Shown here one piece after another: positions 1-38,298 of a stretch of 38,298 nucleotides of DNA (position 1 is the stretch's first letter; each line of letters opens with the position of its first letter). The stretch covers positions 1-38,298 of the forward strand of contig CAMAQB010000029.1 of assembly GCA_945860285.1 (NCBI GenBank), read 5' to 3'. This DNA is from Akkermansia muciniphila. Lineage in GTDB: Bacteria > Verrucomicrobiota > Verrucomicrobiia > Verrucomicrobiales > Akkermansiaceae. The notes beneath the pieces are model-generated. The model was given only the letters and a program-made list of their open reading frames with translations, did no database searches and was not told where the DNA came from. A program made the position numbers and the translations under genes.

Positions 1-1
1 T

Positions 2-118
2 GCACAGATTGAAATCTCTGAATACATCGATTACTACTACAACACCAAACGCAAGCACTCCTCCATTGCCTACAAAACCCCCAAACAATTCGAAGAAAAC
101 CTAACAAAAGCAGCATGA
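2..118 (+). pseudogene. C-terminal end of an IS3-family transposase (cut by the window edge)
   Basis: The reading frame open from base 2 ends at TGA 116-118 and gives 38 residues containing YIDYYYNTKRKHSS and a KTPKQFEE block. These match the last part of the DDE integrase core (rve) of IS3/IS150-type OrfB transposases, where a Y-N-x-x-R-x-H-S motif precedes a G/A-Y-x-x-P-x-x-F/Y segment. The first part lies outside the window, so whether the element is intact cannot be judged; the partial status reflects the edge and not proven decay. The stretch is visibly richer in A+T than the sucC region, as expected for a mobile element. Confidence 0.85.
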
Positions 119-119
119 A

Positions 120-144
120 ATTTTTGGTCCAAAAATCAGTTGCA
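120..144 (+). mobile_element. Probable right end of the IS3-family element
   Basis: Directly after the transposase stop lies a perfect odd palindrome, ATTTTTGG-T-CCAAAAAT (120-136), followed by CAGTTGCA ending at 144. IS3-family elements end in ...CA close behind the orfB stop codon, so the element boundary is probably near 144. The matching left inverted repeat lies outside the window, and the exact end is inference. Confidence 0.45.
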
Positions 145-470
145 TCTCAGAATCAGGTGGGAGAGCGCGAAGCGGCAGAAAACCCATCCGATTTTCACGC
201 GATGAGCGTAGTGCGGCAGAGCCAATTCCGATGGTTACGACATCAGCACGTGCCCGCAACCCTCAAGTTGACGTTTCCGGGTGCCAACCGTATGGAGAAC
301 ATGATGCGCAATACGGTCGCCGACACTTTTGGACCGCTTGGAGCGGATGCGGACCTGCATCAGTCGGAGCGGTGGCGGCTCCCGATTGCTTGTATCGTGA
401 CATTTTTTGCTCTCTTCTTGACCTCCAAGCCTTAGCGTCCTAGTATCCGCGCGCCAGAGCATTACAAAAC
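145..470. other. Gene-free stretch between the IS end and sucC
   Basis: No convincing gene is present; the short frames at 115-443 show no recognisable protein features. Two sigma70-like promoter candidates read toward sucC. The stronger ends 24 bases before the sucC start (418-446). A weaker one is TTGACG at 268-273 with TATGGA at 291-296, spacer 17. The rest may be the remains of sequence that lay upstream of sucC before the insertion element arrived, but nothing in it allows identification. Confidence 0.5.
418..446 (+). promoter_or_regulatory. Candidate sigma70 promoter of sucCD
   Basis: TTGACC (418-423), a 17-base spacer and TAGTAT (441-446) form a good -35/-10 pair. Transcription would begin near 453, giving a leader of only about 18 bases before the sucC ATG at 471. 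No ribosome-binding sequence lies in this leader. Confidence 0.6.
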
Positions 471-1652
471 ATGAACATTCACGAATATCAGGCCAAAGAG
501 CTGTTTGATCGTTTCCAGGTCCCGAGTCCCAAGGGGCAGGTTGCGTCAACTCCGGAAGAGGCTGCAGAGGCGGCCCGACAGTTCGCCGGATCCAAGCTTG
601 TCATCAAGGCCCAGGTGCACGCCGGTGGCCGCGGCAAGGGGCATTTCAAAAACGGATTCAAGGGCGGGGTGCATTTGATCGATTCACCCGAGCAGGCCGC
701 CGAGTTCGCGGCAAAGATGTTGAACGAAACGCTGGTCACCGTGCAGACCGGCGAAAGCGGACGGTTGGTTCGGAAGGTGATGATTGCCGAGGCCGTAGAC
801 ATCACGCATGAATACTATCTCGCCATTCTGATGGATCGTGCGAGCTGCCGTCCGGTCATCGTGGCATCAACGGAAGGGGGAATGAACATCGAGGATGTGG
901 CGCACGGTTCTCCGGAAAAAATTTTCCGCCAGGCAGTCCATCCCTTGCTGGGGCTGCAACCCTACGAAGTGCGCAAGGTCACCGCAGCCCTTGGATTGTC
1001 GGGCGACCTGGCCAAACAATTCTCGAAACTGCTCGCGAACCTCTACAAACTTTTCCTCGAATGCGATTGTTCCATGTTGGAAATCAACCCGTTGGTGACA
1101 ACGCCCGATGGCCGGGTGCTCGCTCTTGATGCGAAGTTTGGCTTTGATGACAACGCCCTTTACCGCCATCCTGAAATTGTCGCCATGCGGGACAAGGAGG
1201 AGGAGGACCCGCGTGAAGTGGCGGCATCGGAGTATGATCTGAATTACATTGGTCTCGACGGCAACATCGCCTGTTTGGTCAATGGCGCGGGGCTTGCGAT
1301 GGCTACCATGGACGTGATCAAGCATTTCGGCGGCGAACCGGCCAACTTTCTCGATGTCGGCGGTGGTGCTTCCAAGGAGCAGGTCACGGCGGCATTTAAA
1401 ATCATCCTCGGCGACCCCAAGGTCAAGGGCATCATGATCAACATCTTCGGAGGGATCATGGACTGCAACATCATTGCCGAGGGCGTGATTGCAGCCGCCA
1501 AGGAGACAGGCCTGCCGATCCCGCTGGTCGTTCGTCTCGAAGGCAACAATGTCGAGGCCGGCAAGGCTGCTTTGAAAGCGAGCGGCATCAACATCACAAC
1601 GGCAGCAACGATGGCGGAGGCGGCGGAAAAAATCGTCGCTCTTGTAAACTGA
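471..1652 (+). CDS. sucC: Succinyl-CoA synthetase (ADP-forming) beta subunit
   Basis: SucC is the beta subunit of succinyl-CoA synthetase, which in the TCA cycle converts succinyl-CoA to succinate while making ATP or GTP. The 393-residue product has the usual length. It opens with [12 protein letters not shown], typical of the family, and continues with the ATP-grasp region ([19 protein letters not shown]) and the metal-binding segment LEINPLV. The C-terminal CoA-ligase part contains [19 protein letters not shown] and [10 protein letters not shown]. The ATG at 471 is chosen because the family N-terminus begins exactly there; it lacks a Shine-Dalgarno sequence. sucD follows after 30 bases, so the two form an operon encoding the two subunits. 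Confidence 0.97.
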
Positions 1653-1682
1653 TTTGAAATTTAATCCATACCGATTCATCCC

Positions 1683-2582
1683 ATGTCCATTCTTATCAAT
1701 GAAAACACCCGGGTTCTTGTTCAAGGAATCACCGGCAGCTTTGGAGCCCGCCATGCATCACTTTCCCTGGCCTATGGCACCAAGGTTGTCGCTGGCGTGA
1801 CCCCGGGAAAAGGTGGTCAGTTTTTCGAAAACATCGTGCCGATCTTCAACGGCGTTGCCGAGGCGGTCAAGGAAACCGGTGCCACGACATCGGCGATATT
1901 CGTGCCGCCGCCTTTTGCCGCCGACGCAATCCTCGAAGCTGCGGATGCGGGCGTGGAGTTGATTGTTTGCATTACCGAGGGCATACCAGTCATGGACATG
2001 ATGCGCGTCAAGGAAGGTCTCAAGGGCCTGCCTGTGCGCCTTGTCGGACCCAACTGTCCCGGCCTCGTTACGCCCGGACGTGGCGAAAAATCTCATGGAG
2101 GCTGCCGAATCGGCATCGCTCCGGGATACATCCACAAGCGTGGCAACGTCGGCGTGGTGTCCCGGTCGGGCACGCTCACCTACGAAGCCGTGTTTCAATT
2201 GACCCAACTCGGCTACGGTCAGAGCACTTGCGTGGGCATCGGCGGCGACCCAATCAATGGCACATCGCATTGCGACGTTCTGCAAATGTTCAACGAGGAT
2301 CCCGAAACCGAGGCGATCATCATGATCGGTGAAATTGGCGGCACTGCCGAAGTGGAAGCCGCACGCTGGGCCAGTGAGAATTGCAAAAAACCAATCGCCG
2401 GATTCATCGCCGGCGCAACGGCACCGCCGGGACGCCGCATGGGTCACGCTGGTGCCATCGTTGGTGGAGAAGAGGACACCGCAGCGGCGAAAAAGCGCAT
2501 CCTGGCTGAATGTGGCATCGCGGTGTCCGAAACCCCAGGCGACATGGCCGTCACCCTGCTCCGCCACTGGGGCAAAGCCTGA
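1683..2582 (+). CDS. sucD: Succinyl-CoA synthetase alpha subunit
   Basis: SucD carries the CoA-binding Rossmann domain and the phosphorylated active-site histidine of succinyl-CoA synthetase. The 299-residue product has family length. Visible hallmarks are [15 protein letters not shown] near the N-terminus, [17 protein letters not shown], and the signature [13 protein letters not shown] with His255 as the expected phosphohistidine. Compared with the common TGxQGTFH form, the N-terminal loop reads TGSFGARH. The start at 1683 matches the family and is preceded by ATTCATCCC instead of a ribosome-binding site. It is co-transcribed with sucC, and the next gene begins 120 bases later. Confidence 0.97.
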
Positions 2583-2702
2583 GCGATGCACGGCTTCGAT
2601 TGCGTGGGCTGACACACTCATCACTCCGGGAACTGTGACCAGATTGCATCCTCTTAAACCTTGTCAAAAGCCGCAATTCCATCAAGGGTGCTGGCGCAGG
2701 AA

Positions 2703-3755
2703 ATGGAAACGATACGCGCAGAGCAAGTTGTCAAGATTTTCGGGGCCACCCGGGCGCTGAACGGAGTGACCTTGGCAATCGCACCCGGAGAGTTGTTTTT
2801 TTTGCTCGGCGCCTCAGGCTGCGGCAAGTCCACCCTGCTGCGTTGCATTGCCGGTCTGGAAACCCCCAACGAGGGGAGGATTCTATTCGGAGACCGCGAT
2901 GTCACACAACTGGCACCGCACAAACGCGAAGCGGCGATGGTTTTTCAAAGTTACGCGCTGTGGCCGCATTTGACGGTCGCAAAAAACATTTCCTTTGGAC
3001 TCGAAGAACGAAAAGTCCCGAAGAACGAAATCAAACGTCGGGTCGCTGAGGCGCTGGAGATGGTCAAACTCGGCGGCTACGGCGAGCGCTCCATTGATGC
3101 GATGTCAGGCGGGCAGCAGCAGCGTGTCGCGCTGGCGAGAGCCCTGGTCGTCAGACCCAAGTGCCTGCTGCTCGATGAACCGCTTTCGAATCTTGATGCG
3201 CAACTGCGTGTGGAAATGCGCCGGGAGATCAGACGGATCGTCAAGGAATTCGGCCTCACAGCGGTTTATGTGACTCATGATCAACAAGAGGCTCTGGCGA
3301 TGGCCGACCGCATGGCGATCCTGGCCGGGGGAGTGATCGAACAGGTCGGTCGCCCTGAAGATGTTTATCGCAATCCCCGCTCCACCTATGTGGCCGGCTT
3401 TATTGGCGAAACAAATTTGTTTGAAGGGACTATCGAGCAGGGGTATGACGGCTTCAGCGCCGGCGTCGGTGATGTCAGTTTGCCGGGACGGGTCACCGAT
3501 CCCGAATGGCAACCTCAACCCGGGACAAAAGTGAAAATTTCCGTTAGACCGGAAGCTCTGCGCATCGCGCCCAGAGGTGAAATTTCCGGAAAGGTTGTGG
3601 AAAAAGTTTATCTCGGCCAGTGCATCCAGTACTGGCTGGAAACATCGTTCGCCCGTTTGCAAATGATCGAACTCAATCCGCAGGTCATTCATGCCGTCGG
3701 CGACATGGTGAGACTGACTGTGGCAAGGGAGGATGTGGTTATCCTCGCGATCTAA
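2703..3755 (+). CDS. ABC transporter ATP-binding protein, iron/polyamine (FbpC/PotA) type
   Basis: This is the cytoplasmic ATPase of a binding-protein-dependent importer. Assuming the ATG at 2703, the 350 residues show Walker A GASGCGKST (36-44), the Q-loop in VFQSYALWPH, the signature MSGGQQQR (134-141), Walker B CLLLDEP (154-160), the D-loop SNLD and the switch histidine in YVTHD (His192). The last ~110 residues look like a TOBE-type regulatory domain. An upstream alternative start (TTG 2661) would add 14 residues with no family counterpart. The solute-binding protein gene follows after 13 bases and the permease overlaps that, so the three form one operon. The family handles ferric iron, polyamines, sulfate or related solutes; the substrate cannot be read from sequence. 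Confidence 0.92.
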   Translation: METIRAEQVVKIFGATRALNGVTLAIAPGELFFLLGASGCGKSTLLRCIAGLETPNEGRILFGDRDVTQLAPHKREAAMVFQSYALWPHLTVAKNISFGLEERKVPKNEIKRRVAEALEMVKLGGYGERSIDAMSGGQQQRVALARALVVRPKCLLLDEPLSNLDAQLRVEMRREIRRIVKEFGLTAVYVTHDQQEALAMADRMAILAGGVIEQVGRPEDVYRNPRSTYVAGFIGETNLFEGTIEQGYDGFSAGVGDVSLPGRVTDPEWQPQPGTKVKISVRPEALRIAPRGEISGKVVEKVYLGQCIQYWLETSFARLQMIELNPQVIHAVGDMVRLTVAREDVVILAI

Positions 3756-3768
3756 CCGCTGACATTCC

Positions 3769-5265
3769 ATGAAACGCTTTGGCATCATCTTCGGACTACT
3801 GGCGCTGGTTGTCGCATTGCCAATCGTTCTCCGCAGGGAGACATCCACCGCCAGTCCCCGGGATGCGGATGACAGGCTCGTGATCATCACACCGCACAAT
3901 GAGTCGATTCGCAACGAGTATGGCGAAGCATTCGCGCAGTGGTGGAAGTTGCGCAGGGGGCGCAGTGTTTACGTTGACTGGCGGACGCCGGGAGGCACGG
4001 CGGAAATCCGCAAAGTTCTTGATTCCGGTTTTGCTGCTGCTGAAGCCCGCAAGGTGGAGGGCATTGGCATCGATGTTTTTTTCGGTGGCGGAGACTACGA
4101 ATTCAAAACCCAGGACAAACCCAAGCAGGGACCCGGGCGATTGGCAAAACTGGAGGTTTTTGACAGGCATCCCGAATGGTTCGGTGAAAAGGGAGTGCCG
4201 CAGTTTTTCTCGGGCGAACAATATTTCAATGACGAGCATACCTGGGTGGCGGCGTGTTTGTCGCAGTTTGGCATCTGTTACAATGAGGACGGTCTGAAAC
4301 GGCTGGGACTGGAAGCGCCGAAAACCTGGGAGGATCTTGGTGATGCGCGATATGGAGGTTATCTGGCTCTCGCGGATCCGAGCAAGAGCGGCTCCGTCGC
4401 GCGGGCCTTTGAACTGCTGATTCAACAACAGATGCAGGAAGCCATGGCGGTGCCGGGCGCCGACCCGGATATTGCAGCGGCCGATGGCTGGCAAAAAGGC
4501 TGGCAATTGATCCAACGGCTCTGTGCCAATGCACGCTATTTCACCGACAGCGCATCAAAAATTCCGCAGGATGTGGGGCAGGGGGATGCGGTGGCGGGAA
4601 TGTGTGTGGATTTTTATGGTCGGTCCTTCAGCGACGAGTTGAAGCATGCCGATGGTTCTTCGCGCTTGCAATGGATCTCGCCGAACGGTGGTTCTTCGCT
4701 GAGTGGCGACCCTGTTGCGGTGATGCGCGGCGCGCAAAATCCGGAGGCTGCCCAGGCATTTGTCGAATTCGTGATGAGTGAATCAGGTCAGGTCCTGTGG
4801 AACGCCAAACCAGGCAGTCGCGCGGGACCGAAGGAGAAAGCATTGCGTCGCATGCCGGTTCGGCGGGACGTTTACACAACGGAAAACCGTGCGAATTTTA
4901 CCGATGCTGAAAGCGACCCGTATGCAGAAACCGGAACATTCGTGTATCATCCTGAGTTGACAGGCAAAGCCTTTAAAACAATCCGCAATCTGGTGAAGAT
5001 TGTTGGCATCGATTCCCATGAAGAAATGAAACAGGCATGGAAAGAGATGAGGCACGCCGGTTTTCCTCCCGATGCGATGAAGGTCTTTTTTAATGTCTCC
5101 ATGCTCGATTATAAAAAGATCGGTCAGGGCGACCCGCTGTTGGATTCAAAAAATCCACTTGAATCGGCACGCCGGGCTTCGGAGCTGGGCTCGATCTTTC
5201 GCTATCAGTACAAGAGTGCCGAACAAATCGCCCGCAAGGCGCAACGAAAACGAATCACGCCATGA
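3769..5265 (+). CDS. ABC transporter solute-binding protein (periplasmic, iron-type family)
   Basis: This is the presumed periplasmic binding component of the importer encoded on both sides. The 498-residue product starts MKRFGIIFGLLALVVALP, a positively charged, hydrophobic export or anchor segment, and no lipobox is visible. The body resembles family-1 type solute-binding proteins (FbpA-like): LVIITPHNESIRNEYGEAF near the N-terminus, YNEDGLKRLGLEAPKTWEDL in the middle, and a GDPVAVMRGAQNPEAAQAF segment. At about 500 residues it is longer than classical FbpA (about 340), with an extra C-terminal stretch of roughly 120 residues after the canonical fold. It overlaps the permease gene by 4 bases (ATGA). 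Ligand identity is unknown. Confidence 0.85.
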   Translation: MKRFGIIFGLLALVVALPIVLRRETSTASPRDADDRLVIITPHNESIRNEYGEAFAQWWKLRRGRSVYVDWRTPGGTAEIRKVLDSGFAAAEARKVEGIGIDVFFGGGDYEFKTQDKPKQGPGRLAKLEVFDRHPEWFGEKGVPQFFSGEQYFNDEHTWVAACLSQFGICYNEDGLKRLGLEAPKTWEDLGDARYGGYLALADPSKSGSVARAFELLIQQQMQEAMAVPGADPDIAAADGWQKGWQLIQRLCANARYFTDSASKIPQDVGQGDAVAGMCVDFYGRSFSDELKHADGSSRLQWISPNGGSSLSGDPVAVMRGAQNPEAAQAFVEFVMSESGQVLWNAKPGSRAGPKEKALRRMPVRRDVYTTENRANFTDAESDPYAETGTFVYHPELTGKAFKTIRNLVKIVGIDSHEEMKQAWKEMRHAGFPPDAMKVFFNVSMLDYKKIGQGDPLLDSKNPLESARRASELGSIFRYQYKSAEQIARKAQRKRITP

Positions 5266-6956
5266 AAAAGGGAAATGCCTATGCGATCATGATGTTCGTT
5301 TTGATGTTGTTCGGGGTGTTCTTCCTCTATCCTGCGGCGAAGATCGTCGGCGAGGCATTTTGGAACAAGGACAGCGGTTTCACCCTGGAGTATCTTGTCA
5401 CGGTGTGCAGGGAACCGGTTTATGTGGAGGGCCTGTGGAATGCTTTTCTGTTGGGACTTGTTAGCACCGTGGCCACCCTGCTGCTGTCCTTTCCTCTGGC
5501 CTTGCTGACGCATAAATATGACTTCAAGGGCAAGAAAATTCTGGGTGTGCTCGTGTTGATTCCGCTGATACTTCCGCCCTTTGTCGGTGCGGTTGGCATC
5601 AAGGAAATGCTTGGTGTGGACGGGGCCTTCAATGCTTTGCTGATCAATTCCGGACTGATGGATGGGGCGCGGCCCCATGACTGGCTTGCCCAGGGCCGTT
5701 TTGCGGGCATCGTGATCATGAACGCGCTCCATCTGTATCCGATTTTATACATGAACATTGCGGCGGCTCTCGCCAATCTCGATCCGGCGATGGAGCAGGC
5801 GGCTGAAAATCTTGGTTGCTCGCCGTGGCGGAGATTTTGGAAAATCACCCTGCCTCTCTCCCTACCCGGCGTGTTCGCGGGTGCTTCGATCGTATTCATC
5901 TGGGCGTTTACAGAGCTGGGGGTCCCCTTGGTTTTTGATTACACCAGGGTAGCCCCGGTTCAGGTTTTCGATGGCATCAAGGACATAGGCGGGAATCCTC
6001 TACCCTACGCGATTGTGGCCATCATGTTGCTCATTTCAGCAGCGGTTTTCGCAGTTTCGAAGCTGGTCCTGGGGCGATCTCCGCTCGGCACGGCTCCCCG
6101 GCCCAAGGGTCGCAGCCATGATGTCCTCCTCAAGGGGCCGAAGTCCTGGCTTGTTTGCGCTGTCTTTGTCGGGGTCTTTGCCATCGCTTCTCTTCCCCAT
6201 CTGGGGGTGATTCTCCTTTCCGTCTCCGGCGATTGGTACAAAACGTTGTTGCCTGAATCACTTTCGATGAGCCATTACCATGAAGCCCTGGGCAACTCTC
6301 TGGTGGTGCCCTCAATCAAGAACAGCCTGTATTACTCTTCCATTGCGACGATCATCGATCTGGTGCTGGGACTTTCTGTTGCCTGGGTCGTGGTGCGGAG
6401 CAAGGTGCGCGGAAGAGGGCTTCTTGATGCCCTGGTGATGCTGCCGCTGGCTGTGCCGGGATTGGTCATGGCGTTTGGTTATCTGGCTCTCTCCCAACCG
6501 GGGCAGCCATTTTCCTTTATGGTGGGCAGTGATGGCAATCCCGCGTTGTTGCTTATCGTTGCCTATGCGTTTCGCCGCCTGCCATACATCGTGCGCTCCG
6601 CCGTGGCGGGGTTGCAGCAAAGTAACCCCGTTTTGGAGGAGGCGGCACGATCCTTGGGTGCGACCACATCGCGAACACTGAGGAGAATCGCCATCCCGCT
6701 GATCGGGGCGAACCTGGCAGCCGGAGCGATCCTGGCCTTTGCATTCGCCATGCTGGAGGTCAGCGATAGTTTGATTCTCGCACAACAAACCGAGCACTAC
6801 CCCATCACGAAGGCGATTTATGCTCTGCTGAGCACTTTGGGTAATGGCGTGCAACTATCCGCGGCACTGGGAGTATGGGCGATGGTCTTTCTCTCGGTTG
6901 CCATCATTGGTGCCGCAGTGATCGGCGGCAAGCGCGGCGGCTTGTTTAAAGTTTAA
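5262..6956 (+). CDS. ABC transporter permease, two fused MetI-type halves (FbpB-like)
   Basis: This is the membrane channel of the same importer. The 564 residues contain about twelve hydrophobic segments arranged as two consecutive permease domains. Each half carries an EAA loop that contacts the ATPase: EQAAENLGCSPWRRFWKI in the first and EEAARSLGATTSRTLRRI in the second. Both domains in one chain is typical of ferric-iron permeases of the FbpB/SfuB type, whereas polyamine systems usually use two separate permeases, so iron is slightly favoured. The start codon overlaps the stop of the binding-protein gene (ATGA at 5262-5265). After the stop, 319 bases separate it from the next gene. Confidence 0.92.
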   Translation: MKKGNAYAIMMFVLMLFGVFFLYPAAKIVGEAFWNKDSGFTLEYLVTVCREPVYVEGLWNAFLLGLVSTVATLLLSFPLALLTHKYDFKGKKILGVLVLIPLILPPFVGAVGIKEMLGVDGAFNALLINSGLMDGARPHDWLAQGRFAGIVIMNALHLYPILYMNIAAALANLDPAMEQAAENLGCSPWRRFWKITLPLSLPGVFAGASIVFIWAFTELGVPLVFDYTRVAPVQVFDGIKDIGGNPLPYAIVAIMLLISAAVFAVSKLVLGRSPLGTAPRPKGRSHDVLLKGPKSWLVCAVFVGVFAIASLPHLGVILLSVSGDWYKTLLPESLSMSHYHEALGNSLVVPSIKNSLYYSSIATIIDLVLGLSVAWVVVRSKVRGRGLLDALVMLPLAVPGLVMAFGYLALSQPGQPFSFMVGSDGNPALLLIVAYAFRRLPYIVRSAVAGLQQSNPVLEEAARSLGATTSRTLRRIAIPLIGANLAAGAILAFAFAMLEVSDSLILAQQTEHYPITKAIYALLSTLGNGVQLSAALGVWAMVFLSVAIIGAAVIGGKRGGLFKV

Positions 6957-7275
6957 CAAAACCTTCAACGGCCGGTTCGAAGATGTTCAGAAGACCAATT
7001 CTCGACTTTTAGAAAACCGTAAAAAATCCCCAATTTCTTTTTGCTTCGCAAGAAAGCACAGATTGTCAATAATATCAAGGAAACAAAGGGAAAAATCAGC
7101 AGAACATGCAGATAGTCCGGCATGCACGGGTTTCATTGATGACAAGTAAATAGGATAATTTTAAAATTTAGACTTGATTACCATCTGGCAATTTGATTGA
7201 ATCTGCCCTGTCCCGACAAAGTTGTCTACGTCCCAATTATGGCGACTTTGTCAATTAACATCTAATATACCAGCC
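6957..7275. other. AT-rich intergenic region upstream of the MarR-type gene
   Basis: There is no supported gene. The region is markedly AT-rich. It contains the octamer TTGTCAAT twice in the same orientation (7063-7070 and 7249-7256) and an inverted repeat GACAAAGT / ACTTTGTC (7215-7222 and 7245-7252). The second octamer copy doubles as a possible -35 element ahead of the MarR-type gene. A strong terminator for the transporter operon is not evident. Confidence 0.5.
7215..7252. promoter_or_regulatory. Inverted repeat, candidate MarR autoregulatory operator
   Basis: GACAAAGT (7215-7222) and its exact reverse complement ACTTTGTC (7245-7252) flank a 22-base spacer. The left arm is also part of a smaller palindrome, GACAA-AG-TTGTC (7215-7226). 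The right arm runs into TTGTCAAT, 20 bases upstream of the ATG at 7276. MarR-family repressors usually bind dyads next to their own promoters, so this is a plausible operator; binding is inference. Confidence 0.4.
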
Positions 7276-7737
7276 ATGAAAAACGTTCACACAGTGAATT
7301 CGGGCCCTGCTGTACAGGCAGAGGCGGATCGTCTTGCAGACTTCGTGCTTTTTACGCAGCGGAGTTGCATTCTCAACCTGTCGGGAGAACTCAGCAAGGG
7401 AAATGTTTCATTTCCCCAGTTCTTCCTGTTAGCTTATTTATCAAGCGAAGAGTATCTGACCATGTCGGACATCGCAAAAAAAATGGGTCATTCAACAGCC
7501 GCCGCTACCGGTTTGGTGGATCGCTTGGAAAAACTGTCCTATGTGGAACGGATTCACGCGGCCGAAGACCGTCGCAAAATCATGGTGCGCATTACCCAGA
7601 AAGGGGTGGAGCTTGTCGCGCGGATGCGCCGTGAGATCGCCCTGGATTTGGCTGACATGCTTTCCACCATGGACCAGGAGGAAACCGACACTGTGGACGC
7701 CACCCGCCGCGCCATGTCGATGCTGCCGCATTCGTAA
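7276..7737 (+). CDS. MarR-family transcriptional regulator
   Basis: The 153-residue product has the length and layout of MarR proteins, which act as dimers and usually release DNA when a small molecule or oxidant is sensed. The winged-helix region spans about residues 45-112: a recognition part around LTMSDIAKKMGHSTAAATGL, then a helix with VDRLEKLSYVERI and a wing containing AAEDRRKIMVRIT with the conserved D-R-R. Helices at both ends would form the dimer interface. The ATG at 7276 is chosen over the upstream start at 7222 because the region before it looks like promoter and operator sequence. The gene stands alone, so its targets are unknown. One cysteine (Cys31) lies in the N-terminal helix, so redox sensing is possible but unproven. 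Confidence 0.9.
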   Translation: MKNVHTVNSGPAVQAEADRLADFVLFTQRSCILNLSGELSKGNVSFPQFFLLAYLSSEEYLTMSDIAKKMGHSTAAATGLVDRLEKLSYVERIHAAEDRRKIMVRITQKGVELVARMRREIALDLADMLSTMDQEETDTVDATRRAMSMLPHS

Positions 7738-7738
7738 C

Positions 7739-7822
7739 GAAAATCAATGATTTTCATTCAGTTGTTCTTTTGCTCGATTTTCATCCGAAAATCCCGCCCC
7801 GGTTTGCTGTGGCGGGATTTTT
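7739..7822 (+). terminator. Hairpin cluster ending in a rho-independent terminator after the MarR-type gene
   Basis: The terminator stem is AAAATCCCGCC (7788-7798) paired with GGCGGGATTTT (7811-7821), 11 base pairs with a 12-base loop and a T run. Two further 7-bp hairpins, built from GAAAATC and GATTTTC, lie just upstream (7739-7755 and 7776-7793). The second shares bases 7788-7793 with the terminator stem, so the two cannot form together. The next gene starts only 22 bases after the structure. Confidence 0.75.
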
Positions 7823-7843
7823 CTCGCTGCGAACCGTCGTGTC

Positions 7844-8524
7844 ATGAAAGAAAATGATTACCTGCAACCACTGCGCCAGATTGACGGACTTCAGGTTGCT
7901 TTTGTCGCCCGGATTTCCTCCGTAAATGTTGATGCCGAGCGCGACGAGGTGATGTCGCGGCTTCGGGATCATCACGCCCGCTCAGTGGCCGCTTTGGGTT
8001 TCTCCACCGCCCAATGGTGGCGGGCGGAACAAGTGCATGGAAACAAGGTCGCTGTCGCGGGACATTCAGTCAGCATCATGGCGGCTGACGGTTTGCCGGT
8101 GATTGAAGGAGTGGATGGAATGATTGCGTCTTCCGACTCAGGTTTGGTCCTTGCGATCTATGTGGCCGATTGCGGACCGATCTGGCTTGCCGACACCGCG
8201 AACGGTGCCTTCGCTTTGTTGCACTCGGGAAAAAAAGGAACGGAAGGCAACATCCTTGGCGAGGCAGTGGAAATGATGCAGCGATCGTTTGGCAGTCGAC
8301 CTGAAAACCTCGTGGGCGTCCTGGGGCCGTGCATCCGGCCGCCGCATTACGAATTCGACTTCGCCGCAGAGATTTCAAGACAGGCTGCCGCTGCGGGAGT
8401 GGGGCGGTTTTTCGACTGTCGATTATGCACCGCTTCGGACTTGTCGAAATATTATAGTTATCGTAAAGAAAAGGGACGCACCGGTCGGATGATGGCGTTG
8501 ATTGGTAGACAAAATAAGCAATGA
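7844..8524 (+). CDS. YfiH/laccase-domain (purine nucleoside phosphorylase-type) protein
   Basis: Members of this family, long annotated as polyphenol oxidases, include proteins shown to act on purine nucleosides; others help peptidoglycan quality control. The 226-residue product keeps the metal-site pattern: a histidine in EQVHGNKV, a cysteine in YVADCGPIW, and a histidine in LLHSGKKGT. It also has the GPCIRPPHYEF motif and the closing YSYRKEKGRTGRMMALIGR. The usual HAGWRG block is changed to HSGKKGT, so the loop beside the metal differs from textbook members. ispE overlaps its stop codon by 4 bases (ATGA), so the two are translated from one message. Confidence 0.85.
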   Translation: MKENDYLQPLRQIDGLQVAFVARISSVNVDAERDEVMSRLRDHHARSVAALGFSTAQWWRAEQVHGNKVAVAGHSVSIMAADGLPVIEGVDGMIASSDSGLVLAIYVADCGPIWLADTANGAFALLHSGKKGTEGNILGEAVEMMQRSFGSRPENLVGVLGPCIRPPHYEFDFAAEISRQAAAAGVGRFFDCRLCTASDLSKYYSYRKEKGRTGRMMALIGRQNKQ

Positions 8525-9366
8525 GTGAAAAAACAATAACGATACAAGCACCTGCAAAAATCAACCTCTCCCTGAAGGTGCTGGGGAAAAGGAGCGACGG
8601 ATATCATGAGGTGGAGACGCGGATCACCCGGGTGAAAGGCCTTGCCGACACTCTCGAATTCAAAGAGTCGGCTCATTTTTCTTTTCACTGCGACACCGCA
8701 GGTGTGCCCGAGGACGAAAGCAATCTTGTGGTGAAGGCCACCAGGATTTTTGAGAAAATTTCCAAACGGAAATGTGTGGCGGAGTTGCGCTTGTTCAAAA
8801 AAATTCCCCATGGTGCAGGTCTTGGCGGCGGCAGCAGTGATGCCGCAGCGTGTCTCAAGGCTTGGAACCAATGGCACGACAATGTTCTATCGGACAAAGA
8901 ATTGCTTGCCGCCGCTGCCGAATTGGGCAGCGATGTGCCCTTTTTTCTTGGCAGCGACACGGCGCGTTGCACGGGGCGGGGAGAGAGAATCGAGCCTTTG
9001 GACAATCCCAAGCACTGCCCGCTTGTGATTTTCAAACCTGCGTTTGGCGTTTCCACCGCCGATGCGTATGCCCGGGTTCATGCGGCGTATGAATTGCCCG
9101 GGGTCTCTTACGCGCCTGTGGTTTTCCCCTGGGGGGAGCTTGTGAACGAACTTGAAAAACCAGTGTTTGGGAAATTTGTTTTTCTGGCAGAGTTGAAAAA
9201 CTTCCTGACATCGCGCCCGGAAGTCCGCGCGGCGATGATGAGCGGCTCCGGGTCCGCCATGTTTGCCGTACTTGCTGACGCAGCGGATGGCGAGACATTG
9301 ATCCAAACGGTGCGTGATCGACTGGATCCCCTGTTGTGGGCCTGTTCGGCAGAGATCGGCGCGTGA
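8521..9366 (+). CDS. ispE: 4-diphosphocytidyl-2-C-methyl-D-erythritol kinase
   Basis: IspE phosphorylates CDP-methylerythritol in the non-mevalonate (MEP) isoprenoid pathway. The 281-residue product has the GHMP-kinase features: PAKINLSLKVLGKRSDGYHE near the N-terminus (Lys13), the ATP loop HGAGLGGGSSDAA (97-109) and GSDVPFF with the probable catalytic Asp138. The C-terminal glycine motif is MSGSGSAMFAV. The start overlaps the stop of the laccase-domain gene, the earliest in-frame ATG that keeps the family N-terminus. Downstream the gene converges on the BlaI-type gene, with a shared hairpin between them. Confidence 0.96.
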   Translation: MSEKTITIQAPAKINLSLKVLGKRSDGYHEVETRITRVKGLADTLEFKESAHFSFHCDTAGVPEDESNLVVKATRIFEKISKRKCVAELRLFKKIPHGAGLGGGSSDAAACLKAWNQWHDNVLSDKELLAAAAELGSDVPFFLGSDTARCTGRGERIEPLDNPKHCPLVIFKPAFGVSTADAYARVHAAYELPGVSYAPVVFPWGELVNELEKPVFGKFVFLAELKNFLTSRPEVRAAMMSGSGSAMFAVLADAADGETLIQTVRDRLDPLLWACSAEIGA

Positions 9367-9382
9367 GGCATCCGCATGAAAA

Positions 9383-9407
9383 AGCGGGAGGTGATTCACC
9401 TCCCGCT
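9383..9407 (-). terminator. Rho-independent terminator between ispE and the BlaI-histone gene
   Basis: An 11-bp perfect stem, AGCGGGAGGTG paired with CACCTCCCGCT around a 3-base loop (ATT), sits between two convergent genes. On the minus strand it is followed by CTTTTTC, a proper T run, so it mainly ends the minus-strand gene whose stop is at 9452. On the plus strand it is a stable hairpin without a T run and may only partly end ispE transcription. Confidence 0.85.
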
Positions 9408-9451
9408 ATCATTGAACCCGAACGATCAGATCTAATCTTTTCGTCAGGTGA

Positions 9452-10225
9452 TTAATTTTTGGCAACCTTCTTGGCAGGTTTGGCCGCTGTCTTTTTCGCT
9501 GCTTTGACGGCAGGCTTGGCAGCGGGCTTCTTGGCGGCAGCTTTCTTTGCCGGCGCTTTTTTTGCCGCTTTTTTGGCCGGAGCAGCCTTTTTCGCGGGCT
9601 TTCTGGCCGGAGCAGCTTTTTTCGCTACGGCTTTTTTGGCAGCAGGCTTGGCGGCTTTTTTCGCGCTCTTGCTTGGTTTTTTAACCGCTTTTTTCGCTGG
9701 AGCAGCTTTTTTCGCGGGTGCTTTTGCAGCTTTTTTCACAGCAGCCTTTTTGGCCGGGGCTTTTTTGGCCGGGGCTTTTTTGGCAGGTGCTTTTTTCACT
9801 GCTTTCTTCGCGGTCTTGACCGCGGCCTTCTTCGCTGATTTCTTGGCAGCCATAGTTTTGTGTTGTTTTAGTTCGTGTTCGATGTTTGCTTTCTCTTCGG
9901 ACGATAATTTTCCGGAGGAGAGGAGTGCGAGGATCGCTTCACCGAGGCGACCTCCAAAAGTGTTGGTGAGAAATTCTTCTACGGCTTCCGATACCACTGA
10001 TTTTTGTGGATGGGCTGCTTGATAGACATGAGCACGGCCCGACTTGACTCGTCGCACATGACCTTTCTTTTCGAGGTTCTGCATTACCGTCAGCACAGTT
10101 GTATATGCCCTTTCCTTGCCGTCCGGCAGCTCTTCCAACACCGTGGCCACCGTAGAGGGACCGTGATGCCAGAGCACCGAAAGCGCTTGCAATTCAAGGT
10201 TGGATGGTTGAGCTATGCGTATCAT
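9452..10225 (-). CDS. BlaI/MecI/CopY-type repressor fused to a histone H1-like Lys/Ala-rich tail
   Basis: Residues 1-122 form a complete BlaI/MecI-type winged-helix repressor: LQALSVLWHHGPSTVATVLE, then AYTTVLTVMQNLEKKGHVRR as recognition helix region, then RAHVYQA as wing, and a dimerisation part ending in GKLSSEEKANIEHEL. Residues 125-257 are almost entirely A, K, P and V in AKKA/PAKK repeats, like bacterial H1-type DNA-binding tails (Chlamydia Hc1/Hc2, AlgP). The join is at an internal methionine, Met125 (codon 9853-9851), followed by AAKKSAKKA, which resembles the start of a free histone-like protein. A partner sensor protease gene (BlaR1/MecR1) is absent nearby. The protein is probably nucleoid-associated; whether it acts as local repressor or global DNA compactor is open. 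Confidence 0.88.
   Translation of the reverse strand: MIRIAQPSNLELQALSVLWHHGPSTVATVLEELPDGKERAYTTVLTVMQNLEKKGHVRRVKSGRAHVYQAAHPQKSVVSEAVEEFLTNTFGGRLGEAILALLSSGKLSSEEKANIEHELKQHKTMAAKKSAKKAAVKTAKKAVKKAPAKKAPAKKAPAKKAAVKKAAKAPAKKAAPAKKAVKKPSKSAKKAAKPAAKKAVAKKAAPARKPAKKAAPAKKAAKKAPAKKAAAKKPAAKPAVKAAKKTAAKPAKKVAKN
9459..9853 (-). repeat. Degenerate tandem repeats encoding AKK/PAKK units
   Basis: The coding sequence of the H1-like tail is made of imperfect repeats of about 12-18 bases, seen on the plus strand as GCTTTTTTGGCC / GCTTTTTTCGCG-like units. Three nearly identical units encode KKAPAKKAPAKKAPAKKA. Such arrays change length by slippage, so the tail length probably varies between strains. 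Confidence 0.75.
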
Positions 10226-10248
10226 ATTTGTAATAGCAGATGCAGTTG

Positions 10249-10285
10249 ATATTTAAGAAATATAAATTATCAAAGAACTAGTCAA
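10249..10285 (-). promoter_or_regulatory. Candidate promoter and operator of the BlaI-histone gene
   Basis: Reading the minus strand, TTGACT (10285-10280) is followed after 15 bases by TATATT (10264-10259). The spacer is short, so the pairing is tentative. The -10 area overlaps a perfect inverted repeat ATATTT-AAG-AAATAT (10249-10263). BlaI-type repressors control their own promoters through dyads, although the classic TACA/TGTA core is not seen here. Confidence 0.35.
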
Positions 10286-10446
10286 CAAAAATTAATCAAT
10301 TTGTTGAAAGAATGTAGATGGCATGATCAAGGCGCGGTTGGCGCAGAGAGCTTTTTTGAAAAAAGCCAGTTACGATGAGGTTGGTAATAGCCATGTACTC
10401 AGGGTTTTCCGTTGTTCTCGAAATGGAAAATAGCTTGATTGACCGA

Positions 10447-10474
10447 TTGACAGCACAGCAAACGCTGATAGTCT
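10447..10474 (+). promoter_or_regulatory. Candidate sigma70 promoter of ppdK
   Basis: A consensus TTGACA (10447-10452) is followed after 16 bases by TAGTCT (10469-10474). Transcription would start near 10481 and leave a leader of about 70 bases before the ATG at 10550. Confidence 0.5.
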
Positions 10475-10549
10475 CCGCGCGCGTCGGGTGGGTTCAACAC
10501 TGTGTTTTTTCCATCGGCCACTTCATCTCACAAATTATACGCACGAACC

Positions 10550-13363
10550 ATGGCAATACCAAAGAAGGCGGCGAAAGCCGCAAAGACATCCGCTGCTGCT
10601 AAGGCCGGAAAATCCACAAAGTATGTTTACAACTGGGGCGCAGGCAAAGCCGATGGCGACGGTTCGCAAAAAGCCCTGCTGGGTGGCAAGGGAGCCAATC
10701 TCGCGGAAATGACCCGCATCGGTCTTCCTGTTCCTCCCGGGTTTACCATCAGTACGGAAGTTTGCACGTTTTTCTACGCCAACAAAAAGTCCTACCCGGC
10801 TTCGCTGCAAGCCCAGATGGAAGCAGGGGTCGCCAACATGGAGAAAATCATGGGCTGCAAATTCGGTGATTCAGCCGGAATGCCTCTTCTCGTCGCCGTG
10901 CGCTCGGGCGCGCGTGATTCGATGCCGGGAATGATGGATACGATCCTGAATCTCGGTCTCAATGACCAGACGGTGCTGTCCCTGGCCAAGGCCACGAAAA
11001 ACGAGCGCTTCGCGTGGGATTGCTATCGCCGTTTCATTCAAATGTACGGCGACGTTGTTCTCGGTGTGCAAAAACGCGAGGGCGAGGACCATGAGCCTTT
11101 TGAAGTCGTGATTGAGGAGTTCAAGCACGCGAAGTATCATGCCGACATTGAGGACTCCGCACTGACTGCGGAAGACCAGCAGGAATTGTGCAAACGGTTC
11201 AAGGCACTCGTCAAGGAGCGCACGGGCAAGGGATTTCCCGCCAATCCCTGGGATCAGCTGCGCGGTGCTGCCGGAGCCGTTTTCGGTTCATGGATGAACG
11301 ACCGCGCGATCGTGTATCGCCGCAAGTACAACATTCCCGCCGAATGGGGCACGGCTGTCAATGTTCAGGCGATGGTGTATGGCAACACCGGCAACACGTC
11401 CGGTTCGGGCGTTGCTTTTACCCGCAACCCCGCCAACGGCGCGGATGAATTTTACGGGGAATTCCTGATCAATGCGCAAGGTGAGGACGTCGTCGCCGGA
11501 GTTCGCACGCCGGAACCCGTGAGCAAGCTGAAAAAAGTGATGCCCAAATCCTATGCAGAACTGATGAAGGTTCGCTCGATTCTTGAAAAGCACTTCAAGG
11601 ATGTGCAGGATATTGAATTCACCGTGCAGGAAGGCAAGTTGTTCATGTTGCAGACGCGCAACGGCAAACGCACCGCCGCTGCGGCTCTCAAGTTCTCGAT
11701 GGACATGGTGAAGGAAAAACTCATCGATTGGGAAACCGCCGTGTTGCGCAATCCGGCCGATCAGCTCGATCAGTTGCTCGCGCCGATCTTCGACCTCGCC
11801 GATGTCAAGAAGGCCAAGGCCATTGCGACCGGTCTGCCCGCCGGCCCCGGAGCCGCTTCCGGCAAGGTCTATTTCAATGCCGATCGTGCCGTGCTTGCCG
11901 AACAAGCAGGCGAGAAGGTGTTGCTGGTTCGCAATGAAACCAGCCCCGAAGACCTTCGCGGCATGATTGCCGCCGAAGGAATTCTCACCGCCAAGGGGGG
12001 AGTGTCATCTCACGCGGCTCTTGTGGCCCGTCAGATGGGCAAGGTCTGCATCTGCGGCGCGGGTGCCCTGGATATCAACTACGATAAAAAGACCGTCAGT
12101 GTTTCGGGGCAAACATTCAAGGAGGGTGACTTCCTGTCCATCGATGGAACTTCGGGCATCGTTTACGGCGGCGAGCTGAAAACCGCCCCTTCGGAAATCA
12201 TCACCGGTGTTGTGAGCAACAACAAAACGTCGCAAAAATCCGAGAAGTTCAAGAGTTTCCTGCAATTGATGCAGTGGTGCGAAAAAGCAAGCCGCATGGA
12301 CGTGCGGACCAATGCCGACACACCCGAGCAAACCAACATCGCGGTTGCTTTCGGTGCCAAAGGCATCGGCCTCACCCGCACGGAGCACATGTTCTTTGAA
12401 GGGGATCGCATCGATGCAATGCGCGAGATGATCCTTGCCAACAACGAGACCGCCCGTCGTGCCGCGCTCGCCAAATTGCTTCCCTACCAGCGTGCCGACT
12501 TCACGGGCATCTTCAAGGCGCTCAAAGGTCTTCCCGCGACCATCCGCCTTCTCGATCCGCCGCTTCACGAGTTCCTGCCCCACAGCAAAGAGCAGCAGCT
12601 CGATCTCGCGAAGAAGCTGAACATCAGCGTCGAGTACATCATGCAGCGCGTTGCGCAACTGCACGAGTTCAATCCGATGCTCGGTCACCGCGGTTGCCGT
12701 CTTGGCATCGCTTATCCGGAAATTACCGAGATGCAGGCACGCGCGATTTTCGAGGCTGCGGCTGACCTGGCGAAAAAAGGCATCAAGGTCAAACCCGAGG
12801 TGATGATTCCGCTGGTTGGTTTCGCCAAGGAACTGCAGTTGCAGGTCGACGTTGTCAATGCGGTCGCCAAACAGGTCATGAGCGAGAAAAAAATCAAGTT
12901 TGATTATCTTGTCGGCACCATGATCGAGGTTCCGCGCGGCGCGCTCACCGCCGACGACATCGCCGGCACGGCCCAGTTTTTCAGCTTCGGCACGAATGAC
13001 CTCACGCAGACGGCGCTGGGCATCAGTCGCGACGACATGGGCAACTTCCTGCTGCCCTACACCGAGAACGAAATCTTCAAGAAAAACCCCTTCGCGACAC
13101 TGGATGTCACGGGTGTGGGCCAACTCATGGAGATCGCCGTGGCCAAAGGACGCAGCGTGCGCCCAGGCATCAAGCTTGGCATTTGCGGCGAGCACGGGGG
13201 AGATCCCGACTCGGTGAAGTTCTGTCACAAACTCGGCCTGGATTACGTCAGTTGTTCTCCCTACCGCGTCCCTGTCGCCCGCCTTGCCGCAGCCCAGGCT
13301 GCGATTGAGGAGAAACGCGCGGGGGCCACCACCCAAGCCAAGAAGATTGCGAAGAAGAAATAA
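10550..13363 (+). CDS. ppdK: Pyruvate, phosphate dikinase with Lys/Ala-rich N- and C-terminal extensions
   Basis: PPDK interconverts pyruvate, ATP and phosphate with PEP, AMP and pyrophosphate. With the ATG at 10550 the product has 937 residues. In order it shows the ATP-grasp part ([40 protein letters not shown]), the phosphohistidine domain [18 protein letters not shown] with His488, and the PEP/pyruvate barrel ending in [13 protein letters not shown] and [20 protein letters not shown] with the expected catalytic Cys902. Before the first conserved residues is a tail of about 23 residues rich in K and A ([19 protein letters not shown]), and the protein ends QAKKIAKKK. An earlier start at 10502 would place promoter-proximal leader in the protein and is less likely. 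A terminator follows directly. Confidence 0.96.
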
Positions 13364-13384
13364 TCGTCGCGCAGGCTGATCATC

Positions 13385-13420
13385 AAAAAAGCGACCGCCG
13401 GAAACAGCGGTCGCTTTTTT
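13385..13420 (+). terminator. Rho-independent terminator of ppdK
   Basis: AAAAAAGCGACCGC and GCGGTCGCTTTTTT form a GC-rich 8-bp stem extended by A-T pairs, with an 8-base loop, 21 bases after the ppdK stop. A run of six T completes it. Confidence 0.92.
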
Positions 13421-13475
13421 ATTCGAGAAGCAACGCAACCACTTCGCCAACCCGGTGTTTCATCCGCAACCTACC

Positions 13476-14999
13476 ATGCTACCGCAAGCAGACAACAACT
13501 GGACCATCGAAGATGCCGCACATTTGCTTAACCGTGCGGGCTTTGGTGGCAACCCCCATGATGTGGCAAACTTGCACGCCATGGGAAGAATGAATGCCGT
13601 GGATTCGTTTTTGCAATCGACGGAAACCATCGCGTCAATCAAGACGCCGGCTTGGACCAGTTCCGAGAGCATGGCGGAGGACGCAAAAAAACGATTCGAG
13701 GCGATCCGCGCGATCCGGATGGACACGAATGACATGTCGGATGAGGAGCGGGAGAACAAACGCAGGATGGCGCTGCAGCAGTTGGGCCAGGAAGAGCGCA
13801 GCCGGGGTCTGGAAGCCCAGGGATGGTGGTTGGAAAGAATGTTGCTGTCGCGCGCGCCCTTGCGGGAAAAGATGACCTTGTTCTGGCACGATCACTTTGC
13901 CAACAGCTTGCAAAAGGTGAAACAACCGGCACTGCTGTTCCAACAGAACCAATTGTTCCGTTCTCATGCGTTGGGGAATTTCAAGGATATGACTCATGCG
14001 GTGTCCCGCGACGGGGCGATGATGTTGTTTCTCGACATGCAAACCTCGGTGAAGGGCAAACCGAACGAGAATTTCGCCCGCGAGGTGATGGAGTTGTTCA
14101 CACTGGGCCAGGGGCACTACAGCGAGGAAGACATCCGCCAGGCGGCCCGGGCCTTCACAGGATACACGATCAATCGTTTCAACGGCAACGTGACCCACAA
14201 CAAACGCCAGTGGGACGAGGGCGAGAAAATCATTCTTGGTCAAAAAGGAAACTTCGATGGAAACGGTGTCATCGAGGTGATTTTCCAGCAGGATCAGGTG
14301 TCGCGCTACATGGCGGGCAAGTTGTGGGAGTTCTTTGCCTTCGAAAACCCGGGTCCCGCGGTCGTGGATTCCCTCGCGAACACCTTACGTCAGGCAAAGT
14401 TCGAGGTGGGGCCCGTTTTACGCGAACTTTTTCTATCGAAGGAATTTTACTCGGAATCATGCATGGCAAATCAAATCAAATGCCCTGTGGTTTTCCTGGT
14501 GCAGATGCTCAAACAACTGGAAATCCCGTCGCTGCCCAAAGCCTACGCTTTGTCCGTGCAAAACCAGCTCGGCCAGATTCTCTTCGCCCCGCCGAATGTC
14601 GCGGGCTGGGATTGGGGCAAGGCCTGGATCAATACCAACACCTTGCTAACCCGTTACCAGATCTCCGGAGTGATCAGTCATGGCGGGTCATCCGCTGCGC
14701 CTGTGGGCAAAGATACGTCTGGGTTCAAGGGCATGGCCGCTGCGGGAATGAACCGCCTGGCCATGATGAACTGGAGCGGACCGGACTATGACAAACTCGT
14801 TCCCCGCGACTGCCGGCAGAATTTGGAAAAAATGGTCGATTCGTTGATCAACCGCCTGTTCCAACGCAAGCTGAGCGGCAATGTGCGTGAACGGTTTATT
14901 GCTTACGCACGTGAAAAGCAGGGCGCGGTTTTCACCAATCAGGAGGTGGGTGAACTGGTCCACCTGATGATGAGCACCCCTCACTATCAACTCTGCTGA
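13476..14999 (+). CDS. DUF1800 family protein
   Basis: DUF1800 proteins are common in planctomycetes and verrucomicrobia and are nearly always encoded next to a DUF1501 protein; their biochemical role is not settled. The 507-residue product shows the family blocks: AAHLLNRAGFGGNPHDV at the N-terminus, MTLFWHDHFANSLQKV, RDGAMMLFLDMQTSVKGKPN, NFAREVMELFTLGQGHYSEE, AARAFTGYTINRF and FAPPNVAGWDWGKAWINTNT. No signal peptide is visible, whereas its partner has a Tat-type one. The ATG at 13476 is preferred to a GTG at 13455, which adds seven residues without family support. The DUF1501 gene follows after 33 bases, so they form an operon. Confidence 0.9.
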   Translation: MLPQADNNWTIEDAAHLLNRAGFGGNPHDVANLHAMGRMNAVDSFLQSTETIASIKTPAWTSSESMAEDAKKRFEAIRAIRMDTNDMSDEERENKRRMALQQLGQEERSRGLEAQGWWLERMLLSRAPLREKMTLFWHDHFANSLQKVKQPALLFQQNQLFRSHALGNFKDMTHAVSRDGAMMLFLDMQTSVKGKPNENFAREVMELFTLGQGHYSEEDIRQAARAFTGYTINRFNGNVTHNKRQWDEGEKIILGQKGNFDGNGVIEVIFQQDQVSRYMAGKLWEFFAFENPGPAVVDSLANTLRQAKFEVGPVLRELFLSKEFYSESCMANQIKCPVVFLVQMLKQLEIPSLPKAYALSVQNQLGQILFAPPNVAGWDWGKAWINTNTLLTRYQISGVISHGGSSAAPVGKDTSGFKGMAAAGMNRLAMMNWSGPDYDKLVPRDCRQNLEKMVDSLINRLFQRKLSGNVRERFIAYAREKQGAVFTNQEVGELVHLMMSTPHYQLC

Positions 15000-15032
15000 A
15001 TTTTTGTTAGAACGATCCACCACACAAACCAT

Positions 15033-16349
15033 ATGAAAACCAGACGTGACTTTCTCCGCACGACCCTTTTGGGAGCCTCCGCCTCGTGGACGGTGCCCGG
15101 ATTCGTTGACGCCACCTTTGCGGCACTCGATGCCTCGACGCGCGACCTTGCCACGCAGTTCACCACCGGCAAGGACGGCCCGATTCTTGTGGTCATCCAG
15201 TTGGCAGGCGGCAACGACGGTCTCAATACCCTGGTGCCATTTGCTGATGACGCCTATCACGTCGCCCGAACCCGGATCGGCAAGAAAGAAAAGGACGTCA
15301 TCAAAATCAGCGATTATTGTGGACTCAACAACAACATGCCCTTTCTGGGTTCGCTGTACAAAGAAGGCGACCTCGCCCTGATCCAGGGCGTGGGCTATCC
15401 CAATCCCAACCGGTCCCACTTCGTTTCCACTTCGATCTGGGAAACCGCCGACATCACCAACCGTTCCAACACCGGATGGATTGGACGATATTTCGACAAT
15501 GCCTGCAAAGGTGCTGATCCCACTGTCGGAATCAGTTTCAATAAAACGCAGCCCGAATCGTTTGGTGCGCTCAAAAATTCCGGCATCTGCCTCTCCTCGC
15601 CGGAACTATACACCTGGCTGCATGGCGGGGGTGAAAAGGCCCAGGCGGAGGAGTTTTTTGCCCAACTCAACAGCCCGGACGCCGACAAAAACGAGGGTGA
15701 TGCCCCGGCTGATGGAGCGAGCATCGCCATGAGTGCGGGTGGGAAAACCGGCACAGTACAGGGCGAGTCGAACCTGGCATTTCTGGAACGAATCGCCATG
15801 GACGCGCGGGTATCGTCGGCTAAGATCCTCGAAATCGCCGCCAAGCACAAAACCACGGTTACTTATGAGGGCGCACCCATTTCCCGCAGTCTGAATCTGG
15901 TGTCCCGGATGATTGCCGGCGGACTGCCGACGCGAATTTTTTATGTTTCGCACGGCGGGTTTGACACTCACAACAATCAGGCGAACTCGCATGATCGACT
16001 CCTGGCCCAGCTTGATGGGGCTCTGAAATCATTCATGGCGGACCTCAAAGGGCAGGGGAACCAGCAAAGGGTTACGGTCATGACATTTTCCGAGTTCGGT
16101 CGCCGGGTGCAGGAAAATGCCAGCGGTGGAACCGACCACGGGCAGGGATCGTGCCTGTTTGTGGCTGGAGCCGCAGTAAAAGGTGGCCTTTATGGCAAGC
16201 ATCCAAGTCTCACCGACCTTTCGCAGGGCGACCTGAAATTCACCACGGATTTCCGGAGTGTTTACGCCACAATCCTCGAGGATTTCATGAAAACCCCGTC
16301 GTCGGAAATTCTCAACGGCAGGTATCAGAAACTTGGATTCATGGGATGA
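15033..16349 (+). CDS. DUF1501 family protein with Tat signal
   Basis: DUF1501 proteins belong to the alkaline-phosphatase/sulfatase-like fold group; their substrate is unknown. The 438-residue product starts MKTRRDFLRTTLLGA, a twin-arginine export signal, so it is exported folded. Family features include VVIQLAGGNDGLNTLVPF (metal-site type N-terminal strand), IQGVGYPNPNRSHF, STSIWETAD, HGGFDTHNNQ, TVMTFSEFGRRVQENAS and GGTDHGQGSCLFVAG, with aspartates and histidines placed as in metal-dependent phosphatase-like enzymes. Located immediately after the DUF1800 gene, the usual partner. The intergenic 33 bases contain TTTTTGTTAGA, a motif seen at other gene borders in this window. Confidence 0.9.
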   Translation: MKTRRDFLRTTLLGASASWTVPGFVDATFAALDASTRDLATQFTTGKDGPILVVIQLAGGNDGLNTLVPFADDAYHVARTRIGKKEKDVIKISDYCGLNNNMPFLGSLYKEGDLALIQGVGYPNPNRSHFVSTSIWETADITNRSNTGWIGRYFDNACKGADPTVGISFNKTQPESFGALKNSGICLSSPELYTWLHGGGEKAQAEEFFAQLNSPDADKNEGDAPADGASIAMSAGGKTGTVQGESNLAFLERIAMDARVSSAKILEIAAKHKTTVTYEGAPISRSLNLVSRMIAGGLPTRIFYVSHGGFDTHNNQANSHDRLLAQLDGALKSFMADLKGQGNQQRVTVMTFSEFGRRVQENASGGTDHGQGSCLFVAGAAVKGGLYGKHPSLTDLSQGDLKFTTDFRSVYATILEDFMKTPSSEILNGRYQKLGFMG

Positions 16350-16407
16350 ATTGTATTGACGGATCAGCTCTTTCTGAAAGAATCGATTCGTCCAACATAT
16401 CATCTTT

Positions 16408-16824
16408 ATGTTTAAAGAATTCAGGGAATTTGCATTGAAGGGAAGTTTGATCGACTTTGCCGTGGCTTTCGTGATGGGTGCCGCATTTGTCAAGTTCACG
16501 GGTTCGTTCATCGACGACCTGATCATGCCGATCGTAGGGAAAATATCCGGCGGAATGGATTTTTCCAACTTGTACTTTTTGCTTGGCAAGTCGGAAAAAT
16601 ACACGGAGGGAATGACATTGGCTGCTGCTAAAGCCTCGGGCGCGGTGGTTTTCGCCTATGGAAATTTCATCACCGTAGGCATCAATTTCCTGATTCTTTC
16701 TTTTGTGATCTTCATCGTAGTCAAGGCCGTCAACAAGCTGAAAAAAGCCGAGGCTGCCGCACCGGTACCACCGCCGGCTCAGGAAGTTCTCCTCACCGAG
16801 ATCCGCGACCTATTGAAAAAATAA
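16408..16824 (+). CDS. mscL: Large-conductance mechanosensitive channel
   Basis: MscL is an inner-membrane pentamer that opens under membrane tension to release solutes during osmotic downshock. The 138-residue product has the normal length and shape. It starts with an amphipathic helix MFKEFREFALKGSLIDFAVA and first pore helix with AVAFVMGAAFVKFTGSFIDD, followed by IMPIVGKISGGMDF. A periplasmic loop leads to a second membrane helix (ITVGINFLILSFVIFIVVKAVNKL), and the protein closes with a cytoplasmic bundle LLTEIRDLLKK. It lies alone between DUF1501 and truA with separate spacing on both sides (58 and 88 bases). Confidence 0.97.
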   Translation: MFKEFREFALKGSLIDFAVAFVMGAAFVKFTGSFIDDLIMPIVGKISGGMDFSNLYFLLGKSEKYTEGMTLAAAKASGAVVFAYGNFITVGINFLILSFVIFIVVKAVNKLKKAEAAAPVPPPAQEVLLTEIRDLLKK

Positions 16825-16912
16825 TGCTGTCGATGCGACCAAAAAACAACCGCTTTTCGTTAGGTCGGGAGCTGTCGTTTTCCAAGCTGACATTCGTCCA
16901 TTCCGGCCGCAG

Positions 16913-17668
16913 ATGAGGCTCAAACTCACACTGGCCTATGACGGCAGGGCGTTCGAGGGGTCGCAGTCCCAGGCCAATGGCAACACGGTGCAGGATGTGT
17001 TGGAAACTGCCATGGCTGCGACAGCAAAAGTCGCGCTACGTTTGCACATGGCGGGGCGCACCGACTCTGGGGTGCACGCACTGGCCCAGGTCGCTCATTT
17101 TGATGCACCGGATCATCTCACGATGAACCCCTGCAACTGGCTTCCCGCACTCAATGCCAAACTGCCGCCCACGTTGCGGGTGATGGACTGTGAGGAAGTG
17201 CCAGCGGATTTCCACAGCCGTTTTTCCGCCCGGGGAAAAACCTATCAGTATCGCATTTGCACCCTGCCGGTCATGCCACCGTTGCTGGCTGGGCTGGCCT
17301 GGCACATTCCCCGGTTGTTCGATCCCGAAATGCTCAAGCAAGCGTTGACAAGTTATTTGGGGCGTCACGATTTCCGCTGCTTTGCCGCCGTGCGCGGCAA
17401 TGAAACCGCAGAGATGGATTTTCACAGGACCATCACCGAAGCATCGGTTTTACCCCAGGATGACGGCTACGTGTTGACCTTTCGAGGGGATGGATTTCTC
17501 TATCGCATGGTGCGACTGCTGACCGGCGCTGCGATTCATGTCGCGCAAGGGAAAATGTCATTGGAACTACTCCAGTCCTATGTCGACCCTGGCGAGGTTC
17601 CATTTTCGATGACCTGCCCTCATTGCGCTCCGGCGGATGGACTGACCTTGATGACCGTTCATTATTGA
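16913..17668 (+). CDS. truA: tRNA pseudouridine synthase A (positions 38-40)
   Basis: TruA converts uridines 38, 39 and 40 of the tRNA anticodon arm to pseudouridine. The 251-residue product has the family length. Visible blocks are LTLAYDGRAFEGSQSQ at the N-terminus, HMAGRTDSGVHALAQVAHF with the catalytic Asp51, FHSRFSARGKTYQYRI, GRHDFRCFAA and GDGFLYRMVRLLTGA. The commonly conserved G-W-Q of the first block reads G-S-Q here, a minor departure. The gene converges on pdxH with a gap of 12 bases and no obvious terminator between them. Confidence 0.95.
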   Translation: MRLKLTLAYDGRAFEGSQSQANGNTVQDVLETAMAATAKVALRLHMAGRTDSGVHALAQVAHFDAPDHLTMNPCNWLPALNAKLPPTLRVMDCEEVPADFHSRFSARGKTYQYRICTLPVMPPLLAGLAWHIPRLFDPEMLKQALTSYLGRHDFRCFAAVRGNETAEMDFHRTITEASVLPQDDGYVLTFRGDGFLYRMVRLLTGAAIHVAQGKMSLELLQSYVDPGEVPFSMTCPHCAPADGLTLMTVHY

Positions 17669-17680
17669 AGGCAGCGTGGC

Positions 17681-18316
17681 TCAGGGGCTCAGTCGGGTGA
17701 TTTCCCATGTCGTGTCGATTTTTTCATATAAAAACCGATCATGGATTCTTGCCGGTCCACCTTGCCAAAATTCGATGCTTTCAGGTATCACGCGGTAACC
17801 GCCCCAGAATGATGGCAAGGGGATATCCCCATGTTTGAATTTTTCGCCGATTTCATGAAGTTTGAGCATCAACATTTTTCGCGAATTGATGACGGAACTT
17901 TGCTGCGAGACCCAGGCGCCCAGTTGTGATTCACGAGGTCGGGAAACAAAGTATTTGAGAGACTCTGCGGCGGAGATTTTTTCGGCACGACCCTGGATGA
18001 TCACCTGCCTTTCCAAGGTGATCCAGGGAAACAGCAGGCTGACATTCGGGTTGGCGCTCATGTGTTTGGCCTTGCGGCTTTCATAGTTGGTGAAAAAAAC
18101 GAAGCCGTTCGGGTCAAAATATTTCAGAAGGACCGTTCGCAGCAAGGGGCGCGAAAATTCATCCACGGTTGCCAGGGACATGGCATTCGGCTCGTGCAGG
18201 TTGAGCTCAAGAGCTTGTTGGAACCAATGGGTGAATTGAACGATGGGATCTTCGTGCAGATCCTTCCGGCGCATCCCTTTGGCGGAGTATTCTTTGCGAA
18301 ATTCGGATAAGTCCAT
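17681..18316 (-). CDS. pdxH: Pyridoxamine 5'-phosphate oxidase
   Basis: PdxH uses FMN and oxygen to turn pyridoxine or pyridoxamine phosphate into pyridoxal phosphate. The 211-residue product (ATG at 18316) shows the family opening EFRKEYSAKGMRRKDLHEDP, then QFTHWFQQAL, LRTVLLKYFDPNGFVFFTNY (FMN-binding), SRKAKHMSANP, FPWITLERQVIIQGRAEKIS, SRPRESQLGAWVSQQS and the closing FWQGGPARIHDRFLYE. A TTG at 18328 could extend the protein by four residues but adds nothing conserved. Several PLP enzymes occur in the window (dapL is two genes upstream), which use the product. Confidence 0.96.
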   Translation of the reverse strand: MDLSEFRKEYSAKGMRRKDLHEDPIVQFTHWFQQALELNLHEPNAMSLATVDEFSRPLLRTVLLKYFDPNGFVFFTNYESRKAKHMSANPNVSLLFPWITLERQVIIQGRAEKISAAESLKYFVSRPRESQLGAWVSQQSSVINSRKMLMLKLHEIGEKFKHGDIPLPSFWGGYRVIPESIEFWQGGPARIHDRFLYEKIDTTWEITRLSP

Positions 18317-18438
18317 GTGCGAAATCAAAATAGCATGGGTTAAGAGCCTGTCGATAGCTTCTTTGCCGCGCAGAGGTGGGCGACGAACTTCTCCGGTCTA
18401 TGGGGAAATGCTCCTGACAATCCGACTGCGGTCTCCCT

Positions 18439-20322
18439 TCAGGGCTCGATTGTCACGCGGTCGCCGATTTCGGTTAGGGCGAAGAGTTTTTGCGCGTTTC
18501 CGGCGGGAACTCGCAGGCACCCGTGTGAGGCTGGATAACCCGGAACCACGCCTTGGTGAAATCCGAAGGCACTGCAACTCAAGCGCTGGAAAAAAGGCAT
18601 GGAGGCATCGTTGTAAATGGTGGAGTGCCATTCGCGGTGTTTGTTGGTGATCACATAAACACCAGTCGGGGTGGCATAGTCCTTTTTTCCAGTGGAAATT
18701 TTCGTCGAGAAGAGCGTTTCTCCCACCGAATCAAAGACAGTTGCCGATTGTTTCGTCAATGAAACGATGATTTTGCGGTCTTCATTTTCCGGGTCCTTGT
18801 GAAGCAGCAGGCGCATCATTTTCACATCATTCTTGCGCGAGGCAAAATTGAGCGGCCATGTTTTGTTCACAGCCGTCCATGTTTCGGTTTTCGCGCCATG
18901 ATCGAGCAGTGCTTTTGTTGTTTCAAGGTCGCCGGAATCCGCTGCAAGCATAAGCGGGGTAAGGTTGCGATCATTGCGCAAGTACCACTTCATGCCCGCG
19001 CCATCGAAACAAGCCAGAAAGGAATCGGTCACCTTGGGTTCAATTTTTTTATTGGGATCGGCTTTTCGCTCCAGCAGGAGGCGCACGATTGGGGATTGCC
19101 TCTTGGCGATGGCACAAACAAGAGGTGTCTGATTGTCTCTACCGAGACTGTCAATCTCCGCGCCGCGCTCAAGCAGGTGTTCCACGAGCGCGGAGCTGCC
19201 GCTGCGAATGGCGCAATGGATGGGGGCATCGAAGTCCGCCGTCCCATCAGTCGGAGTGATCACGCCATGTTTTTCAAGGAGCCGGACTGCGGCGATATTG
19301 CCGTGTTCGCACGCAAGATGATAGCTTGTGCCGATCCCGGTGTGATGCCGGAGGAGAATCTCCGCAGAAACCAGGTCCTGCTTCTCGATCGAGATATCGA
19401 GCAACGAGCGACCCGTTTCATCGAGCTTTGTCGTCTTGATCCCTGCATCGAGGAGCATATCGAGTTGCTGTGAATGGCCGGAATAGAGCGAGTTCCTAAG
19501 TCGTTGCTCCCACCCCCCGGGACCTGCGTCAGCTCCAAGTTTGAGCAGCATTTGAAAGCGCTCCCGGTTTCCTGAACTCAGTGCGATGTCCACTGCGCTC
19601 TGGCCATTGATGGACTTCGCCTGCAGGTCCGCACCCTTTTGCAGGAGATTCGGGATCAATTCGTCCCAGCCGTTTTCCACAAACTGGATGATCAAAGGAT
19701 TGGTGGCAGCAGGGGATGGTCCTTGTTTTTCAGGCACTGCTCCCAATTCGAGCAAGCGCAACGACAATTCAATTTGTTTTTTACTGGCAGCGCAATTCAA
19801 GGCGCTCGTTCCATCGGAGCCTGAAGCTCGGGGATTCGCCCCTTTTTCCAACAATTCCCTGGCGATGACATAACGGCCATGATTGATGCACCAAACGAGC
19901 AATGGTTCATCATTCCCGAAAAGGGTGTCTGGATCGGCTCCCTGTTTCAAGAGTGCACTGGCTATCGAAATGTCGCCATTTCTTGCTGCGAGCGCGAGGG
20001 GACTCGCGAGGTTGGGCGACTTGCTATCCAGCTGGGCTCCCGCGCGGAGGAGCATCATGGTTGCGCGATGGTCGCTTTGTTCTACGGATACCATCAGCGG
20101 AGAACGCCCTTCATCATCACAATGATTCGGATGCACCCCGCATTGAAGCAGGTCGTGAAGAGCCGACTCGTCCCGGCGTTGCACAGCCAGCATGACTTGC
20201 CCGGCGTTGAGAGGTATGCCCGCTTTTTGCAGTTGGTGTTGGGCACGCGTTTTCTCATCGCTGCAGGAGCACAGCAGCGTCAGGGTGAACACTGACAAGC
20301 CACGGAATGTGCGACAAAACAC
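18439..20322 (-). CDS. Lipoprotein with ankyrin repeats and a C-terminal L,D-transpeptidase (YkuD) domain
   Basis: The 627-residue product starts from a GTG and has an export signal ending FTLTLLCSCSDEK, a plausible lipobox with Cys20. Residues ~40-520 consist of about a dozen ankyrin-type repeats (for example GRSPLMVSVEQSDHRATMML, TPLVCAIAKRQSPIVRLLLE, TPLMLAADSGDLETTKALLD). Residues ~525-627 are a YkuD domain: TPTGVYVITNKHR, and FHQGVVPGYPASHGCLRV with His589, His600, Cys602 and Arg604 in the catalytic pattern. YkuD enzymes make 3-3 peptidoglycan crosslinks or attach proteins to peptidoglycan. The ankyrin part probably binds protein partners in the periplasm. The combination is unusual. It lies alone between pdxH and dapL. 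Confidence 0.88.
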   Translation of the reverse strand: MFCRTFRGLSVFTLTLLCSCSDEKTRAQHQLQKAGIPLNAGQVMLAVQRRDESALHDLLQCGVHPNHCDDEGRSPLMVSVEQSDHRATMMLLRAGAQLDSKSPNLASPLALAARNGDISIASALLKQGADPDTLFGNDEPLLVWCINHGRYVIARELLEKGANPRASGSDGTSALNCAASKKQIELSLRLLELGAVPEKQGPSPAATNPLIIQFVENGWDELIPNLLQKGADLQAKSINGQSAVDIALSSGNRERFQMLLKLGADAGPGGWEQRLRNSLYSGHSQQLDMLLDAGIKTTKLDETGRSLLDISIEKQDLVSAEILLRHHTGIGTSYHLACEHGNIAAVRLLEKHGVITPTDGTADFDAPIHCAIRSGSSALVEHLLERGAEIDSLGRDNQTPLVCAIAKRQSPIVRLLLERKADPNKKIEPKVTDSFLACFDGAGMKWYLRNDRNLTPLMLAADSGDLETTKALLDHGAKTETWTAVNKTWPLNFASRKNDVKMMRLLLHKDPENEDRKIIVSLTKQSATVFDSVGETLFSTKISTGKKDYATPTGVYVITNKHREWHSTIYNDASMPFFQRLSCSAFGFHQGVVPGYPASHGCLRVPAGNAQKLFALTEIGDRVTIEP

Positions 20323-20405
20323 GGACGCAACATGTCATCACAGCCTGGCAAAGTAAATGCCATTTTGTGAATCTCTTGTTTCATTTCCGCATAAACCGCA
20401 GTCAA

Positions 20406-21647
20406 TCAGTCATGTGGAGGGAACATCGCTGTTATGCGCCGGCACACCTCTTCGACGTTGCTGCGCGAATTGAACGCGGAAATGCGGAACCAGCCTTCGC
20501 CACCCGCACCGAACCCTGAGCCCGGCGTGATCACGACGAGGGCTTGCTGCAACATCTTGTCAAACATTTCCCATGAGCTGGTTCCTGGGGGGCAGCCAAC
20601 CCACACATACGGGGCGTTTTCGCCGCCGTAAACCGGCAGTCCCACTCCCAGGCAAGCCTCGCGCAGCAAAGCCGCATTTCCCATGTAATGCGTGATCAAT
20701 TCCGCCACCTGTTGTTTCCCTTCGCTGGTGAAAAGTGCCGCCGCGGCTTTCTGAACTGGATAACTCGCCCCGTTGAATTTGGTGCTGTGGCGCCGCGACC
20801 AGAGTTGGTGAAGCGGGATTTTTTCCCCTTCGCTAGTGCAGCCAACCAGCGCTTTGGGGATGACCGTATAGGCACAGCGGACACCGGTGAATCCACCGTG
20901 TTTTGAAAAGGAACGGAATTCCATCGCGCATCGATGTGCGCCGGGAATTTCAAAAATGGATCGCGGCAGGTTTTCATCCTGAATGAACGCTTCGTAAGCG
21001 GAATCGAAAAGGATGATTGAATCGTTAGCCAGAGCGTAATTGACCCATGCGGTCAATTGTTCACGAGAAGCAACTGCTCCGGTGGGGTTGTTGGGGAAGC
21101 ACAGGTAGATGATATCCACTTTTTCCACGGGAGGGACGGCTACAAAACCATTTGATGCATTGCAAGGAAGATAGGTGAGCCCGGAGTAGGCACCTGACTC
21201 GTCGGCTTCGCCGGTGTTTCCCGCCATGACATTCGTGTCCACATAGACGGGATAAACAGGGTCGGTGATGGCGATTCGATTCCCTTTTCCAAATATGTCG
21301 AGGATGTTTCCGGTGTCGCACTTTGAGCCGTCGGAAATGAAAATTTCGTCGGCCGCGATCCCCAGTCCTGCGTATTGATTGTCCGCAATGGCCTCGCGGA
21401 GGAAAGCGTATCCTTGTTCCGGCCCATAGCCCTTGAAGGTGCTCCGATCGGCCAGTTCGTCCACTCCTTCATGCATCGCTTTGATGGCTGCGGCGGGAAG
21501 TGCTTCCGTGACATCGCCAATGCCGCAACGGATCAACCTGGCTGCTTGCCCGGGGTTCTGTTGTTGGAAACTGGAGACGCGGCGGGCGATTTCAGGAAAA
21601 AGATATCCGGCCTTGAGTTTGAGAAAGTTTTCGTTGATGTATGCCAT
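20406..21647 (-). CDS. dapL: LL-diaminopimelate aminotransferase
   Basis: DapL makes LL-diaminopimelate from tetrahydrodipicolinate in one PLP-dependent step, a lysine and peptidoglycan precursor route known from plants, chlamydiae and other PVC bacteria. The 413-residue product shows [20 protein letters not shown] at the N-terminus, [69 protein letters not shown] and the PLP-lysine segment [20 protein letters not shown] with Lys249. These are family-specific rather than general aminotransferase features. It has its own space on both sides: a terminator of the upstream RRM gene lies 110-140 bases before its start. Confidence 0.95.
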
Positions 21648-21755
21648 GGCAGCGCAGGGATAGAGAAGGGAAGTCCTGATGACAAGGGTGAAATCCCAAA
21701 ATGCCCGCTCCTTTCATTTCGTTCCCTCGACGCAGGCCTGCGGGGGAGAATGCCG

Positions 21756-21786
21756 AAAAAAAAACCGCAATTCCAGAGGACTGCGG
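21756..21786 (-). terminator. Rho-independent terminator of the RRM protein gene
   Basis: Read on the minus strand, CCGCAGTCC-TCT-GGAATTGCGG forms a stem with two small mismatches, followed by a run of nine T (21764-21756). It begins 33 bases after the stop codon of the RRM gene and lies ahead of dapL, separating the two transcripts. Confidence 0.85.
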
Positions 21787-21818
21787 CTTGATCATGGAGA
21801 GATCGAAATTGATGCGGA

Positions 21819-22604
21819 TCAGGCAAACGTCTCCTTCTGCTCCTCGGGTTCAAGTGAATGAACCACCTCGGTGACAGCAGGGACGGAGGCCTCCGATACC
21901 TGATTTTCCTTGCGTTCACGCGCGTCGGCACGCTCTTCTGGATCCTCGGCTGACTTGGCTTTGGCACCGGAAACGATCAGTTGGCGGCCCATGAAATGTT
22001 GGTCATGAAGCACTTCCACCGCACGTTTGGCCTCATCAATGCGCAGCATTTCCACGAAACCATAACCTTTGGATTTGTGGGTATGTTTGTTGTAAACGAT
22101 TTCAACAGAGCGGACTGGCCCCACTCCTTTGAACAACTCCTCGATGTCGGATTCGGTGGCATCGTAGCTAAGATTGCCGATGTAAAGTCGGGTGGACTCG
22201 ACGTCGGCAAGTGACGGTTCACGGCGCTCGCGCGGGGGTCTGGGTTCGCTTTTTTTGAATTCCCCACTATTGCGTGCGTCCCTGGTGTTGCTGCGTGCGG
22301 CCTGCTTCGGTTGTCTGTCATCCTGGCGGTCATCCAATCTCGGCTGACTCGATGTTCGTTGATCGCCCCTGATCGGTTTTGCCGGCTCTTTGTAGAGACC
22401 TACAAGTTTGAGCAGCTTCTGCCAAAAGGTGAGCTTGGCCGGGGCTTTGCTCACGAATTTCTGGTGCTGTGATGGGGGGCGCGGTTTGCTGCTATTGGTG
22501 TTCTGGTCGCTGCGTCTGCCGTTGTTGCGGTTGCGACTGCGGTTGCGGTTGCGATTGCGGCTGTTGCCGCTGCTGCGGTTCTGTTCCTGTGTTCCGTTGG
22601 ACAT
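21819..22604 (-). CDS. RRM-domain RNA-binding protein with Arg/Asn-rich N-terminus
   Basis: The 261-residue product carries one RNA-recognition motif at about residues 137-214, with RNP-2 LYIGNL (140-145) and RNP-1 KGYGFVEM (179-186), so it should bind single-stranded RNA. The first ~50 residues are low in complexity and rich in R, N, S and Q, including an alternating run RNRNRNRSRNRNN. A hydrophobic/basic segment TFWQKLLKLVGLYKEP (59-74) may be an amphipathic helix for a partner or membrane surface. Then a charged linker and an acidic C-terminus. The ATG at 22604 is chosen over an upstream start at 22646 that would add residues unlike the rest. Bacterial single-RRM proteins of this sort are often cold-induced, but function here is unproven. 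Confidence 0.85.
   Translation of the reverse strand: MSNGTQEQNRSSGNSRNRNRNRSRNRNNGRRSDQNTNSSKPRPPSQHQKFVSKAPAKLTFWQKLLKLVGLYKEPAKPIRGDQRTSSQPRLDDRQDDRQPKQAARSNTRDARNSGEFKKSEPRPPRERREPSLADVESTRLYIGNLSYDATESDIEELFKGVGPVRSVEIVYNKHTHKSKGYGFVEMLRIDEAKRAVEVLHDQHFMGRQLIVSGAKAKSAEDPEERADARERKENQVSEASVPAVTEVVHSLEPEEQKETFA
22524..22559. repeat. Six tandem hexamers (GTTGCG-type) in the RRM gene
   Basis: Six consecutive 6-base units (GTTGCG, GTTGCG, ACTGCG, GTTGCG, GTTGCG, ATTGCG) encode the alternating Arg-Asn/Ser run on the minus strand. They keep the frame, so copy-number change would lengthen or shorten the tail without breaking the gene. Confidence 0.8.
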
Positions 22605-22940
22605 GGTATTGGTGTTTCGTAGTTGATGGCAGCTCGTGAGGCACATTGATTCTTTCGATTGTGCGAATCATCGGTGTGCGCACAAAGGCCCGCATGCATG
22701 CGTGAGCGACACGCTCTCCAAAAGTCGCCGATTTGGGAAACGGGGCGAGATGGAGTGATTGCGATCGGCCTGGAGCTGTCATTTGGTTGATGGGCAGATA
22801 GTCATTATTTGCATCTGCGCCGACAAAGCGTAACCTGATTTTTCGGGAAAACAAGGACAAATGACTTCACCGATTGAAATAACTAAAGGCATCCAAAGTA
22901 TCTGACCATTGGAGTTATGGCCGGACCTGTTGGATTGCGA
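22605..22940. other. Intergenic region upstream of the RRM gene
   Basis: These 336 bases lie between two minus-strand genes. I see no gene and no clear promoter, though the length is enough for a structured leader, which is common ahead of bacterial RNA-binding protein genes. GATTC and GAATC arms (22647-22671 area) could form a weak hairpin in the transcript, close to the start codon. Confidence 0.4.
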
Positions 22941-23756
22941 TCAGACCCTGTTGCTTGGCTCCAGGGCAAATGGCGATGCTCCCAGCGGTGATATCACCCC
23001 TGACGACAGTTTTTTTCCCAGAGTTACCTTGCCTTTCGCGATGATCGCGCCGATCAGTTCTCCTTCGATGAGGGCGCTGTGGGTTTCGATGTCATGATGG
23101 CTTTCAACCCTGCTTGCGAGGGGGATGTGCAGTTGTTGACAGGAAATCCGGCCCAGAATGGTCGTGGAGCGGTTGATGGAAATTTTTCCCGAACATTGTG
23201 CTGAGCAGCGGAAAGTGCCATCAATCGTGAGATGATGGCACTGCAACAACACTCCCTGGACTGAGCCCTTTTTCAGAATATGAACATTGCCACGGGTTTG
23301 GATGCGACGGTGCCAGTTTTCATTGATCTCGTAATCTCTAAGGCTAACGTAAATGCCGCAGGACGGGCAATGGGAAGCCTGTGCCTGTGAGGATGCCGTG
23401 TGTTCCTTGTTGCAATCCGTGCACATCACAGTTCTGTGCTCGGGGGAGGAGGACAGGTAGCGGTGTATGATTGATCCTGATTGGACCAAGTGACTGTCTT
23501 TGAAGTGAAACGGAAAAAGCCGCGAAGCTGGCTGGATTGCAGCGGACTCTGGGGTTGTCTTGCAGGAGGGCGGGACTTGAGGTTTCGGAGAGAAGCGGAC
23601 GCGTGGACTGCGGCTCACCGCCAGCCCATTATGGATTTGTATGCCGGAATTGCAGGCACGGCATATCGTGGACAAAGCCATCCGGGATTCGAACTGCCGA
23701 TTTCCGCAGTCGGGGCAAACAATCTGCAATCGGGCGGTCGGGGAATCATTGTTCAC
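22941..23756 (-). CDS. Zinc-ribbon protein with a bactofilin-type C-terminal domain
   Basis: The 271-residue product (GTG start) has two four-cysteine metal-binding pairs: CPDC (Cys14, Cys17) with CRAC (Cys32, Cys35), and CTDC (Cys112, Cys115) with CPSC (Cys130, Cys133). From about residue 155 onward it contains short repeating beta-strand turns (RGNVHILKKGSVQGVLLQ, LTIDGTFRCSAQCSGKISIN, EGELIGAIIAKGKVTLGKKL), as in bactofilins, which polymerise into cytoskeletal filaments. It lies 91 bases downstream of a canonical bactofilin gene on the same strand. The zinc ribbons could mediate attachment to a partner; nucleic acid binding is also possible. The bactofilin assignment is moderately sure from the repeat pattern. 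Confidence 0.72.
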   Translation of the reverse strand: MNNDSPTARLQIVCPDCGNRQFESRMALSTICRACNSGIQIHNGLAVSRSPRVRFSPKPQVPPSCKTTPESAAIQPASRLFPFHFKDSHLVQSGSIIHRYLSSSPEHRTVMCTDCNKEHTASSQAQASHCPSCGIYVSLRDYEINENWHRRIQTRGNVHILKKGSVQGVLLQCHHLTIDGTFRCSAQCSGKISINRSTTILGRISCQQLHIPLASRVESHHDIETHSALIEGELIGAIIAKGKVTLGKKLSSGVISPLGASPFALEPSNRV

Positions 23757-23847
23757 TTGATTTCCATTGAGGAATGCAATGCAAAAATGAATTCGGATTG
23801 CAGACTACCCGCACCAGGCACCCCAGCGGTGCCCGAGTCGCGGGAAG

Positions 23848-24390
23848 TTAAGGCTTTTTTGTCTGCTCCGACTTCGCGGCGGCGTTTGCACCGTCAGAGT
23901 TTGTCGATGGATTTGCAGTCGGAGTGCCGATGGTGGATTTTCCTACAAAAATGGCTCCGGGCTCCATGGTGAGAATCTTTGCCTTGATGTCGCCCACAAC
24001 TTCCGCACCCGCCTTGAGATCGACGCGGTCCGTGGCGGTGATATTGCCGTGCACTTTGCCGTGAACCGTTACGGTAGCGGTGCGAATTTCCGCTTTGATG
24101 CGCGCATTTTCGCCGATTGTCAGGTTTCCATCGGACTGGATTTCCCCTTCGATTCGACCATCAACAATCAGGTCGTTGGTGAATTTGAGAGTTCCCTTCA
24201 CTTCCACGTCGGTGGAAAGGACGTTCCGCGAAGCTGCACTGGGCGGACGGGCCGGGGCAGTTAGTGAGGGAGAGGGGGCGGCAGCAGAGGCCGCAGGCTG
24301 CTGACCGCTGTTTGCAGTTGGCGCGGTCGTTTGTGTGGAGGGTGAAGGGCTGGTATCTCCAGGTTTCTGACCAATTACTTTTTGGAACAT
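23848..24390 (-). CDS. Bactofilin (polymer-forming cytoskeletal protein)
   Basis: Bactofilins form stable filaments from a right-handed beta-helix and help place cell-wall enzymes, stalks or chromosome machinery. The 180-residue product has a proline/serine/alanine-rich flexible N-terminus to about residue 60, then the core with STDVEVKGTLKFTNDLIVDG, RIEGEIQSDGNLTIGENARI, TVTVHGKVHGNITATDRVDL and AEVVGDIKAKILTMEPGAIF, and a flexible C-terminus. The start at 24390 (MFQKVIGQK) is chosen because upstream codons lie in the intergenic spacer to the preceding gene. It sits 34 bases after the TPR membrane protein gene and 91 before the zinc-ribbon bactofilin, suggesting an operon. Confidence 0.92.
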   Translation of the reverse strand: MFQKVIGQKPGDTSPSPSTQTTAPTANSGQQPAASAAAPSPSLTAPARPPSAASRNVLSTDVEVKGTLKFTNDLIVDGRIEGEIQSDGNLTIGENARIKAEIRTATVTVHGKVHGNITATDRVDLKAGAEVVGDIKAKILTMEPGAIFVGKSTIGTPTANPSTNSDGANAAAKSEQTKKP

Positions 24391-24424
24391 GATTTTTTTT
24401 GCAGTTGTGATTGAAATAAATACG

Positions 24425-25276
24425 TTACTTGGAATCTGAAGGGGCGGGCGTGTCAGGCGGGGGGGGCGCATCCTCGGGAAGCGTGTCTTTGGGTGTGCCA
24501 TCCGGGACGGCATCAAGCGCCCCGCCGAGCTGTTTTAGCAAGGGGTTATCGTTCGATGCATTGGTTGGATCCTCGACAGGATCGGGCCGACTGATCGAAG
24601 ACGGCGGCGCCTGAGGTGTCGGAGGCGGCTCAATTTCGGTCGGCGCAAGGAAATTGATGAAATTCTGCCTCTCGGTCGCGATCTGGGCGAACTTGCTGTC
24701 ATTGAAATCCTTGCCGACTTTTTTGTAGGATTCCGCAGCCTTTTCCTTATTTCCACCTTTCCTGGCGATATCGCCCAGTGCGATCAGCGCAGCGGGAGCC
24801 AGAAAACGAGAGTCGGGATTGTCAATCACAGCCTGGAATGCGATCTCGGCATCACCTGTTTTGCCCTGTGTGAGCAGACGGTAGGCCAGTGTGCTTTGTG
24901 CGAGCAGATGCGCCGGATGGTCCGGGTATTTTTGAATGATCTCTCTCAGTGTTCCGATTGCCTCGTCCTGCTGGGTATTGCTCCATTGTTTTTCGGCGAT
25001 GGCAAGTGCTGCGGATGCGGCCGAAGGAGTGCCTGTGAAATCCGCTTTAATCTTCTCCAGATCCGCCAGATCCTTGGCTGCTGAGAGAGCGGCGCCCGCG
25101 TCCGCCCGATGGTCGGCCTGGATTGTCCGGTAGATCATGTATCCCCCTATGGAAAGCGCCACGACAACGGCAGCCACCGCGAGACTTTTTTGATTGCGAT
25201 CCAAAAAAATCTCGAAAGCGCTGGGGCCTTGAATGATTTCACCGAGTGGTACAGGATTTGTTGATGGATCTGACAT
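24425..25276 (-). CDS. Membrane-anchored TPR protein, YfgM-like
   Basis: The 283-residue product has a short cytoplasmic N-terminus, one membrane helix (about residues 31-50, SLAVAAVVVALSIGGYMIY) and a periplasmic TPR-like region with helices such as AIAEKQWSNTQQDEAIGTLR and AAESYKKVGKDFNDSKFAQI. The topology resembles YfgM-type proteins linked to the SecY translocon. The C-terminus, after about residue 215, is a proline-rich, acidic, disordered tail. It is the first gene of the minus-strand cluster leading to the two bactofilins, so a role in placing envelope machinery is a reasonable guess. Divergent lpxB begins 104 bases away. Confidence 0.75.
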   Translation of the reverse strand: MSDPSTNPVPLGEIIQGPSAFEIFLDRNQKSLAVAAVVVALSIGGYMIYRTIQADHRADAGAALSAAKDLADLEKIKADFTGTPSAASAALAIAEKQWSNTQQDEAIGTLREIIQKYPDHPAHLLAQSTLAYRLLTQGKTGDAEIAFQAVIDNPDSRFLAPAALIALGDIARKGGNKEKAAESYKKVGKDFNDSKFAQIATERQNFINFLAPTEIEPPPTPQAPPSSISRPDPVEDPTNASNDNPLLKQLGGALDAVPDGTPKDTLPEDAPPPPDTPAPSDSK

Positions 25277-25306
25277 GTTGCGAAACGAAAGTGCATGTTG
25301 TCTCCT

Positions 25307-25336
25307 TTGAAATCAATCGCAATTTTTTACTATTTT
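25307..25336 (+). promoter_or_regulatory. Candidate promoter of lpxB
   Basis: TTGAAA (25307-25312) and TATTTT (25331-25336) are separated by 18 bases in an AT-rich patch between divergent genes. A start near 25343 supports translation from the ATG at 25381 and not from the earlier frame starts. Confidence 0.4.
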
Positions 25337-25380
25337 TGAGGGTGGACGCTATGGACAGGTCTTGTTACGTTCCCGCGCAG

Positions 25381-26511
25381 ATGGCACAGTCCGTGTATAT
25401 TTTGGCTGGCGAGCACAGCGGTGATGCGCACGCGGCGGGGTTGTTGGCTGCGTTGCGGGAACAAATTCCCGATCTGGTAATCCTGGGGGCCGGAGGACCG
25501 CTCATGAAAAAACTGGCAGGTCCTGCCTTCAATGATTGGGTCGAGGATGCTGCGATGATGGGCTTGTGGGAGGTCTTGAAAAATTACGGCTGGTTCAGAA
25601 AGCAGTTTGCCGCCATGCTCGCTGAAATCAGCAAGGCCAAACCATCACTTCTCCTCTTGGTAGATTATCCCGGCTATAATCTCCGGTTTGCCAAAGCGGC
25701 ACGCAAGGTTTTTCCTGACATACCGATCATTTATTACATCAGTCCCCAGGTTTGGGCATGGAACAGGGGCAGAATTCCCCACATGGCCGCTTTGCTTGAT
25801 GAAATGCTGTGCCTTTTCCCCTTCGAGCAAGGAATTTTCAGCGCGGCTGGTTTGAAGACAACGCATGTCGGGCATCCTTTGGTGGACGAACTCGAAAGTG
25901 CGCGTATCTTTGTCGAACGGGAGAATGATCTTGTTGGATTGTTTCCCGGCAGTCGCGAACGCGAGGTGGCAAGGCTGTTTCCCGACATGTTGCGCAGCGC
26001 CAAATTGTTGTTACAAGAGGGACGACGGTTGCGCTTTGAAGCACCGGCGGCTTCGTCGGCACTTTTTGAGTTGATGAAGTCGCTCGTTCACTCGGCAGGG
26101 ATGGCCGATCATGTCCAGGTAACGGTTGGTGACAGTCATGGCCTGATGCAAAGAGCGTGGTGCGGTGTCATTGCCAGCGGCACGGCAACTCTCGAGGCCG
26201 CCTACTTCGGCATGCCGTACTGCCTGGTTTATCGTGTCGCCTGGCCTACCTATTGCATCGGTCGATTGCTTGTCAGGATCAAATACATCGGGCTGGTGAA
26301 TATTCTCGCGGACCGGCAGGTAGTTCGCGAACTGATTCAAGGGGAGGCCGAACCCGGGCAGATCAATCAAGAATTGCACATGCTTCTGGATCACGAGCAA
26401 TACCGCAAGACGATGATTGATTCACTGCTCGCTACCGCAGCCCAGTTGGGAGGCCGGGGCGCACATCGCCGCGCAGCTGCGGCAGTTGCAAAATGGCTCG
26501 AAGGAACATGA
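25381..26511 (+). CDS. lpxB: Lipid-A-disaccharide synthase
   Basis: LpxB joins UDP-2,3-diacylglucosamine and lipid X to form the disaccharide core of lipid A at the inner membrane. The 376-residue product shows the family opening SVYILAGEHSGDAHAAGLLA, then LLLVDYPGYNLRFAK, YYISPQVWAWNRGRI, CLFPFEQGIFSAAGL, HVGHPLVDEL, LFPGSREREVARLFP, and ASGTATLEAAYFGMPYCLVY. The longer frame from 25246 overlaps the divergent gene, so the ATG at 25381 is used. It is evidence for an LPS-type outer membrane. Downstream, a small lipoprotein gene follows after 56 bases. Confidence 0.95.
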   Translation: MAQSVYILAGEHSGDAHAAGLLAALREQIPDLVILGAGGPLMKKLAGPAFNDWVEDAAMMGLWEVLKNYGWFRKQFAAMLAEISKAKPSLLLLVDYPGYNLRFAKAARKVFPDIPIIYYISPQVWAWNRGRIPHMAALLDEMLCLFPFEQGIFSAAGLKTTHVGHPLVDELESARIFVERENDLVGLFPGSREREVARLFPDMLRSAKLLLQEGRRLRFEAPAASSALFELMKSLVHSAGMADHVQVTVGDSHGLMQRAWCGVIASGTATLEAAYFGMPYCLVYRVAWPTYCIGRLLVRIKYIGLVNILADRQVVRELIQGEAEPGQINQELHMLLDHEQYRKTMIDSLLATAAQLGGRGAHRRAAAAVAKWLEGT

Positions 26512-26567
26512 AAAAATTGATTCTCCGGGATTGCCATCAAGGGTGTCTTGGTATACACTCACGCGAG

Positions 26568-26753
26568 ATGAAATTTGTCCTTAGCATCCTTGCCGTTTCC
26601 GGAATAGCGCTCACTTCATGTGAACGCCATGATTTTGAGGAAACCAAAAAACTTCATGAACAGCACGAGAGTCATGGTGCCGGTGCCGGGTCGCATGGAT
26701 CGACAAAGCACGAGGAGCCGGGTCACGATGCCGCGGAGAAAGCGGAGCACTGA
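26568..26753 (+). CDS. Small histidine-rich lipoprotein
   Basis: The 61-residue product has a signal peptide ending in the lipobox LTSC (Cys18), so after lipidation the mature part has 44 residues. Those include eight histidines plus many Glu, Lys and Gly (CERHDFEETKKLHEQHESHG near its start), with no hydrophobic core. Such small His/Glu-rich lipoproteins are plausible metal binders or spacers, but I do not recognise a characterised family. The ATG at 26568 gives a normal signal; the longer frame from 26493 begins inside lpxB. It probably shares the lpxB transcript. Confidence 0.72.
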   Translation: MKFVLSILAVSGIALTSCERHDFEETKKLHEQHESHGAGAGSHGSTKHEEPGHDAAEKAEH

Positions 26754-26758
26754 TTCGC

Positions 26759-26796
26759 TCTAACGAGAAAAGCGTTACCGGCGCCGGTACGTTAGA
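26759..26796. repeat. Nested inverted repeats at the lipoprotein / RibD-like border
   Basis: A perfect 14-bp palindrome TACCGGCGCCGGTA (26776-26789) spans the stop codon of the minus-strand gene. It is enclosed by an outer inverted repeat TCTAACG (26759-26765) and CGTTAGA (26790-26796). Located between convergent genes, so it is probably a two-way transcription end, although neither strand has a long T run beyond a short T tract (26796-26802 on the minus side leads into the gene). Confidence 0.5.
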
Positions 26797-27413
26797 AAAA
26801 TTTCTCCCGCCCCTGCCACGGGCGTGCAATGTTCCAGCAAGAACGGCCATTCCCCTGGCTTGGCAGAACCGGGAGGACCGATGATTGTAGGTGCTCTGGT
26901 TCCGCCAAAAAGGCTGTGGGCCGCCCAGGTGAGATGAAGTGTCCCGATGCAATCGAGCTCAAGAAGGGCTGACATGAGTTGCCCGCCGCCCTCGCAATGC
27001 AGATGCCTTACGCCATGGATTTCGTGAAGTGTGTTGAGGAACGTGGGCAAATTCCCAACATGAATGCTCGCCCCCGCCAACGACTTGCCGGGCTTTTCGG
27101 TGCACAGGACATGGATGTCGCCTCCAGGAGTGGTGAAAATTTTCTCGTCACCCCGAAGCGTTCCCTCGCGGGTCACCACGCACCGCAAAGGCTGTCGCGG
27201 TCCGGGAATTGTCAGGCTCATTTGATCGTTCTGCAGCGTTCCGCGTCCGACGATAATGGCATCGGCTTCCTGCCGAAGTTCCATCAGACGATCATGATCC
27301 CTCGATGATGTCCACCCGGAAGGGATCCTGTCGACGGAACTGATTTTCCCATCCGCGGAAATTGCAAAATTGGCGCTGACAACAAGTCCCTTGAACACGC
27401 CCCCGGTTATCAT
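26775..27413 (-). CDS. RibD C-terminal-type reductase, stand-alone
   Basis: The 212-residue product resembles the reductase half of riboflavin enzyme RibD (dihydrofolate-reductase fold, NADPH-dependent). Visible blocks are [69 protein letters not shown] (the E-G-G motif of the family) and a C-terminal [13 protein letters not shown]. The deaminase half is missing, so it could act on the riboflavin intermediate together with a separate deaminase or on another pyrimidine-like substrate. A longer form starting at 27461 would leave only 30 bases to divergent thiG; the ATG at 27413 leaves 78 and is preferred. Confidence 0.82.
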
Positions 27414-27491
27414 TCGAAAAGGGATCGGGCAAGCATCATTGATCCGCTTGCGGACTTGCATGTTGCGTTTGCCGTCACTAGATTCGCGCAG

Positions 27492-28283
27492 ATGTCGCCA
27501 CTATTGCATATCGCAGGTCGGGTGTTTCGTTCCCGTTTGATGTTGGGAACGGGCAAGTTTTCATCGAACGAAATGATGCGCGATGCCCTCGATGCCAGCG
27601 GCGCGGAAATCGTCACAGTGGCCCTGCGCCGCGCCGATTTGACAGGCGGCAAGGATCCGTATGCCAACATTCTCGAGTTCATCGATGCGGAAAAATTTCT
27701 ATTGTTGCCCAACACATCGGGAGCGATGAATGCGGAGGAGGCTGTGCGCCTGGCGCGCCTGGCAGTGGCAGCCGGACTGCCCAAGTGGGTGAAACTGGAG
27801 ATCCATCCTGATCCGGCCTATCTGCTTCCCGATCCCGTGGAGACTCTCAAAGCGGCGGAGATATTGGTGAAGGAAGGATTCGTGGTCCTGCCCTACATCA
27901 ATGCCGACCCGGTTCTGGCCAAGCGGTTGCAGGATGCAGGCACGGCGACAGTCATGCCACTCGGATCACCGATCGGCTCGAACCGCGGTCTCAGCACCCG
28001 CGACCAGTTGCAGATCATCATTGAACAGGCGATTGTGCCGGTCATCATTGATGCCGGGCTTGGTGTGCCCAGTCACGCCTCAGAGGCCATGGAAATGGGC
28101 GCGGATGCGGTTCTTGTCAATACTGCCATTGCCATAGCCACGGATCCGCAGCGCATGGCCCGGGCTTTTGCGATGGCCGTGGAAGCGGGCCGTGCGGCAT
28201 GGGAGGTCGGACTCCCCCTAACGAGCCGAAAAGCCTCGGCCACGAGTCCCCTGACGGGATTTCTCAAGGATTTTCACGAGTAA
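27492..28283 (+). CDS. thiG: Thiazole synthase
   Basis: ThiG builds the thiazole phosphate ring of thiamine from deoxyxylulose phosphate, dehydroglycine and sulfur carried by ThiS. The 263-residue product shows [64 protein letters not shown] with the probable Schiff-base Lys101, [29 protein letters not shown] and [20 protein letters not shown]. The start at 27492 places the family N-terminus just after the ATG. The other thiazole genes (thiS, thiF, thiH/thiO) are not adjacent. It ends 2 bases before the stop of the convergent sugar-isomerase-like gene. Confidence 0.95.
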
Positions 28284-28285
28284 AA

Positions 28286-29215
28286 TCAAAGGCCGCGTTC
28301 CGGGAACACCTGCCTCCACACCTGAAGTGCCTCTTTGATTTCTTCGGTTTTGCGCGATGGCGAAAGCTCCCATACCATGGGACAGTCATGCGGAAAATAG
28401 GGCATCAGCTTTTTGTAGTCGAGCGTGCCGGTGAATGGCGTACGGTGGTCGCGGGCCGGCCATTCAACGTCATGGATGTGCGCGCCAACGATGTGCGGTG
28501 AAATTTTGCGAAGCCAGTCGGCATGCTCCAATAACCCCAGATTGTGTTTCAACTGAACATGACCGAAGTCATGCCAATAGCCAATCCAGGGATTGTCCTT
28601 GAAGTGCTCCTGCAAATGAAGCATCTCGCGTTCGCTGGGGACATCCTCATACCGTGAACGCGATTCAACAGCCAGAATGACTCCCAGTTGCTCGGCTCTG
28701 CTCACCAATTCCTCCAGGGCATCTATGGCACGACTGAAATACAGCGGTGCGATTCTCTCGCGCTTTTTGACAAAATTGATTTTGGTTTTGATGAAATCGC
28801 CATCCAACTGCCCGCCTTGTTCGACCATCGCGGTGAGAAGTTTGGTATGCTTCGTCGTCTTGAGCGGCACCGATCCCATGTGAAGCACCATGTAAGCCGC
28901 CCGGAATTCCGCGGCCAGTTCCAATGTTTGCAAGCTCATTTCGATGGCGCGCTTGCGATCCCGCGGACGATGGGATGTGAATTCGTAGGCGTCGGGGGCA
29001 TCGATCATCACCTCCACCGGGGACGGAAAAAAGTTGTGCACTCCCGAACAAATGAATTTCCCTGCCGCGTGGGCTTTTCGAATCCCCGGCAGTTTTGCCA
29101 CGGTCATGCCGTGCGATAACTCGATATTGCGGAAACCAAGCGATGCGATTTCATTGATCATCGATTCGCCATCGGCGTGGCGGGAATTGTTCCAGCATGT
29201 GGAAAAGGACAGCAT
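28286..29215 (-). CDS. Sugar phosphate isomerase/epimerase-like TIM-barrel protein
   Basis: The 309-residue product resembles the xylose isomerase-like/AP endonuclease 2 superfamily. Motifs include LSFSTCWNNSRHADGESMIN, LGFRNIELSHG, YMVLHMGSVPL, LGVILAVESRSRYEDVPSER, IGYWHDFGHVQLKHNLGLLE and IVGAHIHDVEWPARDHRTPF. Glutamate, histidine and aspartate residues in these blocks would bind a metal at the barrel mouth. The superfamily includes sugar isomerases and myo-inositol enzymes, and the substrate cannot be told from sequence. It follows rsmI by 10 bases and is the last gene of the operon; no sugar-use genes are nearby. Confidence 0.82.
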   Translation of the reverse strand: MLSFSTCWNNSRHADGESMINEIASLGFRNIELSHGMTVAKLPGIRKAHAAGKFICSGVHNFFPSPVEVMIDAPDAYEFTSHRPRDRKRAIEMSLQTLELAAEFRAAYMVLHMGSVPLKTTKHTKLLTAMVEQGGQLDGDFIKTKINFVKKRERIAPLYFSRAIDALEELVSRAEQLGVILAVESRSRYEDVPSEREMLHLQEHFKDNPWIGYWHDFGHVQLKHNLGLLEHADWLRKISPHIVGAHIHDVEWPARDHRTPFTGTLDYKKLMPYFPHDCPMVWELSPSRKTEEIKEALQVWRQVFPERGL

Positions 29216-29225
29216 TTTTCGTAGT

Positions 29226-29918
29226 TCAGGATTCTATCTGCATGGCATTTCCCTGCACAAGCAGAACGATTTCCCCCTTGGGAGGGTGCGCTTGAAAATG
29301 GGAATGCAACGCTGCGGCAGAATCACGGTGGTAGGTTTCAAACTTTTTTGTCAACTCTCGGGCGACACAGACGCGCGCCTGTGGCTGCAAACTTTCCAGA
29401 ATCGCCAGGGTTGATGTGAGGCGGTGAGGTGATTCAAAAAACAGGCAGGTGAATCCCGAGTTCAGCGCCTGTTGGAGGATCTGGCCGCGTTTTCCTTTTT
29501 TCACCGGTAGGAATCCGCCGAAAACAAACGCATGGCAGGGGAAACCGGAGCCGATCAAGGCGTTCAAGATGGCTGACGGACCGGGCAGGATTTCGTATTC
29601 GATGTCGCCGACGATGCACGCCTGCACAAGCCGGTAACCCGGATCGGAAATTCCCGGCATGCCTGCATCGGTGATCACTGCAATGGATTCACCACCTCGC
29701 ACCATTTCCAATAACTCCGGAATGCGGCGGATCTCATTGTGCTCGTGCAGGGCGATGAGGGGTTTTTGAATCCCGTGGTGCTGAAGCAGCGGCGACGAAT
29801 GGCGTGTGTCTTCGCAGGCTATGCGGTCCACGGCGGCAAGCACTCTCAATGCCCTGACAGTAATGTCATCCCGGTTTCCGATCGGCGTCGGTATGAAATA
29901 GAAGCGTCCGGATGACAT
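29226..29918 (-). CDS. rsmI: 16S rRNA 2'-O-ribose methyltransferase (C1402)
   Basis: RsmI methylates the 2'-OH of C1402 in 16S rRNA at the ribosomal decoding centre with S-adenosylmethionine. The 230-residue product, a little shorter than E. coli RsmI (286), has the tetrapyrrole-methylase-like fold: FIPTPIGNRDDITVRALRVL, IACEDTRHSSPLL, LIALHEHNE, AVITDAGMPGISDPGYRLV, LPGPSAILNALIGSGFP, FFESPHRL and VARELTKKFET. The C-terminal domain after about residue 220 is missing, which is common in short family members. It lies fourth in the proC-led operon. Confidence 0.94.
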   Translation of the reverse strand: MSSGRFYFIPTPIGNRDDITVRALRVLAAVDRIACEDTRHSSPLLQHHGIQKPLIALHEHNEIRRIPELLEMVRGGESIAVITDAGMPGISDPGYRLVQACIVGDIEYEILPGPSAILNALIGSGFPCHAFVFGGFLPVKKGKRGQILQQALNSGFTCLFFESPHRLTSTLAILESLQPQARVCVARELTKKFETYHRDSAAALHSHFQAHPPKGEIVLLVQGNAMQIES

Positions 29919-29940
29919 GAGGGCGGATGATCTTGTGAAA

Positions 29941-30504
29941 TCAATAATCGTCGGTCAAACGTCCGATGACCTGTTTGGATGCGCGCTGCAGGGCGTCAGG
30001 CAGGGCATTGCTCCTGGCTGTCTGAAGGTTGGAATCGATCGCGAAACGGGACGACCCTTTTGCCTTTCCCGAACTCAGGATATTCAGCGGGTTCGCCCCC
30101 TCGTAAAGTGTCCATTTCAGCGTGACGGTGTTTGCCATTTCCTCGGATCGCAATGTGTCAAGGCGGGTTGAGCGCACTTGGTCGTAAGACACAGATTCGA
30201 TCGTGCCGCGAAGGACGGAATCCGCCTTGTCAGACGTTGCGATTCGGTAGGTGCCGTCGATGGTAATGGCATCGATCACGGAATTTGTCGCCATCACCTC
30301 GCCCCGGGGAATCAGCGTTTTATTTTCAAACATCGGGACGTGAATGCTCTTGACATGCGACAGCGCAGCAGGTCGACCGGACTGAAGTCGATAACCGGCG
30401 CACGATGATGACACGAAGGCGAGGGCGAGGGTTGTGATAATTGATGCAATGGTCACCTGGCTTCGTTGGCCTGTGGTGTGCTGAGTGTTCACAAGAGATG
30501 GCAT
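29941..30504 (-). CDS. LptE-like LPS-assembly lipoprotein
   Basis: LptE sits in the outer membrane as a plug and partner of LptD, placing LPS on the cell surface. The 187-residue product has a signal ending in the lipobox SSSC (Cys around residue 35), followed by AGYRLQSG, the typical G-Y-x-L start of mature LptE-family proteins. Further features are HVKSIHVPMFENKTLIPRGE, TNSVIDAITIDGTYRIAT, and DSVLRGTIESVSYDQVRS, matching the DUF/LptE beta-sheet pattern. The ATG at 30504 gives a proper signal peptide; an earlier frame start at 30561 lies inside the upstream gene. Similarity is by pattern only, so the symbol is left open. Confidence 0.8.
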   Translation of the reverse strand: MPSLVNTQHTTGQRSQVTIASIITTLALAFVSSSCAGYRLQSGRPAALSHVKSIHVPMFENKTLIPRGEVMATNSVIDAITIDGTYRIATSDKADSVLRGTIESVSYDQVRSTRLDTLRSEEMANTVTLKWTLYEGANPLNILSSGKAKGSSRFAIDSNLQTARSNALPDALQRASKQVIGRLTDDY

Positions 30505-30520
30505 GCCAGGGTGAGTCTGC

Positions 30521-31465
30521 TCACTGCGGAAGGTTTCGAAGCCCGGCTGCGGCTTTGTCATGCAGATCGCCCGAATTGTGTTTTATCAACACTTCCTTGT
30601 AGTAGAAGCGCGCCGATTCATTGTCGCCCTTGCGTCGGTAAAATTCAGCCACCTCATAGGAACGTTGCACATCCTGGTTGCCGAGCAGGGAGATTTGTTT
30701 GCGGGCGTCGCCAGCGCGAGACTTGTCGGGATAGCGGCTCAGATAATCCTGAAACGCCTCGCGTGCCCGGTCGAGGTTGCCCATGTCCTGATTGCCGCGC
30801 TTGGCCTCTTCGACAAGAATGACTCCGATCCGATATTGGCCTTCCGGAGCCTGAGTGCTTTCTGGCCAATCCTTGACCAGTTTGCGATAGGCGGCAATGG
30901 CTTCCGCGGCTTTGCCCTTGTCTTGATAGACCTGTCCGATTTGGAACTGCGCTGCCGGGGCTGTGCCCGCTTGAGGGGCCGAATCACGGACTTTTTCCAG
31001 CATTCCGACGAGTTTGTCGGTATCAAGCTTTCGGCCGAAAAGGAAGCCGGACTTGACATTGCCTTCTGTCGCTTCCTTGGCAATGGCCGATTGGCGGGCG
31101 AGTGCCTTGGAATACAGAGGGCTGCCTTGGTAGCGGTTCAGGAAATTGCTGTAGGTCTCAAATGCCTCGACCATCTCGCCGCGTTGTTCGTGCAACTGGG
31201 CCTGGCGGAATCGGGCGGGAGGCGCGTCTTTCGATGAGGGAAATGAGTCAGCGGTCTGCCTGTAGAGTTTCAATGCCTTCTTCGAGTCGCCCGCCGCATC
31301 GGCGGCCTGCGCTTTTTGATAGATCCCGGATGCCGGTGCGGAAGTGGACTGCAAGGTTCCCACCAGCGGCGGCGGATTGTCGCTGTCCGACCCGCAGGAC
31401 GAGAGGGCAAACGTGCCGATAATCACAGCCGGAATCAATCCATGTTTCAATGTTCGATGATGCAT
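30521..31465 (-). CDS. BamD-like outer-membrane lipoprotein with TPR repeats
   Basis: The 314-residue product has a lipobox ALSSC (Cys24) after a hydrophobic signal, and then five or more TPR-type repeats: QKAQAADAAGDSKKALKLYR, RQAQLHEQRGEMVEAFETYS, FQIGQVYQDKGKAAEAIAAY, and a C-terminal DVQRSYEVAEFYRRKGDNES followed by ARFYYKEVLIKH. The last stretch matches the BamD/YfiO signature region, where BamD helps insert outer-membrane beta-barrel proteins together with BamA. It is longer than E. coli BamD (about 245). It lies 6 bases after proC and 16 before the lptE-like gene, so two outer-membrane assembly lipoproteins share one operon. Confidence 0.82.
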   Translation of the reverse strand: MHHRTLKHGLIPAVIIGTFALSSCGSDSDNPPPLVGTLQSTSAPASGIYQKAQAADAAGDSKKALKLYRQTADSFPSSKDAPPARFRQAQLHEQRGEMVEAFETYSNFLNRYQGSPLYSKALARQSAIAKEATEGNVKSGFLFGRKLDTDKLVGMLEKVRDSAPQAGTAPAAQFQIGQVYQDKGKAAEAIAAYRKLVKDWPESTQAPEGQYRIGVILVEEAKRGNQDMGNLDRAREAFQDYLSRYPDKSRAGDARKQISLLGNQDVQRSYEVAEFYRRKGDNESARFYYKEVLIKHNSGDLHDKAAAGLRNLPQ

Positions 31466-31471
31466 AATTTG

Positions 31472-32278
31472 TTAGAGTTTCGACAGTTCGTCCGCACGGG
31501 CGCTTGCGGCAGTCACCGCCTCAATTAACGCATGACGCAGGCCGTTTTTTTCAAGGGCCGCCAATCCCGCGATGGTTGTGCCTCCGGGAGAAGCGACCAT
31601 GTCCTTCAGGGTTCCGGGATGCATTCCTGTTTCAAGCACCATGTGGGCAGCTCCGATCAGTGTTTGACATGCCAGTTGCAAGGCCTCGGCGCGGGGCAGT
31701 CCGTTTCTCACGCCGCCGTCGGCGAGCGCCTCGATGATTACGAAACCATAAGCCGGACCGGAACCGGACAAGCCGGTGACGGCATCGAGCAGTCTTTCGG
31801 GAAGTTTCAAGGACATGCCCACCGAGGAAAGAAGTCGCGAGGTGAGTTCCTCATCGGCTGCGAGGGCTCGTGAACCGGGAGAGAATGCCGAGGCACCTTT
31901 GCCGATCAGGGCGGGAGTGTTGGGCATGGTTCGCACCACGCGGATCGTCGCCGGCAGCAGTGACTGCATCGTGTCGTTGGTGAGTCCGGCGACGATGGAA
32001 ATCAGCAGAGCCGGCTTGTCCGCGAGTGATTTTGCGAGAGTACTGAGCACCGCAGCGGCATCGTGGGGCTTGGTGGCAAGAAGAAATGTGTCGCATTTGC
32101 CCGCCAATTCCTTGAGGTTTTGACATACCGCACATCCTGTATCTTTTTGAAAATGCACCATGGCAGCGGGGATTTTATCGAAACCAAACACCCGTTTTTT
32201 GTTGATCGACTTCGATCGCAACGCGCCTTGCACAAGGGCCGAGCCCATTTTGCCACATCCGATGATACCTAGAACCAT
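31472..32278 (-). CDS. proC: Pyrroline-5-carboxylate reductase
   Basis: ProC reduces pyrroline-5-carboxylate to proline with NAD(P)H. The 268-residue product begins MVLGIIGCGKMGSALVQGAL, the Rossmann dinucleotide-binding motif, and continues with LLATKPHDAAAVLSTLAKSL, LISIVAGLTNDTMQSLLP, VVRTMPNTPALIGKGASAFS, DAVTGLSGSGPAYGFVIIEA, and VASPGGTTIAGLAALEKNG, all family hallmarks. A longer frame upstream exists, but the conserved protein starts at 32278, leaving 54 bases to the divergent TPR gene. It appears to lead a five-gene operon ending at 28286. Confidence 0.96.
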   Translation of the reverse strand: MVLGIIGCGKMGSALVQGALRSKSINKKRVFGFDKIPAAMVHFQKDTGCAVCQNLKELAGKCDTFLLATKPHDAAAVLSTLAKSLADKPALLISIVAGLTNDTMQSLLPATIRVVRTMPNTPALIGKGASAFSPGSRALAADEELTSRLLSSVGMSLKLPERLLDAVTGLSGSGPAYGFVIIEALADGGVRNGLPRAEALQLACQTLIGAAHMVLETGMHPGTLKDMVASPGGTTIAGLAALEKNGLRHALIEAVTAASARADELSKL

Positions 32279-32332
32279 GCGCTGACTGTAACAACTCGAG
32301 CAGTCAAAGCGAGAATGATTTTTGCTTGGACA

Positions 32333-34018
32333 ATGAAAAAAAACAGCCATGCTTGCCGCATGAGAACTTTGATGTCCTTTTTGCTGCTCATGCCCCTTGC
32401 GCTCGCGCAGGACAAGGTGCCGTCCGTGGATGAAATGATGTTGGCATGTCTGAAAAACCTTCCCGCTCCGGCATTGCGAACTTTTCCCAATGGCGTGTCG
32501 ATGGCGGTTTCGGGAGCGACTTCCGAAGTGCAAACGCGGGTGTTGCAGGGGCTCAATCTGATTCATGGAGGATGGGACTTCGAGGCCTACCGCCAGTTTG
32601 TCGAGGCGATTAAAATCGATCCCGATTGTCTGATGGCGAATTTCGGCATCACGTTTTCCCTGCTTGGGTCGAACAGCGAGTTTTTCAAACCCCGGATTGC
32701 GGCAGCCGATCGCACACTGGCCCTGGTGAATGCGGGCAAGGGGACTGAACTCGAACGGGGATATGCTTACGCTCTCGCCAAGTTGTTTTCCGGTGGGCCG
32801 GACTCTGCGGCGGACGCATTCACCCAGGTGGCCGGCAAGTATCCCAAGGACATGCAAGTCCGCCTGTTTGAGGTGTATTTCAGGCGCAGCGGATTTGATG
32901 AATACGGCAATCCCAAACCCGACCAGGAAACGGCGCAGGAGAATGTCAGCTCATTGATGAAAACAACCCCTGATTCCTGCCTGTTGATGCACACCTGGTT
33001 GATGATTCGAACGGAGAACCTTGATATGGCACAGGATCTTCCGATGGCGCGAAAGCTTTGCGAAATGGTTCCCGATTTCCCCCCCTACCAGCATTTGTTG
33101 GGTCATTATGAATGGCGGTCCGGCAATTTTGGCAAGGCAGCTGCAGCTTTTTCCCGCTGTGGCGAGCTTTACTTGAGTTGGATGAAAAGCTCCGGTCTGT
33201 CGATTGTTGATTGTCCGGAATGGATCGCTGCCGAGGTCTATCGTGCCGTGGCCTTGGCTTCCGCGGGTGATTACGATTCTGCCCTGGCCGCTGCCCAGGC
33301 CCTGTCCCGGGTGCCGATGCCGAAAGATCGAATTGAGTCGCCGGGAGCCCGCATGATGTACTGGGAAGCCAAAACACTCGAGGCACGATTGTTGATGCGT
33401 CGGGGGGCGAAGGGCGATGCAGCCCGGGCAATGGCAAGCATTCCCAAACCCGAAGTGATGAATGATCTCGCTGCCAAAACCAAAGTCAGATCGTTTTATC
33501 AGGGGCTGGTGATTGCGTTGGAGGGGAGAAAAGCGCTGGAGGCGGGCAATCGCGCGCGCGCTGAGGAAATGTATCAATTGATGGTCATGCACGGCAACAA
33601 GATGGAGGAGTCGAGGGCCCAGGCGGTCAAGCTGGGCGAAGTCGCCCACTTTGGCCGTGCCTTCGATTGTCTGGAGATCATGGCATTGGAGTTGAAAGGT
33701 GACCTGGCGATGGCGAAGGGCAAGGATGCATCCGGCCCCGCTTACAATTGGTACAGCGGCGCCCGCGAACGCCAGCATTTTGCCACGCGAATGCTGCCCC
33801 CGATCTGCCTGTATCCGATGTTCGCCCGAGTGAGTGAATTTTACCTCGGCAAGAACGACTGCAAGGCAGCTCTCGAAATCTACAAGGAAGGACTTGGCTA
33901 TTGGCCCAGCGACTTGATTCTTCTGAATGGTCTGAAAAAAACCTACCTGGCGCTCAAGGATGAAAAATCAGCCGCGTCCATCTCCACGCAAATCGACGGG
34001 ATCACCAAGGATCACTGA
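32333..34018 (+). CDS. Exported TPR-repeat protein of unknown function
   Basis: The 561-residue product has a signal peptide (MRTLMSFLLLMPLALAQ, cleavage expected after the alanine-glutamine region) and then many TPR-like helices: QGLNLIHGGWDFEAYRQFVE with AIKIDPDCLMANFG early on, YQHLLGHYEWRSGNFGKAAA in the middle, and CKAALEIYKEGLGYWPSDLI near the end. It should be exported and lacks an obvious catalytic domain, so it probably serves as a scaffold or binds partners. An alternative start at 32360 removes nine residues before the signal. The gene overlaps the convergent membrane-protein gene by 7 bases at their stops. Confidence 0.75.
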   Translation: MKKNSHACRMRTLMSFLLLMPLALAQDKVPSVDEMMLACLKNLPAPALRTFPNGVSMAVSGATSEVQTRVLQGLNLIHGGWDFEAYRQFVEAIKIDPDCLMANFGITFSLLGSNSEFFKPRIAAADRTLALVNAGKGTELERGYAYALAKLFSGGPDSAADAFTQVAGKYPKDMQVRLFEVYFRRSGFDEYGNPKPDQETAQENVSSLMKTTPDSCLLMHTWLMIRTENLDMAQDLPMARKLCEMVPDFPPYQHLLGHYEWRSGNFGKAAAAFSRCGELYLSWMKSSGLSIVDCPEWIAAEVYRAVALASAGDYDSALAAAQALSRVPMPKDRIESPGARMMYWEAKTLEARLLMRRGAKGDAARAMASIPKPEVMNDLAAKTKVRSFYQGLVIALEGRKALEAGNRARAEEMYQLMVMHGNKMEESRAQAVKLGEVAHFGRAFDCLEIMALELKGDLAMAKGKDASGPAYNWYSGARERQHFATRMLPPICLYPMFARVSEFYLGKNDCKAALEIYKEGLGYWPSDLILLNGLKKTYLALKDEKSAASISTQIDGITKDH

Positions 34019-34419
34019 TTTTGATCCGTATTCCCGAGAAGTCCCGTGCGGGTTTTCGCCGTCCGCTCCGCGAGCAGGATCCGCACGACTCCAACAAGAA
34101 TCGCGAGAGTGAGAAGACCGACGATCATTTCCAACAAGGGCGTGGCCGGGGATCGTGGAGAACTTTGGGCCAGCCATTCCGCCCATGACGAAAGGTTGAT
34201 CATTGTGCGGCAGAATCCCAGCAAGGCGACAACACCTCCGCCGATCAAACCGAGGCGGTAATGGCTCCCGGCGAACAGTGCGCAAATGATCAACGCGCCT
34301 CCCAGCGTAAGTCCGCCCTGCAGAAACGAAAACGCTGCGTTCTTTTCCAACAGCATCATTTTGCCGGCAAAACCAATGCCGATGATCAAAAGACCGTTGA
34401 GAACGAGATAGCCGCGCAT
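34012..34419 (-). CDS. Small membrane protein, four predicted helices
   Basis: The 135-residue product has hydrophobic segments at about residues 4-24, 33-54, 56-76 and 92-116, separated by short charged loops, with a charged, glutamine-rich C-terminus. No family is recognised. It starts 9 bases after leuB on the same strand and is therefore co-transcribed with it. Its 3' end overlaps the stop of the convergent TPR gene by 7 bases, which is evidence that both ends are real and that the region is under tight packing. Confidence 0.68.
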   Translation of the reverse strand: MRGYLVLNGLLIIGIGFAGKMMLLEKNAAFSFLQGGLTLGGALIICALFAGSHYRLGLIGGGVVALLGFCRTMINLSSWAEWLAQSSPRSPATPLLEMIVGLLTLAILVGVVRILLAERTAKTRTGLLGNTDQNQ

Positions 34420-34428
34420 GATTTTTCG

Positions 34429-35523
34429 TTAGAGTCGGGCAAGGACCGCGTCGCCCATTTCCACTGTGTTCACCCGCGTTTCGCCGGCCGCGCCCGTGGC
34501 AATGTCTCCGGTGCGGAAGCCGTCGCGAATGGCCGACGCCACAGCAGCTTCGATTTGATCGGCGGCGGTGGTTTCGCCCAGCGAATAACGCAGCAACATC
34601 GCCACGCTGAGAATCTGCGCCACAGGATTGGCGATACCCATGCCTGCGATGTCCGGTGCCGAACCGCCCGATGGCTCATACATGCCGAAATACAGGCCTT
34701 TTTCATTTTTCGCGCCCAGCGAGGCGGAGGGCAGCATGCCTAGTGAACCGGAGATCATGGCCATTTCGTCCGAGAGAATGTCACCGAAGAGGTTCTCCGT
34801 GACCAGGACATCGAACTCCGCGGGCCGTTTCACCAACTGCATTGCGGCGTTGTCGACATACATGTGTGAAAGCCGCACCTCGGGGAATTCGCGTGCGACT
34901 TCATTGGCCGTTTCGCGCCAGAGCACGGACGATGCCAGAACATTGGCCTTGTCCACGGAAAGGAGCCGTTTGTCACGCCCCATTGCCGCGGTGAAGGCCA
35001 CGCAGAGGATGCGTTGGATTTCCGATTTTTTGTAAATCATCGTGTCGAAGGCCACGGCTTCCCCGTCTTCCTCGCGACGGCCCTTGGGCTGGCCGAAATA
35101 GACGCCGCCCGTCAGTTCGCGAACGCAGAGCACATCGAAGCCATTCGCAATCAGCTCGTTTTTGACGGGCGAAGCATGAATCAGCGCGGGCAGGCAGACT
35201 CCGGGACGGAGATTGGCGAAAAGGCCGAAGTGCTTGCGCAACGGCAACAACGCGCCGCGTTCCGGTTGGATATCCGGCGGCAGATTTTCCCACTTGGGAC
35301 CACCCACCGACCCGAAAAGGATCGCATCCGCCTGTTCGCAGGCGCTGATGGTTTCCGGGGGCAGGGGATGCCCGGTGGCATCGATCGCGGCTCCACCGAC
35401 CTGATGTTCGCTGCGGTTTACGACAAAACCGGATTTTTCGGAGACGGAATCCAGCACGCGCAGCGCCTGGGTCATGACTTCGGGGCCGATGCCGTCGCCG
35501 GATAAGATCGTGATGGTATGCAT
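34429..35523 (-). CDS. leuB: 3-isopropylmalate dehydrogenase
   Basis: LeuB oxidises and decarboxylates 3-isopropylmalate with NAD in leucine synthesis. The 364-residue product shows [54 protein letters not shown] (substrate arginines), [68 protein letters not shown], and [18 protein letters not shown], all characteristic for the family. Leucine synthesis partners leuA, leuC and leuD are not in the window. It is followed by a small membrane protein gene. Confidence 0.97.
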
Positions 35524-35565
35524 GGAGATAAGTTCGCGGATGAGCGATGAGATTTTGACAATTCC

Positions 35566-35599
35566 CGCCGATAATCAAGCATCTTCAATTCTATCGGCG
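35566..35599. repeat. Inverted repeat between pfkA and leuB
   Basis: CGCCGATA (35566-35573) and TATCGGCG (35592-35599) form an 8-bp perfect stem with an 18-base loop. It lies between the stop of pfkA and the start of leuB on the minus strand. It may be a weak terminator of pfkA or a regulatory hairpin in the leuB leader; there is no T run directly after it. Confidence 0.4.
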
Positions 35600-35642
35600 A
35601 CTTTTTTCGCAGTCGCACGATTTGTCGGCAGTCGCGCCTGAT

Positions 35643-36632
35643 CTAACTAGACAACGGCGCGCAAAGCTTCAACAGGGCCGGGTCGATGTTGTATTTCGAG
35701 CTTGTCACCGTTTCGATCGGCACGCTGCCGAACGAGCCTTCGCGGAATGTCATGATCGCGTTGGGGTTGCCCTCCCGCAGGGAATCCACGGCGGCAACGG
35801 CGAATTTGTAGGCCATGATCCTGTCATGCACGGTCGGCGAACCACCGCGTTGCACGTGACCCAGAACCGTGAGGCGTGCATCCATGTTGAGAGAATCGCT
35901 GAGCCATCGGGTGAGATGTTCCGACATCCGGGTGCCTTCCGCCACGATGGCGAGAACATAGGCGCGACCGTTTTTCTTTTCGTCCATCAGCCGCGCGCCG
36001 ATCAAATCGAGGTCGTAGGGAATTTCGGGGATGAGACAAATCTCCGCGCCACTCGATAGGGCCGAAACCATCGCGAGGTAACCGCAATGGCGACCCATGA
36101 CTTCAATGACAAAGGCCCGGGAAAAGGACGTGGCGGTGTCGCGAATGGAGTCGACCGATTGGCGGATCATGTTGAGAGCCGTATCCACGCCCAGGCAGTA
36201 ATCCGTGCCCGGAATGTCGTTGTCGATCGTGGCGGGGATGCCGGCAAAGGGAACCTCGAAGTCGGCATAAAACTGGTTCAGCGCTCTGAATGATCCGTCG
36301 CCGCCAATCACGATGAGCTGGCCGATGCCCTTTTGTTCCAGGTTTTGGTAAGCCTGTCTGCGAAACTCGATGTCGTAAAAGCGTTTGGAACGCGATGACC
36401 TCAATATGGTGCCGCCACGGTGCAGGATTCCCGAACAGCGTTCGCGGTCCGCCTCGACGATGTGGTCGTCGATCAATCCGCGCAAACCGTCGTAAACAAG
36501 AAACGGGCGAAAACCCTGCTTTATAGCATATTCAACACAGCACTTGACGGCCGGGTTCATCCCCGCGCTGTCGCCGCCCGAGGTCATGATCGCTAGTCCA
36601 TTTTTCATTTCACGTGGAGACAATCCGCTCAT
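35643..36632 (-). CDS. pfkA: 6-phosphofructokinase, ATP-type
   Basis: PfkA phosphorylates fructose 6-phosphate to the 1,6-bisphosphate. The 329-residue product shows MTSGGDSAGMNPAVKCCVE, HRGGTILRSSRSKRF, the nucleotide loop VIGGDGSFRAL (GGDGS, 110-114), the catalytic segment IPATIDNDIPGTDYCLGVDT with Asp137, and EVMGRHCGYLAMVSA. The glycine in GGDGS and the absence of lysine in the PATIDND position point to ATP and not pyrophosphate as donor. A longer frame from 36734 lacks family support, so the ATG at 36632 is used. Divergent from the 469-residue gene. Confidence 0.95.
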   Translation of the reverse strand: MSGLSPREMKNGLAIMTSGGDSAGMNPAVKCCVEYAIKQGFRPFLVYDGLRGLIDDHIVEADRERCSGILHRGGTILRSSRSKRFYDIEFRRQAYQNLEQKGIGQLIVIGGDGSFRALNQFYADFEVPFAGIPATIDNDIPGTDYCLGVDTALNMIRQSVDSIRDTATSFSRAFVIEVMGRHCGYLAMVSALSSGAEICLIPEIPYDLDLIGARLMDEKKNGRAYVLAIVAEGTRMSEHLTRWLSDSLNMDARLTVLGHVQRGGSPTVHDRIMAYKFAVAAVDSLREGNPNAIMTFREGSFGSVPIETVTSSKYNIDPALLKLCAPLSS

Positions 36633-36745
36633 GATCGAAATTGCAAGCACATCGTGTGCAAAGTTGCCCGATTGCCGAGGGCAAACCTGTGGAATCAACA
36701 CAAAGCGATTTGCAAGCTGGCTCGATTCATGCATACAAAAGCGCC

Positions 36746-38155
36746 ATGCAGGATCAAGAACTGGACACCCACCACAAGGCCTTGAAGATCAACCTCGATC
36801 CCCGATGGTACGGCACTCTCGCCGAAATCGGCGCCGGTCAGGAGGTGGTGCGCTGGTTTTTCCGGGTAGGCGCCGCTGCGGGAACCGTCGCCAAAAGCAT
36901 TTCGGCCTACGACATGGTTGTCAGCGATGCGATTTACGGACGGGGCGACCGCTACGTTTCCCGTTCGCGGTTGCAGGCGATGCTGGAGTGGGAATTCCAG
37001 CTCAACGTCGAGCGCCTGAGCGATAAACGCGGCGACAACACCGCTTTTTTCGCGTTTGCCGACACCGTGGTCGCCCGCAGTTTCAAAGGGGAAAATGAAT
37101 GCCACGGCTGGATGGGCATCAAGTTCCAATCCCGCCCGCGCGATGAACCGAGCCAGATTCTCATCCACGTGCGCATGCTCGACACCGAGGCGTCATTGCA
37201 GCAGGAAGCCCTCGGCGTGGTGGGGGTGAACCTGCTCTACGGCGCTTTTTTTCTCCACCACGAACCGGAATTGTTAGTGGAAAGCCTGCTCGACAAACTA
37301 ACGACCGGCCGCATCGAGATCGATGTCATCGAATTCAAGGGCATTGAGTTCCGCTCCGTCGACAACCGCTTGATCAGCCTGAAACTCGTTCAGCTCGGTC
37401 TCAGCGGCGCGGCGATGTTCGGCGCGAAAGGCGAAGTTCTGCAACCCTCCGAAGCGCTCTATAAAAAAGCGATCATTGTCGAACGCGGCAGTTTCCGACC
37501 CCCGACGCATGTGAACTTTGACATGCTGCAATGCGCACTCGAAAAATTCAGCGCCGATCCCTCGGTGGCGGGGAGAGAAGTGCTGCCGATTTTCGAACTG
37601 ACCATGCGCAACCTGCTGGCCGGCGGCGATCAGATCGACCGGCGCGATTTCCTTGCCCGCGCCGATCTGTTGGCCACCTGCGGCATGACCGTGTTGATTT
37701 CCGATTACTTTGAATACTACCGACTCGCGGCATACATTTCCTGGCGAACGAAGGAGAGGGTGGGCATCGTTCTCGGCGCGCCGAGTTTGATCGAGCTGTT
37801 TGAGGAAAAGTATTACACACAACTTCCCGGCGGGATTTTGGAATCGTTCGGACGACTGTTCAAAAATGATCTGAAAATCTTTGTGTATCCTCTCAAGGAC
37901 GCTGTCAGCGGGGAATTGACAACCATTCAAAACCTGCCGGTCGCACCCGAGTTGCGCAAGCTGTTCGGCTACCTGGCCGACCGCGGCAGCTTTGTGGATC
38001 TCGACAATTTCAAACCCGCGTATCTGAATATCTTTTCGCGCGATGTATTGAAGAAAATCGCGGCGGGAGATGAGAGCTGGAAAGACATGGTCCCGCCCAG
38101 TGTGGCGGAGTTGATCGTCAAGAGGCGCTTTTTCGGCTGCAGGCAGTTGCCCTAG
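36746..38155 (+). CDS. Conserved-looking protein of unknown function
   Basis: The 469-residue product has an even amino-acid composition with balanced charge, so it looks like a folded cytoplasmic protein; no signal peptide or membrane helix is visible. Recognisable stretches include ALKINLDPRWYGTLAEIGAG, RWFFRVGAAAGTVAKSISAY, YGRGDRYVSRSRLQAMLEWE, GWMGIKFQSRPRDEPSQI, and VLISDYFEYYRLAAYISWRT near residue 315. I do not recognise a family with a known reaction. The ATG at 36746 is chosen because the conserved-looking part starts after it and it is preceded by GCC; an alternative earlier frame overlaps the divergent pfkA promoter region. Confidence 0.75.
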   Translation: MQDQELDTHHKALKINLDPRWYGTLAEIGAGQEVVRWFFRVGAAAGTVAKSISAYDMVVSDAIYGRGDRYVSRSRLQAMLEWEFQLNVERLSDKRGDNTAFFAFADTVVARSFKGENECHGWMGIKFQSRPRDEPSQILIHVRMLDTEASLQQEALGVVGVNLLYGAFFLHHEPELLVESLLDKLTTGRIEIDVIEFKGIEFRSVDNRLISLKLVQLGLSGAAMFGAKGEVLQPSEALYKKAIIVERGSFRPPTHVNFDMLQCALEKFSADPSVAGREVLPIFELTMRNLLAGGDQIDRRDFLARADLLATCGMTVLISDYFEYYRLAAYISWRTKERVGIVLGAPSLIELFEEKYYTQLPGGILESFGRLFKNDLKIFVYPLKDAVSGELTTIQNLPVAPELRKLFGYLADRGSFVDLDNFKPAYLNIFSRDVLKKIAAGDESWKDMVPPSVAELIVKRRFFGCRQLP

Positions 38156-38298
38156 CAGCCTGTCGGACTTAGAAAGCACAAGATAAAGCCTGTCTGAGCG
38201 CCTTCGATACAGCATGTTGTGGCGGCAAGGCCCCATACTAACCGTTAGATTTCCTGATATACATTAATTTCAGAAATTAGTGAAAATCAACTACCAAA
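38156..38298. other. End-of-window noncoding sequence with two palindromes
   Basis: After the last gene no coding sequence is recognised before the window ends. Two odd palindromes are present: CTAAC-C-GTTAG (38238-38248) and TAATTTC-A-GAAATTA (38265-38279), both in an AT-rich patch that looks like a promoter/operator region for a gene to the right. The string GCCTGTCGGACT near 38158-38170 resembles ends of some insertion sequences, but no transposase is visible. Confidence 0.4.

What the first reader, a model, noticed from the sequence alone, without database searches (positions are those of the whole stretch)
18439..20322. Ankyrin-repeat lipoprotein with an L,D-transpeptidase domain
A lipobox, about a dozen ankyrin repeats and a YkuD domain with all catalytic residues (His589, His600, Cys602, Arg604) lie in one chain. 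Ankyrin arrays usually scaffold protein binding, and a membrane-tethered crosslinking enzyme carrying one suggests that it is steered to or regulated by partner proteins at the cell wall. I do not know a described example of this combination.
Basis: partly seen in the sequence, partly recalled or inferred. Interest (0 to 1): 0.62.

Follow-up and report, generated by a model that had tools for sequence, protein, structure and literature searches.

The report
Ankyrin-armed lipoprotein L,D-transpeptidase
This gene encodes a predicted cell-wall cross-linking enzyme carried at the end of a long chain of ankyrin repeats and tethered to a membrane; the layout is real, recurs across the Verrucomicrobiota, often sits beside the gene that makes the wall's cross-linking amino acid, and does not appear to have been described.

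Summary
His589, His600, Cys602 and Arg604 are as stated. A full-length AlphaFold model is confident (mean pLDDT 92). The fusion is an old, mainly vertical family of Verrucomicrobiota; in the 80 best hits no fusion came from another phylum. I found no paper describing it.

New here: (1) the gene directly follows dapL (LL-diaminopimelate aminotransferase) in 14 other distinct loci, and four same-genus genomes that lack it have dapL joined to pdxH at that site; (2) conservation is concentrated in the last ankyrin repeats, an insert and the YkuD domain, while the distal array varies in length. The last repeats look like part of the enzyme, the outer array like a variable arm. A partner-binding groove along the whole array is not supported. 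Cross-linking, location and partners are untested. New variant of a known kind.

The parts
18439..20322 (-). ank-LDT gene, 627 aa, GTG start
20263..20322 (-). Signal sequence with lipobox LCSC; Cys20 at 20263-20265, Ser at +2
   Evidence: sequence; Cys20 among the most conserved non-YkuD positions in 25 family sequences
18778..20217 (-). Ankyrin array, 14 helix pairs, residues 36-515
   Evidence: AlphaFold2 helices, Pfam, Foldseek top hits are ankyrin solenoids
18976..19065 (-). Conserved insert between ankyrin repeats 12 and 13 (residues 420-449; F435 in 88% of 85 loci)
18442..18777 (-). YkuD L,D-transpeptidase domain, residues 516-627
   Evidence: Pfam PF03734; domain model pLDDT 91, best PDB match 5bmq TM 0.90, then LdtMt2, LdtFm and B. 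subtilis YkuD
18511..18558 (-). Catalytic motif: H589 (18556-18558), S599-H600-G601-C602 (Cys 18517-18519), R604
   Evidence: 85/85 loci (partly biased by the search pattern); Cys, H589, R604 21/21 in an unbiased set
20406..21647 (-). dapL, LL-diaminopimelate aminotransferase, 83 bp upstream on the same strand; conserved neighbour
   Evidence: TIGR03542, 566 bits; directly upstream in 14 other distinct loci
17681..18328 (-). pdxH, pyridoxamine 5'-phosphate oxidase, directly downstream; dapL and pdxH abut in four same-genus genomes that lack ank-LDT
   Evidence: Pfam PNPOx_N

Best explanation
The protein is exported and lipid-anchored (inferred from the lipobox) and places a catalytically complete YkuD-type L,D-transpeptidase in the envelope on a long ankyrin arm. 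The enzyme should attack the DAP3-D-Ala4 bond of peptidoglycan stems through Cys602/His589 and pass the DAP carboxyl to an acceptor amine: another stem (3-3 cross-link) or an envelope protein. The last ankyrin repeats (about AR11-AR14) with the 420-449 insert form a fixed unit with the catalytic domain and probably shape or cover its substrate groove. The more distal repeats are a variable-length arm that sets reach from the membrane and may bind lineage-specific partners. In the Akkermansiaceae-type clade the gene was probably transcribed with dapL, the enzyme that supplies the DAP being cross-linked. Shown: architecture, catalytic residues, predicted fold, conservation pattern, gene linkage. 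Inferred: export, lipidation, activity, acceptor, the role of the repeats, co-transcription.
For: Catalytic residues retained across relatives. Domain model closest to true transpeptidases 5bmq, LdtMt2, LdtFm and B. subtilis YkuD by fold and by profile. Lipobox or other N-terminal hydrophobic segment in relatives. Minimal members (283-316 aa, L124, L139) keep only the last repeats plus YkuD, matching from residue 401. Concave ankyrin conservation rises only in the last repeats (AR11-14: 0.44-0.56, against 0.28-0.43 in AR1-10) and the insert is conserved. dapL lies directly upstream on the same strand in 14 other distinct loci, gaps 6-370 bp, and is the commonest shared neighbour family of 74 loci clustered. 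Four same-genus genomes without ank-LDT have dapL-pdxH joined. No minus-strand terminator-like site between dapL and the gene.
Against: No biochemical data. No signal-peptide predictor was run. The dapL linkage is confined to one clade and absent from its Luteolibacter-like subclade. The gene is absent from six of ten genomes of the window's genus, so it is dispensable. The genome has nine other YkuD genes, so any activity may be redundant.
Confidence: 0.6

Rival explanations
1. The ankyrin array is a docking scaffold: a specific envelope protein binds it and localises or switches the transpeptidase.
For: Ankyrin arrays usually bind proteins; a periplasmic ankyrin protein, Bd3460, binds and inhibits peptidoglycan endopeptidases in Bdellovibrio (PMC4686830).
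Against: No conserved ligand face along the array and widely varying repeat number; no conserved candidate partner gene beside it.
Confidence: 0.25
2. The ankyrin repeats act in cis as an inhibitory cover over the active site, opened by force or by a ligand, as a built-in version of the Bd3460 inhibitor.
For: Conserved concave face and insert only next to the catalytic domain; Bd3460 covers an active-site cleft with its repeats.
Against: No geometry could be measured; B. subtilis YkuD, a similarly compact domain in the profile match, is not known to me to have such a cover.
Confidence: 0.2
3. It is a protein-peptidoglycan ligase that fixes outer-membrane proteins to DAP, rather than a 3-3 cross-linker.
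For: Anchoring of membrane proteins to peptidoglycan is the commonest specialised role of YkuD enzymes (PMC12729407); the enzyme itself looks membrane-anchored.
Against: Nothing here separates the two acceptors; the closest structures are mostly cross-linking enzymes.
Confidence: 0.3
4. It is a secreted antibacterial toxin with a YkuD tip, like polymorphic toxins or injected effectors.
For: Toxins with ankyrin repeats and with L,D-peptidase domains are known separately (PMC3482391; PMC8213781).
Against: The tip is the most conserved part rather than a variable one; lipobox; dapL/pdxH context with no immunity-like neighbour; the tree broadly follows taxonomy.
Confidence: 0.04

Closest known systems
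YkuD-type L,D-transpeptidases (LdtMt2, LdtFm, B. subtilis YkuD, 5bmq)
   Same: Catalytic fold (TM 0.90 to 5bmq), Cys-His-Arg motif; LdtMt2 is also a lipoprotein (PMC12729407)
   Different: LdtMt2 has Ig-like accessory domains; no ankyrin array is described for any of these
PRK06132/PRK12472 YkuD proteins of Hyphomicrobium and Bradyrhizobium
   Same: Among the nearest YkuD domains outside the fusion (45-51% identity)
   Different: No ankyrin; the YkuD domain lies near the N-terminus with a C-terminal extension
Bd3460 ankyrin inhibitor of Bdellovibrio endopeptidases
   Same: Exported ankyrin protein acting on a peptidoglycan enzyme (PMC4686830)
   Different: Separate protein, six repeats, targets DD-endopeptidases; not an enzyme
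Giant ankyrin-YkuD proteins of an Akkermansia-like genus (L154, L155, L157)
   Same: Same domain order, 1051-1320 aa ORFs
   Different: YkuD domain falls in another clade on the tree; a single origin is not formally rejected (AU p = 0.066)

Membership tests
YkuD L,D-transpeptidase (PF03734) | Domain match over the curated cut-off | tested here: met
   63.2 bits against a cut-off of 23.4
YkuD L,D-transpeptidase (PF03734) | Catalytic His and SHGC-x-R motif | tested here: met
   Window sequence; 85/85 core regions; 21/21 for Cys, H589 and R604 in the unbiased set, His600 at least 90%
YkuD L,D-transpeptidase (PF03734) | YkuD fold | tested here: met
   Predicted model: 5bmq TM 0.90, LdtMt2 about 0.80-0.87
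YkuD L,D-transpeptidase (PF03734) | Forms 3-3 cross-links or attaches proteins to DAP | not testable with these tools
   Needs muropeptide analysis
Ankyrin repeat protein | Repeated helix pairs forming a solenoid | tested here: met
   14 pairs, pLDDT mostly above 90; Foldseek to ankyrins and DARPins
Bacterial lipoprotein | n-region, hydrophobic core and lipobox with an invariant Cys | tested here: met
   By inspection: MFCRTFRGLSVFTLTLLCSC; Cys20 highly conserved in family relatives. The -2 Cys is unusual and no predictor was run
Bacterial lipoprotein | Which membrane it sits in | tested here: inconclusive
   +2 residue is Ser here but Asp, Arg, Gly or Val in relatives; sorting rules in this phylum are not known to me
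Polymorphic toxin / injected effector | Variable toxin tip and a neighbouring immunity gene | tested here: not met
   Tip is the most conserved region; neighbours are dapL and pdxH

The most novel reading that the evidence does not exclude
The last ankyrin repeats are an integral part of the active site of a new L,D-transpeptidase subclass, and the array is a length-tuned arm that sets where in the envelope DAP cross-links or protein anchors are made, co-expressed with DAP supply.
Probability: 0.3. Interest if true: 0.7.

Novelty: new variant of a known kind. Interest (0 to 1): 0.5.

Why it matters
L,D-transpeptidases remodel cell walls and attach proteins to them, but neither the 2025 review nor the papers found here describe this architecture, and the review does not mention Verrucomicrobiota. 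A widespread ankyrin-armed version there, linked to DAP synthesis, gives a concrete gene for testing how these bacteria cross-link or tether their envelope, and offers a natural case of a repeat arm built into a wall enzyme.

Tried and rejected
Single-sequence scan of genome contigs found nothing; the alignment query worked. Fold search with the full model returned only ankyrins in the 50 rows shown, so the YkuD domain was modelled alone. Frameshift or two-gene artefact: rejected, single ORFs in relatives. Toxin reading: rejected on conservation and context. Shared partner groove along the whole array: not supported. Single origin of all ankyrin-YkuD fusions: the tree wants two, but the AU test does not reject one, so left open. 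Alphaproteobacterial genomes could not be surveyed by handle. Model coordinates were not exposed, so domain contacts were not measured.

Full report
Observation. The ORF at 18439-20322 on the minus strand is open for 627 codons from a GTG; no other in-frame start precedes it after the upstream stop. Pfam finds ankyrin repeats (1e-52) and YkuD (5e-17, residues 516-625). Residues 9-20 form a hydrophobic core ending in LCSC with Ser at +2. AlphaFold2 on 36 sequences gives mean pLDDT 92.1 and 14 ankyrin helix pairs. PDB comparison by sequence and fold gives ankyrins for the array. For the YkuD domain modelled alone (pLDDT 91) it gives L,D-transpeptidases: 5bmq TM 0.90, LdtMt2, LdtFm, B. subtilis YkuD.

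Relatives. In 57 relative genomes, fusions matching on both sides of the ankyrin/YkuD junction occur in most genera of the order. The second genome-contig scan returned 67 Verrucomicrobiota loci, Verrucomicrobiales and Chthoniobacterales, ranked above all others; the next 13 were YkuD proteins of Alphaproteobacteria that match only over the YkuD domain. Only the best 80 of 542 relatives were returned, so fusions in other phyla are not excluded. Across the 21 sequences of A1, chosen without a motif scan of a collection, Cys602, H589 and R604 are invariant and His600 is at least 90%. In 85 core regions all are invariant, but there the scan pattern itself partly selected for ASHGC. The core tree broadly follows taxonomy.

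Anatomy of conservation. Total lengths run from 283 aa (L124) to 866 aa (stop-to-stop ORF of L038), all with the YkuD domain last. The shortest members align from residue 401, keeping the final repeats. In 25 close relatives the framework and the concave face are most conserved in AR11-AR14, the insert 420-449 scores 0.49 and the YkuD domain 0.63; concave faces of AR1-AR10 score 0.28-0.43. Over the whole array concave does not exceed convex (p = 0.73). The last repeats thus behave as part of the enzyme and the rest as a variable arm. This is an inference from conservation; no contacts were measured.

Genome context. dapL lies directly upstream on the same strand in the window (83 bp) and in 14 other distinct loci (gaps 6-370 bp, measured to the start of the open frame); in three more it lies within 3 kb, divergent. 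It is identified as LL-diaminopimelate aminotransferase by TIGR03542 at 566 bits. Neighbour clustering of 74 loci finds dapL as the commonest shared neighbour; Chthoniobacterales have their own conserved neighbours. On the tree the linkage needs two changes and is absent from the Luteolibacter-like subclade and from L035. In G001, G002, G004 and G007, which lack ank-LDT, dapL is followed at once by pdxH, the gene that flanks ank-LDT in the window; G003, which keeps ank-LDT elsewhere, has a transposase-like ORF after dapL (identified by eye). With linkage across the family, loss from an ancestral dapL-ank-LDT pair is the simplest reading. DapL makes the residue that L,D-transpeptidases use as acyl donor and needs PLP, the product of PdxH (established knowledge), so the cluster is coherent.

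Second lineage. Three Akkermansia-like genomes carry 1051-1320 aa ankyrin-YkuD ORFs whose YkuD domains group with small YkuD proteins of the same genus group rather than with this family. Tying all fusions into one clade costs 21.8 log units but is not rejected (AU p 0.066). If real, the same architecture arose twice in one phylum.

Mechanism. Shown: architecture, motif, predicted fold, conservation, linkage. Inferred: export and lipidation, chemistry, a role of the last repeats at the substrate groove, arm function, co-transcription. Acceptor (stem peptide or protein) and membrane (inner or outer) are open; the +2 residue varies among relatives. The genome has nine other YkuD genes, so this is a specialised and dispensable paralogue.

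Comparison with the literature. Full-text searches for ankyrin with YkuD or D-transpeptidase gave no description; the 2025 review of these enzymes has no mention of ankyrin or Verrucomicrobiota. Subscription papers and domain-architecture databases were not searchable. The nearest functional precedent is Bd3460, an exported ankyrin protein that blocks peptidoglycan endopeptidases (PMC4686830).

Noticed in passing
L154, L155, L157 (Akkermansia-like genomes G011, G159, G123): Giant ankyrin-YkuD ORFs of 1051-1320 aa, possibly an independent fusion.
   Followed up: partly
L179, L181, L182, L183: Same-genus genomes lacking ank-LDT have dapL directly followed by pdxH, a natural empty site.
   Followed up: yes
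L119, L120, L125-L140 (Chthoniobacterales): A different conserved neighbourhood beside ank-LDT: a divergent 376 aa gene and a BadF-type kinase-like gene (named by eye).
   Followed up: no
22941-23756 and 23848-24516: Two adjacent bactofilin genes, the first with a weak zinc-ribbon-like match before the bactofilin domain.
   Followed up: no
L188:4142-4447: Transposase-like ORF after dapL in G003, where ank-LDT lies on another contig (identified by eye).
   Followed up: partly
L163:1-6001: Two small YkuD genes side by side in an Akkermansia-like genome.
   Followed up: no
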